From Paenibacillus thiaminolyticus (GTDB lineage: Bacteria; Bacillota; Bacilli; Paenibacillales; Paenibacillaceae): a DNA stretch of 64,000 nt. Each line of letters starts with the position of its first letter. Position 1 is the first letter of the stretch. Below the pieces are notes generated by a model that searched no databases, was not told where the DNA came from, and worked only from the letters and a program-made list of their open reading frames with translations. The stretch lies in the NCBI RefSeq assembly GCF_007066085.1, contig NZ_CP041405.1, positions 434,001-498,000 on the forward strand, written 5' to 3'. The position numbers and the translations under genes are program-made. This document shows positions 1 through 64,000 of the stretch, piece by piece.

Positions 1-220
1 TTGCAGCACGCGCGTCTTTTTCCATTTGCTAAATACATGTTGAGCAGGCAAACAAGCATCACCCTTTTCCAATAAATTGATTGTATCTGGTTGAGAGTTC
101 TACAGGGACTAGGATTCGATTATGTGCTATCAATGTATGACGGTGTGCCCGATTCGGAGTGGACAACAACCTATTGGGACGGAAATGGCGGCGGAACGGC
201 ACCAAGTTGATTTTTAGAAG

Positions 221-891
221 ATGTTAGAGCAGCGGGCGATTACATTGAAGCAACACTATCCGGAAGATATTCTCTATTATATCCGTCCTATGGAGGGGCA
301 GGATTATATATCAGCAGCGACCGCACACAAGAGGATGATGCTAATCGATAAAATCTGTCCCGGCTTTACGGATGAGAAGAAATTCCGTTATGCACCAATG
401 CGAATATTTTGGTAGCCGATGCGTCCTATGATGTTTCCATATTCGAGGTGGCCAGCTTCTCATCAACCCAAAAAAGAATTGCGGTGCGGAAACCCGTTGG
501 CGGTCTGATCGCAGCTACCAATCATTATGTGAGCCATGAAATGAAAGAATTCGATGAACATCATTTCTGGAATTCCGAAATACGTTATTCATCCGTCTGG
601 AATTCCTTATTGCGGGAAGCGCCCTATATGAATGATGAAAAGGTAAAGAACTTGCTGTCCACTCCGTATCCGTATGGTCCATGCTGTCACTTTTATGCAA
701 GCGGGATGGGGACGTTAAGAAGTATGGTCTTTAATATTACGGAAAAGAAGCTGCAGGTTAGCTTTGGTCCGCCGGATATGAATCCATGGCACTCCATTGA
801 TTTTGATGCTCCAGTCGGGCTTGATGAAATTGTATGCCGATACGATAATGTAAATATCAGCAATCCGGAACAATTTTGGAGAGAGCTGTGA
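221..891 (+). pseudogene. Broken C45-type acyltransferase/amidohydrolase gene
   Basis: Two adjacent reading frames together resemble the C-terminal part of proteins related to acyl-CoA:6-aminopenicillanic-acid acyltransferase (peptidase family C45). The clearest part starts near 400: the reading ANILVADASYDVSIFEV followed by GLIAATNHYVSHEM fits the family's conserved ATNH segment. The upstream piece (221-415) ends in a stop and is in another frame, and no N-terminal nucleophile cysteine region is visible, so the gene is truncated and frameshifted. A further short open stretch at 103-213 (reading YDGVPDSEWTTTYWDGN, then a stop) was not recognised and may belong to the same or another decayed gene. 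The family match is from memory of motifs; a different Ntn-hydrolase is possible. Confidence 0.5.
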
Positions 892-1136
892 ATCTAAAAT
901 GACAGTGAAGTCGTGATATACCGCATGATCGGCAGTACCAAAAAGCTGGCTCAGGCGGCAAAAAAGGAGCCATCCCCCGTAAAAGGAACAGCTTAAGCGC
1001 TTAGTGGAACTGACAGGCGAGGCGTAACCCGCCTCAATTGCCGTGTGCTCCCAAAACGGAATGAAGAGAAGAGGGGATTATGCGAATGATTAAGCGATGC
1101 GAATGGGTAAAGGGATTGTTCGCAGAAAGATGTTTG

Positions 1137-1170
1137 GCGGGATTGCGTGATAACGCAGTTCCGCTTTTTT
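1137..1170 (+). terminator. Rho-independent terminator
   Basis: A 12-bp stem (GCGGGATTGCGT with ACGCAGTTCCGC, two wobble pairs) with a GATA loop is followed by six T. It lies in the 370-base gap between the broken acyltransferase and the germination operon and isolates that operon from upstream transcription. The rest of the gap (892-1250) holds no gene that I can support. Confidence 0.85.
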
Positions 1171-1267
1171 GTTTTCCTTTGCACCTTCTTTCCTGGAACA
1201 GGGATATTTGAACAAATATAGGGGGATTCTACAGTGTAGCTATCATACGTGATAAGGAGGCAGGGCT

Positions 1268-2800
1268 GTGGGCTTGCTGCATAAGATTTTCAACAATAAT
1301 CAGCGAAAGAGCAAACCAAGGTCAAAAAAGTCTGTATTAGCTCCCCAACCGGTATTCCCGAACGTTCAGGAGAACATTCATTATTTAAGAGAAGCCCTGT
1401 TTCATACGGACGATCTCGTGCGCCAAAAGGTTTCCGTCCCAGGACACACGAGCGAGTTTCTCTTTCTGCACACGATGTGCGACCAGAACAAAATCCGCGA
1501 GGAAATCATAAAACCCATTTCTCAAAATAAAGACGAAGATCTAGAAGACATAATACTCGCGATGCGTGCCAATAAACATGATGATCTTGAGAAAGTGATT
1601 GATTTACTGGTGAAAGGAAATGCCGTGCTTTTTATCGAGGGGAAGAGAGAATGCTTTGTCATCGAGGTGAAAGCGGAGCATAATCGAAACGTCACCGAAC
1701 CGAACAATGAGAAAATCGTGGAGGGTTCCCATGAAGGTTTCGTGGAGAATATCAGCATCAATCTCCAACTCGTTCGGAAACATATCGAAAATCGAAATTT
1801 GGTAGTGAGGCGCTATAGACTCGGGAATGACACCAAAATCGAGGCGGTCATCGTTTATTTGCAAAATCTGGCCAATCCCGGCCTCGTTGAAGAAGTCGAT
1901 CGGAGAATCCAAAATATCGATGCCGATAATATCACCGCTTCCGAATTTATCGAAGAATATATTGAAGATGCCCCTTTTTCGCCGTTTCCGCAGCTGCTGC
2001 ATACGGAGAGACCGGATCGGGTCATCGGGAATCTGCTGGAAGGCAGAGTCGCCCTCATGGCCGAAGGAAGCCCAACGGCTTTAATCCTGCCCGCGACCTT
2101 TTTTTCCTTTTATCAATCGCCGGACGATTATAGCTTTCGGTCTCTTCAAGGGTCGTTCATCCGCTTGATCCGGGTCTTCAGCTTTGTAATAGCCATCGCT
2201 CTTCCGGCTTATTATATTGCGGTGGTTTCCTTTCATTACGAAGTGATCCCCCAGGATTTGCTGCTGCCCATAAAAAGCAGTGTCGAGCACATTCCGTATC
2301 CGCCGATACTGGAGGCGCTGTTCATGGAGCTGACGATCGAATTGCTTCGCGAAGCCGGGATTCGCCTCCCCGGGCCGGTAGGACAGACGATTGGGATCGT
2401 TGGCGGCCTCGTCATCGGAGATGCCGTTGTCAAGGCAGGTCTCGTATCGAACGCAATGATCATTGTCGTCGCTTTAACGGCGATTGCTTCGTTCGTGGTG
2501 CCTTCCCATGAGATGAGCGCGTCGGTCCGCATGCTGCGCTTCCCTGTCATGATTGCCGCCTCCTTATTCGGATTTATGGGGATTGTCTTCAGCTTACTGA
2601 TCATTCTCATCCATTTATGTAAACTGGAATCATTCGGGACGCCCTATTTTGCGCCAGTCGCACCGTTCCGATGGAAGGATTGGAAGGATACGATTATCCG
2701 GCTTCCGCAATGGATGTTGAATCAGAGATCGAATGATCCAGCCCCGCAAAAACTAGTTCAGGAGCGACCTTCACGAGAGGAGAAGCAGACCGATGAGTAG
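1268..2800 (+). CDS. gerKA: Spore germinant receptor subunit A (GerA/GerK family)
   Basis: Subunit A of a Ger-type nutrient receptor in the spore inner membrane. The 510-residue length is usual for the family. A hydrophilic N-terminal domain of about 250 residues contains the family stretch PFSPFPQLLHTERPDR, and several membrane segments occupy roughly residues 260-460. The charged C-terminal tail is also typical. The GTG start follows AAGGAGG by seven bases. The 3' end overlaps the next gene by eight bases, indicating one A-B-C operon. By family knowledge it senses small nutrients together with the B and C subunits; the ligand cannot be read from sequence. The symbol follows the gerK naming common in Paenibacillus, and gerAA or gerBA would be equally fair. 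Confidence 0.93.
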   Translation: MGLLHKIFNNNQRKSKPRSKKSVLAPQPVFPNVQENIHYLREALFHTDDLVRQKVSVPGHTSEFLFLHTMCDQNKIREEIIKPISQNKDEDLEDIILAMRANKHDDLEKVIDLLVKGNAVLFIEGKRECFVIEVKAEHNRNVTEPNNEKIVEGSHEGFVENISINLQLVRKHIENRNLVVRRYRLGNDTKIEAVIVYLQNLANPGLVEEVDRRIQNIDADNITASEFIEEYIEDAPFSPFPQLLHTERPDRVIGNLLEGRVALMAEGSPTALILPATFFSFYQSPDDYSFRSLQGSFIRLIRVFSFVIAIALPAYYIAVVSFHYEVIPQDLLLPIKSSVEHIPYPPILEALFMELTIELLREAGIRLPGPVGQTIGIVGGLVIGDAVVKAGLVSNAMIIVVALTAIASFVVPSHEMSASVRMLRFPVMIAASLFGFMGIVFSLLIILIHLCKLESFGTPYFAPVAPFRWKDWKDTIIRLPQWMLNQRSNDPAPQKLVQERPSREEKQTDE

Positions 2801-3890
2801 CGCCAAGGATCGAATTACGCCGGGGCAGCTTATATTTTTGATTACCCAGACTCAGATTGGAATCGGATTATTAAGTCTGGCAAGCAAGGTACATGGTGCG
2901 GCGAAAGGGGATGCATGGATATCCGTGCTTCTCGCTGGGATGCTTGCTCAGTTGTTTATTTTCATCATATGGTGCTTGGGCAGAAGGTTTCCATCGCTGA
3001 CGCTGTATGATTATTTGCCTGTGCTGTTGGGCAAATATATCGGAAAATGTATTCAATTTTTATATACCGCTTATTTTATTTCTGTATCCAGCTATATCAT
3101 TATACAGTTCAGCGACACGATGCGAGAATGGGTATTAATCGATACGCCCAAATGGATCGTCATGAGTATCATGTCAGGCGTATGCTTTTATTTGCTCCGG
3201 GAGAGCTTGCGAACGATTGCCCGTTTTTTTGTACTCGTCTTCTTCTGCAATTTTGCGGTGATTATCATTGCAGCATGTGCGTACACCCATGTTAACTTCC
3301 TGTATGCGCTGCCAGTGGGGCAGGAAGGCCTATTGAAAATAGCGAAGGGAGTGCATGAGGCCGTAAATTTTTTTGCGGGGTATGAAATCTTGTTGGTGTG
3401 CTATCCCTTCGTGGAAGGAGACAACACTGTCAAATTAAAGGCAGCGACCTTTGCGAATATTTTCACCACCTTGATGTATACGTTTGTGATATTTACCAGT
3501 CTTGTCGTATTTAGTCCTCCGGAATTGGAGCTGCTTCCTCATCCGTTGCTTTACATGGTTAAGGCGTTATCTTTCAGTATAGTCGAGCGGGCGGACCTCT
3601 ATTTCCTCTCCTTGTGGGTGGTCGTGGCGACTACCTCATGCATAGGTTATATGTTTATGGCATCCAAAGGGGGAGCCAGTCTTTGTCAGGCGCAGCACCG
3701 GAAGGCGGCTCCGTACGTGGTGGTGCTTGCCTTTGTCATTTCCCTGTTCTTTCAATCTCCGCTCTTGATTAGAGAATATGGAAGAATTTTATCCAACGTA
3801 ACTTATGTGTTTGTACTTGGGATACCATTCGTTCTGCTCATGATTTCCGTTGTGTTCAAGGTAAAGGAAGCAAGGAGGAGTGCGGGATGA
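2793..3890 (+). CDS. gerKB: Spore germination permease subunit B (GerAB/GerKB family)
   Basis: A 365-residue integral membrane protein of the amino-acid-permease-like GerAB family with about ten hydrophobic segments. The opening ITPGQLIFLITQTQIGIGLLSL is cut here to its hallmark: a T-Q pair in TM1 followed by G-hG-h-L. In known receptors this subunit forms much of the ligand-binding site. The ATG overlaps the end of subunit A by eight bases and its own end overlaps subunit C by four, so the three are translationally coupled. No damage is visible. Confidence 0.93.
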   Translation: MSSAKDRITPGQLIFLITQTQIGIGLLSLASKVHGAAKGDAWISVLLAGMLAQLFIFIIWCLGRRFPSLTLYDYLPVLLGKYIGKCIQFLYTAYFISVSSYIIIQFSDTMREWVLIDTPKWIVMSIMSGVCFYLLRESLRTIARFFVLVFFCNFAVIIIAACAYTHVNFLYALPVGQEGLLKIAKGVHEAVNFFAGYEILLVCYPFVEGDNTVKLKAATFANIFTTLMYTFVIFTSLVVFSPPELELLPHPLLYMVKALSFSIVERADLYFLSLWVVVATTSCIGYMFMASKGGASLCQAQHRKAAPYVVVLAFVISLFFQSPLLIREYGRILSNVTYVFVLGIPFVLLMISVVFKVKEARRSAG

Positions 3891-5020
3891 GATGCAGAAT
3901 GGCGATCATCTTATTCGAGGCTTGCGTTATCGCAACGCTGCTTGCGGGCTGCTGGGATCAGCAAATGCTGAAGGATGACAGAATTGCATATATTATCGGA
4001 TTAGATTTGAATCCCGATGGGAAGCTTCAGTCGACCCTTTCAATACTTGATGTGAGCGGCTCGCAAACCGGTTCGGAGACGGGAATGAAGAAGCAGAGCG
4101 AGATCCATACGGAGACGGGAAACACAAGCAGACATACCCGGGACAGAATTGACAGGGAAGTGGCCGGCAGATTATCGCTCTCCAAGCTCCGCGTGATTCT
4201 AATCGGAGAGGACTTGGCGAGACAAGGCGTGTACCCGTTTCTCGATGTGCTTTACCGTGCTCCTAGAAGCGCGCTGAATGCGAAGATCGCTGTCGTTGAG
4301 GGGAAAGCTCATGACATGATCAATCTGAAACTTAGAGGCTCAAACTTGATTGGCGAGCATTATAACACTCTCATCCGAAGCGCGGAGCGCAGAACGGTTG
4401 TACCCGCGGTTAATCTTCAACTGATACGCCCTCCCATGTTGGATCTCGGCGATGATTTTGCCGTCCCATATATATCACATCATGGGCAGAATCCTTCGGT
4501 TTACGGGATAGCATTATTTGCCGACGATAAAATGGCAGGCAAGTTAAAATCAGAGGATTCATTGTTGTACCTTCTCATGGCCAACAAATTAGCCAAGACC
4601 GCTAACTTGACGCTTAAAGTCAACGAGGAAGGAAAACAAAGACCGGAACAATTTATAGGGATGGACATTCAAAGTGTTAAGCGGAAGTTGAAAGTGTATG
4701 TGCAAGGCAACCGAAATATTAAAGTGACGCTGGATTTGAAGATAAAAGTAACCGCCATAGAGTACCCGAAGGATCATTTAAATGATCGGCGAAGAGTAGA
4801 AAAGTTAGATAAGAAACTGTCGGAAGAGCTGACCAAAAGAGCGCGGGCCATTACGGAGAAAATGCTGCAGAACCATCATGACGGGTTCGGAATCGGCCGA
4901 AGAATCATGGCTTACTATCCCAATACATGGAGAAGATTGAACTGGAAGGAGGATTACGCGAAGGTGGAGCTGGTCCCTAACGTAAAAGTAGAAATTGTGA
5001 ACCACGGAATCATGTACTGA
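3887..5020 (+). CDS. gerKC: Germination lipoprotein subunit C (Ger(x)C family)
   Basis: A 377-residue lipoprotein subunit of the receptor. A signal sequence ends in the lipobox LLAGC, with the acylated cysteine at about residue 22 followed directly by WDQQ. The CWD(Q/R) start of the mature protein is a hallmark of Ger(x)C proteins. The C-terminal domain (about residues 220-375) matches the family's end domain in layout. It is anchored to the outer face of the spore inner membrane and is needed for receptor assembly. It is the last gene of the operon; a strong terminator follows after 100 bases. Confidence 0.92.
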   Translation: MRCRMAIILFEACVIATLLAGCWDQQMLKDDRIAYIIGLDLNPDGKLQSTLSILDVSGSQTGSETGMKKQSEIHTETGNTSRHTRDRIDREVAGRLSLSKLRVILIGEDLARQGVYPFLDVLYRAPRSALNAKIAVVEGKAHDMINLKLRGSNLIGEHYNTLIRSAERRTVVPAVNLQLIRPPMLDLGDDFAVPYISHHGQNPSVYGIALFADDKMAGKLKSEDSLLYLLMANKLAKTANLTLKVNEEGKQRPEQFIGMDIQSVKRKLKVYVQGNRNIKVTLDLKIKVTAIEYPKDHLNDRRRVEKLDKKLSEELTKRARAITEKMLQNHHDGFGIGRRIMAYYPNTWRRLNWKEDYAKVELVPNVKVEIVNHGIMY

Positions 5021-5120
5021 ATATATGCGCCCCGAGTATGTAACCTTCCGCCTGTCTCGTGCATCTATACAACGCGCTTATTGGTCGAAGTGAAAGGGGT
5101 TAACATTGTTGAGAAGCCGA

Positions 5121-5152
5121 AAAAGCAGCCGGTTCATATCGGCTGCTTTTTT
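5121..5152 (+). terminator. Terminator of the germination operon, probably bidirectional
   Basis: An 11-bp stem (AAAAGCAGCCG with CGGCTGCTTTT) with an 8-base loop is followed by T residues on both strands. It sits between the convergent gerKC and the small minus-strand gene ending at 5156 and can serve both. Confidence 0.85.
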
Positions 5153-5155
5153 AAG

Positions 5156-5551
5156 TTAATCTAATTTTTCTTCCTGCTTATAGAACGAAAACGCGATGCC
5201 TGCGCCAGCCTGGAAATTTAGCAGAGCGATGATTTCTTTGGTGCTTTGGCTCATTCCGCTTTGCACAAGGGGGGCATGGTCAGGCAGATTCTGATCGTTT
5301 CCCATGGCATCTGTCCCCACGGATTGTCGTGTCTCGCTTAGCAGCACTCTGCTGCCATCGGGTCTGACGATATATTGCCTAATATATGCGCCTTCGCGAG
5401 TCGTAACGAGCTTCCCTTTTTTGTCCTCTTGTTTTTCTTCTTCCTGTTTTGCCGCATCCTTCAGGACGGATTCAAATAATAAATCATTATTATTTTGAGT
5501 TTTCCGTTGGGTCGAAGACGGAAATCGATAGTTGGCATCAATACGCATCAT
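5156..5551 (-). CDS. Small hydrophilic protein of unknown function
   Basis: A 131-residue protein beginning MMRIDANYRF. The start is fixed by AAAGGAGGAG placed six bases before the ATG at 5551; a longer frame exists upstream but lacks a ribosome-binding site. Residues 25-45 form a strongly charged Lys/Glu/Gln stretch. A second half containing REGAYIRQYIVRPDGSRVLL looks like a short beta-rich segment. There is no signal peptide or membrane segment. It is convergent with the germination operon and shares its terminator. I do not recognise a family; the organisation suggests a conserved Paenibacillus hypothetical protein. Confidence 0.7.
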   Translation of the reverse strand: MMRIDANYRFPSSTQRKTQNNNDLLFESVLKDAAKQEEEKQEDKKGKLVTTREGAYIRQYIVRPDGSRVLLSETRQSVGTDAMGNDQNLPDHAPLVQSGMSQSTKEIIALLNFQAGAGIAFSFYKQEEKLD

Positions 5552-6055
5552 AACTCCTCCTTTCCCGATGTCCCCCATCCATTGGAATTGGGGGGATGGT
5601 TCTATTATCGGAAGGAGGGCTTCGTTCCATTAGCCTTTTGGGGGGCTGTCTCTGCGTCGTATACTAAAATATATATTTTTCAAATAAACAATGGTACAAT
5701 CTGCTATTATCTGTTATATTTTGAAGAGATCAGCATCGAAATGACTTCACTAACGGGAACGCTAATCATTAGCAAGCCGTTTTTATTTTTATCATTTGTC
5801 TACCTAGCTCCATTCTCCTAATGCTCATCGCGAGATTCGAACAGACCACTCCATAGAACGCACACATCCATCAATGCAACATCTCAAAACATGCCGGAAC
5901 CGCTGTGTTACAGAGCCGTTCCGGGATCCGGCGGACTCATCTGCGCAGGTTCTAGAACGGAACCAGCGGAATAAAGACCTGGGTAAGGGGATGCAAGTAT
6001 TTTTTTGAGCAAAGCTTCATAGTCATTTTTTATACACTAATCAATGGAGGTTGTT
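5552..6055. other. Gene-free stretch with hairpins upstream of an ABC transporter
   Basis: No convincing gene. A paired hairpin (AACGG...GCTAAT/ATTAGC...CCGTT, 5752-5781) followed by a T-rich run to 5790 looks like a plus-strand terminator or attenuator. A second perfect stem, CCGGAAC with GTTCCGG (5894-5924), lies closer to the transporter. The open frame across 5495-5821 has no ribosome-binding site or family features and was not accepted. Confidence 0.45.
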
Positions 6056-6994
6056 ATGCTGCTTAATGTTCAGAACCTCACCAAAGTTTTTTCCGGTAAA
6101 AAAAGTACGAAGACCGTTGCCAATGATAACCTTAGCTTCAGTGTGCGGGAAGGCGAAATTTATGGGTTACTGGGACATAACGGAGCAGGGAAAACGACCT
6201 TGGTCAATCAGATTATCGGACTGATGAAGCCGACTAGCGGAGAGATTTCCTTACTAGGCAGATCTATCATTGAAGACCCATCCTTTGCCCGATCCATGTG
6301 CTCCGTTCAGCCGCAGTCTCAGCTGCCTCTTGGTTACTTGACGCCGGTACAGGCCGTATCCATCATGGGGAAAATGAGGTCCGGCGACAAGCAGGAAGTG
6401 AATAAGCGGATGAACATGCTTTTTGAAGCGCTTGATATCGGCGAATGGGTGAACAAAGAAGGCGTTCATCTGTCAGGCGGAGTTCGCCGGCTGGTCGCAT
6501 TTTGCATGGCGGTGGTTGTGCCTGGCAAGCTCGTCATTCTTGATGAGCCGACGAACGATGTGGATCCGATTCGGCGCCGCTATCTGTGGGAGTTGATCCG
6601 CAAGTTAACGGTGGATGGAACATCTGTCATCTTGGTGACCCATAACGTGATTGAAGCCGAGAAAGCGGTGGACCGGGTAGCTATCTTGAATAAAGGCAAG
6701 TTTCTGGCTGAAGGCACCCCAGCCGAAGTCAAAAGCTCGGTCAGCAATCTGATCCGGGTTGAGGTGAGCCATGTGACGAGCGTTCAGCAAATGCAAGCTC
6801 CCGTGTGGGCCCTATCCACGCATTCACAAGCTTCACGCTCCGTTTTTTCGGTTAAGCCTGACTCCGTTCCGGATGTAATCGAGTGGGCCAGGAATAAGGT
6901 AGACGAAGGGGAAATCATGGACTATTCTTTATCGCCGACAACGCTCGAAGATGTATATGTTGAGCTGACAAGCAAGAGGGAGATCGGTGCATGA
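6056..6994 (+). CDS. ABC transporter ATP-binding protein
   Basis: A 312-residue ATPase of the drug/antibiotic exporter type (ABC-2 partner). Walker A GHNGAGKT, signature LSGG (in the variant LSGGVRRL), Walker B VILDEPTNDVDP and the switch His in VTHN are all present. The C-terminal extension of about 80 residues is typical of exporters of natural products. The start was set at 6056 because GGAGG lies six bases upstream of this ATG; an ATG four codons earlier overlaps that site. It overlaps the permease gene by four bases. Its place at the head of a degenerate carrier-protein/thioesterase operon suggests it exported or gave resistance to that product. Confidence 0.88.
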   Translation: MLLNVQNLTKVFSGKKSTKTVANDNLSFSVREGEIYGLLGHNGAGKTTLVNQIIGLMKPTSGEISLLGRSIIEDPSFARSMCSVQPQSQLPLGYLTPVQAVSIMGKMRSGDKQEVNKRMNMLFEALDIGEWVNKEGVHLSGGVRRLVAFCMAVVVPGKLVILDEPTNDVDPIRRRYLWELIRKLTVDGTSVILVTHNVIEAEKAVDRVAILNKGKFLAEGTPAEVKSSVSNLIRVEVSHVTSVQQMQAPVWALSTHSQASRSVFSVKPDSVPDVIEWARNKVDEGEIMDYSLSPTTLEDVYVELTSKREIGA

Positions 6995-7722
6995 AGATAG
7001 CGAACGATTTCAAATATGTCTTTCAAATGCAGTTGTTTCGAAGCATCGGCCCGCTTATGTTTTTTACAATCATCCAAGTCTTCATGTCTCTGGGGATTGT
7101 AATCGGATTCAGGTATCTGTTTGATGATCTGGATAACCAAAGCCTGCTGTATCTTGCCACTGGAGCTCCTACATTCATTCTCGTCCTCACGGGTCTTGTT
7201 ATTTTGCCGATGCAGATCGGCAACGCCAAAGTCGAAGGCTATGTTGAATTTACCCGCACCTGGCCCGTTAACCGTGCCGTGATCATCGGAGCGGACACGT
7301 CGATCTGGCTCGGAATAACGATACCGGGATTATGCATCGCAACCCTGTTCGCCCATTTAATGTTTAATCCCGGATACGACATCTCATGGATAGTCATTCC
7401 GGCTTTGCTGTTAATTGCGTTAACATCCATCGGCGTAGGCTATGGATTTTCGTATCTGTTTCCGCAGGATGTGACTTTTGCGGTGTCCCAATTTATTGCC
7501 TTCGGGGCCCTAATGTTTTCTCCTCTTAATTTTCCGATTGAGCGGCTGCCGGAATGGTTTCAAGCGGTACATTACGTGCTGCCGTTCTACTCCATGGCCG
7601 AGGTCATGCGCGCTTCATTGGCCGCGTCAACCTTCGAGGCTTCGATATGGAACTACATCACCTTATGTATTTGGTGCGTGGTAGGATACGGCGGCGCGAT
7701 CTGGATTCTGAACCGGAAGTAA
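6991..7722 (+). CDS. ABC-2 type transporter permease
   Basis: A 243-residue membrane protein with about six hydrophobic segments. It is the partner of the preceding ATPase, with an ATGA overlap. The segment SPLNFPIERLPEWFQAVHYVLPFY matches the conserved region before the last helices of ABC-2 permeases (P-x-x-LP-x-W-x-x-h-x-x-hhP). It appears intact, unlike several genes behind it. Confidence 0.87.
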   Translation: MKIANDFKYVFQMQLFRSIGPLMFFTIIQVFMSLGIVIGFRYLFDDLDNQSLLYLATGAPTFILVLTGLVILPMQIGNAKVEGYVEFTRTWPVNRAVIIGADTSIWLGITIPGLCIATLFAHLMFNPGYDISWIVIPALLLIALTSIGVGYGFSYLFPQDVTFAVSQFIAFGALMFSPLNFPIERLPEWFQAVHYVLPFYSMAEVMRASLAASTFEASIWNYITLCIWCVVGYGGAIWILNRK

Positions 7723-7748
7723 CTACGATGAAGTGAGGAGTGGCCTGC

Positions 7749-8458
7749 ATGAGCGTGATTGCCGTAGTGGGGGCCGGAGTGATGGGTGTGGATGTTCCAC
7801 ACTCTCCTTCCACGGCTATAAGGTGATTGTGAAGGATATAGATGCGACGTCTTTGCAGCAAATACCACGAAAAATCGAACGCAATATTCGAAATTATCGT
7901 ATGATTTCTCCGGCCTTGCGCGAATGGGAAACGGACGGCATCCTCAGCCGGATTGCCGTAACGGATACATATGAGCATTTTGCAGAGGTTTCCTGGGTGA
8001 TCGAAAACATAACCGAGGATTGGGAGGCCAAAAGCCGGCTATATCGGGAACTGGGCGAGGTGTGCAGCAAAGACACGTTCTACGGTGCCAATACAAGCTG
8101 TATTTCGCCAACCAAGCTTGCCTCCTTGCTGGACAAGCAGCAGATTCTCGTCGAGGATTCTCCCGGCTTCGTGTCCAACCGGTTGTCTCATTTATTCATG
8201 AATGAAGCGGCGTTCCTGGTCCAGGAGGGGGTGGCGAAGCCAAGGCAGATCGATCTGATGTTCAAGAAAGGTTATTCTCATAAAATGGGTCCACTGGAAA
8301 CAGCGGATCTGATCAGGCTGGATACCGTCGTTCGTTCGCTGGATGTCTTGTATAAGGAATACGGCGACTCGAAGTTCAGATGCTGCACGTTGTTGAGGAA
8401 GATGGTCGATGCCGGCTTGCTTGGACGCAAAAGCAGCCAGGGATTTTATCATTATTAG
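7749..8458 (+). pseudogene. Broken 3-hydroxyacyl-CoA dehydrogenase-like gene
   Basis: The N-terminal NAD-binding start MSVIAVVGAGVMGVDV reads from the ATG at 7749, but near 7795 the frame slips by one base and continues as STLSFHGYKVIVKD. Later parts match the family well: ANTSCISPTKLASLL, DSPGFVSNRL, and the C-terminal DTVVRSLDVLYKEYGD...LLRKMVDAGLLGRKSSQGFY. Between LASLL and DKQQILVEDSPGF the stretch that normally carries H-F-x-N-P and its neighbours, about 35 residues, is missing. So there is both a frameshift and an internal in-frame deletion. Relatives such as FkbK-type enzymes help make hydroxy- or methoxymalonyl-ACP extender units, which fits the ACP and methyltransferase that follow. 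Confidence 0.75.
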
Positions 8459-8654
8459 AACGGATCCGGGCACGTTCGCTGGTCCTGGCGCACTAGCTTA
8501 ACAAATCGTTCGGCGCACGGTTGCTCCATCTGTGGAAAGGCTGCCAATGGGGAACAGAATCAACCAGTTTGTTGCCGTAGCTGTCCTCCGGCGGCAGGTG
8601 CCGGCGATGGCGGTCTCCGTTATCATCAAGCCTTAGAAAAGGTAGCTAAAAAAG
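8459..8654. other. Unassigned remnant between dehydrogenase and TnpB fragment
   Basis: A short open stretch around 8515-8640 reads CSICGKAANGEQNQPVCC and then a Gly/Arg-rich tail ending GGLRYHQALEKVA. Two Cys pairs suggest a zinc-finger-like piece, but it has no start and I do not recognise it. Probably debris of a deleted gene. Confidence 0.3.
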
Positions 8655-8822
8655 GTAGCTAAAGAACAACGCATTTTGTCACGCAGGAAAAAAGGTTCCT
8701 CTCGTTGGCATAAGCAACGGTTGAAGTTGGCGAAGTGCACGAAAGGATTGCCAACCAACGAAAAGACTTTCTACATAAGAACCCGCACCAATTGGCGAAC
8801 CGGTATGATTGCGTGGTTAGTT
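8655..8822 (+). mobile_element. Fragment of an IS200/IS605-type TnpB (OrfB)
   Basis: Two frames read in series as RILSRRKKGSSRWHKQRLKL and VHERIANQRKDFLHK. This is the characteristic middle part of TnpB proteins (S-R-K-K-x-G-S-x-R-W-x-K-x-R, then h-H-x-x-I-x-N-x-R-x-D-x-x-H-K). A one-base slip at about 8735 separates them. No terminal hairpins, tyrosine transposase or RuvC catalytic segments are present. It is a small dead remnant sitting between the broken dehydrogenase and the carrier protein. Confidence 0.75.
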
Positions 8823-8853
8823 CACAATATACAGAAACAGAGGAGTGACGGGC

Positions 8854-9102
8854 ATGGCGGGATTGGCAGATCTAGTAGAGATATTGAACAAGGATGCGGG
8901 GTTCGCGAAGCTGCTGCAGGGAGCGGCGGAAGATAACAGCTTGCTCTCGCTTGGCTTCGATTCGCTGGATGTGATGATGGTGACGCATCTCCTTGGCGTT
9001 GAGTATGACACGGAGCTGGAGCTTACCAAAAATTCGACGCTGGCCGAGATCTTGGAGCAAATTAACCAGCATAAGCACGAATGTGAAGGAAGATCGGTAT
9101 GA
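8854..9102 (+). CDS. Acyl carrier protein
   Basis: An 82-residue free-standing carrier protein. The phosphopantetheine site is the serine in LGFDSLDVM (Ser37). The start at 8854 follows GAGGAG by about nine bases; an upstream in-frame GTG lies inside that site. It overlaps the thioesterase gene by four bases (ATGA), so both are one transcriptional unit. In secondary metabolism, discrete ACPs next to hydroxyacyl-CoA dehydrogenases and methyltransferases commonly carry unusual malonyl extender units. That role is inference; no synthase is in the window. Confidence 0.87.
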   Translation: MAGLADLVEILNKDAGFAKLLQGAAEDNSLLSLGFDSLDVMMVTHLLGVEYDTELELTKNSTLAEILEQINQHKHECEGRSV

Positions 9103-9833
9103 GCATGATCGATCTGTTCTGCATTCCCTATGCCGGCGGCTCCGCGCATGCCATCTATGGCAAATGGGTTGAAAAACTTGACCCGGGAATCAAGCTGCAT
9201 CCTTTGGAATTGGCAGGGCATGGCCGAAGAATGGGGGAGCCCTTTCACGCGAATGTCGCGGAAGCGGTCCAGGACTTGTTGAACAAGATGCGTCCTTCAA
9301 TTGTACAGCGTCCGTATGCCGTATATGGTCATAGCATGGGAACGGGCTTAGCCTATGAGCTCACAGTCGCTGCCCGGGCATCCGGACTGCCGCAGCCGGC
9401 GGCGCTCTTTTTATCCGGCCGCATACCGCCCCATCTGAAGTATAACGAAGAGCCTATGCACAAGCTGTCTGATACGGAGTTTTTGGAGAAAATCCGCAAG
9501 ATAGGCGGAACGCCGGCACAGTTCTTCGAATCCAAGGAGCTGCTGAAGCTTTTCCTGCCGATTCTGAGGCATGATTACCGGATGATCGAGCAATATCGGC
9601 CGAACGGAAAGCCGCAGCCGATCGATGGGGATATTGTCTTTTTTCTAAGCGATGAGGATCAACATGTCAATTTGCCCGATATTTTGGAGTGGGAGCAATA
9701 CAGCAAGCGGTCATTTGAATATCATCCATTTCAGGGCGGGCATTTCTTCATCCATGAAGCATGGGATCAAATCTGTATGCTGATTAACCGCAAGCTGCTG
9801 GGAACATGGCAGCGCGAACTTTCGAAAGGGTGA
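9099..9833 (+). CDS. Type II thioesterase (GrsT/SrfAD-like)
   Basis: A 244-residue alpha/beta-hydrolase thioesterase of the editing type found with polyketide and nonribosomal peptide synthases. The N-terminal FCIPYAGGSAHAIYGKW and LELAGHGRRMGEP stretches are family hallmarks, the nucleophile is Ser79 in GHSMGT, and the late GGHFFIHE supplies the catalytic His. It removes misprimed acyl groups from carrier proteins. It is intact and overlaps both neighbours by a few bases, yet the synthase is not in this window, so it may act on a distant cluster or be a leftover. Confidence 0.92.
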   Translation: MSMIDLFCIPYAGGSAHAIYGKWVEKLDPGIKLHPLELAGHGRRMGEPFHANVAEAVQDLLNKMRPSIVQRPYAVYGHSMGTGLAYELTVAARASGLPQPAALFLSGRIPPHLKYNEEPMHKLSDTEFLEKIRKIGGTPAQFFESKELLKLFLPILRHDYRMIEQYRPNGKPQPIDGDIVFFLSDEDQHVNLPDILEWEQYSKRSFEYHPFQGGHFFIHEAWDQICMLINRKLLGTWQRELSKG

Positions 9834-10573
9834 TGTGCGTGAACGAAGTATTTGATGTGCTGGGTGATGTATACAATAAATATTGGCGCCAGTTCACGTT
9901 GTTCCAATATCCTAATATAGAGGAACTGGCTCTCTCCAAGCTCCCGGGGAACGCGAGAATTCTGGATGTCTGCTGAGGAACGGGAACCATCGCGGCCAAG
10001 CTGTGCGAGCAAGGGTTCACCGTAGAAGGGATTGATATTTCAAGCAAGGTGATTGAATATGCAAGGATTAACGCTCCCGAAGCGACGTTCACTGTCGGGG
10101 ATGCCCGTTCCTTCCACTATGAGTCTCCCTTCGACGCGGCAATCACGACACTGGACAGCTTCAATTTGATGACGGATCCGAAGGATCTCAAAAATATTTT
10201 TATTCATGTTTATCAAGCTTTAAAGCCAGGGGGCATTTTCTATTTTGATATGAGAAATGAGGAAGGCTATCTTCGCTATTGGAATGGAAGCCAACTGTCT
10301 TTTCTTGAAGCGGAAGGGGTAGCCTCATTTCACTCGGTGTATGATGAGGGAAGCCGGCTCGGACTGATGAAGGTGGCTTACTTTACCCGAAATGCGGTAG
10401 AAGCATGGGATCGGAACGATTTTTATATTCCTCATAAATGCTATCAGGAGGAGGAGGTTGTCGCCCTGCTGGAAGAAGCGGGCTTCGGCCATGTCCAAAC
10501 GGTTCGGAGGAGTGAAGGAGTGTACTCCGAAGTGTGCGGCAGATCGCATTATACGAGTATGAAGGCGGGCTGA
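9833..10573 (+). pseudogene. SAM-dependent methyltransferase interrupted by an in-frame stop
   Basis: Starting at the ATG overlapping the thioesterase stop (9833), one continuous frame encodes a class I methyltransferase of about 246 residues to 10573, except for a TGA at 9974-9976. The stop falls in motif I: ILDVC, stop, GTGTIAAKL, where relatives have a Cys or small residue before G-T-G. Downstream the fold continues with GIDIS, DAAITTLDSFN and LKPGGIFYFDMRN. A single substitution would explain it. Reinitiation after the stop would lose motif I. Selenocysteine is unlikely because no SECIS-like hairpin was seen and the position is not catalytic. Confidence 0.8.
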
Positions 10574-10713
10574 GGAGTGGCAGCTTAGCGGGAAAATGAA
10601 GTAGCCGGGCATCGAGCAAAAAGCGTTCGGGCTCGTGACGGCGCAATCGAGAAGAACCTCCGACTTCACGGTTATCGTGAATGTTGGGGGTTCTTGCTTC
10701 GCTAAAACGTAAG

Positions 10714-10794
10714 ATGAAGAAGCTCGAGGAGGAAAATAAAAAATTGCGAGAACAACTTAAGTTTTCGTATGCAGAGGTCCATCAAAGGATCTGA
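10714..10794 (+). pseudogene. Coiled-coil remnant, possibly of a transposon accessory gene
   Basis: A 26-codon open stretch reads MKKLEEENKKLREQLKFSY and a short tail to a stop. Its Glu/Lys coiled coil resembles the C-terminus of TnpC/DUF6262-type accessory proteins of Tn554-like elements, but it is too short for certainty. The surrounding 10574-11020 contains no other gene that I can support. Confidence 0.35.
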
Positions 10795-11024
10795 TAAAAC
10801 GCTCTTCCCTCTCCTGCTTGAGCTAAACTAGACAGGATTCTTGAGCAACAAGTTGAAGTGCCAAAGAAACAGTCTCATTGCAGTTCTTTGCTCAACTAAC
10901 GGGAAGTTTTGCGACAAAACACAGCATGTACAACATAAAGCAAACACTAGCCCTCAACAGCGCGGTTCCTCTTAGGCCGTGTCTTTTGCATTTATTCCCT
11001 TCATAACGAACGACAAAATACATT

Positions 11025-11067
11025 TTACCCGGGTAATATTGACTTTTTATTTTTACCCGGGTATAAT
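11025..11067 (+). promoter_or_regulatory. Sigma-A promoter with two palindromic operators
   Basis: A near-perfect promoter: TTGACT (11039-11044), 17-bp spacer, TATAAT (11062-11067). The palindrome TTACCCGGGTAA lies just upstream of the -35 box (11025-11036). A second copy, TACCCGGGTA (11054-11063), fills the end of the spacer and enters the -10 box. The placement predicts repression of the gene at 11097 by a dimeric regulator of TetR or similar type. No regulator gene adjoins it. Confidence 0.85.
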
Positions 11068-11096
11068 TGGTGAGGCATTCAGAGGAGGAGGTCAGC

Positions 11097-12122
11097 ATGA
11101 GAAATGACCTAACGCGCTTTTACTGCACGGCATTTTTGGGTGTGGGAGTCGTCGCCAGTGGTTCATTACAGCACGTTGTTACTACAGTGAAGGATGCTCT
11201 GGATGACAGAGACCTCACACAGCTGCTTTTATTTGACGATTCCACGGGGAAGCCAATAGATGTTGATTTTCGTGGGAAGACAGATGATGTCCTCAAACGA
11301 TTAGGAGAACAGTTTGGTGACTTACCCGGTACGGAAGTGAATCACCAGCCTACACGGCGGGTCGGTCGACCCAAGCTGGGCGTTGTATCCGGTGAGGTTA
11401 CGTTATTGCCACGGCATTGGGAATGGCTCAAGAGTCAACCTGGAGGGGCGTCGGTAACATTGCGAAAACTCGTTGATGAGGCTCGCCATGCTGGAGGAAA
11501 ACAGAGCAAGATACGAGAGTCACAAGAAGCAACATATCACTTTATGACAGCTATGGCCGGGAACTTTCATCAATACGAAGAAGCTCTGCGGGCACTGTAT
11601 GCTGGTGATTTGGATCGTTTTTACCACTTTATCGATGACTGGGCACCTGATATCAGAAACCATATCAAAAGATTATCCGCTAATGCATTCCCTGAATCTA
11701 TTCGTTACATCGAACCATCGCAACGCGCTGGCATGAGGTTCATGCAGCGAGGCATCGAGGGGAGCATCGTCATGTTGAACCTGCTGCGTTTTCGTGATGT
11801 TGCCGATTACACAGCCAATCCTGAACTAACACCGGAGATCCCAATCAGCGGTGCCGAAGCATTCAACCGCTATATTGAGCACACCCTCCCATTTCTCCGT
11901 GAAAGCGGAGGTGAAGTCATGTTTCTTGGCGATGGCGGAGAGTTTCTTACCGGACCCGAAGACGAAAGATGGGATCTTGTCATGCTGATCCGCCAGAGCA
12001 GCGCGCAGTCGTTTCTTGCTTTTTCAGGTCATCAAGACTACCTGGCCGGTATCGGGCATCGGACTGCAGCGATCGAAGATTCACGCCTTCTGCCTATGGC
12101 AGAACTTCCGATACCGAATTAA
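11097..12122 (+). CDS. DUF2239-DUF1330 fusion protein
   Basis: A 341-residue protein without signal peptide. Residues 1-195 match DUF2239: TAFLGVGVVASGSLQHV, a FDDSTGKPIDVDFRG segment, RVGRPKLGVVSGEVTLLPRHW, and the SVTLRKLVDEAR helix. Residues 205-335 resemble DUF1330-like ferredoxin-fold domains: MLNLLRFRDVADY, AFNRYIEHTLPFL, a GGEV strand and DLVMLIRQSSAQSFLAF. The two are usually separate proteins as far as I know. The start follows AGGAGGAGG by five bases. The alpha/beta hydrolase gene follows after 12 bases, so they are probably co-transcribed under the palindromic operators. Function unknown. Confidence 0.8.
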   Translation: MRNDLTRFYCTAFLGVGVVASGSLQHVVTTVKDALDDRDLTQLLLFDDSTGKPIDVDFRGKTDDVLKRLGEQFGDLPGTEVNHQPTRRVGRPKLGVVSGEVTLLPRHWEWLKSQPGGASVTLRKLVDEARHAGGKQSKIRESQEATYHFMTAMAGNFHQYEEALRALYAGDLDRFYHFIDDWAPDIRNHIKRLSANAFPESIRYIEPSQRAGMRFMQRGIEGSIVMLNLLRFRDVADYTANPELTPEIPISGAEAFNRYIEHTLPFLRESGGEVMFLGDGGEFLTGPEDERWDLVMLIRQSSAQSFLAFSGHQDYLAGIGHRTAAIEDSRLLPMAELPIPN

Positions 12123-12134
12123 TTGGAGGAGAAC

Positions 12135-13031
12135 ATGATCATGAACATCTTGAAAGTCAATGACGTTGAGTTGGCCTATGACAGTTTCGGTAACCAAAAT
12201 GACGAGGCTATTATCCTAATCGCCGGGCTTGGAACCCAGATGATCCGATGGTCGGTTCCGTTTTGTCGGATATTAGCAGCGAAGGGCTTTCGCGTGATCC
12301 GCTTTGACAATCGCGACGCAGGTTGCTCGACACATTTTAGCCATTATCAGGCGCTGGATTTTGACGCACTGGCGACTGCTCTCATGTCGGGACAGCGACC
12401 GGACATCCCTTATACTCTCGACGACATGTCCAACGACGCTATCGGACTGCTCGACGCCCTTTCCATTGACCGGGCACATTTCGTTGGCAGGTCGATGGGC
12501 GGAATGATAGCCCAGATTGCAGCCAGTGAGTACCCTGAACGGGTTTTATCACTCACCTCCATTATGTCTAGTTCCGGTAATCCCACCCTTCCGCAAGCTT
12601 CCCCGGATGTCATGGCGATGATGACTAAACCGGCGCCGAACCCCTTTGAGGATGAAGCAGGATTTTTGGCGCACAGCCTCTCTTTTGCCAAACGCATCGC
12701 CGGCACCGGCTATCCGTTTGAAGAGGACGCTTATCGGGCGCTCATTCTGGAGGAAGTCCAGCGAGCCTACGATCCAGGCAGTGTCGGACGACAAATTGCT
12801 GCTATCGCTGTCTCCGGTGACCGTCGTCCGCGGCTGGCGACCATAAAAGTACCAGTACTTGTCATTCATGGGGTGGACGATCCCCTGTTCGTCCCGGCGT
12901 GTGGCGAGGACACGGCTTCTGCCATCCCCGGCGCCGAGCTAATGTTGGTTGATGGCATGGGACACGACCTGCCGCACCAACTGTACAAAGTAACCGCTGA
13001 TGGCATAGAGCGAACGGCTCGCCGTAATTGA
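12135..13031 (+). CDS. Alpha/beta hydrolase
   Basis: A 298-residue alpha/beta hydrolase with the usual strand order. The oxyanion region is IAGLGTQMIRW, the FDNRDAG turn is typical of the epoxide-hydrolase/aclacinomycin-methylesterase group, the nucleophile serine lies in VGRSMGGM, the acid is in HGVDDPL and the His in GMGHDLP. The start at 12135 was preferred over an in-frame TTG four codons earlier because GGAGGAG lies just before it. It is second in an operon with the DUF2239-DUF1330 gene. The substrate is unknown. Confidence 0.87.
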   Translation: MIMNILKVNDVELAYDSFGNQNDEAIILIAGLGTQMIRWSVPFCRILAAKGFRVIRFDNRDAGCSTHFSHYQALDFDALATALMSGQRPDIPYTLDDMSNDAIGLLDALSIDRAHFVGRSMGGMIAQIAASEYPERVLSLTSIMSSSGNPTLPQASPDVMAMMTKPAPNPFEDEAGFLAHSLSFAKRIAGTGYPFEEDAYRALILEEVQRAYDPGSVGRQIAAIAVSGDRRPRLATIKVPVLVIHGVDDPLFVPACGEDTASAIPGAELMLVDGMGHDLPHQLYKVTADGIERTARRN

Positions 13032-13253
13032 CACGCGCTTCCTGAATAGCAATCAGCCGGAGTCCCGCGGTGTCCAATGGGGCTGAGTAGGCCCAGGGGC
13101 GCAGCGCTAATCCATTTGCACCCTTGGCGCATACGACCCGGGTGGAAGCGGCGGTGCTCTTGGAACGGTTGTTAAAGCAGCTCCATTTCATCAATATAAC
13201 GGGGCTCCTAACAAAGAATCCATGTGAACGTATATGAGGAATCGATCGAATAA

Positions 13254-13293
13254 GCGCCGGTTTCATGATAACATCGTGAGCCGGCGCTTTTTT
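13254..13293 (+). terminator. Rho-independent terminator
   Basis: GCGCCGG pairs with CCGGCGC (13281-13287), followed by six T. It probably ends the DUF2239/hydrolase operon 220 bases upstream. The gap 13032-13253 holds no gene that I could support. Confidence 0.8.
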
Positions 13294-13370
13294 CTGTGAG
13301 GATTTTTCCAAACAGACGATGGTCAGATTCATAAACGAATTATTCAAGTAACGTAGAACGATAGTTAAAC

Positions 13371-13420
13371 ATAAAGAGTTCCACATATTAGTCATGTATA
13401 ATATGTAGAACTCTTTATTT
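13371..13420. terminator. Long hairpin with A/T flanks
   Basis: ATAAAGAGTTC pairs with GAACTCTTTAT, with an inner CACATATT/AATATGT extension. The flanks are A-rich and T-rich, so it can terminate on either strand. It precedes a gene remnant at 13434. Confidence 0.6.
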
Positions 13421-13433
13421 TATTTGATCAACG

Positions 13434-13654
13434 GAAATTAAACTGACGCTGGGCAGCGCAACGAAATATACGATGAATACAGGAAGCACAATGTTCGTCA
13501 AGGATGGAAGCAAGACGGAGATGGGGGCGCGGCCGGAGATCGTAAACGGAACCCTCTATGTTTTCCGCTTTTGTTCTACGTGGAAGCTTTGGATTACCAC
13601 ATCGCGGCGGACTGGAACAAGGGGACAGTCAGATTGACCAAGATTAAGATGTAG
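13434..13654 (+). pseudogene. Remnant of a copper-amine-oxidase-like stalk domain
   Basis: The reading EIKLTLGSATKYTMNTG...FVKDGSKTEMGARPEIVNGTLYV, then a frame shift near 13565 and FYVEALDYHIAADWNKGT to a stop, matches the N-terminal copper-amine-oxidase-like repeat (stalk) domain of secreted Paenibacillus proteins. The match includes its ending W-x-x-x-T-V. There is no start and no signal peptide. It is a C-terminal fragment with a frameshift. Confidence 0.7.
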
Positions 13655-13667
13655 GTTCGAGATAGGG

Positions 13668-13699
13668 AAGAGGGAGATGCCGGCCGGCTTCTCCCTCTT
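13668..13699. terminator. Bidirectional terminator-like hairpin
   Basis: AAGAGGGAGA pairs perfectly with TCTCCCTCTT around a GC-rich 12-base loop. It lies between the stalk-domain remnant and the convergent small membrane protein gene. Confidence 0.65.
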
Positions 13700-13711
13700 A
13701 TGTGTTCATAG

Positions 13712-14029
13712 TTATGATTTGATCACTTGAATCCCTTTGACAATGTTCCAAATGAAGAAGTATACGCTAATGATACCGCACAGCGCGACGGTGATAACCG
13801 AACCGATCCCCAGGGTTACCTCTACCTCCCGCACACTCATGCTAATGATTCCTAACGCGGCAAACCCTACAATAGCTGTCACCGTAGGAAGAATATGCGT
13901 CCACAGCGCTCGTTTGGCATGGCTCTTGCTCTCAGCGTCTCCGACAATCCAGACGAGAATGGGGAATAAAATCGGGGCAAAGAGAACACTCCAGTAGGAC
14001 AGAGCAGATACTAGTTTGTTTCCGTTCAT
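13712..14029 (-). CDS. Small membrane protein, DUF4870-like
   Basis: A 105-residue protein with three hydrophobic helices: LFAPILFPILVWIV near the start, a second around residues 45-65 and a third near the C-terminus. The pattern WSVLFAPILFPIL then a Lys/His-rich loop HAKRALWTHI fits DUF4870 (Tic20-like) proteins, where a helix, a short K-x-x-x-x-H-A-K loop and two further helices follow. The ATG at 14029 is preceded by a GAGGTGAT site; the longer upstream frame is not supported. Function unknown. Confidence 0.75.
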   Translation of the reverse strand: MNGNKLVSALSYWSVLFAPILFPILVWIVGDAESKSHAKRALWTHILPTVTAIVGFAALGIISMSVREVEVTLGIGSVITVALCGIISVYFFIWNIVKGIQVIKS

Positions 14030-14173
14030 ATCTATCACCTCAAGCAAGTTTGTCATTGTTGTTCCATGGCTTAAATATACAGGAGAAGACTCCTGCATAC
14101 TAATCGATCCAGCTTTCACGAGGCTTATGAAATTGTAAGATTTCAAAAATAAAGTGGAGGATCGGTGCGCCTC

Positions 14174-14363
14174 AATAATGGAGGGAGAATTATCAATATT
14201 TCGTCGTTTGTCACACGAGCGGCTTCCCCGAGTGGGTCTTTCCGCTCTCAATAGGTGGGGCGAGCCTGAAGATGTGGCGGATGTCGCCTCCTTCCTTGCT
14301 TCATCGGATAGCCGATGGGTAACCGGCCAACTAATCGACGCAAGCGGAGGATCCCATCTATAA
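14174..14363 (+). pseudogene. Remnant of a short-chain dehydrogenase
   Basis: Two SDR pieces joined by a deletion. GGRIINISSFVT is the strand and catalytic-serine segment. The C-terminal end NRWGEPEDVADVASFLASSD runs on to the VTGQLIDASGG turn and a stop. The Y-x-x-x-K part between them is missing and the frame changes. No start codon region is present. Confidence 0.8.
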
Positions 14364-14629
14364 GCTGTACTGATGTGGCGCCGATTACGACCTTGAAAGG
14401 GTAAATGAATGGGAGTGTCTCACAGGCACTGCAAGATGATTGTGGTGAGGAGTTAACATAGAATGTGGATGCGGGAAAAACGACGGCGCGCAAACCGGTG
14501 GAAGATGGATGAAGCAGTGAAATGCTGCGTGGATGCATCAATTTCTGCTCTTTAAGCCGCTATTTGATGAAATTCCTGCAAAAGTACATTATGTTCATCG
14601 ATTCTTGTCTTTTATCGATTGGATCGTCA

Positions 14630-14658
14630 GAAATTGATGCCGTTTTGCAGGATTCCCT
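14630..14658. repeat. Dispersed 29-base repeat, copy 1
   Basis: This 29-base unit recurs with one mismatch at 21760-21788. It begins GAAATTG and ends CAGGATTCCCT. It lies in the 450-base gene-free gap between the SDR remnant and the SGNH hydrolase, in which weaker related units (for example around 14565) can be seen. Likely a small intergenic repeat family of this lineage. Confidence 0.6.
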
Positions 14659-14811
14659 GTAATGGAGTACACGTCATAAAGGAATGGTGTATTTTTGCAG
14701 TTTTCGGCGAGTCGAACTTTGAGAATCAGGGGGGCTGTCTTTATTATTTCACCTGTCTACCGTAAGGGGAGCAATTCACTTTTGAGACATCCCTCTTTTT
14801 TTGTAGCCGGA

Positions 14812-15939
14812 TCAGGCAAGTTCGTGCTGCAGCAGCTGCTTGAAGAGCGGCGTCAGCTTGCCGGCCATACGCATAAAGCCGAGATCGGTTGGATGGATGC
14901 CGTCGACCGTGCATTCAAATCGGGTATCATCGGTGCCAAGCAGTCCACGGCCGTCGTAAAAATGAAGATGTGAATCGCCTTGCTGACGAAGCCGCTCAAC
15001 AGTTTCCCGTTGGATCCGGCCCATCTCCAGCCGCAATTGCCGCAATTCCGGCACGAATGACTCGCTTGGGTACTCTATTTTCGAAATAACGAGGATCGGA
15101 ACAACGGGATGAGCTGCCCGGTAAATACGAATAAACTCCGGCAATGTCTGCTTGAGCAGATCCGGATTAATGGCATTGGCTTCGTAATCAAGCACCAACA
15201 TCGCCGGATTGGCGATCTCGGTAATCACATGCGCCATCTCCGGTTCCCCGCAGCCGCTCCCGGAAAATCCGAGATTTATAAATTCCAGAGGAATGCGGCG
15301 GCTCAAAATATTCGTGTAGGCCATTCCAGGCCGGGACGCACAGGCACCCTGTGTGATCGAGGTGCCGTAGATGATGACTTTTTTGTCATTGCGGTAGGGG
15401 AGCGGCGCTTCGATTACCGCATCCGGATTGACTCCGATCGCCAGAGATTTCACACCTTGGTAGAGCGGAAAATTCAATGTCACATGACGCATCTCGAAAG
15501 AGGAAAAATCATACAGCATCGCTTCGAAATAGTCCTGGGTATGATCATATAGGCTTGTTTTATAAAAAACTTGTTCTCCGGGCTTGCCTAAATAAAGATC
15601 AAACCCGCATTGCCCCGTGGCAGGCATATGATACAAATCGGCCTTATTGGCCAATTGCACGCGGATGGCCAACTGACTGGAGCTGGTCTGGAACGCAAGC
15701 TGTCCGCCTGCGGTATGGTTAGCGAGCACATCGACAACGGGAGGGATGGGTTGACGTGAACGAAGAGGAAGTCTTCGGAACAATCGTTCCTGCTCGAACC
15801 AAGACAAGCCGCTTAACCGAAACGGCTTGTCGGCAGGGGATAACCATCGCAACCCCGCCAGCTCATTTTGTTCCAGGTGCATATAAGGATCAAGATCGGA
15901 TACTTTCTTATCATTCCCATCGATTGGTTGGTCAGCCAT
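14812..15939 (-). CDS. SGNH/GDSL-family hydrolase
   Basis: A 375-residue protein with no signal peptide. An N-terminal beta-rich accessory domain (about residues 1-180) precedes the SGNH domain. Block I is IIYGTSITQGACA with the nucleophile serine, block II contains NLGFSGSG, the region LVLDYEANAIN stands where block III is expected, and block V DGIHPTDLGF provides the Asp/His pair. This layout is shared with intracellular carbohydrate esterases and acetylxylan-type esterases of Paenibacillus. AGGAGG lies 12 bases before the ATG, a little far. It is a single gene; the substrate is unknown. Confidence 0.85.
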   Translation of the reverse strand: MADQPIDGNDKKVSDLDPYMHLEQNELAGLRWLSPADKPFRLSGLSWFEQERLFRRLPLRSRQPIPPVVDVLANHTAGGQLAFQTSSSQLAIRVQLANKADLYHMPATGQCGFDLYLGKPGEQVFYKTSLYDHTQDYFEAMLYDFSSFEMRHVTLNFPLYQGVKSLAIGVNPDAVIEAPLPYRNDKKVIIYGTSITQGACASRPGMAYTNILSRRIPLEFINLGFSGSGCGEPEMAHVITEIANPAMLVLDYEANAINPDLLKQTLPEFIRIYRAAHPVVPILVISKIEYPSESFVPELRQLRLEMGRIQRETVERLRQQGDSHLHFYDGRGLLGTDDTRFECTVDGIHPTDLGFMRMAGKLTPLFKQLLQHELA

Positions 15940-16094
15940 GATAAAGATAAGCCTCCTTAATAGAAGTGTTATGCCTCTTCGATATTACCATAATATCCCG
16001 GGAGCGGGTAGATTCACTGGTGCCTCATCGTGATTGCGTAACCGGAAAGAGGCTTTCACGTATAAAGTCATAACCCCGAGTCGGCGAAAAGCAG

Positions 16095-16129
16095 AAAGCA
16101 GCTCTTTTACAAAATACTAGAGCTGCTTT
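16095..16129 (-). terminator. Terminator of the LCP gene
   Basis: AAAGCAGCTCT pairs with AGAGCTGCTTT, with T-rich flanks on both strands. It lies 15 bases beyond the stop of the minus-strand LCP gene. Confidence 0.8.
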
Positions 16130-16143
16130 TTATATGAAGTATA

Positions 16144-17085
16144 TCAGGTACCGGTAAGATCGAGCGAGACATGCTCTTTCAATATAGCAGAGATACGTTC
16201 ACGCTCTTCATCGGATACATGATAATAATAAATGCCATGAATCATTTGGTTGGAGCCTGCGATCTCCTGCGTCGTGATTTGATACTCGTCCCAGTCCTTT
16301 TTGAATTGGAGAAAAAAGGCCTTCATTTCTTCAAACGAAATATTGGTTTTTATATTTTCCCCCATGATGTTCAATATTTCTTCCATTTTGAGAACAGAGG
16401 ATAACGATGCCGTTTTATTGAGTAGTATCGTTAACACCTGACGCTGCCGCTCGTTCCGCCCCAAATCGCCTTTCGGGTCCGACTTGCGCATGCGGGTATA
16501 ATGCAGTGCACTTTCCCCATCCAACTGAATAAGTCCTTTATCGTAGTGATGCTTCTTCTTACCGTATTGATCCATCTGATCAAAGGCAAAGGCATTCTCC
16601 ACTTCGATGCCTCCGAACACATCGACAAGCTGCGTCAATCCCTCCATATTCGTCTGTATAACGTAGTCGATCGGTTGATCCAAAAACCGCTCGACCGTCT
16701 TTTTCATCATTTCGGTTCCGCCAAAGGCATAGGCATGATTGATTTTGTCCATTTTATCTTTGCCGGCAATTTCGACGCGGGAATCGCGAGGAATATTAAA
16801 CATGAATACACTTTTGACCTTCGGATTAACAGACACGACGATAATGCTGTCCGCCCGTCCTGCATCGCCGATTTTCGGCCGATCGCCGATACCGAGCAAT
16901 AAAAAAGTAAGCGAGTCCCGTATTTCTTCAGGCTTCGGCATCTGCTTGTCTTCTGCCTCATCGAACGTGATCTGCATTTTATCCACCGTTTTTTCCATCG
17001 ACCGGTACAGATAAAATGTGTAGCCTGATGCAATCAAGAGGAGTGACAATAAGACTGATGAACTGATGATCATATATTTTTTCAT
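16144..17085 (-). CDS. LytR-CpsA-Psr (LCP) family glycopolymer ligase
   Basis: A 313-residue protein with one N-terminal membrane anchor (residues 5-26) and the extracellular LCP domain. Family motifs are seen: LTFLLLGIGDRP, a DSIIVVSVNP strand, IPRDSRVEI with the conserved Arg/Asp residues, DKINHAYAFGG, and the late YTRMRKSDPKGDLGRNERQR. LCP proteins transfer anionic glycopolymers such as teichoic acids to peptidoglycan. The start at 17085 follows GGAGG with a 5-base spacer. It is divergent from the monooxygenase gene. Confidence 0.92.
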   Translation of the reverse strand: MKKYMIISSSVLLSLLLIASGYTFYLYRSMEKTVDKMQITFDEAEDKQMPKPEEIRDSLTFLLLGIGDRPKIGDAGRADSIIVVSVNPKVKSVFMFNIPRDSRVEIAGKDKMDKINHAYAFGGTEMMKKTVERFLDQPIDYVIQTNMEGLTQLVDVFGGIEVENAFAFDQMDQYGKKKHHYDKGLIQLDGESALHYTRMRKSDPKGDLGRNERQRQVLTILLNKTASLSSVLKMEEILNIMGENIKTNISFEEMKAFFLQFKKDWDEYQITTQEIAGSNQMIHGIYYYHVSDEERERISAILKEHVSLDLTGT

Positions 17086-17319
17086 AATAACCTCCGGCAA
17101 TCACGGAATGTAAGCACAAGGGCTCCCTCAACGAGAAAGAGCTGGCAACGCTCTGGCGCGTTTCTTCGCTCTCTATGCGCTGTTTATCATATTTCACCGT
17201 GCAGCAGAAAGGGTTATGAAAAGGTTAAAGCCCGATTCATGACACGAATGGAGGGACATTCGTTCAAGCCAAGCTGTCCTGGAACGAATAAAGTATCTAA
17301 AGACGAGGAGGCGATCTGA

Positions 17320-18771
17320 ATGCCGGTCAAAAACGGGAGCGAGTATATCGAGCGGATAGATAAAAATTCCCCAGACGTTTGGATCGCAGGAGAGCGGGTG
17401 CACGCACCTATGTCGAATCATAAAGCTTTCAAAGGACTTATGGCGACACAAGCTTCCATGTATGACATGCAGCATGCCGAAGAATCGCAAGCTACAATGG
17501 TATATTCTTCGCCCTTGACAGGCGATCCGGTCGGCTTGTCCTTCAAGCAACCGAAGACAAAGAAGGATCTTGCGCTGCGCAGGCAGATGATGCAGGCATG
17601 GGCTAGCATTCATCACGGCTTCCTGGGACGATCTCCCGATTACATGAACACCGCTATTATGGCTTTCTCCGCTGCGGCGGGAGTCCTAGAAGAGAAATAT
17701 CCCGAGTATGCTTCTAACTTGAATCGTTATTATGAATATTGCCGGGAAAACGATATTACGCTTTCTCATGTGTTCATCCAGCCGAAGGCGGGAAGAGTCT
17801 CCACTTTTCTCCGGACATTCGAAGAACCGGAGGCCGCACGAATCATCGAGAAAAATAAAGACGGGATCGTGATTCGCGGGGCCTTTCTGTTAGATACACA
17901 AGGGGCAACCTCGGATGAAATATTGGTCTTCCCCACGCCTTTCTCTTTATCAGGGGAGGAGATAAATCCTTACTCCTTCGCCTTTGCTGTTCCGAGCAAC
18001 CTGAAAGGCGTTAGTTTTGTCTGCAGGGAAAGCTTTGTTGGCGGAGAATCGACCTACAATTATCCGTTGAGCTCCCGGTTTGAAGAAATGGATACGCTTG
18101 TGATTTTCGATGATGCTTCCGTTCCGTGGGACCGCGTCTTTGTATGCGGGGATGAAAAAATGGCGTATCGGTTATTGGATGAAAGTCACTTTCATACCTA
18201 TGCCGGCACCCAGATCATGTGCAAAACTATTGCCAAAACGGAGTTTTTGTTAGGAACCATTGACATGATGGTTACAGCCTGCGGATTGGAGAGTTATGGC
18301 CATATTATCGAAAAGGTGACAGAGGTGATTGTCGCCTTAGAAACACTCAAGGCATTTCAGCTTGCCGCCGAGAAAGGGGCTTCTTCTGATCGATGGGGCA
18401 ATATGCTTCCCGCCCGGAAACCGCTGCTTGCGGCGAATGTATATTTCCAACAGGTGTATCCGCGTATGATAGAAATCATTCAATTAATTGGCGCCAGCAA
18501 TCTGATTATGATTCCGGAAGAAAAAGATTTTGCGGCAGCCATGAGCGATCAATTGCACCGTTACATGAAGGGCATCGATCTGGATGCCAAAAAGAGCGTG
18601 CAGTTATCCAGATTGGCATGGGAACTGAGCGTCAGTACATTTGGCGGCAGGCAGACCGTCTATGAGCGCTTTTTCTTCGGAAATGCCTCTGTGGTTAATT
18701 CCCGGCTGTATGCGGAATATCAAAGCACCAGGCAGAAGTATCAAGACCGGATCAAGGACTTTTTGTCATAG
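17320..18771 (+). CDS. 4-hydroxyphenylacetate 3-monooxygenase-like flavoprotein (HpaB family)
   Basis: A 483-residue protein of the usual HpaB oxygenase length. Family landmarks are the N-terminal YIERIDKNSPDVWIAGERV, the acyl-CoA-dehydrogenase-like middle (SFVGGESTYNYPLSSRFEEMDTLV, cut in its core), DDASVPWDRVF, and the C-terminal LSRLAWELSVSTFGGRQ followed by ERFFFG. It uses FADH2 from a separate reductase to hydroxylate phenolic substrates; no reductase gene adjoins it. The start follows GAGGAGG by five bases. It is a single-gene unit; YoaI or a secondary-metabolism hydroxylase are alternative roles. Confidence 0.88.
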   Translation: MPVKNGSEYIERIDKNSPDVWIAGERVHAPMSNHKAFKGLMATQASMYDMQHAEESQATMVYSSPLTGDPVGLSFKQPKTKKDLALRRQMMQAWASIHHGFLGRSPDYMNTAIMAFSAAAGVLEEKYPEYASNLNRYYEYCRENDITLSHVFIQPKAGRVSTFLRTFEEPEAARIIEKNKDGIVIRGAFLLDTQGATSDEILVFPTPFSLSGEEINPYSFAFAVPSNLKGVSFVCRESFVGGESTYNYPLSSRFEEMDTLVIFDDASVPWDRVFVCGDEKMAYRLLDESHFHTYAGTQIMCKTIAKTEFLLGTIDMMVTACGLESYGHIIEKVTEVIVALETLKAFQLAAEKGASSDRWGNMLPARKPLLAANVYFQQVYPRMIEIIQLIGASNLIMIPEEKDFAAAMSDQLHRYMKGIDLDAKKSVQLSRLAWELSVSTFGGRQTVYERFFFGNASVVNSRLYAEYQSTRQKYQDRIKDFLS

Positions 18772-18994
18772 TGAGAAAGAGTCCTTGTTGCCTAGGCGTA
18801 AATCCGTGTAACTCTTCGCAGCTTGATTGAACCGTAAAAAAAGAACAGGCAAGCGGCCTATCGCTTCGGGAAGCGCCCATCCGTACCTGTTCCTGCTATA
18901 TTGTTTCTCTGGAACAAAATCACCTAAGAATGGGAGCATATTGAGGTAAATATTAGACATACATCAAAAAAATCAAGAATGATTTTGACCTGAG

Positions 18995-19024
18995 AGCCCT
19001 GCTTTTTAGCGGGGCTTTCTTTCT
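18995..19024 (+). terminator. Rho-independent terminator
   Basis: AGCCC-T-GC pairs with GC-G-GGGCT, followed by a T-rich tract. It lies between the monooxygenase and the racemase. A second inverted repeat, GAACAGG with CCTGTTC, lies at about 18843-18892 without a T-run. Nothing else is seen in 18772-19056. Confidence 0.7.
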
Positions 19025-19080
19025 TTTCAATGACGATGGTATGATATTCCTATATCTTGTTGGAAGGAAGCGGGGTTCTC

Positions 19081-19773
19081 ATGAAAACGATTGGACTTAT
19101 AGGCGGGATGAGTTGGGAATCAACAGTTGAATACTATCGAATTATTAACGAAGAAGTGAAAAATAGATTGGGAGGATTGCATTCCGCAAAATGCCTAATA
19201 TACAGCATTGATTTTGAAGAAATTGAACGTTATCAGGCAGAGGAGAAGTGGGAACAGGCGGGTACACTATTAGGTGAGGTTGCCCATTCATTAGAAATAG
19301 CGGGAGCAGACTTTATCGTGATTTGTACAAATACAATGCATAAAGTACTTGAACATATTGAAGAAAAAATAGACATACCCATTCTACATATCGCAGATGC
19401 AACGGCAACTCAAATTCAAAAATCAAATATTGGCACGATAGGGCTGTTAGGTACCAAGTATACAATGGAACAAGAATTCTATAAATCACGGTTGGAGTCG
19501 AACGGGATCAAGGTGTTAATCCCCGATCCTGCAGAACGGGAAATGGTTCATAAGGTCATATATGAAGAGTTATGTGTAGGTAACATTAGGCAGTCATCAA
19601 GAGAATATTATAAACAAGTCATCAAACGTTTAGTTGATGATGGGGCGGAAGGAATCGTTCTCGGTTGTACTGAAATTGGTTTATTGGTGAAAGCAGAAGA
19701 TTCAGAGGTGCCATTATTTAATACGACGGTAATACACGCTGTTGAATCCGTTAATATAGCATTACAACCATAA
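19081..19773 (+). CDS. Aspartate/glutamate racemase family protein
   Basis: A 230-residue cofactor-independent racemase of the RacX/aspartate racemase group. The start MKTIGLIGGMSWESTVEYY is the family signature. The two catalytic cysteines are in CTNTMH and GCTEIGLL, and the internal LGTKYTME turn is typical. The ATG at 19081 was chosen because the family begins here; an in-frame TTG lies eight codons upstream. It probably supplies D-amino acids for wall or spore remodelling. Single gene. Confidence 0.9.
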   Translation: MKTIGLIGGMSWESTVEYYRIINEEVKNRLGGLHSAKCLIYSIDFEEIERYQAEEKWEQAGTLLGEVAHSLEIAGADFIVICTNTMHKVLEHIEEKIDIPILHIADATATQIQKSNIGTIGLLGTKYTMEQEFYKSRLESNGIKVLIPDPAEREMVHKVIYEELCVGNIRQSSREYYKQVIKRLVDDGAEGIVLGCTEIGLLVKAEDSEVPLFNTTVIHAVESVNIALQP

Positions 19774-19885
19774 CTGGAAAGGGAAGGCGCATTCTTCATT
19801 CGGGCGGCTATTTTTACGCTTACTTTTAGGCCCGAGAACGTTTATAATAAATCAAGCATAAAGTATATAAGAAAAGGTGTCATGG

Positions 19886-21442
19886 ATGAGCATATTAAAC
19901 GTAGAACGACTAAGCCACGGCTTTGGAGACCGTGCAATCTTCAAGGATGTATCCTTCCGCCTGCTCAAAGGCGAGCACATTGGACTTATCGGCGCCAACG
20001 GAGAAGGCAAGTCCACATTTATGAATATCATTACAGGCAAGCTTCAGCCAGATGAAGGCAAGGTTGAATGGTCCAAGCGCGTACGCGTCGGCTATCTCGA
20101 TCAGCATGCCGTTCTTAACAAGGGCTTAACGATTCGAGATGTATTGAGGGGAGCCTTCCAATATTTATTTGACCTGGAACAAGAAATGAACGACATGTAC
20201 GGCAAGATGGGGGACGTAACGCCAGAAGAGCTGGAGAAGCTCCTCGAGGAAGTCGGTACGATTCAAGACACATTGACGAATCAAGATTTTTATATGATTG
20301 ATGCCAAGGTCGAAGAGACGGCACGCGGACTCGGTCTGAATGATATCGGTCTGGAAAAGGACGTCAACGATCTGAGCGGCGGGCAGCGCACGAAGGTGCT
20401 GCTGGCGAAGCTCTTGCTGGAGAAGCCGGACATCCTGTTATTGGACGAGCCGACCAACTATCTGGATGAACAGCATATCGAATGGTTGAAGCGATATCTG
20501 CAAGCTTATGAGAATGCATTTATTCTCATCTCGCATGATATTCCATTCTTGAATAGCGTTATTAACCTGATCTACCATATGGAAAACCAGGAGCTAACGC
20601 GCTATGTCGGTGACTATGACAAGTTCCAGCAAGTCTATGAAATGAAGAAGCAGCAGCTGGAAGCGGCTTATAAGCGTCAGCAGCAGGAGATTGCCGACCT
20701 GAAGGACTTCGTCGCACGCAACAAGGCGAGCGTAGCCACGCGCAATATGGCGATGTCGAGGCAGAAGAAGCTGGATAAGATGGAGATTATCGAGCTGGCG
20801 AAGGAAAAGCCGAAGCCGCAGTTCAACTTCAAAGATTCCCGGGCATCCAGCAAGCTGGTGTTCGAGACCAATGATCTTGTCATCGGTTATGATGAACCAC
20901 TGTCCCGTCCGTTGAACCTCCGTATGGAGCGCGGTCAGAAGATCGCACTTGTCGGTGCGAACGGTATTGGTAAGACGACGCTGCTGCGCAGCATTCTCGG
21001 CGAGATTCCGGCGATATCCGGTTCTGTTGAACGGGGAGACAATCTGGATATCGGCTATTTCGAACAGGAAATCAAAGATGCGAACTACAATACATGCATC
21101 GAAGAGATCTGGAAGGAGTTCCCTTCCTTCACCCAATTCGAGGTGCGTGCGGCACTGGCGAAGTGCGGGCTGACGACGAAGCATATCGAGAGCAAAATCG
21201 CCGTGCTCAGCGGCGGCGAGAAGGCGAAGGTTCGCCTCTGCAAGCTCGTCAACATTGAGACCAACCTGCTCGTGCTCGATGAGCCGACGAACCATCTGGA
21301 TGTCGATGCGAAGGAAGAGCTGAAGCGTGCACTCAAGGCATACAAGGGCAGCATCCTGCTCATTTCCCACGAACCTGAATTTTATCGTGAGGTCGTGACG
21401 GAGACATGGAACTGTGAGTCCTGGACGACGAAAGTATTTTGA
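19886..21442 (+). CDS. ABC-F family ATP-binding protein
   Basis: A 518-residue soluble protein with two ABC modules and no membrane segment. Walker A motifs are GANGEGKST and GANGIGKTT; signatures are LSGGQRTKVLLAK and LSGGEKAKVRLCK; Walker B motifs are ILLLDEPTNYLD and LLVLDEPTNHLD. A charged interdomain linker of about 80 residues (around residues 245-325) is the P-site tRNA interaction motif of ABC-F proteins. Members rescue or tune ribosomes, and some protect against antibiotics. The ATG at 19886 follows AAAAGGTG by six bases. A terminator follows directly. Confidence 0.92.
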   Translation: MSILNVERLSHGFGDRAIFKDVSFRLLKGEHIGLIGANGEGKSTFMNIITGKLQPDEGKVEWSKRVRVGYLDQHAVLNKGLTIRDVLRGAFQYLFDLEQEMNDMYGKMGDVTPEELEKLLEEVGTIQDTLTNQDFYMIDAKVEETARGLGLNDIGLEKDVNDLSGGQRTKVLLAKLLLEKPDILLLDEPTNYLDEQHIEWLKRYLQAYENAFILISHDIPFLNSVINLIYHMENQELTRYVGDYDKFQQVYEMKKQQLEAAYKRQQQEIADLKDFVARNKASVATRNMAMSRQKKLDKMEIIELAKEKPKPQFNFKDSRASSKLVFETNDLVIGYDEPLSRPLNLRMERGQKIALVGANGIGKTTLLRSILGEIPAISGSVERGDNLDIGYFEQEIKDANYNTCIEEIWKEFPSFTQFEVRAALAKCGLTTKHIESKIAVLSGGEKAKVRLCKLVNIETNLLVLDEPTNHLDVDAKEELKRALKAYKGSILLISHEPEFYREVVTETWNCESWTTKVF

Positions 21443-21454
21443 TGTTGGAGCATC

Positions 21455-21489
21455 GACTCTATCGCACTTAGTGTGATAGAGTCTTTTTT
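21455..21489 (+). terminator. Rho-independent terminator of the ABC-F gene
   Basis: A 13-bp stem (GACTCTATCGCAC with GTGTGATAGAGTC, one wobble) with a TTA loop, then six T. It starts 12 bases after the stop codon. Confidence 0.92.
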
Positions 21490-21639
21490 AAGATTAAAGA
21501 ATTTATAAATTTTAGGGGGGGGGAAAGCAGGTCTTCCGCCTTGCTTCTGTTCTTGGTAAGGTTAGGATATGGAGACGAGCATCTTGAAACGAATCTTTTT
21601 GGGATCAAAACTGGGCACTCTGTCTCCTGGGGCTTGAAC

Positions 21640-21850
21640 ATGTGGAGGGAATTGCTGCTATGTTACAGGAATTTCGGCACAATGAGTCCGCACCCCGAGG
21701 AAATGCTGCACATCTACATCATTTTAGTCCCTTTTGCTCCAAGTCGAAGAGAAACGGGTGAAATTGCTGCCGTTTTGCAGGATTCCCTTTCTAGTAAAGT
21801 CGTCCATATCGAATTGCTGTATTTGCGCAGGATTTCGCTTGCCGAATCAA
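21640..21850. repeat. Degenerate intergenic repeat array including dispersed repeat copy 2
   Basis: Four related units starting near 21649, 21699, 21760 and 21810 share an AATTGCTG start and a CAGGAAT/CAGGATT middle at 50-60 base spacing. The third unit (21760-21788) matches 14630-14658 with one difference. The open frames across this stretch have no ribosome-binding sites or family features and were not called. Confidence 0.5.
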
Positions 21851-21988
21851 CGTGTCTGGAGAAATCGTGCAGTTCAGAGCGCTTTACATCCATTTTTTCT
21901 ACGGAGAGACAAGTCCAAATGGAGTACCGAAAAATCCCTTGGACTTTTTAACGCCTGGGAGGGAAGACGGATTTGGGGGGCGGACACT

Positions 21989-22294
21989 TTAACCTCCTAA
22001 CCATTTCGAACCGAAGTAGAGGATGAGACACGCAAGCAGATTCGGTAGAGCGACCAGTAATAAAAAAGTGGATAATCGGAATCTGCGATTCATGGATTCC
22101 TTGCCTTCGGTCGCCAAGTCCACACGTCTGGAATCAGGGTCAATCATGGCACCAGAAAAAAGAGCGGCTATTACTAAAGCAGCCAATCCAACATACCCGG
22201 ATAACTTCATCGCAATGGAAATATCCCAAGCGACGATGGACATAGCGGCAATGGCGCTAAGTATAAAAAGTCCAATCCCGAGTGCTTTTTTCAT
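21989..22294 (-). CDS. Small membrane protein, DUF5316-like
   Basis: A 101-residue protein with three hydrophobic segments (about residues 5-22, 32-50 and 76-96). A polar loop, DPDSRRVDLATEGKESMNRR, separates the last two. The arrangement resembles DUF5316 proteins, in which a G-x-x-R-x-x-x-x-x-E loop lies before the last helix; this assignment is tentative. The ATG is preceded by an AGGAGGCAAT site. Function unknown. Confidence 0.7.
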   Translation of the reverse strand: MKKALGIGLFILSAIAAMSIVAWDISIAMKLSGYVGLAALVIAALFSGAMIDPDSRRVDLATEGKESMNRRFRLSTFLLLVALPNLLACLILYFGSKWLGG

Positions 22295-22453
22295 TATTGC
22301 CTCCTTGTCATGACTGATTAAGTTTATATTACCATATCCTACAGATCATGAAATAGCGGCACTCTGTATTCTATGACGGCGTTGGGGTGTCTGGGCATGG
22401 CTGATCGATTCCTTCCGCAAGAATGAAAGGAATACCCATAAGAGCAAGCAGAA

Positions 22454-22480
22454 GGGACTAACCCATGCAGGGTTAGTCCC
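22454..22480 (-). terminator. Probable terminator of the chitinase gene
   Basis: A perfect 11-bp stem (GGGACTAACCC with GGGTTAGTCCC) and 5-base loop lies 36 bases past the chitinase stop codon. The minus-strand 3' flank is only moderately T-rich. Confidence 0.7.
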
Positions 22481-22515
22481 GGTAGATACAGCTTAAATAG
22501 AGCTTCGACTTGCTA

Positions 22516-25500
22516 TTATTCTACAAGCTTCCAGGAGTCATCGCTTCCCGGAATGCTCTGTGTCCACCACTTGGCTTGATAGAGCTTGCCTTCATAGCGA
22601 ACCAAATCGCCTCCTACATACACATTGCCCGGCACGTAATCCACACTGCCGTCTTCATTTGGAATTACTTCTTTTTGCCATGCTTGGGAGGTATCCGGTG
22701 CTTGGCCTTGTACCCACCATTTCGCGGTGTATTTCTCTCCTTTGTAGATGACCGAATCACCTTCGAGGTAGACCTTCTTCGGATCATACGTATCCGCAAG
22801 TCCATCGATAACGGTAATATGGCGCTCTGCAGAGGCTTGCAGGCCTTGGCTGTCTTCTACGGTATACACCAGCTTGTAGGTTCCCGGAGTAGAGGAATCA
22901 ACCGTTCCTTCGATCACGAGGCGATCGGTCAGGTCGCCGTCCTCTTCATCCGAAGCGGTAACCCCTTCTCTCGGATCGAAGTGCTCGCCAACGAGAATCG
23001 TTTTATCCGTTGCGCCATGAATCACAGGCTTGTGATTGATCTTTTCTGCAACAGTGATTGTACGTTCAGCAATTGCTTGCTGCCCTTGGCTGTTCTCTAC
23101 GGTATATACCAGCTTATAGGTTCCTGGAGTAGAGGAGTCAACCGCTCCTTCGATGACGATCCGCTCGGTCAGGTCGCCGTCCTTTTTGTCCGTAGCGGTA
23201 ACTCCTTCTCTCGGATCGAAGTGCTCGCCAACGAAAATCGTTTTATCCGATGCGCCATGAATCACGGGTTTTGAAGCGACCGGCGGGGTGCTTCCATTTC
23301 CGAATGTCTTGAAAATATCGGTAAATTGATATTGAGACGTTACGCCGCTGTTATTTTCCAACATCGCATCCCGGTTCATCGACCAGAAGGAGGTCATCGC
23401 CAGCCCTTTCTCGATCGCATGATCCACAACCCACTGAGACCACTCCGTCGTGAAGACCGGATGAGCCGCTCCTTCAAAACCAATGGACGGCGTGGTTCCA
23501 ATGATGCCATAAGCCTCTTCATCGGTTAGATCAATGTTGGCAAACTGCTTGAAGTACTGCTTCACTTGATTCTTCGTCGAATCAACGGCTCTCAGAGAAG
23601 CGGAACCATAGTTCTCGCCAGGCAGGAGCGTTCCGTTGCCATAGCACATCGTCATGATGTTCACGACTGTGACATCCACGCCGGCAGACAAGTAAGCTTC
23701 CAACACAACCAATTGAACAGAAGTCAGACCGCTTGGCAGTACAGGGAGGGTTAATACGATATCGACTCCCGTTGCATCTTGCAGCTTCTTAATCGCCTTC
23801 GCATTGGCGGCATTCAGGGCTTTGTTCTGAGCGCCGCCCTCAATGTCGAGGTCCAGTCTCGTCAGTCCATAGCCTTGAACAAGCTCCAAATACGTATTGA
23901 AGAGGATATCGGTGTCTTGAGTGACTTCCCAGAATGTAACGCCGTTCAAACCGCCCAGCGAGATCGTGACATCGCCGCCCATCTCGCGAATCTCCCGGAT
24001 AGACTGCTTGATTCCTTGATATTGGGCGTTATCAGCATTTTTTTCATTGAGGACGGAGTACCCTCCCCATCCCCATTGCACTTTGCCGTCAACGATTTGG
24101 CGCGAAATGGTTTGAATAAAGCCGAGATTGAAGAATTTCACGCCTGTGTCCTCGGAAATTCTGGCGAGGTTAGGGGCGCCGTTGTTAGAATAGCCCGGCT
24201 TGGTAACCCATGCAACCATATCGACGAATGGAGAATTGACTTGCTTCGGCCACTCGATGCCTTGGCCAACCCCAAAATCATACCCCGGAGCTGCCGCTTC
24301 GATAACGGTAATGGTGCGTTTTTTCTCGGCCGTTAATCCTTGTGAATCCGTAATGGAGTACACTAGCTCATACTTGCCGGCCACATTCGTATTGACTTCT
24401 CCCGTCACGGTAATACGGGATGTCAGATCTCCGTCTTCTGTGTCCGTAGCGGTTACGCCGGCCAGCTTATCAAAGTTGTCGCCGACTTGAAGCGTCAGGT
24501 CCGTTACGCCATGCAATACAGGCGGTTGATTGTTGCTTGGAGCTTCATCACCCAGAATGAGTTGTCTGTTCATCTCCGGGCTGTTATTCGAGACCCGCTG
24601 AACAAGCTCCATGCTTGTAATCTCGGCATCTCCCTTAAGTTTGAACGTATAGGATCTGCCAGGCTCAATCGTCTTGGCGTCATAAACCGATTTCAAATCG
24701 ACGACTGTATACCCGTTCTCATTGGTTACGGTTCCCGCCAAATAATCGCCGGAAGTGAACGATCCATCGGCTTGGATGTAAAGCTTCGGCAGCTTAACTG
24801 TTTTTGCTCCTCTTTCCACGGCTCTCAATACTTGATTCGATTCGGTCAAAGACTCGTTATTGACGAGGGTAATTTCATACCCTTTATTGTTGCCCCAAGG
24901 CTCTGTATACGGTTTCATAGCAACCGTCACGTCCAGCTTGGTATATTGGATCTCATGTGTTTTCAACGGCTGGCTTCCGAAGAGGCCTTCTTTCGTTACC
25001 TTTGTTAATTTGTCGCGCTTGGCCGGGTCCGTAGTAGGGGCATCATTGGAAGCCATCCAAGCAATGACGCCGCCTAGGCCGCGCTCAAGCACATATTTCG
25101 TTTTCTCTTGAATCGATCTTTCATTGTCATACGTGTAGAATACGCCAGTTGTATTATCATATAGATATGGAGCTTTAGCTGCATCATCCCAGTATTCTTT
25201 GAGATTCGGGTATGCGGCCTTCAACTTGTCGAGATTGCGATAAGACCAAGTCCCTGTTCGGCGGCCGCCGTCCCCCAGGACGAGAGGGGATTCACCAACC
25301 GCGCCGCGGGATGGAGTCTGATCCGCATCCTTGGCAGATAGTGCGGCGTCACCGAATAGTCCCGGATGATTCGGATCGGATCCTTGAGACACCTTATCCC
25401 AGCCGCGAGTATAGTAGGCCGCCCCGATAACAATCTTGCTCGGTTCGGCACCTTGCTGAATCAAATAGTTCACGCTCTCGTCAACAGATAGGTTGTTGCC

Positions 25501-26388
25501 GGTGAGCGGGTCATTTGGATTCGGATACAAGCCGGTATGATGGCCGCTTACCTCATCCCATGCGCCGCGCATGTCATAAGTCATGATGTTGGCAAAGTCT
25601 ACAATGTTGAACAGTCTTGGCACATCAATGCCGATATCAATCTTAGCCTTCGGCGCTGGGAGCGCAACAGACAGTTCATACGCTTTACCAAGCTCGGCTC
25701 CTTGTTTATTCAATGCGTTTTTCAAGTCTTGCAGGAGCACGATATAATTATTTTTATCCTCCGGCGTGGCGTATTTCGTGCCTTCATCGTTTTTATTATC
25801 GACCAGATCAGGCTGGCGAACTTCAGCCGGGAACTCCCAATCCACATCAACGAAGTCCATGTTCGTGTACTTGATGAATTTCATGACATTCTCCACCAGA
25901 TTCGCCCGCTTCGAAGCATCGGCCGCTACAACGGAGAAGTCGCCTGATTTGGACCATCCGCCAAGAGAGATGCCGATTTTCAGGTTCGGGTTTTCTGCGC
26001 GCAATTGCTGCAGGGCGATAAGGCTGCCTGAATTGGCCATATCCCATTGTACGCCATCCTGGCCGACAGGCGCGCCCACAGCCGCATCCTTGTCCGTAAA
26101 GACGAGGTTGCCTTGAGCGTCAAAATCGAGGAACGCATAGTTCAAGTGGGTTAATTGATCGGCGGGAATATCCTTGGGATAAAAGTTCCCTTGTCCTCCC
26201 CAAATCGACCAATCGCCATAGTACATGACATTCCGGATTTCCTGTGTCGAGTTCTTGACCACAGGTTCCTGTGCTGCAGGAACAGTCGTTCCTGCATAAG
26301 CTGGCGCCAATGAAGACACGAACATCATGATGGTCATTACCGTCATGGCGAACAATCTTCGGGCACTCTGCTTTCTCCTAGTCTTCAT
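22516..26388 (-). CDS. Secreted modular chitinase with two GH18 domains
   Basis: A 1290-residue exported protein. Domains in order: signal peptide (1-32, cut after AYA); GH18 domain 1 (about 52-450) with SLGGW and DFVDVDWEFP, catalytic Glu185; linker domain; DUF5011-type Ig-like domain (about 623-697); GH18 domain 2 (about 700-1030) with TRLDLDIEGG, catalytic Glu850, of the ChiD-like short type; two further, nearly identical Ig-like domains (about 1037-1112 and 1119-1194); and two C-terminal chitin-binding modules of the CBM5/12 type (about 1196-1240 and 1248-1290), each with an AKWW motif. Together they degrade crystalline chitin extracellularly. The two catalytic domains differ strongly, suggesting complementary modes of attack. 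The leader carries a c-di-GMP riboswitch. Confidence 0.95.
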   Translation of the reverse strand: MKTRRKQSARRLFAMTVMTIMMFVSSLAPAYAGTTVPAAQEPVVKNSTQEIRNVMYYGDWSIWGGQGNFYPKDIPADQLTHLNYAFLDFDAQGNLVFTDKDAAVGAPVGQDGVQWDMANSGSLIALQQLRAENPNLKIGISLGGWSKSGDFSVVAADASKRANLVENVMKFIKYTNMDFVDVDWEFPAEVRQPDLVDNKNDEGTKYATPEDKNNYIVLLQDLKNALNKQGAELGKAYELSVALPAPKAKIDIGIDVPRLFNIVDFANIMTYDMRGAWDEVSGHHTGLYPNPNDPLTGNNLSVDESVNYLIQQGAEPSKIVIGAAYYTRGWDKVSQGSDPNHPGLFGDAALSAKDADQTPSRGAVGESPLVLGDGGRRTGTWSYRNLDKLKAAYPNLKEYWDDAAKAPYLYDNTTGVFYTYDNERSIQEKTKYVLERGLGGVIAWMASNDAPTTDPAKRDKLTKVTKEGLFGSQPLKTHEIQYTKLDVTVAMKPYTEPWGNNKGYEITLVNNESLTESNQVLRAVERGAKTVKLPKLYIQADGSFTSGDYLAGTVTNENGYTVVDLKSVYDAKTIEPGRSYTFKLKGDAEITSMELVQRVSNNSPEMNRQLILGDEAPSNNQPPVLHGVTDLTLQVGDNFDKLAGVTATDTEDGDLTSRITVTGEVNTNVAGKYELVYSITDSQGLTAEKKRTITVIEAAAPGYDFGVGQGIEWPKQVNSPFVDMVAWVTKPGYSNNGAPNLARISEDTGVKFFNLGFIQTISRQIVDGKVQWGWGGYSVLNEKNADNAQYQGIKQSIREIREMGGDVTISLGGLNGVTFWEVTQDTDILFNTYLELVQGYGLTRLDLDIEGGAQNKALNAANAKAIKKLQDATGVDIVLTLPVLPSGLTSVQLVVLEAYLSAGVDVTVVNIMTMCYGNGTLLPGENYGSASLRAVDSTKNQVKQYFKQFANIDLTDEEAYGIIGTTPSIGFEGAAHPVFTTEWSQWVVDHAIEKGLAMTSFWSMNRDAMLENNSGVTSQYQFTDIFKTFGNGSTPPVASKPVIHGASDKTIFVGEHFDPREGVTATDKKDGDLTERIVIEGAVDSSTPGTYKLVYTVENSQGQQAIAERTITVAEKINHKPVIHGATDKTILVGEHFDPREGVTASDEEDGDLTDRLVIEGTVDSSTPGTYKLVYTVEDSQGLQASAERHITVIDGLADTYDPKKVYLEGDSVIYKGEKYTAKWWVQGQAPDTSQAWQKEVIPNEDGSVDYVPGNVYVGGDLVRYEGKLYQAKWWTQSIPGSDDSWKLVE

Positions 26389-26489
26389 CCGTTATTCACT
26401 TCCTATCAATAGATTATATTAATAGGCAGCTAGGGCAGGGTAACGCTTACATTTATAACGCATACGACTAATAGGGCTTGGATGCTATT

Positions 26490-26572
26490 AATCGGCAACT
26501 GGCTGGCATAGAATTTTCCTTAGCCCCTTTAGCTTTGCGTCACTAGATTTCCCTAGCTTTGCCTAGTAATAC
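26490..26572 (-). ncRNA. Cyclic-di-GMP-I (GEMM-I) riboswitch upstream of the chitinase
   Basis: Read on the minus strand, the conserved GEMM-I elements appear in order. GGCAAAGC comes first. A short hairpin CTAG-GGAAAT-CTAG follows with a GNRA-like loop, then the invariant GACGCAAAGC, then GGGGCTAAGG. The closing segment is ATGCCAGCC followed by AGTTGCCG. The outer GGCAA/TTGCC ends pair. This is the ligand-binding core of class I cyclic-di-GMP riboswitches. It ends about 100 bases before the chitinase ATG. The following sequence can form a TAATAG/CTATTA hairpin but shows no T-run, so the output (translation or an alternative terminator) is not clear. Confidence 0.92.
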
Positions 26573-26966
26573 CTGGACATAAATGCATACGCTTTTACTT
26601 TTAATGGCGGCGATGTATTGTATAACGATGCATGTATGCACCGTTTAATATACAGTATTTTCTCGTTTATTTAATGGGTCTTGCAGCTCATATGTGAATA
26701 TATGAACATAGGTCGATTCTATTATTCACTTGCAACATATAAGGTTAATAATGCGGATGCGATAAGGGACCGTATTTTGATTTCATATGGTTTCATGCTG
26801 TGCATCTTCCTAGTAACTGCGCCATTCCCTTGGCATTCCTTGTTCTGCATTTTTACATTTTTAAGATGTCCGGCAAGGTTTGGGCCAATAGGTCTTAGGG
26901 AGGAGGGGAGATATATCTTGGATTGGATGAACTAGCCGGAGTTCGCAAAATGATAACCGAATATAA

Positions 26967-27075
26967 CTATCCTTATGGGAGAGGTTCAGCAAGTTGCCTC
27001 CACATTTGGAATTGTAGTACGATGATAAGGAATCCAAGCAATGGGAAATTGTAACTCATATTACATAGGATAGGA
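26967..27075 (+). other. Structured leader of the SDR gene, class unknown
   Basis: CTATCCTTATG (26967-26977) can pair with CATAGGATAG (27064-27073), closing an element of about 105 bases. Inner pairings include GGAG with CTCC and TTGGA with TCCAA. The closing stem runs into the ribosome-binding site AGGAG, so folding could hide it. I do not recognise a riboswitch class. Confidence 0.4.
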
Positions 27076-27085
27076 GTGTTGCTAC

Positions 27086-27865
27086 ATGCTGACGCCACTG
27101 AAGGATAAGACGGTCGTCGTGACCGGAGCCAGCAAAGGAATCGGCAAAGGAATTGCGAGAACCTTCGCCGCACAAGGGGCGAAAGTCGCGGTCGTCGCAC
27201 GCAGCTTGACGAAAGCGGAGGAAACCGCGGCGGAAATCCGGGATAACGGAGGTATTGCTCATGCCTTCCAAGGAAATGTCGCCGATTTGGAGTCGATGAA
27301 GTGCGTTGCAAGCGAGGCGGCCGCTACTTTCGGGGGGATCGACGTTCTGTGCGCCAACGCCGGTATTTTTCCGAATGCGACGATCGAGGAGATGACCGGC
27401 GAGCATTGGGATCAGGTGATGAACACGAATGCACGCGGGACGCTGTTTTCCCTTCAAGCCTGCCTGCCCTTTCTGAAGAAAGCGGAATACGGCCGGATCA
27501 TTGTTACCTCCTCGATTACGGGGCCGGCCACCGGCTATGCCGGATGGTCGCACTACGGCGCAAGCAAAGCCGCTCAGCTTGGATTCATGCGCAGTGCGGC
27601 GCTCGAGCTCGCGCGCTACAACATTACAATTAACGCCGTCATGCCCGGCAACATAATGACGGAAGGCTTGGAAGGCCTTGGAGATCATTATCTGCAGGCG
27701 ATGACGGCGTCCATCCCGCTCAAGCGGCTTGGAAGCGTCGAAGATATCGCTTACGCCGCTCTTTTTTTGGCTTCGAAGGAGGCTGGTTTTATTACGGGCC
27801 AGACCATCATCGTGGATGGCGGTCAGATTATTCCAGAGAGTCTGGAAGCGATGGTGCATACCTGA
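27086..27865 (+). CDS. Short-chain dehydrogenase/reductase (FabG-like)
   Basis: A 259-residue classical SDR. The NAD(P)-binding motif is TGASKGIG (residues 13-20), NAG is in LCANAGIF, the catalytic set is Ser143 and Tyr157-x-x-x-Lys161 (YGASK), and the C-terminal end is FITGQTIIVDGG. The preference for NADP is suggested by the Arg in VVARS. FabG-type 3-oxoacyl-ACP reductases and diverse alcohol dehydrogenases share these features, so the substrate is open. The ATG follows AGGAG by nine bases, inside a possible RNA structure. A terminator follows 80 bases downstream. Confidence 0.9.
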   Translation: MLTPLKDKTVVVTGASKGIGKGIARTFAAQGAKVAVVARSLTKAEETAAEIRDNGGIAHAFQGNVADLESMKCVASEAAATFGGIDVLCANAGIFPNATIEEMTGEHWDQVMNTNARGTLFSLQACLPFLKKAEYGRIIVTSSITGPATGYAGWSHYGASKAAQLGFMRSAALELARYNITINAVMPGNIMTEGLEGLGDHYLQAMTASIPLKRLGSVEDIAYAALFLASKEAGFITGQTIIVDGGQIIPESLEAMVHT

Positions 27866-27942
27866 TTCGATTCCTATAGGATACCGTTCATCATGAGCCA
27901 CTGCTGGCCGAGCTTAATGTAATCATCATATACCCTATGTAT

Positions 27943-27987
27943 AAGTGGACATCCGTTTTAGAAAAACGGTTTATGTCCACTTTTTTT
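27943..27987 (+). terminator. Rho-independent terminator of the SDR gene
   Basis: AAGTGGAC pairs with GTCCACTT, with an inner CCGTTTT/AAACGG extension, followed by seven T. Confidence 0.88.
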
Positions 27988-28058
27988 GTGAAGCTGAATT
28001 GGAGTAGGGGCCTTGGGAGGACCAAGTATCCTATATTACCGTGGATGCCTTGCTGTAC

Positions 28059-28853
28059 TTAATCCACGCGAAATACCTGATATTGCTTCCGGTACTCTCC
28101 GGGCGTGAACGATGTATGGCGTTTGAACAGACGAGTAAAATAATTGTGATCCTGGAACCCGCATTGTTCACCGATTTTGCTGAGGGGCAGCTCCGAATGC
28201 GTCAGCAGCCGCTTGGCCCGATCAATCTGCACATGATGTCTGTATTGCAGCGGGCTCATCCCCGAATACTGCTTCAAGCATCGCGCCAAATAATCGAAAT
28301 GATAGTGCAAGTCGCGCTCCATCTGTCCAGAGTCGAAGGGAAGCTCCAAGCGGTTCGCCAAGTAGGAAGCCACTTTTTCGCCAAGAAAATAGGATCGGGC
28401 TTGCGGACTGCTCTTTCTCATCCCAGTTTGCAACTGAATGAGAAGCTGGCCCAACAAAATATGCAGCTCGAAGGAACGGTACTGTGTAAGCACGCGGTGC
28501 AAGTTCAGCATTTCTGTCATTAAAGGCACGACCGTCCGCAAATCTATGGCCGCAAATTTAGGAATATCGATCATGGCCGGATGGGATTCTGTATCCTGAT
28601 CCGTCCGCTTCAGCAACGGCTGCTGCCAGTTGATTTTCTCCGCCAGCATCGGCTGTGAGGGCTGCGGATATTGAAAATGAATCCAATATACCTCGGTTTC
28701 TGTCTCGGTCGGACGGTATCCCCGATGTACCTTTCCAGGCTCCAGAACCAGCAGCATGCCTTCCTCTACATCATATTTAATTCCGTTTTCAGATCCGACG
28801 ATGGAGCTGAGATCGGCGGACTGGGTACTGGATAAAATCCATGAAGCGAACAA
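28059..28853 (-). pseudogene. AraC-family regulator with truncated N-terminus
   Basis: Residues from about 23 onward form an AraC-type regulator. The cupin part is YDVEEGMLLVLEPGKVHRGY; the C-terminal DNA-binding domain has two helix-turn-helices and the signature GFQDHNYFTRLFKRHTSFTP followed by GEYRK. The first 20 or so residues are not family sequence. They are read antisense from an alpha-fucosidase gene fragment, and the normal first 35-40 residues are missing. The junction lies near 28800. The DNA-binding half is intact, but with no native start or promoter it is most likely inactive. Confidence 0.72.
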
Positions 28854-29004
28854 TCATAACGTCTCATTCCTATTAAATGGAGCACCCAATCAGCAAGGCT
28901 TGTTGGACGTAAATGTTTTGGAGCGCTTTCAAGAAATCGGAGAACGATACCGGCAGCCTGCAGATCTCGATTCAATTCCGGAAAGCTGGTTAATTAGAAA
29001 GTGA
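28806..29004 (+). pseudogene. C-terminal fragment of an alpha-L-fucosidase (GH29)
   Basis: The reading ADWVLDKIHEANNHNVSFL, then LLNGAPNQQGLLDVNVLERF and EIGERYRQPADL, matches the end of the GH29 catalytic domain. The N-N-x-N-x-L-L-N-x-A-P-x-x-x-G segment is conserved. Only about 65 residues remain. The 5' side runs into the truncated AraC gene on the other strand. The ancestral arrangement was presumably a divergent AraC regulator and fucosidase, collapsed by one deletion. Confidence 0.75.
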
Positions 29005-29161
29005 GAACGAAAAAAAATCGAAGATTTATCTTGTTATTTGCCCATGATAATAGTACTCTACCAACGATTCAGATAAGCTACTATTGGGTATAAGAAACCT
29101 TGGCGATGGAAAGGATTAGGAGCATCGGGTTGGTCTTTACCTAGATAAGGGAGTGAAGTCT

Positions 29162-29542
29162 GTGGTTAGTAAGCTTGGCCAAGTTATGTTGTATGTGAGT
29201 AACCAAGATGAGGCAGTGGATTTTTGGACAGGCAAATTAGGCTTTCATGTTATTTCTGAAGAAAATAACGGTCAAGGTATGAGGTGGATTGAAATTGCCC
29301 CGACAAAGGATGCGGAAACAAGCATCATTTTGCACAATAAGGAATTCGTAGCGAAAATGTCACCTCGATTACATCTTGGTACACCGTCTTTAATGTTTTT
29401 TTCGGAGAATCTGGATGAATTACATCGTGACTTATCAACTAAAAATATCAAAGTCGGTGACATTGTAACGATGCCTTCCGGCAAAGTATTTAACTTTGCC
29501 GATAATGAAGATAATTACTTTGCGGTAATGGAAAGAAACTAA
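29162..29542 (+). CDS. VOC/glyoxalase superfamily protein
   Basis: A 126-residue single-module VOC protein. It begins MVSKLGQVMLYVSNQDEAVD, has GKLGFHVISE and FWTGKLGF typical of bleomycin-resistance/glyoxalase I relatives, and ends with a NFADNEDNYFAVME strand. A Glu near the C-terminus stands where metal ligands usually lie. The GTG at 29162 follows AAGGGA by nine bases; another in-frame GTG lies three codons upstream. The substrate is unknown. Confidence 0.85.
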   Translation: MVSKLGQVMLYVSNQDEAVDFWTGKLGFHVISEENNGQGMRWIEIAPTKDAETSIILHNKEFVAKMSPRLHLGTPSLMFFSENLDELHRDLSTKNIKVGDIVTMPSGKVFNFADNEDNYFAVMERN

Positions 29543-29585
29543 ATGACTTAAGTCATTATAGAGTCCAGCGGAAAGCATAAGCGTC

Positions 29586-29629
29586 AAAGAGCATCTTCTC
29601 CCACGAGGAAGAGATGCTCTTGGCTTTTT
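29586..29629 (+). terminator. Rho-independent terminator
   Basis: An AAGAGCATCTTCTC arm pairs with GAAGAGATGCTCTT around a short loop, followed by five T after GGC. It ends the VOC gene. Confidence 0.82.
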
Positions 29630-29750
29630 CGGGAGCAAGATACATAGGCCGGTTTACACGTGATATTTAAAAATTTTGATATCTTCACCGTTTCCACATA
29701 ATTTCTGGTTACAGTATGAAATATCAGAATATGAAGTGGAGGTATGTGTG

Positions 29751-31340
29751 ATGAAAGGTAAAGTAAAAATAATCCTTGCCATCGGTGTGATTAGCATCGT
29801 GATGGCTGGCTGTGCTAGTTCTACTGATAAAGATGCGATGGAGGAATTGGATTCTTCCCAAATGAACGTGGAGAGCACCCAGACACAGGGCTCAAATAAT
29901 ACGGGCAACATCATGACGAATGAAACGACGAGGGTAGATGGCAAGGAGTATACCATCACGGCGCAAGCGAGCAATTTGAAGGTATCCGATGACAAGACTC
30001 TGCCTGTATGGACATTCAATAATTCTGTACCCGGTCCGGAGATTCGTGTCACCGTGGGAGACACGGTAAAGATCAACCTAAAGAATGAGCTCGAAGAACC
30101 CGTTTCCATTCATTGGCACGGTTACCCTGTACCGAATGATATGGATGGGATTCCAGGCGTTACCCAAGATGCTGTTGTTCCAGGCAAAACGTTTACGTAT
30201 GAGTTTAAGGCTACCGTTCCCGGTACCTATTGGTATCATTCGCACCAAGATAGTGTCAATCAGCTTGATAAAGGGCTCTACGGTGCCCTGATCGTGGAAG
30301 ATCCGAACGATAGCTACGATCGGGATTACACCCTTGTATTGGACGAATGGATAAGTTCAGGCAGCACGGATAGGGAAGGCATGGATCATGGCAAGATGGA
30401 CATGGGAGATATGAAGGGCATGGATCACAGTCAGATGAATAGGAGTGGCATGGGAAGCATGGAAGGTCATGATATGAGCATGTACGACCTGTACACCATC
30501 AATGGAAAGACTGGCGATGCCATTGATAAGCTAATGGTTAAAGAAGGCGAGAAAGTTCGAATCCGCCTGATCAATGCTGGATATCTGACGCATACGATGC
30601 ATTTGCATGGACATGAATTCAAGGTAGTTGCCTCAGATGGTCAACCTGTAAATAGCCCTGCGGTGATTACGGATCAAGGGATTGCCATCGCTCCAGGTGA
30701 ACGTTACGATCTTGAATTTACGGCGAACAATCCTGGGTCTTGGCTGCTTGAAGAGCATGGCAGGGATGACAAAGTGAACAACATGAGAGCCGTTATTGCG
30801 TACGAAGGCTCTACGGTGCACACCGATGCTTCTAACGCATCCGAATCGTTGCCGCAATTCGATCTGATGAAATACGGTAAACAAGCCGAAACCAAGTTCT
30901 CATTGAATGAATCCTTTGATCAGGATGTTCTTCTGAATCTGAATACAGAAATGAAGAACGGAGAGATGGTCTATACCATAAACGGCAAGGTATTTCCTGA
31001 TACTGATCCCATTAAAGTTAATAAAGAGGAAAAGGTAAAGGTCACCTTCGTGAACCAATCGAAGACCGATGATCATCCCATGCACCTGCACGGACATTTC
31101 TTCCAAGTGCTAAGTAAAAACGGACAACCTCTAGAAGGGGCACCTGTCATTAAGGATACCCTCAACGTGAAGCCAGGCGAGGAATATGTGGTTGCATTCG
31201 AAGCGGATAATCCGGGAGATTGGATGTTCCATTGCCATGAACTGCACCACGCGTCAGCAGGGATGGTTACGGATGTAAAGTATAGTGACTATCAAAGCAA
31301 CTATACCCCTGACCCGAGTGTCGGCAATAAACCAGAATAA
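29751..31340 (+). CDS. Lipoprotein multicopper oxidase (CopA-like)
   Basis: A 529-residue exported enzyme. A signal peptide ends in lipobox VMAGC. Copper ligands are visible in four blocks: HWHG (about 121-124), WYHSH (about 161-165), HPMHLHGH (about 442-449), and the HCHELHHASAGM block (about 494-505) with the type 1 Cys and axial Met. A Met/His-rich insert (about residues 205-245, repeating MDHxxM and GM) probably binds Cu(I). It oxidises Cu(I) or organic substrates outside the membrane and likely protects against copper. ATG 29751 follows GGAGG; the upstream extension lacks a signal. It is first of the copper block. Confidence 0.9.
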   Translation: MKGKVKIILAIGVISIVMAGCASSTDKDAMEELDSSQMNVESTQTQGSNNTGNIMTNETTRVDGKEYTITAQASNLKVSDDKTLPVWTFNNSVPGPEIRVTVGDTVKINLKNELEEPVSIHWHGYPVPNDMDGIPGVTQDAVVPGKTFTYEFKATVPGTYWYHSHQDSVNQLDKGLYGALIVEDPNDSYDRDYTLVLDEWISSGSTDREGMDHGKMDMGDMKGMDHSQMNRSGMGSMEGHDMSMYDLYTINGKTGDAIDKLMVKEGEKVRIRLINAGYLTHTMHLHGHEFKVVASDGQPVNSPAVITDQGIAIAPGERYDLEFTANNPGSWLLEEHGRDDKVNNMRAVIAYEGSTVHTDASNASESLPQFDLMKYGKQAETKFSLNESFDQDVLLNLNTEMKNGEMVYTINGKVFPDTDPIKVNKEEKVKVTFVNQSKTDDHPMHLHGHFFQVLSKNGQPLEGAPVIKDTLNVKPGEEYVVAFEADNPGDWMFHCHELHHASAGMVTDVKYSDYQSNYTPDPSVGNKPE

Positions 31341-31455
31341 TATGGACGGTCCATTTCAGCTACATCGATCCTTCGTGGTATCAACACGGAATCCACACAT
31401 TTTTAATCTACAATTCAAGTATACAAATACTTTCTAGCATAGGGAGGCGTAAAAG

Positions 31456-31662
31456 ATGGATTGGACATGGTTATTGCTACTGGCTTGTCCCATCATGATG
31501 GTTCTGATGATGTTCGGTATGATGCGTGGAGGTCACGGACACGGACATGGGGATCATGGAAAAGGGACTTCGGAGGATATGCAAAAGATGCAAAGAGAGC
31601 TGGACGAAGTAAAAGCTCAGAATGAGCGAATGAGAAAAGATATTCAAAACTTGACTCGATAA
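31456..31662 (+). CDS. Small His-rich membrane protein
   Basis: A 68-residue protein: one N-terminal membrane helix rich in Met, a His/Gly run (GGHGHGHGDHGKG) and a C-terminal coiled coil. A good GGGAGGCG site precedes the ATG. Similar small proteins accompany copper oxidases and P-type ATPases. The His and Met residues suggest a metal-binding or trafficking role (inference). Confidence 0.75.
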   Translation: MDWTWLLLLACPIMMVLMMFGMMRGGHGHGHGDHGKGTSEDMQKMQRELDEVKAQNERMRKDIQNLTR

Positions 31663-31688
31663 GATCGTCCGCCAAGGAGGAATGAACA

Positions 31689-31955
31689 TTGAATTGTTGT
31701 GGAAATCATAATCATGGATACAGCAACGCCAAACATCCAACCCACGATGGACAGGGTTCAAAATCACATCATTGGATGATGACATTATGTTGTGTACTTC
31801 CAGTTGTGCTTGTTGTCATGACCGTCCTGATCAATGCATATCGGGGTGAACCAACAAATTATCTGCTTATGGGCATCCTGTTGATTTGTCCACTTTCCCA
31901 TATGATTTTCATGCCATTAATGAACAAGATAAGTAATCGAAACACATCAGATTAA
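31689..31955 (+). CDS. DUF2933-like small membrane protein
   Basis: An 88-residue protein with a Cys/His-rich N-terminus (CCGNHNHG) and two membrane helices. HHWMMTLCCVLPVVLVV and LLICPLSHMIFM correspond to the conserved W-M-M-x-L-C-C and C-P-L-x-H segments of DUF2933, which is common in copper-resistance loci. The TTG start is fixed by AAGGAGG eight bases upstream. Function unknown; metal handling is suggested by context. Confidence 0.8.
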   Translation: MNCCGNHNHGYSNAKHPTHDGQGSKSHHWMMTLCCVLPVVLVVMTVLINAYRGEPTNYLLMGILLICPLSHMIFMPLMNKISNRNTSD

Positions 31956-31962
31956 CGATTGG

Positions 31963-31998
31963 AATGCCGTTTGCTTGATGCTGACGGCATTTCGTTTG
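31963..31998 (+). terminator. Terminator between the oxidase genes and the two-component genes
   Basis: AATGCCGT pairs with ACGGCATT, followed by TCGTTT. It separates the structural genes from the regulators. Confidence 0.65.
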
Positions 31999-32089
31999 CT
32001 GGGGATGATTTCATTCCCGCTTCATCTTGAATGCAGTGTCTGGATCGTTTACATTGGGGTTACCAGTAACACACGAAGCAGGTGAACAG

Positions 32090-32797
32090 ATGGCTAAAAT
32101 TCAGGTACTTGTCGTAGATGACGAATGGAATATGCGGAATCTGCTTCGCATTTATCTCATGAAAGAGGGCTTTGAAGTCAGGGACGCTTCGTCTGGTTAT
32201 GAAGCCCTGTCGATGATGAAGCAGCATTCGTTCGATCTTCTGATATTGGATGTAATGATGCCAGGCATGGATGGTTGGCAGGTGTGCAAAGCTATTCGAG
32301 AAACGGAAACGATGCCGATCCTGATGCTTACGGCTCGATCGGAGACCAAAGATAAAGTCCATGGACTCGGGATAGGAGCCGATGATTATGTAACGAAACC
32401 ATTTGAACCTGAAGAGCTATTAGCACGTGTCTTTTCGTTATTGAGACGTTCTATGATCAATGAAGCACACAAGCTTCAAGGATCGACCATCAAATTTCAT
32501 AACCTCAGAATAAATGCAGAAGCTCGTGAAATTCACATTCATGAAGAAAACGTTGATTTTACGCCTAAAGAATTTGATTTACTTCTCTATCTAGGGCAAC
32601 ACAGTCAACGCACATTTTCACGAGAAGAACTGGTGGAACGATTATGGGGATATGAATATACGGGGGATGCCCGTGTCGTGGATACTCATATCAAAAATAT
32701 TCGTGAAAAGCTTCAACGCGCTGGACTTGGCTATGATCCGATACAAACAGTGTGGGGTGTGGGCTATAAATTCTCGCCAGCCGGAGGGGACAGATGA
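32090..32797 (+). CDS. OmpR-family response regulator
   Basis: A 235-residue regulator. The receiver domain has the acidic pair in VVDDE, phospho-acceptor Asp54 in LILDVMMPGMDG, and Lys in DDYVTKPF. The C-terminal winged helix (residues 135-232) contains LTPKEFDLL-like DFTPKEFDLLLYLG and DTHIKNIREKL. The ATG 32090 follows an AGGTG site. It overlaps the kinase gene by four bases. Copper is the likely signal given the neighbouring oxidase, but this is inference. Confidence 0.92.
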   Translation: MAKIQVLVVDDEWNMRNLLRIYLMKEGFEVRDASSGYEALSMMKQHSFDLLILDVMMPGMDGWQVCKAIRETETMPILMLTARSETKDKVHGLGIGADDYVTKPFEPEELLARVFSLLRRSMINEAHKLQGSTIKFHNLRINAEAREIHIHEENVDFTPKEFDLLLYLGQHSQRTFSREELVERLWGYEYTGDARVVDTHIKNIREKLQRAGLGYDPIQTVWGVGYKFSPAGGDR

Positions 32798-34203
32798 GAC
32801 GGAATCGAATTGGGATGAAACTCGGACTCGTCATCGCTTCGATCGTTTTTATCGTCCTCCTGTTTCTTGGCGTGAGCTTGTATCAAATGTTCTCCAACTT
32901 TTATCATGCCGAGATGAGAACGGAGGTCACAGAGTTGACCTCTCATTTCAGAACCATGGCGGAGACAACGGATGCATCATCCATGGAAGAAATGATACGG
33001 ACATTTGCAGATTTTTCAAATGTAAGTATGTTCTATATCAACGCAGCAGGTGAGGTCACCCTTCATTCAGGCGGACATAGTGCTGCTGATCAGTCATTTA
33101 TTCGGACAGAGGATGTACAGCAAATTTTTGCAGGGGAGTCCATTCATTTAGAACACGAAGATCCGCTAGGCAATCGTTACATGGTCATTGGACAACCGCT
33201 CTATCATGATAATCAGATTTCCTCGGCTATTTATGTGATGGCCTCCATGCACAGCATGGATAGATCTCTTATTACGGTGCGGAATCTGTTACTCCTGTCA
33301 GGAGTTGGAGCCTTCTTACTCGCGATTGGAATCACCTGGATTATGGCCCTGCTCTTTTCGCGGCCTCTCATTATGATGCAGCAAGCGACGAAGAAAATCG
33401 CTATCGGGGAGTTAGCAACTCGATTAGATATCCATAGTAAAGACGAAATTGGTGATCTGGCAGCAGCGATTAATAACTTGGCTGCCGATCTGCAGAGGTA
33501 TCGAGATACACGGCAGGAATTCTTCGCTGCTATCTCTCATGAGCTAAGAACGCCAATCACTTACGTGGAAGGCTATGCCAAGGTCGTGAAGAACCGGTTA
33601 TATGAGACGGAAGAAGAGAAGGATCGCTATCTGGACATTATTTATCAAGAAGGTGTGCGTATCCAGCACTTGGTGAATGATCTATTTGAACTGGCCAAGA
33701 TGGAGGAGGGAAAGATCAGTCTGTCCATGGAATGGGTGGACTTGAAGGATGTTGTGGACCAAGCTGTACAGGCGGTCTCGCTACAAGCGAAGGAGAAAGA
33801 GATCGAACTTATCGTTCATCCTGTCGCATCTGTACCGTTAATCCGCGGCGATGGGAGGCGCATGGAGCAAATTGTACGCAACCTGTTGGAGAATGCAGTC
33901 CGTTATACCGAAGAGGGAAGAATTGAAGTCCATCTCCGGAGCACATCAGGCACACTCTCCCTGTCGATAGAGGACACGGGCATTGGGATTGCTGAGGAAG
34001 AGCTGCCCTATATTTTTGATCGCTTCTATCGGGTAGAGAAGTCAAGATCGCGGAAGACGGGCGGTACCGGTCTAGGGCTTTCCATCGTCAAGAAATTGGT
34101 GGAATTGCAAGGAGGGTCGATTCAAGTAAGCAGTCAGAGAGAAGTTGGTACTCGCTTTACGGTTACATTCACACTCCCGACCATGCAGGAGGAAAAAATA
34201 TGA
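32794..34203 (+). CDS. Sensor histidine kinase
   Basis: A 469-residue membrane kinase: TM1 (about 10-30), an extracytoplasmic domain with several His and Met residues, TM2 (about 163-190), HAMP, a HisKA domain with phospho-His249 in SHELRTP, and a C-terminal ATPase domain with N-box NLLENAVRY and G-boxes EDTGIGI and GTGLGLS. It pairs with the upstream OmpR-type regulator (4-base overlap). The sensor domain's HSGGHS and MHSM segments would fit metal sensing, which is inference. Confidence 0.92.
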   Translation: MRRNRIGMKLGLVIASIVFIVLLFLGVSLYQMFSNFYHAEMRTEVTELTSHFRTMAETTDASSMEEMIRTFADFSNVSMFYINAAGEVTLHSGGHSAADQSFIRTEDVQQIFAGESIHLEHEDPLGNRYMVIGQPLYHDNQISSAIYVMASMHSMDRSLITVRNLLLLSGVGAFLLAIGITWIMALLFSRPLIMMQQATKKIAIGELATRLDIHSKDEIGDLAAAINNLAADLQRYRDTRQEFFAAISHELRTPITYVEGYAKVVKNRLYETEEEKDRYLDIIYQEGVRIQHLVNDLFELAKMEEGKISLSMEWVDLKDVVDQAVQAVSLQAKEKEIELIVHPVASVPLIRGDGRRMEQIVRNLLENAVRYTEEGRIEVHLRSTSGTLSLSIEDTGIGIAEEELPYIFDRFYRVEKSRSRKTGGTGLGLSIVKKLVELQGGSIQVSSQREVGTRFTVTFTLPTMQEEKI

Positions 34204-34412
34204 GAAAAGTTGACTGGCTCATTGCTGCGTGCTTTATCGCTAGCGGGTTGATGTGTTTAGCCATGTCAGCCTCATACTTTCAAAACAATTCGGCTTCGGG
34301 CGAAGGGAGTGTTTTCGAATCCGTGTGCATCTGGATGGCGATAATTGGGGCAGTCATCTATCTCATTTACCGATTCGTTCAGTTCAAACAACGGAAGGGA
34401 AAGAAAGAGTGA
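34200..34412 (+). CDS. Small membrane protein of the copper operon
   Basis: A 70-residue protein with two hydrophobic helices (about residues 5-25 and 42-62) and a Lys-rich C-terminus. It overlaps the kinase gene by four bases, so it is co-translated with the two-component system. I do not recognise a family; a kinase accessory role is possible. Confidence 0.7.
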   Translation: MRKVDWLIAACFIASGLMCLAMSASYFQNNSASGEGSVFESVCIWMAIIGAVIYLIYRFVQFKQRKGKKE

Positions 34413-34436
34413 CTTCGATAATGGGGTCACTTTTTT
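34408..34436 (+). terminator. Rho-independent terminator of the two-component operon
   Basis: AGTGAC pairs with GTCACT around a short loop, followed by six T, right after the last gene. Confidence 0.82.
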
Positions 34437-34514
34437 GTTCTCCACATTTTCTTCATCGTTTCTCTATATCTTTTTTTTACAATGAATCTATCTTAATGAG
34501 AAGGGAGATTCATT

Positions 34515-34834
34515 TTGAAGAAAATCATATTATCCATTGTTGCCGCTGCTTTAAAGGAGTGAAGCTGCCTCGAACTACAAAGGAACAAGCAAAAGAAGGA
34601 ATCAAGGTGGAGAAAGAAGACCTGCGTGCAGGAGACATCGTCTTCTTTAACACGGATGGCAAGGGGATTTCGCATGCCGGAATTTATATGGGGGATGGTT
34701 TATTTGGACACGCCTCCGTAAATAAAGGGGCAGAGATCAGCGAACTATCAGAGACGTATTATGCGACACGGTATGTCACGGCTCGTCGTATCCTGTCTGA
34801 TGATCAATATCGGACACGAACGATCAATCCCTAA
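34515..34834 (+). pseudogene. Broken NlpC/P60 cell-wall hydrolase gene
   Basis: A TTG start with a good AAGGGAG site opens a signal-peptide start MKKIILSIVAAAL that stops after 15 codons. In another frame the C-terminal part of an NlpC/P60 domain follows: LPRTTKEQAKEG, LRAGDIVFF, ISHAGIYMGDG (catalytic His) and ARRIL. The piece that should carry the D-C-S-G catalytic cysteine is deleted, so no active enzyme can be made. Confidence 0.8.
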
Positions 34835-34842
34835 GTTAGACC

Positions 34843-35091
34843 ATGTGGAAGAAGTTGAATCCAATCAAACTAAAAACAGGAGATTACATCCTGATATCCA
34901 CTCTGCTTCTTGTCGCAGTGCTGATATACGGAGTTTATGCTTTGCAGCCATTCCATGATGAAATGCCGGCAGGTGAAGCTCACGCCCAAATTCAGGTGGA
35001 CCTATTGGGAAAGGAGACTTGCTTTGAAAAAATCGGTGATATGGATAGGGGCTTCATTGCTTTCTGTCGTCGTCATATTCGTAGTAATTAA
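34843..35091 (+). pseudogene. Truncated NusG-domain-II-like membrane protein
   Basis: MKTGDYILI-like start (here KLKTGDYILISTLLLVAVLIYG), one membrane helix, then AHAQIQVDLLGKE. This resembles the first half of the small membrane proteins with a NusG domain II, in which a D-G-K turn follows the A-x-I-x-V-D strand. After residue 57 the sequence runs out of frame over the start of the next gene. It is probably a 3'-truncated gene. Confidence 0.5.
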
Positions 35092-35473
35092 TGCTATTAA
35101 CTTTCGCGCGGATGAGCCTGCAGAAGTACAAAGACTTCAATCTGCAACACCGCCTTCTCAAGTGGAGGAACGGTTCGGATTGGAAAAAGATTGGCAGCAA
35201 AATGGTAAAGATAATCTCTACACAACCAGATTACTTGAAGGAGAACTTGCCTCGGAGCGCACTGGGGTTATCCTAACCGATACGGACTGCGAGGCGGATG
35301 CGCAGGGAATCAGCCAATGTCACAATAAAATCGAGCTTGATCCTAACCATACCATTACCGTTATGAACATCCACAATATGATGAAATACGAATGCTTTAG
35401 CCCTGGGGAAAAGGTCAAGATCGTTCCATCCGAAGTTGGAGAGTGGATGGTTCTAAGTAAAATAGAATCTTAA
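35024..35473 (+). CDS. Membrane-anchored protein of unknown function
   Basis: A 149-residue protein with a single N-terminal membrane segment (about 3-24) and an extracellular domain. Cysteines occur in TDTDCEADAQGISQCHNKIE and later KYECFSPG, with a HTITVMNIHNMMKYEC stretch rich in His and Met. The TTG at 35024 follows AAAGGAG by eight bases. It closes the copper block and is followed by a terminator. No family recognised; a metal or redox role is suggested only by residues and context. Confidence 0.65.
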   Translation: MKKSVIWIGASLLSVVVIFVVINAINFRADEPAEVQRLQSATPPSQVEERFGLEKDWQQNGKDNLYTTRLLEGELASERTGVILTDTDCEADAQGISQCHNKIELDPNHTITVMNIHNMMKYECFSPGEKVKIVPSEVGEWMVLSKIES

Positions 35474-35493
35474 CTGATTGAATCCGCAAGAAG

Positions 35494-35519
35494 AGACTGT
35501 CTCCGTACAGTCTTTTTTT
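35494..35519 (+). terminator. Rho-independent terminator
   Basis: AGACTGT pairs with ACAGTCT, followed by a run of seven T, 20 bases after the preceding stop codon. Confidence 0.85.
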
Positions 35520-35541
35520 GTTGTAGGCAATTTATGTTTTG

Positions 35542-36834
35542 TCACTTCGGATTCATCTTTCTAATTTCCACTTTTCGGATTCGATGCCGGTCCTTCTCCC
35601 TAATAATAAAATGCAATGTATCGTATGTCCACGTTACATCTTTCTTTAGCGATGGATTTATAGTATAGAGCCATCCTCCTATCGTATCTAAGTCTTCGCT
35701 CTCTAGTTCTACATTTAAAATATTACTTATCGTATCCAGTGACACCTTGCCGTCAACTAAGATGTGATTCTCGTCGATGATTACGACATCGGGAGTTTCT
35801 TCGTCATCAAATTCATCTCGAATTTCTCCAACGATCTCTTCTAATATATCCTCGATCGTGATTAATCCGGATGTTCCACCATATTCGTCCACAAGTATTG
35901 CAATATGAACATGCTGCTGTTGCATCTTGTGAAGGAGATGTTTTACGGGCATGGCTTCTGAAATGCTGAGAACCGGTTGTATGAACTCGGATATGTCCAC
36001 ATCGCGATTGTCATTTAATTGCATAAAAAACTGTTTTGTATTTATGAAGCCGATGATCTGATCCTTATGCCCATCCATGACAGGAAAACGTGTATATTGT
36101 TCCGTTTTCATTAGGTCAATGATTTGGTTTTTGTCATCCTGAATATCAATACATACCATGTCTGTTCTGGGTACCATAATTGCGCGAGCAAGGAGTTCGT
36201 CGAATGTAAATATCTTGTTGACATATCCGTATTCAGATTGATTAATTTTTCCGCTTCGCAAACTCTCTGTTAAAATAATGCGCAGTTCTTCCTCAGAGTG
36301 GGCCTCTTCGTGCTCTTTAGCTGGTTTTACACCAAATAAGCGTACAAACCAGTTAGCAGAGCCATTTAAAGCCCAAATAAACGGATACATGACTTTATAA
36401 AAAAATATAAGTGGTTTTGCAGTAAGCCTACTGACTTGTTCCGCTTTCTGTATGGCAACCGTTTTGGGAGCAAGCTCACCGAGAACCACATGCAGAAATG
36501 TGATGAGAGCGAACGCGATCACAAACGATAAAATCGTACTTACTCCAACGGGCAGGCCAAAATGCTCAAAAAGAGGGTGCAGCATACGTTCAACTGTAGG
36601 TTCACCCAGCCAACCTAAGCCCAAAGCTGTGATGGTAATCCCTAATTGACAGGCTGACAGATAGCCATCTAAGTTGGACGTTACTCGCTTTACAGCCGTA
36701 GCATTCTTATTTCCTTCCATAACCATTTGATCTACCCTGCTGGAGCGTAAGCGAACAATCGCAAATTCAGCAGCAACAAAAAAAGCTGTGGCAATAATTA
36801 ATATAGCTACAAGAAATAAATTAAGCGTGAACAC
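35542..36834 (-). CDS. CNNM/CorC-HlyC-type membrane protein with CBS domains
   Basis: A 430-residue protein: a DUF21 transmembrane domain (residues 1-185; FFVAAEFAIVRLR, then an LGWLGEPTVE segment), two CBS domains (about 205-330; MVPRTDMVCIDIQDD and LVDEYGGTSGLITIEDILEE) and a C-terminal transporter-associated domain (about 345-425; GGWLYTINPSL). Relatives affect magnesium or cobalt transport. The GTG start follows GAGAGG. It is a single gene on the minus strand. Confidence 0.9.
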   Translation of the reverse strand: MFTLNLFLVAILIIATAFFVAAEFAIVRLRSSRVDQMVMEGNKNATAVKRVTSNLDGYLSACQLGITITALGLGWLGEPTVERMLHPLFEHFGLPVGVSTILSFVIAFALITFLHVVLGELAPKTVAIQKAEQVSRLTAKPLIFFYKVMYPFIWALNGSANWFVRLFGVKPAKEHEEAHSEEELRIILTESLRSGKINQSEYGYVNKIFTFDELLARAIMVPRTDMVCIDIQDDKNQIIDLMKTEQYTRFPVMDGHKDQIIGFINTKQFFMQLNDNRDVDISEFIQPVLSISEAMPVKHLLHKMQQQHVHIAILVDEYGGTSGLITIEDILEEIVGEIRDEFDDEETPDVVIIDENHILVDGKVSLDTISNILNVELESEDLDTIGGWLYTINPSLKKDVTWTYDTLHFIIREKDRHRIRKVEIRKMNPK

Positions 36835-36894
36835 TCACAGTCCTCTCTTTCCAGAAGCTTTTAAATTATTTTGGTTCGTTGCGGCAAAAAATAT

Positions 36895-37104
36895 TCATCT
36901 TTCGAAGAGCGGATCCGAGCTCTGGAAGGAAAGAAGCCAATCTGAAATGTCATTTATAACTTGTTTATCTACATGTTGTGCAACCTTATACTCTTTTTTG
37001 GCTTCTAGTATCTCTCCATAAACAGAAGGCATGAACAAATGATTTAGGTTCGCATATAGTTTAAATGTTGCATTTGGGGTACCACCCAATATGTTTTTAT
37101 AACC
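36895..37104 (-). pseudogene. C-terminal remnant of an alpha/beta hydrolase
   Basis: The reading GGTPNATFKLYANLNHLFMP and VDKQVINDISDWLL to a stop matches the end of a family of alpha/beta hydrolases whose catalytic His lies in L-N-H-L-F-M and whose last helix is V-I-x-D-I-x-x-W. It joins a different gene fragment at about 37105 in another frame. Confidence 0.6.
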
Positions 37105-37379
37105 AAGACGATGGGGAAGCGGGACAAGACGGCGTTTCCATACTGTCCAGGAACAGAACCTGTCTTCGAAGAAAATGTAATGGCCGGGCCAAAAAAAGAA
37201 TGGCGCATACATAAACGATCTGATAACCAAGTTAATTGGTCCGCATTATCGCTTCTCCGTGAAAAATATTTGTCCACTTCATTTAGAGCAATAATATCCG
37301 TTTGGCTTTCCTCTATGACTTGAGCCATTCGCTCCAGATTTAATTTCCCATCGATTCCTGTACCATGATGAATGTTGAA
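37105..37379 (-). pseudogene. N-terminal remnant of an endonuclease/exonuclease/phosphatase-family gene
   Basis: The reading FNIHHGTGIDGKLNLERMAQ, then IALNEVD and GQYGNAVLSRFPI, matches the start of EEP-fold enzymes: the N-I-x-x-G strand, the metal-binding Glu in NEVD and the GNA-h-L-S-R strand. It ends abruptly at the junction with the hydrolase remnant. No start codon is in place. Confidence 0.72.
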
Positions 37380-37435
37380 CGCATGCTACAGCATCAGAGG
37401 ACATGAACATACTCATTGCGAACACCGTTCAATTA

Positions 37436-37480
37436 TTGACTTTATTTTATATGGTTAATATAATTAGGTTGGTCGACCAA
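37436..37480 (+). promoter_or_regulatory. Promoter and palindromic operator of the TetR gene
   Basis: TTGACT (37436-37441), a 17-bp spacer and TATAAT (37459-37464), then the perfect palindrome TTGGTCGACCAA (37469-37480) at the transcription start. Placement and symmetry predict autorepression by the TetR protein encoded 18 bases downstream. Confidence 0.87.
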
Positions 37481-37497
37481 TAAAAAAGGAGGATCAT

Positions 37498-38073
37498 ATG
37501 AGTAAAGAGGATAAAAGAAAACGATTAATCGATGCGGCTTACAACGTATTTGTCAAAAAAGGATACGCTAATGCCTCTATCAAAGATATCGCAAATGAAG
37601 CCGATATGACATCGGGACTTGTTCATTATTATTTTAAAAATAAAGAAGAACTGTTGCTTTCCGTACAAGATGAAGTCCAAAAGCATTACCAAAGGCAATA
37701 TGACGGACAGCCGGAAGACTCTGTAACTCCGGAAGAAGTATTGCTTGAAATCAAATCCAGAACAGAAAATAATCCCGACTGGTATCGGTGGAGATATGAA
37801 ATTTACTCTTTGGGGATCAAAAACGAAAGCGGGCATCTTCAAAAGCAAGTCGCGTCTATTCTCAAGAATGGAAGAGATAGTCTTGCCAAGCCGTTGCAGC
37901 CCTTAGTCGGCAATTCCCATCATGCTTCTGCAGTTGCCAGTATACTATTGGCTTGCTTCGACGGATTAGCTCTTCAGCAAATTGTCGACGATGAATTTGA
38001 TATTGACCAATCGTATCGATTATTGATCGAGCTCCTTGAGCTTTATGTATGTAAATCACAAGAACTAAGCTAA
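37498..38073 (+). CDS. TetR/AcrR-family transcriptional regulator
   Basis: A 191-residue regulator. The N-terminal helix-turn-helix spans about residues 5-50, with ASIKDIANEADMTSGLVHYYF as the recognition part (key residues T-S-G-L-V-H-Y-Y-F). The C-terminal ligand domain resembles the YsiA/BetI group. AAAGGAGG precedes the ATG. It is followed after 16 bases by the serine hydrolase gene and preceded by a TTGGTCGACCAA operator, so it likely controls both genes. Confidence 0.92.
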   Translation: MSKEDKRKRLIDAAYNVFVKKGYANASIKDIANEADMTSGLVHYYFKNKEELLLSVQDEVQKHYQRQYDGQPEDSVTPEEVLLEIKSRTENNPDWYRWRYEIYSLGIKNESGHLQKQVASILKNGRDSLAKPLQPLVGNSHHASAVASILLACFDGLALQQIVDDEFDIDQSYRLLIELLELYVCKSQELS

Positions 38074-38089
38074 CACGAAAGGTGATCAT

Positions 38090-39517
38090 GTGAAAAAAAT
38101 TGTAATCTGTTTTTTCATCTTTTTCCTCGTTGCTCCTTCTTTTTCTCTAGCCAATGAAGGTCGCGATACGGCTCAATCAATCACAACTTTTATGAAAGAA
38201 GTGCTGGAGGAATATCATATTCCGGGGGCTTCGCTGGCAGTCATACATAACGGTCAGACCATCTTTCAAGATAGCTGGGGGACAATGAGTGACGGATCAG
38301 CCGTAACGGAGGACACGACTTTTCTTATCGGTTCGGTAAGCAAACCTTTGACATCTCTTGCCGTTATGATGTTGGCGGAAGAGGGAAAAATAAAGCTGGA
38401 TGAACCGATTGAAACGTACATCCCGTCGTTCAACTATCAAACCGATGGCACGAAATCAATCACCGTGCGTAATCTCTTAGAACAAACTAGCGGGATTAGC
38501 GCTTATGACGGAATGAAGGTGACCGATAAGCCAAGTCATGGTAAAGAGAATGGCATTACTCAAGCTGTTACAGAACTTAGCGGAGTAAAGTTAAGCCATC
38601 TTCCCGGTGAGATATACGAGTATAATTCAGCCAACTATTTACTGTTAGGAGCTATTATTGAGACGGTGTCCAAACAGTCATTTTCAACATTTATGGATAC
38701 TCATATTTTCTCGCCTCTTGGCATGAACAACACTACTGCCGATTACGACAGCGCCATGGACAGAGGGTTGGTACCCGGCTTCCATTCATGGTTCGGCAGA
38801 CCTGTTACAGGCGATGGATTGTATGATCAATCGGGAGCGCCTTATGGTTATATGACTTCAACCGCCAATGACCTTACCAAATTTATAACATTCATGCTCA
38901 ACGGAGGGGATTTGTTATCAGAACAAAGTCGAAAACAATTACAGACTCCACCGGAAAGCGGTAATCGTTATGGTTTGGGTTGGCACTTTCCAAGATCGGG
39001 CACTAAATATCCTTACCACACGGGTGCAACGCCTGAATATAAAGCGGAAATATTCTTTATCCCCGAACAAAATCTGGGCGCCGTTCTTTTGATGAATAAA
39101 TACCATGAGTTAGAAGCTGTTTCGTATTTAAGTATAATGGAGGGAATTCGATCCATTATGAGCGGCAAAAATCCGGAAATCGCACCATTAGATATTAGCA
39201 CGCAATGGATTACGCTTGGTGTTGTATTTTTGGTTGCTATTCTAGCGCTACTAAGTTTAATCCGCTTAAAACGTAAAACCGCGATCAATAAAAAGGTTAG
39301 GGTGTTTACAGGGGGCCTCTCTATCATTTTCGCCGTCGGGCTGATTCCATTATTCACCTATACTATGGGTAGCTCATGGAGGACGATTGGCCTGTTCGTT
39401 CCGGACATCGAATTTCTTATACAATGTCTCATTGCGATATCGGCCGTTTACGGTCTTTTCACCTTCCTTCTTATTGTAATGAGACGAGAAAAGCGATATC
39501 TGAATATCGGCCGATAA
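38090..39517 (+). CDS. Serine hydrolase of the beta-lactamase/PBP4* family with membrane tail
   Basis: A 475-residue protein: signal peptide (1-21), beta-lactamase-fold domain (about 30-350) and three to four C-terminal membrane helices. Active-site residues are S82-x-x-K85 in GSVSKPLTS, the tyrosine in EYNSANY and H-T-G in PYHTGATPEY. It resembles FmtA/PbpE-like esterases and D-aminopeptidases rather than true beta-lactamases. The GTG start follows AAAGGTGA. It is co-transcribed with TetR. Confidence 0.88.
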   Translation: MKKIVICFFIFFLVAPSFSLANEGRDTAQSITTFMKEVLEEYHIPGASLAVIHNGQTIFQDSWGTMSDGSAVTEDTTFLIGSVSKPLTSLAVMMLAEEGKIKLDEPIETYIPSFNYQTDGTKSITVRNLLEQTSGISAYDGMKVTDKPSHGKENGITQAVTELSGVKLSHLPGEIYEYNSANYLLLGAIIETVSKQSFSTFMDTHIFSPLGMNNTTADYDSAMDRGLVPGFHSWFGRPVTGDGLYDQSGAPYGYMTSTANDLTKFITFMLNGGDLLSEQSRKQLQTPPESGNRYGLGWHFPRSGTKYPYHTGATPEYKAEIFFIPEQNLGAVLLMNKYHELEAVSYLSIMEGIRSIMSGKNPEIAPLDISTQWITLGVVFLVAILALLSLIRLKRKTAINKKVRVFTGGLSIIFAVGLIPLFTYTMGSSWRTIGLFVPDIEFLIQCLIAISAVYGLFTFLLIVMRREKRYLNIGR

Positions 39518-39737
39518 TATAACCTTGAACCGCACATAGAAGGCTTATTCCACTTGTTGAAAATGGAGTGAGCCTTTTGTGTATGCAGGGAGTCGCAGGG
39601 TTCCGCGAACCATGAACAATTGAGGAGATGAAATACGATGCTTTGTGACTGTAAATTGAACAAAATGAAATTCGTTTAAAATGAATGGTTCCACTTCAAG
39701 CGGTGCTCCCGGTTGGATGATGTTGTTCAACGCAATA

Positions 39738-39852
39738 CACCGAAATTCAAATTGCGGATGGCTGGTTGAAAGCTCTCGGTGGTGACCGTTATGAGGTGAA
39801 AAGTGCAGGTCTGGAAGGTATTGATGCCGTACTCTTGAATCGTGCAGATTAA
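39738..39852 (+). pseudogene. Small remnant resembling arsenate reductase (ArsC)
   Basis: The reading QIADGWLKALGGDRYEVKS followed by AGLEGIDAVLLNRAD and a stop resembles the thioredoxin-type ArsC segment that follows the C-T-G-N-S-C-R-S-Q loop. Only the A-N-S part remains upstream and the active-site cysteine is gone. Apart from this, 39518-40057 shows no supported gene. Confidence 0.5.
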
Positions 39853-40057
39853 GCTGTCAAACCTCCAACATGCTGAATAACCGGTGATGTCCATAAGTAG
39901 CTAACCAAAAAGATGCGTCTAAGTGCGAAGGCCATCTTTCCATTTGGTCAATGAATAGAACGAAATATGAATTTGTTTGTTGGGTGTGTTCGCAAAAATC
40001 GAATTTTATGGTAATCTATAGGTGGTCAAGTACTTGCATTGCGAAAGGAGTGAGTCT

Positions 40058-41356
40058 GTGAGTGCCGTTGCTGCAAAGCCTAAGTGCTTGGGGGAGCTAA
40101 TACAGCACTATCGACAGAGTAAGAAATTGACTCTGGCGAAGCTGCAGGAAGCGGTCGGCATCGATAAAGGCAGCCTGTCGAGAATTGAAAACAGCGAGGT
40201 TAAGCGCCCTGATTTTCAATCCATCTTGTCCATCGCTGCAGTATTAGACATTCCCCATAACGACGTCGTAGAGAAGTACATCGAAATTGGACATAAGTCG
40301 GAAGTCGTCTACACTATTTTACAGAACGAATTAACAACACTTGAATATCCTTCGCTGATACCGAAAATAGCCGCAAAATTTCTTCAAGCACCGAATGAAG
40401 ACAGCTTGTACCTAGTAGGGAAATTGTATCGCGAAGCCGACTCCATCGATAACGACTCCATTAAACTTTCGTTGTATGACCTCATCCTTGATTACTCGCG
40501 TTCCCACGGAATTATGCCTTACATAGCTAAAAGCATGTATCAACGTTATCTTATTGAACGAAATGATTTCAGCAGATTGAAGGAAACATACTATAGCGGA
40601 AAGTACATTTTGCATTACATCGATTTCTTGCCGCAGGACGAGCAACTTGAGCTACACTACAAATTAGGGGTTCACGCTTACAACTTGAGGTTCTACAGCG
40701 AGAGTATCGACCATTGCAAAAAAGTACTGGCTGAAGAGGGCGGTCAAAGTCCTTACAAAATATATGCACTTGGTGTGCTTAGAGACGCGCACTTTGGTAT
40801 TGGGGAATACAAAGAGGCTGAGATGTACTCTATACAGTACAAACAGTTTAACTATCCGCACACGCAAGAGCAAATTGTTCTGATGGAAGCCTTATTCAAC
40901 GCTAAGAAGGGCAATACGGCTCAAGCCATTGAACAGTTGTGGTCATTCCTCGATACTTGTAGTGATATCTTTGTTCTTTCTGCAACAAGGCATCTCATTC
41001 AATTGTACTTGGAACAGAACAACACTGAAGGCGTTAAAGCCGTACTAGAAAACAGGAAAATAAGCTTATCCATCATAGATAAAAGAAATCCTTTGACTTA
41101 TTCTGAGTACGCTGAATACCTTCGACTTCAAGGGGAGTACTATTTAGCCATAGGTGACCCTGACAGCGGCATTAGCCATTTGATGGAAGGGGCTTTATAC
41201 TACTCAAAAGTTAACGACATAATCAAAGAGAAAGAATGTCTTAACACGATTGTACGTAATCATATAGAACAAAATATCCCTATGCATAAGCCTGCACTTG
41301 AAAAGTTGAGCACTTATTTTATAAAAAGCGCTAAAGAAATGGAGGATTTAGCATGA
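40058..41356 (+). CDS. XRE-HTH/TPR regulator of the RRNPP peptide-receptor type
   Basis: A 432-residue cytoplasmic regulator. The N-terminal XRE helix-turn-helix spans about residues 10-70 (LAKLQEAVGIDKGSLSRIEN with the recognition helix). Residues 80-430 form a run of helical TPR-like repeats with A-x-x-x-G-x-Y-x-x-A patterns, for example RDAHFGIGEYKEAEMYSIQY. Length and layout match PlcR/AimR/AloR-like receptors that bind a short imported peptide. The GTG start follows AAAGGAGTGAG. Its stop overlaps the ATG of a 37-codon exported peptide gene, which is the expected cognate signal. Confidence 0.87.
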   Translation: MSAVAAKPKCLGELIQHYRQSKKLTLAKLQEAVGIDKGSLSRIENSEVKRPDFQSILSIAAVLDIPHNDVVEKYIEIGHKSEVVYTILQNELTTLEYPSLIPKIAAKFLQAPNEDSLYLVGKLYREADSIDNDSIKLSLYDLILDYSRSHGIMPYIAKSMYQRYLIERNDFSRLKETYYSGKYILHYIDFLPQDEQLELHYKLGVHAYNLRFYSESIDHCKKVLAEEGGQSPYKIYALGVLRDAHFGIGEYKEAEMYSIQYKQFNYPHTQEQIVLMEALFNAKKGNTAQAIEQLWSFLDTCSDIFVLSATRHLIQLYLEQNNTEGVKAVLENRKISLSIIDKRNPLTYSEYAEYLRLQGEYYLAIGDPDSGISHLMEGALYYSKVNDIIKEKECLNTIVRNHIEQNIPMHKPALEKLSTYFIKSAKEMEDLA

Positions 41357-41466
41357 AAAACTTTGTCAAAAAACTGTATTTCAAATCCATTCTTTACTCA
41401 GTTGTATTTGTAACAATGGTGACGGTATTTGCTGGAGATACTACTGGAATCATTCATCCTTGGTAA
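41353..41466 (+). CDS. Pro-peptide of a quorum-sensing pair (Phr/AloP-like)
   Basis: A 37-residue peptide gene, too short for usual gene finding. The ATG overlaps the receptor's stop (ATGA), and GGAGG lies eight bases upstream. The peptide has a Lys-rich start (MKNFVKKLYFK), a hydrophobic export helix (SILYSVVFVTMVTVFA) and a polar end GDTTGIIHPW. Signal-peptidase cleavage after VFA would release the 10-mer, which could be trimmed further. Coupling to an RRNPP-type receptor and the terminator right after its stop define a two-gene signalling cassette. The mature form is inference. Confidence 0.82.
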   Translation: MKNFVKKLYFKSILYSVVFVTMVTVFAGDTTGIIHPW

Positions 41467-41489
41467 AGCACCTTCATGGTGCTTTTTTT
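41466..41489 (+). terminator. Terminator of the quorum-sensing cassette
   Basis: AAGCACC pairs with GGTGCTT around TTCAT, followed by a T-run. It begins at the last base of the peptide stop codon. Confidence 0.88.
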
Positions 41490-41690
41490 ATTTTTGTTCA
41501 TCTCTTTGGATAGATATGACGTTAGGCAAAATCAAAAGGATAACAAAGGTGGAAAAGAGGCTAATGTGGCAGGTGGTTATTACGTGTCACAGTGATCCCA
41601 ATACGAACTGTAACTATTGTGTTAAACTGGTACGTACACGTCAGGCATTAGCCTGGCCTTATCCAGCAATTCAAATTTGGAGGCTTGTAC

Positions 41691-42497
41691 ATGGCGGATG
41701 TGACCTTTTACCGGGACGAAGCGCTGCCTTTTCTGGAGGCAAAGCGATGCCATAAGAATGACCTGGCGTATCAGAAGCATTTTCACGAGGAATATTCTAT
41801 CGGTTTAATCGATGAAGGCGAGACGCAAGCATGGTGTGACGGCACCTTGTGGCGCGTAGAGACGGGACGAATGATCAGCTTTCCGCCGCTCATTCTCCAC
41901 GCCTGTCAGCCTGCGGAAGAGGCGCAATGGAAATACAAAATGCTGTTCATTAAACCGGAATGGTTCGCTCAGCTTGAAATGCCCGATATCAACCGGCTTC
42001 ATATTCCTTTTTTGCTCGAAAAGGGGAAGAATGAAGCCTGCAGCAACCTGCTCAACCGTACTATGGAGGCATTAACCCGGAGCGGGTCGCCGCTCGAAAT
42101 CGAAACGGCGTTAATCGAACTGGTGCACAAGCTCGTAAACAAAGATGCCTCCGATCTGGCGCATGAGCCTTATGGCATGCTGGAACCGAAGTACGTCAAT
42201 CTAATCAAGGAATATATCCATGCCCATTACACGGATCGGATCACACTCGACACGCTGGAGCAGGAAGCCGGGATCAGCCGATATCATCTCATTCGCATGT
42301 TCAAGAAAAGCACGCATATACCGCCTCATGCGTATCAAAATCTGCTGCGCATCAATCATGCCAAGAAGGAATTGAAGAACCGGCGGCCCATTGCTGAAAT
42401 TGCGGTGGACACCGGCTTCTATGATCAGAGCCATTTTGCAAAAGCCTTTGCCAAAATCGTCGGGGCAACTCCTCAAACTTATGCCATGTCCGTTTAG
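41691..42497 (+). CDS. AraC-family transcriptional regulator
   Basis: A 268-residue regulator. The N-terminal cupin domain includes HFHEEYSIGLIDEGE and FPPLILHACQP. The C-terminal AraC domain (about 170-266) has LEQEAGISRYHLIRMFKK and ends with GFYDQSHFAKAFAKIVGATP followed by Q. The start at 41691 follows TTGGAGG by six bases. No target gene is obvious; the proline dehydrogenase 80 bases downstream is a candidate. Confidence 0.9.
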   Translation: MADVTFYRDEALPFLEAKRCHKNDLAYQKHFHEEYSIGLIDEGETQAWCDGTLWRVETGRMISFPPLILHACQPAEEAQWKYKMLFIKPEWFAQLEMPDINRLHIPFLLEKGKNEACSNLLNRTMEALTRSGSPLEIETALIELVHKLVNKDASDLAHEPYGMLEPKYVNLIKEYIHAHYTDRITLDTLEQEAGISRYHLIRMFKKSTHIPPHAYQNLLRINHAKKELKNRRPIAEIAVDTGFYDQSHFAKAFAKIVGATPQTYAMSV

Positions 42498-42576
42498 ATA
42501 AGCGCAATTTTTTACAATCCTCTCCTCCTGTCTTCTTGTACATTAGGATTCATAAGAGAAGAGGAGGGACCACTTG

Positions 42577-43548
42577 ATGGTGACAATGACGAATTTGGAA
42601 GAAAAATTTGCCGAGGCGATGAAAACCATTGCCCGCCGAGCTGATTTGAAGACTTATGTCGAGCAGACGCCGGCCATCTACCAGCTGCTGCAGCGTGCGG
42701 CAGCAAAGTATGTGACGGGGGAGAAGCGGCAGGATGGTCTTGAGGCAGGACGGCAGCTCGCTGATAAAGGGTACGCCATCTCGCTTGAATATATCGGCGA
42801 AAATACGACAGATGTCCAAGCTTGCGAAGCGGCGGTACTGGAGTTGTCGCTGCTCATTCATGCGTTGGCAGAGCGTGGAATACCGGCTCGCGTGTCGTTC
42901 GATCTGTCCCACATCGGATTATCGCTAGACAGCGATCTTGCATTTAAGAATCTGACAGCACTTGCCGCTCTGGCCCGGCAGGCCGGCATCGAGCTGTTTG
43001 TCAGCATGGAAGAGTCGGCCAAGACCGACGCGATACTCACGATCTATAAAAGGGCCGCAGCCGCATATGAGAACATCGGCATTACGCTGCAGGCACAATT
43101 GAACAGGACGGCTCTGGACTTGACTAGCTTACAGCCCATCCCTGGCCGGGTCCGCATCGTGAAAGGGGCGTACCAGGAGCCGGAGCAGCTCGCGATGCCG
43201 CGTTCATCCGCCTTAAATGAAAAATATGTGCAGCTCGTGGAGCAAGCCATCCACTTAGGCCATCGCGTGTCGATCGCCACCCATGATGAGTCTATCGTTG
43301 ACGAGATCATCAAGCGGGGATGGATCCATGAGCCGGGAGCTGAGTTTGAGCTGTTATATGGGATTCGACCGGATTTGAGCAGCCAATTGAAGAAGGCGGG
43401 TTATCCTGTTCGCATTTATGTAACGTATGGCCATGAATGGTATTTGTATCTATGCCACAGGATCGCTGAATATCCGCCTAATCTATTCCAAGCAATCGTC
43501 GACATCACGGGCGCCGGAAAGGCAGATCCTATGCTCGATTATGAATAA
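42577..43548 (+). CDS. Proline dehydrogenase
   Basis: A 323-residue monofunctional FAD-dependent proline dehydrogenase (first step of proline to glutamate). TIM-barrel landmarks are SLEYIGEN, VSFDLSHIGL, the IELFVSMEES strand, VRIVKGAYQEP with its conserved Lys, VSIATHDESIV, FELLYGIR and RIYVTYGHEWYLYLCHR near the C-terminus. The ATG at 42577 lies eight bases after GAGGAGGG; a TTG one codon upstream is possible. No P5C dehydrogenase gene adjoins it. Confidence 0.88.
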   Translation: MVTMTNLEEKFAEAMKTIARRADLKTYVEQTPAIYQLLQRAAAKYVTGEKRQDGLEAGRQLADKGYAISLEYIGENTTDVQACEAAVLELSLLIHALAERGIPARVSFDLSHIGLSLDSDLAFKNLTALAALARQAGIELFVSMEESAKTDAILTIYKRAAAAYENIGITLQAQLNRTALDLTSLQPIPGRVRIVKGAYQEPEQLAMPRSSALNEKYVQLVEQAIHLGHRVSIATHDESIVDEIIKRGWIHEPGAEFELLYGIRPDLSSQLKKAGYPVRIYVTYGHEWYLYLCHRIAEYPPNLFQAIVDITGAGKADPMLDYE

Positions 43549-43621
43549 CTCTGAGTCTAGCACATTCAAATTGGACAACGATTACAAAAAATGCTGCAGA
43601 GTACCGTTGCTGGATACCTTG

Positions 43622-43665
43622 AAAAAGAATCGCCTGCCATCCAACAATACAGGGTGACAGGCGAT
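43622..43665 (-). terminator. Terminator of the secreted glycosidase gene
   Basis: ATCGCCTG pairs with CAGGCGAT. On the minus strand the stem is followed by TTCTTTTTC. It may also limit readthrough from the proline dehydrogenase gene. The rest of 43549-43805 holds no gene. Confidence 0.7.
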
Positions 43666-43805
43666 GATAATATCATACCACTGACAAGTAACGATAAAAT
43701 GGTGTCAAAAAATAGCATCAGAGCGATGGCGTCGCATGTCTACTTGCAGCGGATAAAATGTAGGTGAAACATACATTTGATTCTCTACGCTTAATGCGAT
43801 TGAGC

Positions 43806-46124
43806 TTACTTGTTCCCGTTAAACGTAACACGCTTCTTTCCATCATAGATTAAAGCAGACTTTGCCTTAATCGTATCACGGCCATGTTTCACGTTTTTAT
43901 TCGAGAAGTTCACAACGACCTTCAAGTTGGGACCATACTCTGCGGATTGTACGAGCCGATCCGGTGTCAGTACCTTAAATGCCGTCATTTCCTGTGTTAC
44001 GGCTTTGGCGTGGAACGGCGACCAGACTTTCAAATAGGAAGAAATCAGTTCCTTGTGGCTCTCCCATTCCTGACTGTCCAAATGGTAAAGCGGCGGAACA
44101 TTATACAGCAACTCATAAAGCATACGTGAACCAACTTCATCCTTAATCTTCAGGCTGCCCCATTCCCAGTGATGGGTCGTAATGACGGAATCGTTGTACA
44201 CGAGCTTGAATAGCGGCAGCGAGTAGGTTGGATTGAGGTACACATGTTGGTACAACTCTTTCACCGGCACCTGCTTCACATATCGTTCAGGTATGGTGCC
44301 TTGGGCAGCGCCATAACCGCCAACGTAGTACGGGCTTTCCTTGTTTTCGCGCATATCTTTATCGCCCCATTTGATCACGGGCGTCTCAATGCCGTGCGCA
44401 AATGCGATCGTGCTGCTCGCGGAGTCGTTACCGCCTTCCGAACCGATGACCATATGCTTCTCTTTCCCGATATAGTCCATTCGCTTCAAGCGTGCTGCAA
44501 GATCTTGCTCCTGTGTCGTGATATGGCCTGGCGTATAGTCATCGTAAATCTCTCCAGTTGCATCGCAATCGATGAACCAGGAGTTATAAAGGATGCCGTC
44601 CTGCAAAATATCCTCAACACGCTGCTTCACGCTTGGAAGAGAAAGGGTAGGATTCAGTTTCCGCCCCCGATTGAGGAACCCCCCGATCTTAACGCCTTTC
44701 TTATTTGAGATGGTTGCCTGTTCATACAATGTCGGGTCCGGGAAAAATGCCGTGTTCCATTCCTTATCTTCTTTCTTTTGAATCGAGTGGTACGAATCAT
44801 AGGGCCCGATTAAGTATCCCTGCTCGTTCGCCTTCGCGACAAAAGCAGGGTTCAGAAGCCCATTCGACCAGTTCGGAAGGCCGATCCATGCCTTCTCGAT
44901 GCCGAGCTGGTGCATTTCTTCCAACACAGCAGACTGGTCCCGTCCCCATTCCTCCGGATGATCGATAGCGTCCTGGAACACGCTCTTAAGCAGGTTTTTA
45001 TTCAGCTCGTACAGCTTCTGCTCACTCAGCTTGTCCACGCCGTCAGCTACAGCTTGCTTGGCGGCAGCATCGAGCGCAGGGAAATACTCGGCCCGGTAGA
45101 GTTGCTTCAGCTTCAACGCCTGGTTCAGGGCATTTACAATAACCCGTTTCTGGTAGTTGTTTATGAACTGCTCCTGCTTTACTTCTTTCAATACGCTGTT
45201 CAGTTGATCGGCGCCATCCGCCGTGTATCGGTCCGCAAGCTCCGCGATCCAGGACCAGATGGGCTCATTCAACTTATTCTTCATCTTTTTCCAGCGAATA
45301 TTGTCGGCCTCAAGCACCTGACTGTTCCACATATAAATATGCGGCGCCCCGAACAGCTTTTCGATTTCCGGATTATCCTTCGCTTTATCGGCCAGCGTCT
45401 TAAAGCCTTGCTGCTCCTTCACATATTCCTTGTACAGCTTCGCGACGGCCACGGGATCGTTGTCGGTAATGTACAGCCGGAAGCTATACTCCTTTTTCGG
45501 ATTGATGGATGGAAATTCGTGTTGGAATGTCATATCGAGCTTAGGCTCTGCCCGGAACGCTACTTCATTATTGAACGGATTTTCTACGATATAGAGCAGG
45601 GAGTAATGCTTTTTGTTCAAGGCCATAAAGTTCATCGAGAAAGATTCGCCCCATGTCATCGTCTCCCCATTCAGGAACTGCTTCCAGTTGAGATCATTGG
45701 CGGGAATCCGCTTGCCTTCCCCAAGAGGCAGCATATAACTGTCGGCTTGCACGGTCGGCCAAGCAAATTGTTCTGCTCCGATGGATTCAATACGAATGTC
45801 CAGATATTTTTTGTTTTTTTTCTGAACGACCACTTTGACTTTGTCATCGGGGTACGTCCATTCAATTCGGTTCGCTGTTTTCTTCACATCGCGCACGGCT
45901 CGGGGCTTCAGCGGCACAGATGCATGTTCCTTCACGCCTCCTTTTTCAATCACGATATCGAAGGTGGCCGGATCCACCTTAAATTTGAAATCATGATACG
46001 CCACAGTTGAAGTGCTCTTCACTGGATGTCCTGCGCCCGCCTTTCCGGCCAGAGGCAGACTGCTTCCGGCGAATACACTGAAAGCCATTGCGATCGACAG
46101 TACGGTTAATAGCGTCTTTTTCAT
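43806..46124 (-). CDS. Large secreted glycosidase, GH101-like (tentative)
   Basis: A 772-residue exported protein: signal peptide (about 1-30), an N-terminal beta-sandwich region, a catalytic barrel (about 400-640) and a C-terminal beta domain. The strand WFIDCDATGEIYDDYTPGH has the position and shape of a nucleophile-bearing strand, VIGSEGGNDS a candidate acid/base, and LIGPYDSYHSI precedes them. This order recalls GH101 endo-alpha-N-acetylgalactosaminidases and related uncharacterised Paenibacillus glycosidases. The family assignment is by motif impression only. The start at 46124 leaves a proper spacer after GGAGG. Single gene with its own terminator. Confidence 0.6.
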   Translation of the reverse strand: MKKTLLTVLSIAMAFSVFAGSSLPLAGKAGAGHPVKSTSTVAYHDFKFKVDPATFDIVIEKGGVKEHASVPLKPRAVRDVKKTANRIEWTYPDDKVKVVVQKKNKKYLDIRIESIGAEQFAWPTVQADSYMLPLGEGKRIPANDLNWKQFLNGETMTWGESFSMNFMALNKKHYSLLYIVENPFNNEVAFRAEPKLDMTFQHEFPSINPKKEYSFRLYITDNDPVAVAKLYKEYVKEQQGFKTLADKAKDNPEIEKLFGAPHIYMWNSQVLEADNIRWKKMKNKLNEPIWSWIAELADRYTADGADQLNSVLKEVKQEQFINNYQKRVIVNALNQALKLKQLYRAEYFPALDAAAKQAVADGVDKLSEQKLYELNKNLLKSVFQDAIDHPEEWGRDQSAVLEEMHQLGIEKAWIGLPNWSNGLLNPAFVAKANEQGYLIGPYDSYHSIQKKEDKEWNTAFFPDPTLYEQATISNKKGVKIGGFLNRGRKLNPTLSLPSVKQRVEDILQDGILYNSWFIDCDATGEIYDDYTPGHITTQEQDLAARLKRMDYIGKEKHMVIGSEGGNDSASSTIAFAHGIETPVIKWGDKDMRENKESPYYVGGYGAAQGTIPERYVKQVPVKELYQHVYLNPTYSLPLFKLVYNDSVITTHHWEWGSLKIKDEVGSRMLYELLYNVPPLYHLDSQEWESHKELISSYLKVWSPFHAKAVTQEMTAFKVLTPDRLVQSAEYGPNLKVVVNFSNKNVKHGRDTIKAKSALIYDGKKRVTFNGNK

Positions 46125-46428
46125 GTGCATACCTCCAAATATGAATTATTCATTCCTTGAGATAGGATGATTTTCAAGCTAGTACTTGCCATGCTGGAAT
46201 CAACTCAGGAATGCATGAGTAATCATAGCCACCTTCTGTTACACCAGTGTTACATCACGTTCCTACTAATTTTCCGCCAAGTTTCTGGGATTGCATTAGA
46301 TGAAGAAACTGCTGGCCCCGGGGGATTATAGCTGATTTTTATTTGTTTGCCCCTATATGTCACATTGGCGTAACACAACACACCTAAGATAGGGATGACA
46401 AATAGAAATATTAACGGAGGGATAACAT
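46125..46428. other. Divergent intergenic region
   Basis: Gene-free region between the divergent glycosidase and the sugar-nucleotide SDR. An imperfect AAGTTTCT...AGAAACT inverted repeat (about 46279-46309) is visible. No promoter is clear enough to assign. Confidence 0.4.
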
Positions 46429-47406
46429 TTGATAGATAGCACGATTTTAATTACAGGAGGTACTGGCTCTTGGGGAGTGGAACTTGTCAAGCAACTGCTT
46501 GTGAAAGAGCCAAAAGAGATCCGTATATTCTCCCGCAATGAATCACTGCAAGTTCAAATGCGCCATCAATTTGAGGATCCTAGATTGCGATTCGTGATTG
46601 GCGATATTCGAGATAAAGCGGAATTGGTCATGGCGTGCAGCGGTGTAGATGAGGTATATCATCTAGCGGCGCTGAAACATGTTCCGATCTGTGAGGAGCA
46701 GCCGGAGAGTGCGCTCAAAACAAACGTAATGGGAACGCAAAATGTGATCGAGGCGGCAATCGAAAATGGCGTCCGAAAAGTAATGTATGTTTCCACGGAT
46801 AAAGCAGCCAACCCTGCAAATATCTATGGTATGACGAAAGCGATCGGAGAGAAGCTTATCTTATGCGCAAATGGAAGATCGGAAACAAGGTTTGTAAGTT
46901 TTAGAAGCGGCAATGTGCTCGGAACGGCGGGAAGCGTAGTGCCCTTATTCAACCAGCAACTCAAAGAGGGGAGGGATCTCAGTGTAACTGCTCCGGGAAT
47001 GACGCGTTTCTTTCTCACTGTGGAGGACGCCGTCCAAATCTTGGTGACAGCGATGGAGAACAGCCTCGGAGGCGAAATATTCGTCCCGAAGATGGGAGCT
47101 TGCAGAATAACGGATCTTGCGCAAGCGTTAATCAATCATTCTAAGTCAAAACATGCCAAAATTCACTACGTAGGCATTCGTTCGGGAGAAAGGCTTCACG
47201 AGACGTTGATTACGGAATCGGAGAGCAGCCGGGTGAATGAAAGTCATGAACGATATTTTATGATCATGCCAGACTTCCAAAGTGACTTGTTGGCGGTGGA
47301 CGAAGTGCATCGAGGCAATATGCGTAGAGGATATCATTCAGAGGATTGTATGATGTCACTCGATGAGATTGGACAACTGCTTCGGAAAGGCGGGTTTGTG
47401 GAATGA
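46429..47406 (+). CDS. UDP-sugar dehydratase/epimerase, CapD/PseB-like SDR
   Basis: A 325-residue extended SDR without membrane segments. NAD-binding GGTGSWG near the N-terminus, FVIGDIRDKAEL, VYHLAALKHVPICE, VMYVSTDKAANP and catalytic YGMTK are the hallmarks of the UDP-N-acetylglucosamine 4,6-dehydratase (inverting) group. The TTG start follows CGGAGGG by eight bases. It overlaps the MurG-like gene by four bases. Together they suggest synthesis of a modified lipid-linked amino sugar for a surface glycan. Confidence 0.87.
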   Translation: MIDSTILITGGTGSWGVELVKQLLVKEPKEIRIFSRNESLQVQMRHQFEDPRLRFVIGDIRDKAELVMACSGVDEVYHLAALKHVPICEEQPESALKTNVMGTQNVIEAAIENGVRKVMYVSTDKAANPANIYGMTKAIGEKLILCANGRSETRFVSFRSGNVLGTAGSVVPLFNQQLKEGRDLSVTAPGMTRFFLTVEDAVQILVTAMENSLGGEIFVPKMGACRITDLAQALINHSKSKHAKIHYVGIRSGERLHETLITESESSRVNESHERYFMIMPDFQSDLLAVDEVHRGNMRRGYHSEDCMMSLDEIGQLLRKGGFVE

Positions 47407-48512
47407 AACGGAGAATTGTATTGACGGGAGGCGGATCGGCTGGTCACGTTACAGCGAATCTAGTACTGATTTCCCGTTTGTTAGAGGAAGACTGGGATAT
47501 CACTTACATCGGCTCCAAGCACGGGATTGAGCGCGAACTGGTTGCCGGACTCAAGGGCGTTCAGTACAACCCGATTAGTACGGGGAAGCTAAGACGATAT
47601 TGGGCATGGGCGAACGTAACGGATCTGTTTAAGCTTATGATTGGAATTATACAGGCATTTCTGCTCATTTTTCGAGTCAAGCCAGGTGTTGTGTTTTCCT
47701 TGGGCGGCTTCGTCGCGGTACCGGTCGTGGTTGGTGCCGCTTTGAACCGAGTTCCCGTTATTATTCTGGAGCCCGATCTACATCCCGGGCTTGCGAATCG
47801 TATCTCCCGCAAGTTCGCTCGAGCAATGTGTACGACCTTCAGGGAAACGGTTGACAATGACGGTAACGCTGATGAGAAGTTGGTGTATGCCGGTCCGATC
47901 GTAAGGGAGGAACTGAAGCTGGGCAGCCGCGTTCGCGGCATGCGTCTCTGCAGCTTCTTCGAGGATAAGCCCATTCTTCTTGTCATGGGAGGGAGCCAAG
48001 GAGCGGAGCGAATCAACCGTGCCGTCAGGGAAGCACTCCGAGAGCTCTTAAAGAGCTATCAAGTGGTTCATATTTGCGGAACTGGAAAGACAAATGCTGC
48101 TTATCGGCGGTATGAAGGTTATAAACAGCTTGAGTATGCCCGCGAAGAGCTCCCGGATCTAATGGCAATGTCAGATCTTGTCGTGTCGAGGGCGGGTTCA
48201 AATGCGATCCATGAACTGGTGCTTCTGCGAAAGCCGATGCTTCTGATTCCACATTCTATCGGTGGAGCACGAACAGGACAAACCTTGAATGCGGAACATT
48301 TTAAGGATGCGGGCTATGCAGAGGTACTTTATGAAACAGCTCTCACGAAAGAAGCCTTACTGCAAGCCATAGATATGACTTATCGTAATCAGAAATCGTA
48401 TGTGGATAGGATGAAGGCCAGCAAGACGGATGGGGCTGTAGACAAGGTAATGGCACTCATTGAGATGGCGGTTAAAGGAAAGGAGGGGCAGGGAGTTGAG
48501 GATTTTTCCTAA
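47403..48512 (+). CDS. MurG-like UDP-GlcNAc glycosyltransferase, accessory copy
   Basis: A 369-residue GT28 glycosyltransferase. The N-terminal GGGSAGHVTANLVL is the lipid/UDP-sugar loop, LGGFVAVPVVVGA and ILEPDLHPGLANR match MurG (where H-E-Q-N is usual, here L-E-P-D), and the C-terminal GGSQGAERINR and SRAGSNAIHELV bind UDP-GlcNAc. It lies outside any dcw/mur cluster and is coupled to a sugar dehydratase, so it is more likely an accessory transferase for a dedicated glycan than the essential MurG. The C-terminal end overlaps a decayed gene. Confidence 0.83.
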   Translation: MKRRIVLTGGGSAGHVTANLVLISRLLEEDWDITYIGSKHGIERELVAGLKGVQYNPISTGKLRRYWAWANVTDLFKLMIGIIQAFLLIFRVKPGVVFSLGGFVAVPVVVGAALNRVPVIILEPDLHPGLANRISRKFARAMCTTFRETVDNDGNADEKLVYAGPIVREELKLGSRVRGMRLCSFFEDKPILLVMGGSQGAERINRAVREALRELLKSYQVVHICGTGKTNAAYRRYEGYKQLEYAREELPDLMAMSDLVVSRAGSNAIHELVLLRKPMLLIPHSIGGARTGQTLNAEHFKDAGYAEVLYETALTKEALLQAIDMTYRNQKSYVDRMKASKTDGAVDKVMALIEMAVKGKEGQGVEDFS

Positions 48513-48957
48513 AGTTTTACTTGTTGCTTTCAGTCTACTCGTCCTGATTTTTCTTATGTTGGCTTATAATAATGAACTCGGAAGCGGGAAAAAGAGTCGT
48601 CAATTGGAATGCATCATGGATCAGAAAACAACGCAGCTTGGACATATCCGCAATTCGGAGTATGAAGACATCATCTTAATCGTAAACGATTCTACATTTA
48701 ATCAGATTCAATTGCACGACAGATATATCGGAATTTTTGAGCTCAATAAAGTGTATGGGAATAATCATGGCATTGTTGATATGTACGATCCGCAATCCAT
48801 TCAAGTCGAGCAGTCATTCGATGGTTACAATAGCGGCTGCCTTGGCATATAAGAAACAATTAAACATAACCACTTTATTTGCAGGAATGGCGTTTCCTGA
48901 TATAATGACTCCCGTCTTTGTTTACATTTAAGCAAAGCACTTCCTTGAAAGTCATAA
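48496..48957 (+). pseudogene. Compressed, multiply deleted copy of the 51.4-52.5 kb gene pair
   Basis: From 48606 the DNA follows the gene pair at 51432-52493 closely but with three deletions. 48606-48636 matches about 51632-51662, 48637-48820 matches about 51855-52040, 48826-48925 matches about 52137-52250, and 48928-48957 matches about 52382-52412. The frame still opens with a TTG behind AAGGAGGGG and a membrane helix (VLLVAFSLLVLIFLMLAY) not shared with the other copy. It encodes 118 residues to 48852 and probably no function. Confidence 0.8.
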
Positions 48958-49086
48958 GATTGTTACGATGCAAGTTGCAAATTTGCTCGTTAACACAAGA
49001 TAACTTATCAAAAAAAAGAACTATATTATGGTTAAAAATGAATTTTTAAGGAATTAAGAGGCAATTTAGCACAAAGGGAGATTGCT

Positions 49087-49734
49087 ATGCGGATATTAAT
49101 TGCGGACGATGAACAGGATATGCTCCGGATTTTAACGGCGTATTTCAAAAAGGAAGGATACGAGGTATTTACGGCCGAAAACGGCGAGGAAGCATTGGAT
49201 GTTTTTTATCGCGAGAAGGTCGATCTTTCTATCCTGGATTGGATGATGCCGAAGCAGAGCGGGATAGAAGTTTGCCGGGAAATCAAGGCTCGGTCGGACA
49301 AAAAAGTGCTGATTTTAACAGCAAAAAGCGAGGAAGAAGATGAACTGAGGGCGCTCAGCATCGGTGCGGACGAATATATCCGTAAGCCGTTCCATCCGAA
49401 GATTCTCGTTCTCCGGGCGAAAAGGCTGCTGGGCGACGAAAAGGGACTGCACTATCAATCACTGCGAATCGATCCGGAAGGCAATAAAATATATAAAGAC
49501 GGCACAGATCTGCACTTAACAAAAATGGAATTCGAGCTTATGTGTTGTTTTGTCCGCCATAGGGGCCAGATTCTGTCACGTCAGCAACTGCTGGACTTGG
49601 TGTGGGGACTCGATTATTTCGGCGATCCAAGAACGGTGGATACCCATGTACGCAGGCTGCGGGAGAAGGTGGGCGAAGACATGATCAAAACGCACCGGGG
49701 ACTTGGATACAGTGTGGAGGCGGGCGATGAATAA
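49087..49734 (+). CDS. OmpR-family response regulator
   Basis: A 215-residue regulator. The receiver domain has the acidic residues in ADDEQ, phospho-acceptor Asp51 in LSILDWMMPKQSG, and Lys in DEYIRKPF. The winged helix (about 125-213) has LTKMEFELMCCFVRHRG and DTHVRRLREKVG. An AAGGGAG site precedes the ATG. It overlaps the kinase gene by eight bases. The signal is unknown; neighbours encode wall-glycan and unknown membrane proteins. Confidence 0.92.
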   Translation: MRILIADDEQDMLRILTAYFKKEGYEVFTAENGEEALDVFYREKVDLSILDWMMPKQSGIEVCREIKARSDKKVLILTAKSEEEDELRALSIGADEYIRKPFHPKILVLRAKRLLGDEKGLHYQSLRIDPEGNKIYKDGTDLHLTKMEFELMCCFVRHRGQILSRQQLLDLVWGLDYFGDPRTVDTHVRRLREKVGEDMIKTHRGLGYSVEAGDE

Positions 49735-51118
49735 GCTGGGGCGTAAGCTGTTTATAAGCATCTTAGTCTCCGTCTTGCTCATTTTCGTCATGTTTGTGTT
49801 GCTGGCGAACTTGTTTATGCCGAAATACTATATTTACAAAACGAAAGAACAGCTCAGGGAAGCGATAAATACGGTAAACGGGCTTTCGGAAGCGGAATGG
49901 ATCGATGCAATCCCGCAGATTGAGCAACAATACCGCGTGACGATCGTGTATGATGATTTGCAGAAACAGGAAAATGACCTAAATGAGTCGCTCAAGCAGC
50001 AGCTTGCGAAAAAGAGGGTGACCCTAAACAAGTTCTGGATTACGGAAGAATCACTCTTGAAGGTTAAAGCAGGTACCCGGATAAATGCAATATACGATCA
50101 GGGCAAGCTCAAATCCAGCTTTTACGCAAGTTTTATCCCAAAGGACGAAACCATTGTCCTGATCGGGCTTTCGATGGCCTATATCAGCGATACGGTCGGG
50201 ATGCTGAACGAGTTCATCTTGATCTTGGCCTTTTGTTCGGTGCTGATCATCGTATTTGTTGTCTGGCTCTTGTCATATCGGATGACCAAGCCGCTCAAAG
50301 AACTGGGACAGGTAGCGAAGGACATATCGGATCTCCGTTTCCGAAAAGCCCGGGTTGATACCCGGGATGAAATCGGTGAGCTGGCGGAAAGCATTAACAC
50401 GATGAGCGACAAGCTGAGCGCAGCGCATGCCGAATTATCCAGGAAAAACCGGAGTCTGAAGCGGTTTATGTCGGATATGACACATGAGCTGAAAACGCCG
50501 CTTTCGCTCATTCAGGCTTATGCCGAGGGGATTCAGGATGGGTTAGACGATGGAAGTTACGCTGCCACCATTTTGCGTCACAATCAAAGCATGGCAAGGC
50601 TGATTAACGAGTTTTTGAATTTTGCGAAAATTGAAAGGGACGAACTTGAATGTAAGCCAGTTGCCGTGAAAGATTTGTTCCATGAATGTGCCGCAAAATT
50701 TGGCATTGAGCTCAAGTCAAGGCATTTGCAGTTAGTGATTCGCGATGAGCTGCCAGGTAATCCTCAGATTACAGCGGATCCGAACAAAATCCGGATGGTT
50801 TTTCAGAACCTGCTCGGCAATGCGGTGAAATATGCGGCCGGCGAACGGATCGATGTGGTTTTCGAGAAGCAGGATGCCGAAATGGTGCTGCATATGAGCA
50901 ACAGCCTTCCGAGAGAGATCACTGATGCATCTCGATTGTGGGAGCCCTTTTACGTAGAGGAAAGCTCGCGGCATAAAGAAATGTCGGGAACGGGTCTCGG
51001 GCTTACGATTGTCAAAACAATTCTGGAAAGGCACGGCTTCCGCTGCCATGCGGAGACAAAAGGACAAACGATTCATTTTTATCTCTATTTCAAGGTGAAC
51101 AGCCCCCGATCTGCGTAA
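49727..51118 (+). CDS. Sensor histidine kinase
   Basis: A 463-residue kinase. TM1 spans about 8-30, followed by an extracellular region of about 115 residues and TM2 about 162-184. HAMP is about 185-235, HisKA has phospho-His253 in DMTHELKTPL, and the ATPase domain has NLLGNAVKYA and GTGLGLTIV. The extracytoplasmic part shows no named fold. The ATG at 49727 follows GGAGG by six bases and lies within the regulator's last codons. Confidence 0.92.
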   Translation: MNKLGRKLFISILVSVLLIFVMFVLLANLFMPKYYIYKTKEQLREAINTVNGLSEAEWIDAIPQIEQQYRVTIVYDDLQKQENDLNESLKQQLAKKRVTLNKFWITEESLLKVKAGTRINAIYDQGKLKSSFYASFIPKDETIVLIGLSMAYISDTVGMLNEFILILAFCSVLIIVFVVWLLSYRMTKPLKELGQVAKDISDLRFRKARVDTRDEIGELAESINTMSDKLSAAHAELSRKNRSLKRFMSDMTHELKTPLSLIQAYAEGIQDGLDDGSYAATILRHNQSMARLINEFLNFAKIERDELECKPVAVKDLFHECAAKFGIELKSRHLQLVIRDELPGNPQITADPNKIRMVFQNLLGNAVKYAAGERIDVVFEKQDAEMVLHMSNSLPREITDASRLWEPFYVEESSRHKEMSGTGLGLTIVKTILERHGFRCHAETKGQTIHFYLYFKVNSPRSA

Positions 51119-51142
51119 ACAGATGGAGGGCTTGATAAAATC

Positions 51143-51280
51143 CTATTTCACGAGCATGTTTTCATATTTCTTCGCTTCGTCGGACTTTTCATCGAATGGA
51201 TGGTCTTGTGGGAAGGGACCGACCCATACGTAATTAGCGTTTTCGCCAATTTTTCGCCCATAGGTTCTCCATCTCGAGGA
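51143..51280 (-). pseudogene. C-terminal fragment of an unrecognised gene
   Basis: One minus-strand frame reads YGRKIGENANYVWVGPFPQD, then EKSDEAKKYENMLVK and a stop. The composition is protein-like, but no start or upstream continuation is present. Not recognised. Confidence 0.4.
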
Positions 51281-51431
51281 AATGTCTTATCATCGTACGC
51301 TCGGCAGCATGAAACAATGAGGCACAGATCTTACACCGCTGTCATTAAAATGTAAGCGAACTCGATAGGATAAATCATTTACAGATGCTAAATTAAAGTA
51401 AATAAACATGATCAACAAATGGAGCAAAAAC

Positions 51432-52103
51432 ATGCGGATAATAATTCATTTATGTACGATTGCAGCGCTTTTATTCGGTTTCTACTTCGCTTATACATTT
51501 AAGGAACCAAGAAACGGAATGCTAATGATAGGAGAGAAAGAAGCATTGCAAGATATCAAAAATCAACACAATGCTGACATCAATTCAGTGGACATCTCTA
51601 AAGTGAAAACAATGAAAAATGAAGGTCAATCGGTATTCATCATGGATCAAAAAACAGCGCAGGATGTGAGCAAAAAAGGGGTATTGCGAAAATCCGATAA
51701 TGACCGGGGGGGTGCGTCTTCCGATCCAATCGATTCCTTACCTACAATGATCAATGATGAAGCCATCTTGTTCTCAGATAACAAGAATGAAAAGCTAAAG
51801 AAAATGGTACTGGGCGATAGAGAAATCCAAATCAGATACGACAGCAATACCTGGCTTGGTCATAGCCGTAATTCAGAGTATGAAGACATCATTTTAATCG
51901 TGAACCCCTCTACTTTTCATCAAATTCCATTGCAAGACACATATATCGGAATTTTTGAGCTCAATAAAGTGTATGGGAATAACCATGGCATTGTTGATAT
52001 GTATGATCGCCAGTCGGTTCAACTAGAGGAAGAATTTACGAAACTTACGAAGAGCAAGACAAATAGTGCCCAGCTTCTAGAAGGACTATCGATACTAAAA
52101 TAA
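51432..52103 (+). CDS. Membrane-anchored protein of unknown function
   Basis: A 223-residue protein with one N-terminal hydrophobic segment (about 3-22) and an extracellular hydrophilic domain. Notable segments are FIMDQKTAQDV, LGHSRNSEYEDIILIVN and YIGIFELNKVYGNNHGIVDMYD. The ATG at 51432 follows TGGAG by seven bases; an in-frame ATG eight codons upstream is an alternative. It is followed after 18 bases by a small membrane protein gene. A shortened copy of this pair lies at 48.5-49.0 kb, so the two genes travel together. No family recognised. Confidence 0.7.
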   Translation: MRIIIHLCTIAALLFGFYFAYTFKEPRNGMLMIGEKEALQDIKNQHNADINSVDISKVKTMKNEGQSVFIMDQKTAQDVSKKGVLRKSDNDRGGASSDPIDSLPTMINDEAILFSDNKNEKLKKMVLGDREIQIRYDSNTWLGHSRNSEYEDIILIVNPSTFHQIPLQDTYIGIFELNKVYGNNHGIVDMYDRQSVQLEEEFTKLTKSKTNSAQLLEGLSILK

Positions 52104-52121
52104 TTAAAATGGGGGTTGAAT

Positions 52122-52493
52122 ATGGCTGGAATTATAGGTCATACCATGGTTACAACAGCTGCCGCCTTGGCATATAAAAAACAATTAAACATCACAACTT
52201 TATTTGCAGGAATGGCCTTTCCTGATATTATGACTCACCTATTCGTGTACATTCCATTTATTCCTGGCGTAAGTGCAGGTGTCCTGGATGAAACTTTTTT
52301 AGGCGGTGTGGCCTGCGCCATCTTCTTGACTCTGCTGGTTATGCTGGGTCTGAAAACAATGCCGAAGGCAATGTATTTATTTTCTTATAAGCAAAGCACT
52401 TCGCTCAAAGTTATTTTGTTGTCTGCCCTCGCAGGTACTGAATTACATGTACTCATGGATAAGATTGCTATCAACGGTTGGATAACTTTCTGA
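52122..52493 (+). CDS. Small YdjM-like membrane protein
   Basis: A 123-residue membrane protein with three to four helices. The opening GIIGHTMVTTAAALAYKK, and the pattern of a His early in the first helix followed by PDIMTHLFVY and a late ELHVLMD, resemble YdjM-type membrane-bound metal-dependent hydrolases, in which G-H/x/D-x-x-D-H residues line the membrane face. It is shorter than typical members (about 170-200 residues). The start at 52122 follows GGGGG. Second gene of the duplicated pair. Confidence 0.6.
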   Translation: MAGIIGHTMVTTAAALAYKKQLNITTLFAGMAFPDIMTHLFVYIPFIPGVSAGVLDETFLGGVACAIFLTLLVMLGLKTMPKAMYLFSYKQSTSLKVILLSALAGTELHVLMDKIAINGWITF

Positions 52494-52516
52494 TTACATC
52501 TATATAGTTGAATATG

Positions 52517-52552
52517 AAACTCCCGCGGCTGCAGTATTTCGCGGGAGTTTTT
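52517..52552 (+). terminator. Rho-independent terminator
   Basis: An 11-bp stem (AAACTCCCGCG with CGCGGGAGTTT), then T-rich sequence, 24 bases after the preceding stop. Confidence 0.88.
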
Positions 52553-52632
52553 CTTCGATATTATTTACCTGATATACAAATTACTTTCTATATTATTAAT
52601 TCTTACCTTACAAAAGTGTAATAATTTTTTTG

Positions 52633-52662
52633 TTGACGCTCCTTAGTTGTTGTAACTATACT
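52633..52662 (+). promoter_or_regulatory. Promoter of the repeat-protein gene
   Basis: TTGACG (52633-52638), an 18-bp spacer and TATACT (52657-52662). The start codon is almost 200 bases further on, implying a long leader. Confidence 0.65.
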
Positions 52663-52670
52663 GGTTACAA

Positions 52671-52772
52671 GAGTTGGTATATATTAGTTTCTTGCTATAG
52701 GTATATGTCAGTTGATTCTTTTCGAATCAATGGTTTAATTAAGCAACTAGTATGCAGTAATTACACCAACTC
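52671..52772 (+). other. Structured 5' leader of the repeat-protein gene
   Basis: GAGTTGGT (52671-52678) pairs with ACCAACTC (52765-52772), enclosing a hairpin TTGATTC/GAATCAA (52712-52730). The layout is that of a cis-regulatory RNA of about 100 bases. No known riboswitch class was recognised. Confidence 0.45.
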
Positions 52773-52859
52773 ACTATATTTCTCATTAAGCTAGGGCATA
52801 TTCCCTTGATTCTAATATACTTACCAACTCTTAAAACTTACTTAGAGGTGACAACGTTG

Positions 52860-53780
52860 ATGAAGAATAAACTTATTGCAGCAGGAATTGTTACAGGAGC
52901 CTTACTATTATCTCCATCTCATATTTTTGCAGACTCTCTTTCTAAAGTGAATACCACGTTCCAATATCAAATCGAAGAAAACTCTGTAGTCGGCGAAATA
53001 ACCGATGCAGATACCTTCTATGCGGTTGTTGAGTATAAGGATTCTACAGGAAACATTCAAACGCTAGACATCGACTTTCCGAATGAAAGCAACAAGACTT
53101 TTGCAATAGGCGACAAAGTTAAAGTTACCAATAAAGACAAATGGGAAGTAAGGGATTTCGGTTACTTCAAAGCGACTATAGCCCCTGGAGATTTTGTGTC
53201 TAAGCTGACTGACGACTCAAAGTCTCAGAACACAAACACACAAGCGGAAGAAAACTATGTAATCGGCGAAATAACCGATGCAGATACCTTCTATGCGGTT
53301 GTTGAGTATAAGGATTCTACAGGAAACATTCAAAGACTAGACATCGACTTTCCGAATGAAAGCAACAAGACCTTTGCAATAGGCGACAAAGTTAAAGTTA
53401 TCAATAAAGACAAATGGGAAGTAAGGGATTTCGGTTATTTCAAAGCGACTATAGCATCTGGAGATTTTGTGTCTAAGCTGTCTGACGACTCAAAGTCTCA
53501 GAACACAAACACACAAGCGGAAGAAAACTATGTAATCGGCGAAATAACCGATGCAGATACCTTCTTTGCGGTTGTTGAGTATAAGGATTCTACAGGAAAC
53601 ATTCAAAGACTAGACATCGACTTTCCGAATGAAAGCAACAAGACCTTTGCAATAGGCGACAAAGTTAAAGTTATCAATAAAGACAAATGGGAAGTAAGGG
53701 ATTTCGGTTATTTCAAAGCGACTATAGCATCTGGAGATTTTGTGTCTAAGCTGTCTGACGACTCAAAAAACGGAAACTAA
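52860..53780 (+). CDS. Secreted protein made of three 91-residue tandem repeats
   Basis: A 306-residue protein with a signal peptide (1-24, cut after IFA). Three repeats of exactly 91 residues (273 bases) follow, each beginning GEITDADTFYAVVEYKDSTG and containing IGDKVKV and WEVRDFGYFKATI. The alternation of hydrophobic residues suggests a small beta-barrel per repeat with a Ser/Asn/Thr/Gln linker. Repeats 2 and 3 are nearly identical in DNA, indicating recent duplication or conversion. The ATG follows AGAGGTG. Unknown function; a surface or matrix protein is plausible. Confidence 0.8.
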   Translation: MKNKLIAAGIVTGALLLSPSHIFADSLSKVNTTFQYQIEENSVVGEITDADTFYAVVEYKDSTGNIQTLDIDFPNESNKTFAIGDKVKVTNKDKWEVRDFGYFKATIAPGDFVSKLTDDSKSQNTNTQAEENYVIGEITDADTFYAVVEYKDSTGNIQRLDIDFPNESNKTFAIGDKVKVINKDKWEVRDFGYFKATIASGDFVSKLSDDSKSQNTNTQAEENYVIGEITDADTFFAVVEYKDSTGNIQRLDIDFPNESNKTFAIGDKVKVINKDKWEVRDFGYFKATIASGDFVSKLSDDSKNGN

Positions 53781-54172
53781 AAAGCAAACATACCGCATAT
53801 TTCGCGGTATCAGCCTGTTGAGAAATCCTCAATGGCAAGAGCGAACTCCGTAGCATACGGCCATATACTAAAAAAGGGAAAGCTGTCGATTGATATTGGC
53901 TGCTTTTCCTTTTTTATATATACGATTCCGAAAGGACTTGAAATTCAGGACCGACAGCCCGAAACGTAACAGTGAAATTCAGTTATTAGGGCTCCCTGCC
54001 TTAACCGTTTTTTGGGTGGGCTGATGTCATAGGAACACTAGCGGAGCGAATTTCATAAGATATCTCGTCAAGATTGAGGATGAGCAGCTTGCCGGTCGGG
54101 CCCGGATCGGAACATTCTCATTTAACGAATCACATGCAGGGTCAGTGAAATGAATGATACGGAGGGTATAAA
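53781..54172. other. Gap before the bacteriocin precursor with a terminator
   Basis: An imperfect hairpin with arms AAGGGAAAGC and GCTTTTCCTT and a T-run (53875-53916) ends the repeat-protein transcript. A small ATACCGC/GCGGTAT hairpin lies at 53792-53811. The following 250 bases, with higher G+C, should hold the bacteriocin promoter, but none is clear. Confidence 0.5.
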
Positions 54173-54415
54173 ATGAGCGATTTTCAGAAGGATCTGCAAA
54201 ACTTGAATGTCGGCCAGTTCAGTTCGACGGGGATGACGCCTGCGTCGGGGCAAAATCCAAGCGGCCCGGGTGATCCCCGCTTATGTGTTGGCGTTTGCTT
54301 TTTTTGCGCCGGCTTTTGCGGCGGATTTTGTTCCTGCGGCAACTGTTTCCGCTGCAGCAGCTGCTTCCGCTGCGGTGGCTGCGCGCGTTGCGGAAGCTGC
54401 GCTCGCTGCCGCTGA
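54173..54415 (+). CDS. Heterocycloanthracin/sonorensin-type bacteriocin precursor
   Basis: An 80-residue precursor. The leader (about 1-36) begins MSDFQKDLQNLNVGQF, typical of this family. The core has 14 cysteines in a C-x-x-C rhythm with Gly, Phe, Ser and Arg: LCVGVCFFC, then AGFCGGFCSC, ending CARCR. The modification enzymes encoded downstream convert Cys and Ser in such cores to thiazoles and oxazoles. The GC-rich, Cys-repeat DNA differs from its neighbours. A GGAGGG site precedes the ATG. The biological target cannot be read from sequence. Confidence 0.92.
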   Translation: MSDFQKDLQNLNVGQFSSTGMTPASGQNPSGPGDPRLCVGVCFFCAGFCGGFCSCGNCFRCSSCFRCGGCARCGSCARCR

Positions 54416-54454
54416 GTACCGATAAGCTCGCTTGGCGAACCGCAAAAACGGGAT

Positions 54455-54484
54455 GCCCCTGCAGATGTATCGTCCTGCAGGGGC
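54455..54484 (+). terminator. Attenuator/terminator behind the precursor gene
   Basis: GCCCCTGCAG pairs with CTGCAGGGGC, followed by a T-rich stretch about ten bases later. A second hairpin (GGAAACCG with CGGTTTTTCC, about 54547-54577) lies before the next gene. Partial termination would give more precursor than enzyme transcript. Confidence 0.75.
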
Positions 54485-54611
54485 TGTTCCTATTTTTCGT
54501 TCCAGGCATGAAGGACAAAACGCTCTACATAACTTAAAAGCGGGGGGAAACCGAAGTCCTGCGTACGATGCGGTTTTTCCTCCGGCAAAACCTTAAGGAG
54601 GAATAAAAAAC

Positions 54612-56513
54612 TTGAATCCTTCTGTGCGTCTGAAAGTGAAAGGGGATACGTTCTTTCTCCCCGATTCAAATGGCGGCGTCTACTTCCGCAACAATACGGG
54701 TTCGTTCCGAATGGAAGGCGACATGGTCGACCGGTGGATTGAAAAATTGATGCCCATGTTCAGCGGGGAATATTCCATGGCGGATCTGACGGACGGATTG
54801 CCGGAACCGTACAGGTTACGGGTTTATGAAATCGCAGAAGTACTGCTCAATAACGGCTTTGTCCGGGATGCCAGCCAAGACCGCCCGCACAGCCTCCCGG
54901 AAGCGGTAGAACGGCAATATGCAGCACAGATCGAATTCCTGGACAGCTTGGGCGGTTCGGGCGCTTACCGCTTCCAAACCTATCGCGAGGCTAATCCGAT
55001 TGCGGTCGGTTCCGGTCCGATATTTGTCTCACTCGTTGCGGCCTTGTTGGAATCCGGGTTGCCCCGGTTTCGCATGCTGATCACGAACCGGGCGGCCACG
55101 GATCGCCAGCGGATCTCCGAGCTTACGGCGACTGCACGTCTATCGGACAGCGAGGTCGAGGTCGAGGAGATCTGTCCGTCGGATGACGGCTCCCTCGATT
55201 GGCCGGAAATCGTCCGGCTGGCGGATACCGTCCTATACGTCGCTCAGGATGACGATCCCGGAGAGCTTAGAGCACTGCACGCGGCCTGCAGGGACGCGAA
55301 GAAGCTGCTGGTACCTGCCATCTACATGCGACAGGCGGGCATAGCAGGGCCATTGGTGCACCCGGATTCGGACGTCTGCTTCGAATCCGCATGGCGCAGG
55401 ATTCACCGAATCGCCCTGGGCGATGCAGATCACCCGACCGCCGTCTCTACTACGGCGGAAGCCATGCTCGCGAATGTGGTCGTATTCGAATGGCTTAAGA
55501 CCGTGTCGGGGGCCACTTCGGAATTGAACGGACAACTGTTCCTGCTGAATCCGGAAACATTGGAAGGCGAGTGGCATTCGGTGCTTCCCCATCCGCTGGT
55601 CAGGGGTCTTCGTCCGGCCGAGCCTACGGATCCGTTCTGCCTTCCGGCCAATCAAGGTACGGCGCGGCAGGAAGCAGACCGTCTCCTCTCCTATTTCTAC
55701 CGCTTGACTTCGGCGAAGACCGGCATTCTTCACCGATGGGAGGAAGGGGACTCGAAGCAGCTTCCGCTCTCGCAGTGTCGCGTCCAGGCAGTCGACCCGC
55801 TGTCGGAAGGCCCCGCCGAGCTGCTGCCGCAGATCGTCTGTATGGGAATGACTCACCATGAAGCAAGGAGAGAAGCGGGCTTGGCCGGCATCGAGGCGTA
55901 CGTGTCGCGGCTGGCCGGGGAACTACAGGAATATGTAGGGATCGGAGCGGGAGAGACCGTAGCGGAAGCGATCCTCCGCGGACTGCGGAAATGTCTGTTC
56001 GAGGAGTTGAAAAGTCATTCCGATTCCGGCCTGCCCTCCGTGTATCGAATCACATTAAGCAAGGTAGAGGACGATTTTTGCCGCTATTGCTTACGCGCAT
56101 TGGAGACGATGCAGGACGCCCCGGTAATCGGACTGGGACAAGAAGCGGCGGGCTTTCCGGTCGTCTGGGTCGGTACGAACGGTTACTGGTACGGCGGCGT
56201 CGGAGTCAACCGCACGATGGCGCTGCGGGAAGCGCTCCGGCAGGCGCTGATGACAATCCAAAACGATGCAGCGGACATCCAAGGTCACATACTGGAGCGC
56301 TCTTCGGTCAAGGTGGAAGATGCCTTGCCGCAAAGTCTGACGATCCCCGGCTTCGATGAGTCGGAATACGGGATGATGCTGCAGTCGGTCCGGCAGATCC
56401 TGCAAGGGAACCGTAAGCGAATCGCGGTCGTTGATTTGTCCACAGAACCGTTCATGAAAGAAGAGCTGGCAGGCGTGTTTGGCGTATCGCTGCGAGAGGA
56501 GGAGACGCATTGA
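54612..56513 (+). CDS. Thiazole-bacteriocin maturation protein (ThiF/E1-like)
   Basis: A 633-residue protein of the kind always found with heterocycloanthracin precursors. Residues 1-90 form a leader-binding-like winged domain (LKVKGDTFFLPDSNGGVYFR). A degenerate Rossmann/E1-like part follows (IAVGSGPIFVSLVAALLESG), and the C-terminal half resembles the YcaO-type substrate region without its ATP motifs. It probably presents the precursor to the cyclodehydratase. The TTG start follows AAGGAGGA by ten bases. It overlaps the next gene by four bases. Confidence 0.85.
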   Translation: MNPSVRLKVKGDTFFLPDSNGGVYFRNNTGSFRMEGDMVDRWIEKLMPMFSGEYSMADLTDGLPEPYRLRVYEIAEVLLNNGFVRDASQDRPHSLPEAVERQYAAQIEFLDSLGGSGAYRFQTYREANPIAVGSGPIFVSLVAALLESGLPRFRMLITNRAATDRQRISELTATARLSDSEVEVEEICPSDDGSLDWPEIVRLADTVLYVAQDDDPGELRALHAACRDAKKLLVPAIYMRQAGIAGPLVHPDSDVCFESAWRRIHRIALGDADHPTAVSTTAEAMLANVVVFEWLKTVSGATSELNGQLFLLNPETLEGEWHSVLPHPLVRGLRPAEPTDPFCLPANQGTARQEADRLLSYFYRLTSAKTGILHRWEEGDSKQLPLSQCRVQAVDPLSEGPAELLPQIVCMGMTHHEARREAGLAGIEAYVSRLAGELQEYVGIGAGETVAEAILRGLRKCLFEELKSHSDSGLPSVYRITLSKVEDDFCRYCLRALETMQDAPVIGLGQEAAGFPVVWVGTNGYWYGGVGVNRTMALREALRQALMTIQNDAADIQGHILERSSVKVEDALPQSLTIPGFDESEYGMMLQSVRQILQGNRKRIAVVDLSTEPFMKEELAGVFGVSLREEETH

Positions 56514-58459
56514 GCGCGATCGTGACGGTCATCGGAGAAGGACAGCTCGCGGATTTTGTAATGAAGCTATTGTCTGCAGATGACCGCTATCGGCTGGTCT
56601 GGCAGAAGAGCATCGAATCCGGAGAAGCGGCAACGGGAGACTTGGCGCTCGTGTTAAATGATGCTTGGGATCCTTCCGTTCATCCTGCGGCGGAGGAGCG
56701 GTTCCGACAGTCGGGAACGCCCTGGCTGCGCGGCTTTGTTGCATTCGGAGAGGGGATTGTCGGTCCGCTGGTTCGTCCGGAGGAACAAGGATGCTCGCAA
56801 TGCGCGGATACCCGGCTCCTGCTGGCGGGAAGCGACCGCAGGGAAGCGTGGGGCCTGCAGCAGAAGCTGGCTTCGCATGGGGGAATTGCCCGGGACGCTT
56901 GGGCGTCTCGCACGGGATTATTGCAGGTGGCGCACCTTGTCGCGGAAGAAGCCGTGAAGATTCTAGAGAGCGTGCGGCCGGAGACGGACAGCCGGATGTA
57001 CTTGATCAATCTGCATACGCTGCAAAGCTCGTCTCACTTCTTCCTCCCCGATCCGCTGTGTCCGATCTGCGGCCGATTGCCGGAAGACGATGCGCAGTTG
57101 GCCCGCATTGCGCTGCAGCCTAGCCTGAAAATCAGCGCCGAGACGTATCGCAGCCAGTCGCTAGATGAGCTGAAGGATGTGTTGGCCAAAGACTACCTGG
57201 ATGCCAGGACCGGTTTTCTGAACGGGCAAATGGTTGACCTTGTGTCTCCTTTCGCCGATGCGAGCATCAATTTGCCCTTGTTCGGCGGAGATGAGGCTTG
57301 CGCAGGCCGGACCCACTCCTATGCGGATAGCGAAATGACGGCCATCCTGGAGGGATTGGAGCGTTATTGCGGTCTGTCGCCCCGGGGCAAACGAACCGTC
57401 GTTCATGACAGTTTCCGCAATGTACAGAACCGGGCGCTCGATCCTCTCCGCGTAGGCGTCCATGCGAAGGAACAGTATGAACGATCCAGCTTCCCGTTCA
57501 AGCCCTTCGATCCCGAACGGCCGATCGATTGGGTATGGGGCTATTCGTTCCTGCAGGAGCGTCCGATTCTCGTACCGGAGCTGCTGGCCTATTACAGTGC
57601 GGGCTGCGGACACGGCTTCGTCTATGAAACGTCAAATGGCTGCGCGCTGGGCGGCAGTCTGGAGGAAGCGATCTTCTACGGGATGCTTGAAGTGATAGAG
57701 CGCGACTCCTTTCTCATGACCTGGTATGCGCGGCTGCCCCTGCCTCGCCTGGATCTCCGCTCGGTCCCGGACCGGGAATTGAGATGGATGACGGATCGTT
57801 TGGAGGCTGTGGCGGGCTATGACATGTATTTGTATAATTCGACAATGGAGCATGGCATACCAAGCGTGTGGGCGCTCGCGAAAAACAAGAAAGAGCGGGG
57901 CGTGAACCTCATTTGCGCGGCGGGCGCCCATCCGGATCCGATACGCGCGGCAAAGAGCGCGATTCACGAGGTGGCGGGCATGCTGCTCACGGTCAGCGAG
58001 AAATTCGAGGAGAACCGTCAGCAGTATGAACGGATGCTTCTCGATCCATACCAGGTCGTTCAGATGGAGGACCACTCCATGCTGTACGGGTTGAAGCAGG
58101 CGGAGGAACGGCTCGATTTTCTGTTGAATAACGATCGTCCGCTACAAACGTTCGCCGAAGCGTTTGAACCGAAGGGCTGGAACGCCGATCTGACCGATGA
58201 TCTGAAGGCCATGCTGCATGTTTTTCGACAGTTGAATCTTGAAGTGATCGTGGTCGACCAGACGACTCCGGAGACGCGCCGCAACGGACTGTATTGCGTG
58301 AAAGTACTCATTCCCGGCATGCTGCCGATGACGTTCGGGCAGCATCTCATCCGTGTGACGGGACTGGATAGAGTGCTCAGGGTCCCTGCGGAGCTGTCTT
58401 ATTCGCCGGAGCCCTTGTCGCCCGAGCAGCTTAATCCATATCCGCATCCGTTCCCATAA
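56510..58459 (+). CDS. Fused cyclodehydratase (C-D fusion, YcaO family)
   Basis: A 649-residue enzyme. The N-terminal C-like domain (about 1-200) carries a tetracysteine zinc site in CSQC and CPIC. The C-terminal YcaO domain (about 230-649) phosphorylates amide oxygens to form azolines from Cys/Ser/Thr; family segments are GLERYCGLSPRG, GCALGGSLEEAI, MLEVIERDSFLM and AAKSAIHEV. It ends in NPYPHPFP, the proline-rich C-terminus essential in D proteins. The TTG start overlaps the upstream stop and follows GAGGAGGAG. It acts on the precursor at 54173. Confidence 0.94.
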   Translation: MSAIVTVIGEGQLADFVMKLLSADDRYRLVWQKSIESGEAATGDLALVLNDAWDPSVHPAAEERFRQSGTPWLRGFVAFGEGIVGPLVRPEEQGCSQCADTRLLLAGSDRREAWGLQQKLASHGGIARDAWASRTGLLQVAHLVAEEAVKILESVRPETDSRMYLINLHTLQSSSHFFLPDPLCPICGRLPEDDAQLARIALQPSLKISAETYRSQSLDELKDVLAKDYLDARTGFLNGQMVDLVSPFADASINLPLFGGDEACAGRTHSYADSEMTAILEGLERYCGLSPRGKRTVVHDSFRNVQNRALDPLRVGVHAKEQYERSSFPFKPFDPERPIDWVWGYSFLQERPILVPELLAYYSAGCGHGFVYETSNGCALGGSLEEAIFYGMLEVIERDSFLMTWYARLPLPRLDLRSVPDRELRWMTDRLEAVAGYDMYLYNSTMEHGIPSVWALAKNKKERGVNLICAAGAHPDPIRAAKSAIHEVAGMLLTVSEKFEENRQQYERMLLDPYQVVQMEDHSMLYGLKQAEERLDFLLNNDRPLQTFAEAFEPKGWNADLTDDLKAMLHVFRQLNLEVIVVDQTTPETRRNGLYCVKVLIPGMLPMTFGQHLIRVTGLDRVLRVPAELSYSPEPLSPEQLNPYPHPFP

Positions 58460-58501
58460 TTACGCTATGGGGCGGGGCGGTTGAAGCCAGGGAGGAAAGC
58501 G

Positions 58502-60094
58502 ATGAGTCTGATGAATCTGGACGATTTTCTTCACCGTTTGCAATATGATCCGGATAAGGTCAAGCCCTTGGATTGGGAGACGGACTGGGATGACGCGCCT
58601 CTTCCTTACAAGCTTTATCGCGGCTTGCCGATGTTTCCGCTATCCAGGGAAGTGCCGGCAACGCTCGAAGGCAGGGATACGCCCGGTGTGCCTAGCATCC
58701 GCGATATCGGACACTTCCTCTACTATGTATACGGGCTTGCGCAATTGACCCAATCCGTCATGGAACGGGATCCCTCGGAAGAATCGGGAGGCGTCTTGCA
58801 AATGTGCCGGCGCTTCGTTGCTTCCGGAGGCGGGCTATATCCGAGCGAACTGTATCTTTATCTTAAGCTTGGCGAATTGCCTGCCGGCGTATACCATTAC
58901 GATGCGGCGCATCATCGGTTGGCGTTGCTGCGCGAAGGGAATTTCGAAGATTTTTTGGCGAGGTCGCTCGGTCATCGCAGCGACGTGAACGGTTGCTTCG
59001 GAGCCGCGTTCGTATCTACCGTTTACTGGAAAAACTTTTACAAATATAATAATATCGCCTACCGGTTGCAGGGACTGGACGCCGGCGTCTTGATCGGACA
59101 GCTGCTCGAAGTCGCAAAACGATTCGGATTTTCGTCCGGCGTGCATTTTCAATTTCTCGATCAAGCCATCAACCATCTGCTCGGACTACCGGAACAGGAG
59201 GAGAGCGTGTATGCGGTAATCCCGTTATCGACGGAACCCGCGATCCGGTGGATGGAAAGCGGGAGTGAGGGGGAGGACTCGGTTTCCGCCTCCGCTCTGT
59301 GCCGGGAGTTGTCGCCAATCAATCATGATCACTATGTCAGGTCGCGGCGGATTGCAGATTATCCGCTGCTGCTTCGGATGAGTGATGCGTCCCGACTGGA
59401 TTCGACGCGATTGTTCCGACAGATCCGGCAAGATGAGCCAGCACTCCCGGATCAAGCGCTCACACTGCCTCTGCCGCCTGTAGACCGCTTGTCGTATGAT
59501 CTGGCGGCGGTGTGCCGGAACCGGTTCTCGCCCGAGACGGAATTTGTTCTGAAGCCGATCGGTCTCTCCCGGCTTGCCGCTCTGCTTCGGGAAGCGACGG
59601 CTTCCTTCACGTATCGCAACGACCTGGATGGCCTGCAGGAGCGGCCGGAACCCCGTGTATGCCTTTATGGCTGCTTCTACGGGGTCGAAGACGTTCCGGA
59701 TGGCGCCTATCGGTACGATGGTGCCATGCATTCGCTGCAGTCGGTGTGCCTTGGAGATCACCGGCAGCGGATGCAGGAGGGAATGCCGCTTCCCAATATC
59801 AATTTGTCTCAAGTCCCGCTCTGTTTGCATGTGGCAGGGAAGAGGGGGTTCTTCCAATCGCAGCTCGGCAAGCGGGGATACCGTATACAGCAAATGGAGG
59901 CGGGGATGCTCGTACACCGGTTATTGCTGGCAGCATCCGCCCTCGGGATGGGAGGGCGTCCGCTTCTCGCGTTTGACGCCAATTCCAGCGATGCGCTTTA
60001 TCGAACAGCTTTCCGGGATGAGGCGGGGCTGATTTTTATACCGGTCGGTCCCTATCGTCAACGATGGCGCTTGACGGGCAGTTTGAGCCGTTAA
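58502..60094 (+). CDS. SagB-type azoline dehydrogenase
   Basis: A 530-residue flavoprotein made of two nitroreductase-like halves. Half 1 (about 20-260) has ASGGGLYPSELYLYL and PAGVYHYDAAHHRLALL. Half 2 (about 320-530) has DVPDGAYRYDGAMHSL and GMLVHRLLLAASALGMGGRP. It oxidises azolines to azoles with FMN. The start 58502 follows GGGAGG with a proper spacer. It is the last recognisable gene of the bacteriocin operon; no dedicated exporter is adjacent unless the ABC genes at 61.3-62.8 kb serve. Confidence 0.92.
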   Translation: MSLMNLDDFLHRLQYDPDKVKPLDWETDWDDAPLPYKLYRGLPMFPLSREVPATLEGRDTPGVPSIRDIGHFLYYVYGLAQLTQSVMERDPSEESGGVLQMCRRFVASGGGLYPSELYLYLKLGELPAGVYHYDAAHHRLALLREGNFEDFLARSLGHRSDVNGCFGAAFVSTVYWKNFYKYNNIAYRLQGLDAGVLIGQLLEVAKRFGFSSGVHFQFLDQAINHLLGLPEQEESVYAVIPLSTEPAIRWMESGSEGEDSVSASALCRELSPINHDHYVRSRRIADYPLLLRMSDASRLDSTRLFRQIRQDEPALPDQALTLPLPPVDRLSYDLAAVCRNRFSPETEFVLKPIGLSRLAALLREATASFTYRNDLDGLQERPEPRVCLYGCFYGVEDVPDGAYRYDGAMHSLQSVCLGDHRQRMQEGMPLPNINLSQVPLCLHVAGKRGFFQSQLGKRGYRIQQMEAGMLVHRLLLAASALGMGGRPLLAFDANSSDALYRTAFRDEAGLIFIPVGPYRQRWRLTGSLSR

Positions 60095-60105
60095 AATAAA
60101 TGAAA

Positions 60106-60149
60106 CATCGCTAACAACATTGACGCAAACGGTCATGTTGTTAGCGATG
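60106..60149 (+). terminator. Perfect 15-bp inverted repeat behind the bacteriocin operon
   Basis: CATCGCTAACAACAT pairs with ATGTTGTTAGCGATG around a 14-base loop. There is no T-run, so it may act as a bidirectional terminator of weak type, an RNA end protector or a protein site between convergent genes. Confidence 0.55.
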
Positions 60150-60182
60150 CCCCCCATTCAAGCAAGGGAGACCGGAATTCTC

Positions 60183-60605
60183 TTACCAATGATGGGTATC
60201 CCACGAATGGGTATCCCACGAATGATGGCCATGCGCGTGGGGATGGTCCCATGGACATGGATGGAACCAATCATGATGGTAGTCGACCGGGCAGCAATCC
60301 CACCCTGAAGACAGATAAGGATCAAGGTCATCCATATGCGGATCCCATGGATGATGCATGAAGGGATGGATCATGGACGGATAATGAGCATGCTCCCAGG
60401 GGTGAACCATCACGTCCCCCCAAGGATGACACATCCCGGGATGGTGTTCGTGATGATGAGGAATATGGTGCCAGGTAGAATGGGACTCGTGAAACACGTC
60501 ATCGCGAGGTCTAATTTGAATAATCGACTGCTCGAGTGCTTGCTCGGACGGCTCGGAACCCTGGAAGCCGGCCGGGTTCTGAACGAAAGGTTGATGGTAC
60601 GTCAT
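60183..60605 (-). CDS. His/Trp/Pro-rich protein of unknown function
   Basis: A 140-residue protein. The ATG at 60605 follows TTAGGAGG; the upstream in-frame extension is not supported. The first 50 residues are ordinary. The remainder is dominated by His, Trp, Pro, Asp and Met, with repeating H-P-W and H-S-W-D-T units, such as HPWDPHMDDLD near the middle and HSWDTHSWDTHHW at the end. There is no signal peptide or hydrophobic helix. Such composition suggests metal binding or a spore-coat role, and the gene is convergent with the bacteriocin operon. The name and function are open. Confidence 0.68.
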   Translation of the reverse strand: MTYHQPFVQNPAGFQGSEPSEQALEQSIIQIRPRDDVFHESHSTWHHIPHHHEHHPGMCHPWGDVMVHPWEHAHYPSMIHPFMHHPWDPHMDDLDPYLSSGWDCCPVDYHHDWFHPCPWDHPHAHGHHSWDTHSWDTHHW

Positions 60606-60756
60606 GGTTGGTTTTCCTCCTAATCTTGTGAGGGGCAAAGCATTGTTAACCCTCTTCTGGCAAATCTCGATTTGGAAGCCTTCGCTTGCATAATTTACAA
60701 TATGCTGAAATTGAAAAAAGGGCACTTGACCCTATAAAATGGGCAGGTGCCCCAAT

Positions 60757-60778
60757 GCCGCGTAATATGCGGCTTTTT
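60757..60778 (+). terminator. Rho-independent terminator
   Basis: GCCGC pairs with GCGGC around GTAATAT, followed by five T. It precedes the GntR promoter and may stop readthrough from the left. An adjacent GGGCAC...GTGCCC hairpin (60720-60753) strengthens it. Confidence 0.65.
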
Positions 60779-60865
60779 GTATGATTAGGCCAATCAGAAT
60801 TTCTGGCTGGTTTATTTTTTTAGGAATATAAAGATGGCGGTGAGCAATGGTTTCACATTTTTCAA

Positions 60866-60905
60866 TTGACGCAAAAGTGAATAGTGTATATAGTATATAT
60901 ATACG
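60866..60905 (+). promoter_or_regulatory. Promoter and dyad operator of the GntR-ABC operon
   Basis: TTGACG (60866-60871), a 17-bp spacer and TATAGT (60889-60894). A near-palindrome GTGTATATA-GTA-TATATATAC (60885-60905) covers the -10 box, a likely autoregulatory site for the GntR protein. Confidence 0.7.
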
Positions 60906-60941
60906 GTATGCACCCCATTGACAGCAGCGAGGTGAGGGAAC

Positions 60942-61325
60942 CTGAACATCATCATATCCAACGCGTCGAGCGACCCGATATACATACAGATCATGAACCA
61001 GATAAGACAGAGCATCCTGAGCGGTGAATTGCGAGCAGGAGACAGCCTTCCTTCCATTAGACAGCTTGCCAAGGATCTGCAGGTTAGTGTTATCACGACC
61101 AAGCGTGCCTATGAAGAGTTGGAGAAAGAGGAGCTAATCGACACTGTTGTAGGTAAGGGTTGTTTCGTATCAGGAGCAAATAAAGAGTTCATTCGGGAGC
61201 AGCGCATGAAAAGATTAGAAGAGAAAATGTTAGAAATCATTCAAGACAGCAGGGAATTAAGCATGAGTCAACAAGATTTAATCGAGCATCTGACTTTATT
61301 GTTCGAGGAGGAACAGTCACCATGA
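60942..61325 (+). CDS. GntR-family regulator (YtrA type), probable CTG start
   Basis: A 127-residue regulator: a winged helix-turn-helix (about 12-75; LPSIRQLAKDLQVSVITTKRA followed by YEELE) and a short C-terminal dimer helix, as in the YtrA subfamily. The family N-terminus (NIIISNASSDPIYIQIMNQI) is encoded from a CTG at 60942, seven bases after GAGGTGA. A stop at 60933 excludes earlier starts and no ATG, GTG or TTG lies before residue 18. It overlaps the ABC ATPase gene by four bases. Confidence 0.83.
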   Translation: MNIIISNASSDPIYIQIMNQIRQSILSGELRAGDSLPSIRQLAKDLQVSVITTKRAYEELEKEELIDTVVGKGCFVSGANKEFIREQRMKRLEEKMLEIIQDSRELSMSQQDLIEHLTLLFEEEQSP

Positions 61326-62188
61326 ATGCAATAGAATTACGTAATTTAACGAAAACATACCCTGAATTTACAGTAGATCAAGTATCTTTGGATGTGAAGC
61401 AGGGCTACATTACCGGTCTCATTGGTCCGAATGGCGTTGGTAAAAGCACCTTGATCAAGATGATGATCGGCCTGATCCGTCCTGACTCCGGGAGTGTCAA
61501 AATACTAGGCTGCGATATGCCGAACCAAGAGATTGACATTAAGCAGCGCATCGGTATTGTATCGGATGATTGCTTCTATTATGAGCATCTTACGATTCGT
61601 GACACGAAGAGAATGATTGCGCCCTTCTATAAGAAATGGAACGAAAAGAAGTTCAACAGCTATCTTGAACAATTCGAGTTGTCTCCCAAGAAGAAGATCA
61701 AAGACTTATCCAAGGGGATGAAAGTCAAGCTATCCCTTGCTGTTGCGTTATCGCATGAGGCTGAGCTCCTCATCATGGATGAGCCTACCTCTGGACTTGA
61801 TCCCGTGTTTAGAAGGGAATTACTCGACCTGCTTGCGGATATGATGCAGGATGAGAGAAATTCGATTATTTTCTCGACCCATATTACAACAGATTTAGAT
61901 CGGATTGCCGACTACATTGCTTTCATCAATCGTGGCAAGCTCGTATTCAATGAGGCGAAAGATGAAGTGCTGGACAGATACGCCATTGTAAAAGGTGACT
62001 CACAACTGCTCGATTCAGATATTCGAAACAAATTTGTCGGAATTCGCGAGACTGCTGTTGGTTTTGAAGGCTTAGTAGATAATAGGCAGGAGGTCGCGCA
62101 GTTGTTCGGAAATTATGCGCTTCTAGATAAGCCCACCTTAGAAGACATCATGTATTTCACTGCCAAGGGAGGGCGCATTCATGCTTAA
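61322..62188 (+). CDS. ABC transporter ATP-binding protein (YtrB-like)
   Basis: A 288-residue ATPase: Walker A GPNGVGKST, signature LSKGMKVKLSLA, Walker B LLIMDEPTSGLDP and switch His in FSTHI. The long C-terminal part is typical of exporters paired with ABC-2 permeases in GntR-controlled operons that respond to wall-active or membrane-active agents. It overlaps regulator and permease genes by a few bases. Its 3' end has a partial duplicate near 63.75 kb. Confidence 0.92.
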   Translation: MNAIELRNLTKTYPEFTVDQVSLDVKQGYITGLIGPNGVGKSTLIKMMIGLIRPDSGSVKILGCDMPNQEIDIKQRIGIVSDDCFYYEHLTIRDTKRMIAPFYKKWNEKKFNSYLEQFELSPKKKIKDLSKGMKVKLSLAVALSHEAELLIMDEPTSGLDPVFRRELLDLLADMMQDERNSIIFSTHITTDLDRIADYIAFINRGKLVFNEAKDEVLDRYAIVKGDSQLLDSDIRNKFVGIRETAVGFEGLVDNRQEVAQLFGNYALLDKPTLEDIMYFTAKGGRIHA

Positions 62189-62807
62189 CTTGCTTCGCAA
62201 AGACTTCATCGCATTGAAAAGCTCACTGTGGATAAGTATCCTGTATCTTGCTGTATTCGGTGCTTTTTTTATACCAAAGCTTTCTTCGTCTGTACACCTT
62301 GTGGGTATCTATACGGCTTTCTCCATGCTTAGTCTCGGTACGAACATCGATATTAAAAACCATAACCACAATTTTCTGATTACGCTGCCTGTTAAGCGCA
62401 AGCATATTATTCAAGCAAAATACATAACGGCCATCATTTACACACTTTTTGGAGTTCTTGCTTCTTATGGCATCCACTCGCTCGTTAAAATAGCTGTCCC
62501 AGAGCTTAACAAGCCAAACTTAACGGTTATGGACATACTAGGACCAGCAGCCATCGTGCTTGCCCTGGCTTCCATTTATTTGCCGCTGTTTTATACGCTT
62601 AGCAAGAAAGGAACCTCTATTATTAATGGTGTGTTCTTTATAGCCCTAATTGCTCTGGCGCAGCCTACGGCTATGTTTATGAATATGATCCACGTGAACG
62701 GCTTACATACTGACCCAATCTTATATTTGATTCTGATCGGCATCTTATTGCTGTTCATTGCTTCCTGCTTCTTAACTGCAGCTTTGTTTGCGAGAAAGGA
62801 CTTATAG
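62181..62807 (+). CDS. ABC-2 transporter permease
   Basis: A 208-residue membrane protein with six hydrophobic segments. It begins MLNLLRKDFIALKSSLW, the usual start of ABC-2 permeases of the small bacilysin/lantibiotic-export-like group (L-x-K-D-x-x), and contains the NFLITLPVKRKHIIQAKYI loop. It overlaps the ATPase gene by eight bases and is its membrane partner. Confidence 0.88.
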   Translation: MLNLLRKDFIALKSSLWISILYLAVFGAFFIPKLSSSVHLVGIYTAFSMLSLGTNIDIKNHNHNFLITLPVKRKHIIQAKYITAIIYTLFGVLASYGIHSLVKIAVPELNKPNLTVMDILGPAAIVLALASIYLPLFYTLSKKGTSIINGVFFIALIALAQPTAMFMNMIHVNGLHTDPILYLILIGILLLFIASCFLTAALFARKDL

Positions 62808-62861
62808 GAGGCCGCGCAGTTGTATGGCCAAGGTGATGAATAATAAGGAAGGGCTGGTCAA

Positions 62862-63734
62862 ATGAAAAATAAAAAATGGATACTTTTGGTGCTCGCCGGA
62901 TGGTCAACATTAGTCGTGAGTCTGTTCCTAGCTGGTCTTGCCGGTGAAGCTGCTAACCAGTTGCTCGGCCTATCAGGAAATTCTCGAACGTTCGTTCAGG
63001 GTATTGTAATGAGCGGGCTGGTTGTTCCGATAATTTTGTATTTGTATCCGCATGTCTATAAGATCACTGGTGTTAAATCCAAACCATCAGTATACTCCTG
63101 GAAAAGACTGCCTCACTTTATGACTGGGGTTCTCTTGGCAATTGCACTGGCTTCATTAGGGTTCATAATAGCCAGTTCTCAAGGGTGGGTTGTCATTGAA
63201 AAATGGCATACCCCCGATCAGTGGTTTGCTGCGCTGCTTACCAATGTTATCGTTGCTTTTCTATTTGAAGCTTTACCAGAGGAATTAGGATTGCGAGGCA
63301 TGCTGTATGATCTCTTACGTCATCGATTCGCGGCTTGGCTTGCTGTTTTATTTCAAATTATTCTATTTATACTTGTCCCTATGACAGCTACCGGGCTTCA
63401 AGTGCTCTTTGGACTTGCTCCTGGAAACACCATTAACGTCTTTTATGTCACATTAATTCTAAGCTTTGGAACATGTTTGCAGCTGCTCCGTCTATGGACC
63501 GGGAGTCTCTGGGCATCGATTGGGTTTCACCTTGCCTACTTAGAAATCATCCGGTTTGTCTTCTCGCCGCATCAATATGGCGGACCAATCATAACCTTCC
63601 ACGAATCAATGCCTGGACTTGTCGGCTCGATCACGATAAGTATGATTATTATTGGGGGCATCATTGTATCACTCGTTATACTCGGTGCGAAGCGTTTTAT
63701 ACGGAAAAGTGAAGGGCGACATACAACTGCTTGA
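62862..63734 (+). CDS. CPBP-family intramembrane metalloprotease
   Basis: A 290-residue polytopic protein with about eight helices. The CPBP (CAAX/Abi) motif EALPEELGLRGML provides the paired glutamates and Arg; a later helix has the GFHLAYLE histidine. Members include bacteriocin-immunity proteins and prenyl-protein proteases. An AAGGAAGG site precedes the ATG. It is last of the GntR-ABC operon, after a 54-base gap. Confidence 0.85.
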   Translation: MKNKKWILLVLAGWSTLVVSLFLAGLAGEAANQLLGLSGNSRTFVQGIVMSGLVVPIILYLYPHVYKITGVKSKPSVYSWKRLPHFMTGVLLAIALASLGFIIASSQGWVVIEKWHTPDQWFAALLTNVIVAFLFEALPEELGLRGMLYDLLRHRFAAWLAVLFQIILFILVPMTATGLQVLFGLAPGNTINVFYVTLILSFGTCLQLLRLWTGSLWASIGFHLAYLEIIRFVFSPHQYGGPIITFHESMPGLVGSITISMIIIGGIIVSLVILGAKRFIRKSEGRHTTA

Positions 63735-63737
63735 TTC

Positions 63738-63838
63738 AGACTGTCGGTGGTGCGGGCTTAGTAGATAATAGGCAGCAGGCCTCACCGTTGAATGGCCACA
63801 GCGAGAAATAAAAAAGGAGAGCTAGGTCAAATGATAGA
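63738..63838 (+). repeat. Remnant of a second ABC/CPBP copy
   Basis: 63738-63775 matches the 3' part of the ATPase gene (62048-62089, with 21 identical bases starting GGCTTAGTAGATAATAGG). 63776-63829 then matches the spacer before the CPBP gene (about 62810-62864), including the ATG. Only nine codons follow before a stop. It is the scar of a duplicated and mostly deleted operon copy. Confidence 0.7.
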
Positions 63839-63877
63839 GACAGAGAAACGCATCATTTAATCTCATAGGGAAGTATA

Positions 63878-63914
63878 AAAAGGATGGTCTTCGAAGTCGT
63901 GAAGAGCATCCTTT
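63878..63914. terminator. Bidirectional terminator
   Basis: AAAAGGATG-TCTTC pairs with GAAGA-CATCCTTTT, with A and T tracts on both sides. It sits between the CPBP operon and a convergent gene. Confidence 0.82.
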
Positions 63915-63919
63915 TCTGA

Positions 63920-64000
63920 TTAAGTGTGTTTAGGAAGTTTCTTCAGAAATTGTTCGATTTCATCCATATAAGCCGGTATCGTAATTTGTCTGGGAGTGAA
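63920..64000 (-). CDS. C-terminal end of a gene running off the window
   Basis: The last 26 codons of a minus-strand gene, ending EIEQFLKKLPKHT and a stop at 63920. It reads as a helical, charged tail. Too short to identify; supported mainly by the convergent terminator directly downstream. Confidence 0.55.
   Translation of the reverse strand, partial: FTPRQITIPAYMDEIEQFLKKLPKHT

Follow-up and report, generated by a model that had tools for sequence, protein, structure and literature searches.

In both the AimR-AimP and the Rap-Phr systems, the gene for the signalling peptide lies immediately downstream of the receptor gene; AimR is phage-borne, and Rap proteins carry no HTH domain. For the AloR-AloP pairs of Paenibacillus polymyxa, the available text of the report on them states that AloR13 activates its spo0E promoter and that its peptide switches AloR13 off (PMC7425212). 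The accessible part of a survey made with RRNPP_detector gives AloR a separate cluster, describes a cluster 8 that occurs on Paenibacillaceae chromosomes, plasmids and phages, and assigns to a plasmid of strain LMG 15441 one AloR-AloP system and one novel cluster 8 system (PMC10075063). We found no experiments on cluster 8 in the available part of PMC10075063 or among the titles listed for RRNPP and Paenibacillus or for quorum sensing and P. thiaminolyticus.

The locus described here lies in a window of 64,000 nucleotides (the whole stretch of DNA that was analysed) from the single-contig 6.61-Mb genome of the soil bacterium Paenibacillus thiaminolyticus (G000), and its features are collected in Table 1. 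We have good confidence that its receptor and propeptide form one unit of the RRNPP kind that belongs to a family separate from AloR, most likely to cluster 8, and that would feed into the sporulation phosphorelay. Judged from the DNA, the pair is real and very probably works as a peptide-signalling pair. The architecture of an RRNPP-type cassette, which had been proposed for this locus in the original prediction, is borne out by the gene order, the HTH domain and TPR-like fold, the propeptide and the terminator.

Table 1. Features of the receptor-propeptide locus, with positions in the window
Feature	Position	Strand	Evidence
Mosaic block (promoter region to linker, HTH included), common to receptors of APW-type peptides	39959..40590	+	DNA alignment, conflicting trees
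Putative -35 element TTCGCA (TTTACA in several relatives)	39989..39994	+	alignment of relatives
Putative extended -10 element TGG-TAATCT, after a 17-base spacer	40012..40017	+	alignment of relatives
Receptor ribosome-binding site AAAGGAG, 7 bases 5' of GTG	40044..40050	+	sequence, alignment of relatives
Receptor gene, 432 aa, XRE-type HTH and TPR-like superhelix	40058..41356	+	ORF, domain and fold searches
HTH domain, residues 11-68	40088..40261	+	domain search, alignment
C-terminal half (about residues 195-432), TPR-like and presumed to bind the peptide; clusters with HPW-class receptors	40640..41353	+	tree, fold search
Propeptide ribosome-binding site GGAGG	41341..41345	+	sequence; conserved in relatives
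Propeptide gene, 37 aa	41353..41466	+	ORF; conserved in relatives; dN/dS
Presumed signal sequence MKNFVKKLYFKSILYSVVFVTMVTVFA	41353..41433	+	sequence; comparable pattern in relatives
Predicted secreted tail GDTTGIIHPW	41434..41463	+	relatives, codon comparison; cleavage inferred
Intrinsic terminator	41465..41495	+	stem scan, folding; sequence conserved in relatives

The receptor gene comprises 432 codons from a GTG at 40058 to a stop codon that ends at 41356. A second in-frame GTG is present 5' of this start, at 40022; relatives conserve the start at 40058 together with its ribosome-binding site. Pfam searches assigned HTH_3 with an E-value of 9.7e-9, with HTH_31 and HTH_26 likewise above the cut-off, and TPR_12 reached 18.2 bits, below its cut-off of 30.1. 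An AlphaFold2 model (pLDDT 89.5) has 23 helices, and its long TPR superhelix resembles that of NprR in fold comparison. Foldseek matches of the model are loose, with a query TM of mostly 0.2-0.5, and scores almost as good are reached by many TPR proteins that are unrelated. The protein combines two RRNPP criteria, the N-terminal HTH domain and a C-terminal TPR-like superhelix, and the description of a GTG-started HTH/TPR receptor holds on these findings. Its nearest proteins, at 96, 92 and 91% identity, are assigned to P. thiaminolyticus by name, and among the matches listed 17 of 19 genus genomes have one at E <=1e-30.

Upstream of the gene, the alignment of relatives reveals a conserved TATAGGTGG-like stretch that overlaps the putative -10 element and continues 3' of it. 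A consensus promoter scan did not return the proposed promoter and yielded 3 sites, compared with an average of 5.0 in shuffles, and no inverted repeat that could serve as an operator was found in 39880-40070. The motif TGGTAAWMTATAGRTGG, allowing at most 2 mismatches and searching both strands of the genome, has 6 sites, 3 of which are at receptor promoters; because a reversed control pattern has 4 in the same search, no regulon can be claimed for it. Still 5' of the receptor, the stretch 39720-39860 resembles by eye the remnant of an arsenate-reductase-type gene. At the other end of the locus, a stem of 8 pairs starts at 41465, within the stop codon of the propeptide gene, and is followed by a T run. 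Its stability of -11.3 kcal/mol corresponds to z -3.42 and was equalled by 0 of 200 shuffles, confirming the terminator that had been placed at the peptide's stop.

The ATG of the propeptide gene, at 41353, overlaps the receptor stop codon as ATGA. Its product has a Lys-rich start, a hydrophobic core and VFA, followed by GDTTGIIHPW, and the mature signal is probably the last 5-8 residues of this tail. Together with GGAGG and conservation in relatives, these traits sustain the earlier reading of a secretable propeptide. Among the matches listed, 14 loci including this one have a receptor identity of at least 60%, and in 13 of them the receptor is followed by a secretable frame ending in P[WY]; the fourteenth (L100) retains a receptor remnant, residues 2-190 with two stops, whose C-terminal half is gone. 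The 13 tails follow the pattern G-x-[IV]-[HYI]-P-[WY], with GIIHPW, GSIHPW and GSVHPW found three times each, GVIHPW twice, and GSIYPW and GSIIPY once each; one of the three GSIHPW loci has a second peptide gene, ending in GSIYPW. The last 9 codons have 0 nonsynonymous changes relative to either of the two closest loci (G009 and G016) and 2-3 relative to G008/G007, G008b and G011, and one Thr codon of the tail is missing in G009 and in the copies of four other species. Given the conserved P[WY] endings and these few nonsynonymous changes, the tail is nearly fixed within the HPW class. Between receptor classes it differs: HPW; APWITNF or APWILPK; DHGW and others. The expectation that the frame would be conserved while its last residues vary was therefore correct for the frame and between classes, but not within the HPW class.

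A strict peptide filter applied to 87 receptors of the family found a peptide behind 57 and none behind 30. Among the latter, L097, L034 and L064 are misses of the filter, L018 and L031 have a frameshift in the peptide gene, and several are fusions to Spo0E; a peptide is apparently absent behind some other receptors, e.g. L032, L048 and L089. Both Brevibacillus peptides of the family end in PGY. Tandem peptide genes, 2-3 per receptor, occur in L088 (in the same genome, receptor G000:C1:2308580-2309863), L095, L081, L082 and L019, and carry differing tails, such as QGGIFPW with HGSIHPW or SGSIHPW with SGSIYPW. Receptors without a peptide, or decay of the peptide frame, had been named in advance as observations that would count against the cassette. 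Close relatives exhibit neither, and decay appears in more distant loci: the peptide frame is shifted in L018 (53% receptor identity), where the receptor frame is open, and in L031 (52%), where the receptor has a stop. The tail sequence is still readable in both despite the frameshift.

Other explanations of these genes have to be weighed. The small gene might encode a membrane-active toxin, or some other small hydrophobic product kept in check by an XRE regulator, given that a hydrophobic small ORF with a strong terminator beside such a regulator is the look of some toxin-antitoxin loci. We hold this to be highly improbable in view of the absence of nonsynonymous changes in the last 9 codons relative to the two closest loci, the long NprR-like TPR superhelix of the regulator, and the manner in which the tail class tracks the C-terminal half of the receptor. 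Moreover, Trp is found within the last 15 residues in 58 of 60 distinct family peptides, a count over related, non-independent sequences, compared with 14 of 82 same-filter ORFs elsewhere in the DNA examined. It is similarly hard to believe that the locus is a paralogue in decay or without expression that stays similar to others through gene conversion, even though the genome has 11 places that match the receptor (among them one fragment and one copy with a stop), recombination is seen, and the peptide frames of L018 and L031 are broken. Nei-Gojobori estimates of dN/dS against G009 and G016 are about 0.16 and 0.175 for the receptor and, from small numbers, 0.21 and 0.36 for the propeptide, and the open frames, ribosome-binding site and terminator of the pair are maintained in 5 genomes at the corresponding position. 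By codon comparison, the propeptide gene is under purifying selection.

Membership in the AloR-AloP family of Paenibacillus, as implied by the original prediction, is a third reading, and one to which we give very little chance. In its favour are the same gene order, similar length, HTH and TPR composition and Paenibacillaceae host, as well as the spo0E genes that adjoin many members of the family, a feature also described for Alo. A profile-profile comparison with the AloR type gave 96.4% probability at 16% identity over 374 columns, and this link leads us to regard the two types as remote sisters; also, the published AloR list, which according to its available description came from an iterative profile search, might include proteins of the present type. 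However, direct comparisons separate the two. AloR13 was located by scanning 394 family genomes for its published SHGRGG signal, and 12 of the 37 matches were examined, four of which (L109-L112) have a 470-aa receptor followed by a secretable peptide ending in SHGRGG. No phmmer or BLAST match at E 1e-3 was found between the 432-aa receptor and these four receptors. Used as a query, the receptor of L110 matches four P. polymyxa-group genomes at 19, 22, 26 and 29 places and the genome of the 432-aa receptor at 2, whereas the 432-aa receptor itself finds 0 in the same four genomes and 11 at home. A profile from 53 proteins of the 432-aa-receptor type scores 313-666 bits on 120 of 120 proteins of that type, but of 120 proteins of the AloR type only 10 obtain any score, none above 23 bits, and the best BLAST match of the receptor among these 120 has an E-value of 0.005. 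Both types also stand side by side on one plasmid, pBRLA33, and AloR has its own cluster in the available part of PMC10075063. The AloR label is accordingly rejected on sequence, and the remote kinship is kept. The two AloR-type matches in the P. thiaminolyticus genome are at G000:C1:925571-926926 and 3382667-3383311.

On pBRLA33 of B. laterosporus LMG 15441, BRLA_RS22615, which is followed by a small gene, is of the 432-aa-receptor type (394 bits) and adjoins the AloR-type BRLA_RS22620 (661 bits). Since a plasmid of this strain is described as holding a cluster 8 system alongside an AloR-AloP system, the 432-aa receptor is by elimination most likely a member of RRNPP_detector cluster 8. On Brevibacillus phage Sundance (L114, 93311-95205), a gene of this type (371 bits) stands in a row with a small ORF and a gene resembling spo0E, and the same two kinds of gene lie downstream of a receptor relative on the P. 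larvae plasmid pPLP3 (L115).

Within its family, the receptor is a mosaic by DNA alignment and tree comparison, with a promoter and HTH half of the APW class and a peptide-binding half and peptide of the HPW class. The shared block, promoter included, is 81-82% identical in DNA over 637-672 columns to the APW loci L085, L033, L051 and L055, and the alignment ends at 40590 in three of these and at 40626 in one. Residues 1-130 are 78-83% identical to five APW-class receptors, and residues 190-432 are 11-37% identical to the same five; against nine other HPW-class receptors, the values are 40-46% over residues 1-130 and 41-73% beyond 190. In trees of 74 receptors, residues 1-125 place it with APW receptors in a 20-row clade (support 97), and residues 195-432 in a 17-row HPW clade (support 99). 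Tests that imposed either clade on the opposite half rejected it (p 1.6e-4 and 1.9e-39), in quick trees whose clades were named after the trees were seen and whose N-terminal part has 125 columns. The tail class goes with the C-terminal half.

Residues 28-67, recognition helix included, are identical to those of an APW-class receptor of the same genome (G000:C1:216446-217711), which has the peptide APWITNF and a spo0E gene 0.6 kb downstream. The DNA-reading half seems to be swapped between different signals. More tentatively, and with somewhat more doubt than belief, we propose that promoter-HTH and TPR-peptide halves are exchanged as units, that the HPW and APWITNF receptors share or compete for operators, and that two quorum signals are summed at one sporulation promoter. 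The predicted meeting of two signals on the same operators follows from the identity of residues 28-67 in a receptor beside spo0E. Our search for literature on domain swapping in such receptors found none, which is not proof of absence; the available parts of PMC10075063 and PMC9765709 have no mention of recombination, mosaic or fusion, and that of PMC7425212 has none of 'fused' or 'fusion'.

Genes for Spo0E-type phosphatases are frequent companions of this family. Among the 150 receptors and 150 spo0E places listed, 91 spo0E genes follow a receptor on its own strand at a distance of at most 1.5 kb, against 12 in control arrangements. Likewise among the matches listed, spo0E and receptor counts correlate across 19 genomes with rho 0.90, the two genus genomes without a receptor at E 1e-30 have two spo0E genes each, and PF09388 (Spo0E) is no more than 60 bases from a receptor match at 11 places; it scores 41.4 bits in L006. 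PF09388 occurs 8 times in the P. thiaminolyticus genome, with six genes fused to or just downstream of genes of the 432-aa-receptor type, one 0.4 kb downstream of the AloR-type match at G000:C1:925571-926926, and one alone. A Spo0E-like domain is fused to the receptor C-terminus, without a peptide gene, in L087, L061, L058, L057, L098 and L072; L087:5291-6664 (G000:C1:1707302-1708615) and 605886-607202 are fusions in this same genome. Such proteins possibly unite receptor and phosphatase in one chain. Among the matches listed, spo0E is beside 0 of 6 when the 432-aa receptor and its five close relatives are considered, and tblastn with three spo0E proteins found none in 9-14 kb around the five relatives. 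The sporulation link of this receptor is therefore indirect.

The AraC gene downstream had been put forward as a first-candidate target, which our comparisons do not support. The order receptor-peptide-AraC-ProDH is conserved in four other species. In four places (G009:C2, G017, G012 and G004; L120-L123), the 1.5 kb upstream of AraC-ProDH contains no receptor, and the stretch 5' of AraC in receptor-free L120 has a similarity of 80.5% over 154 columns. Beside the receptor, AraC is broken in two of four syntenic relatives (L092 and L095). A role as target is weakened by these receptor-free and broken copies; AraC looks like a bystander, and we read the receptor-peptide pair as an apparent insertion upstream of an older AraC-ProDH pair.

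Returning to the peptide-signalling unit, we propose that receptor and propeptide would be co-transcribed from the promoter just 5' of them to the terminator on the peptide stop. By analogy with known systems, the propeptide would leave the cell through Sec and be cleaved near VFA to release GDTTGIIHPW, which would be trimmed to a short ...GIIHPW signal and re-imported by an oligopeptide permease (PF00496, for oligopeptide uptake, has 18 places in the genome). The imported signal may then bind the TPR-like half and alter the action of the HTH domain on promoters, and, as for AloR13, probably turns receptor activity off. Because the HTH half and promoter are of the APW class and the peptide half is of the HPW class, the likeliest targets would be the receptor's own promoter and, in trans, operators that it has in common with this genome's APW-class receptor. 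The output could feed into the sporulation phosphorelay, perhaps via a spo0E locus elsewhere in the genome. If this is true, two separate quorum signals would be added up at one sporulation promoter. The mosaic offers a natural domain-swap experiment on the way in which peptide quorum systems may acquire new signals and keep their targets. A large, hardly named peptide-signal family of the P. thiaminolyticus, P. dendritiformis and P. alvei group is now set apart from Alo, with Trp near the peptide end as its signature and spo0E, sometimes fused to the receptor, as its genetic partner.

Compared with AimR-AimP and Rap-Phr, the likeness of the present system is in the TPR fold. The alignment of the receptor with described families that had been suggested as a check gave no BLAST-type match to AloR at E 1e-3, and AimR appeared at rank 42 in the Foldseek list of the receptor model. 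A search of PDB sequences with the receptor profile returned HTH and generic TPR proteins, and neither the NprR of NprR-NprX nor the PlcR of PlcR-PapR was among the best 60 of 69 rows. The system resembles AloR-AloP of P. polymyxa, as far as the available part of PMC7425212 describes it, in receptor-peptide order, HTH and TPR composition, many copies per genome and a frequent spo0E downstream, and its 37-aa propeptide fits the 32-50 aa range of the ORFs directly downstream; it differs in sequence family and in that SHGRGG, the signal of AloP13, lacks a Pro-Trp tail. To the Brevibacillus receptor of the same type, the identity of the 432-aa receptor is only about 30%. Its relatives sit on phages and plasmids, as the accessible text of PMC10075063 describes for cluster 8, and the system is most likely a further member of an already predicted, uncharacterised RRNPP cluster, to which domain exchange and the spo0E association add interest.
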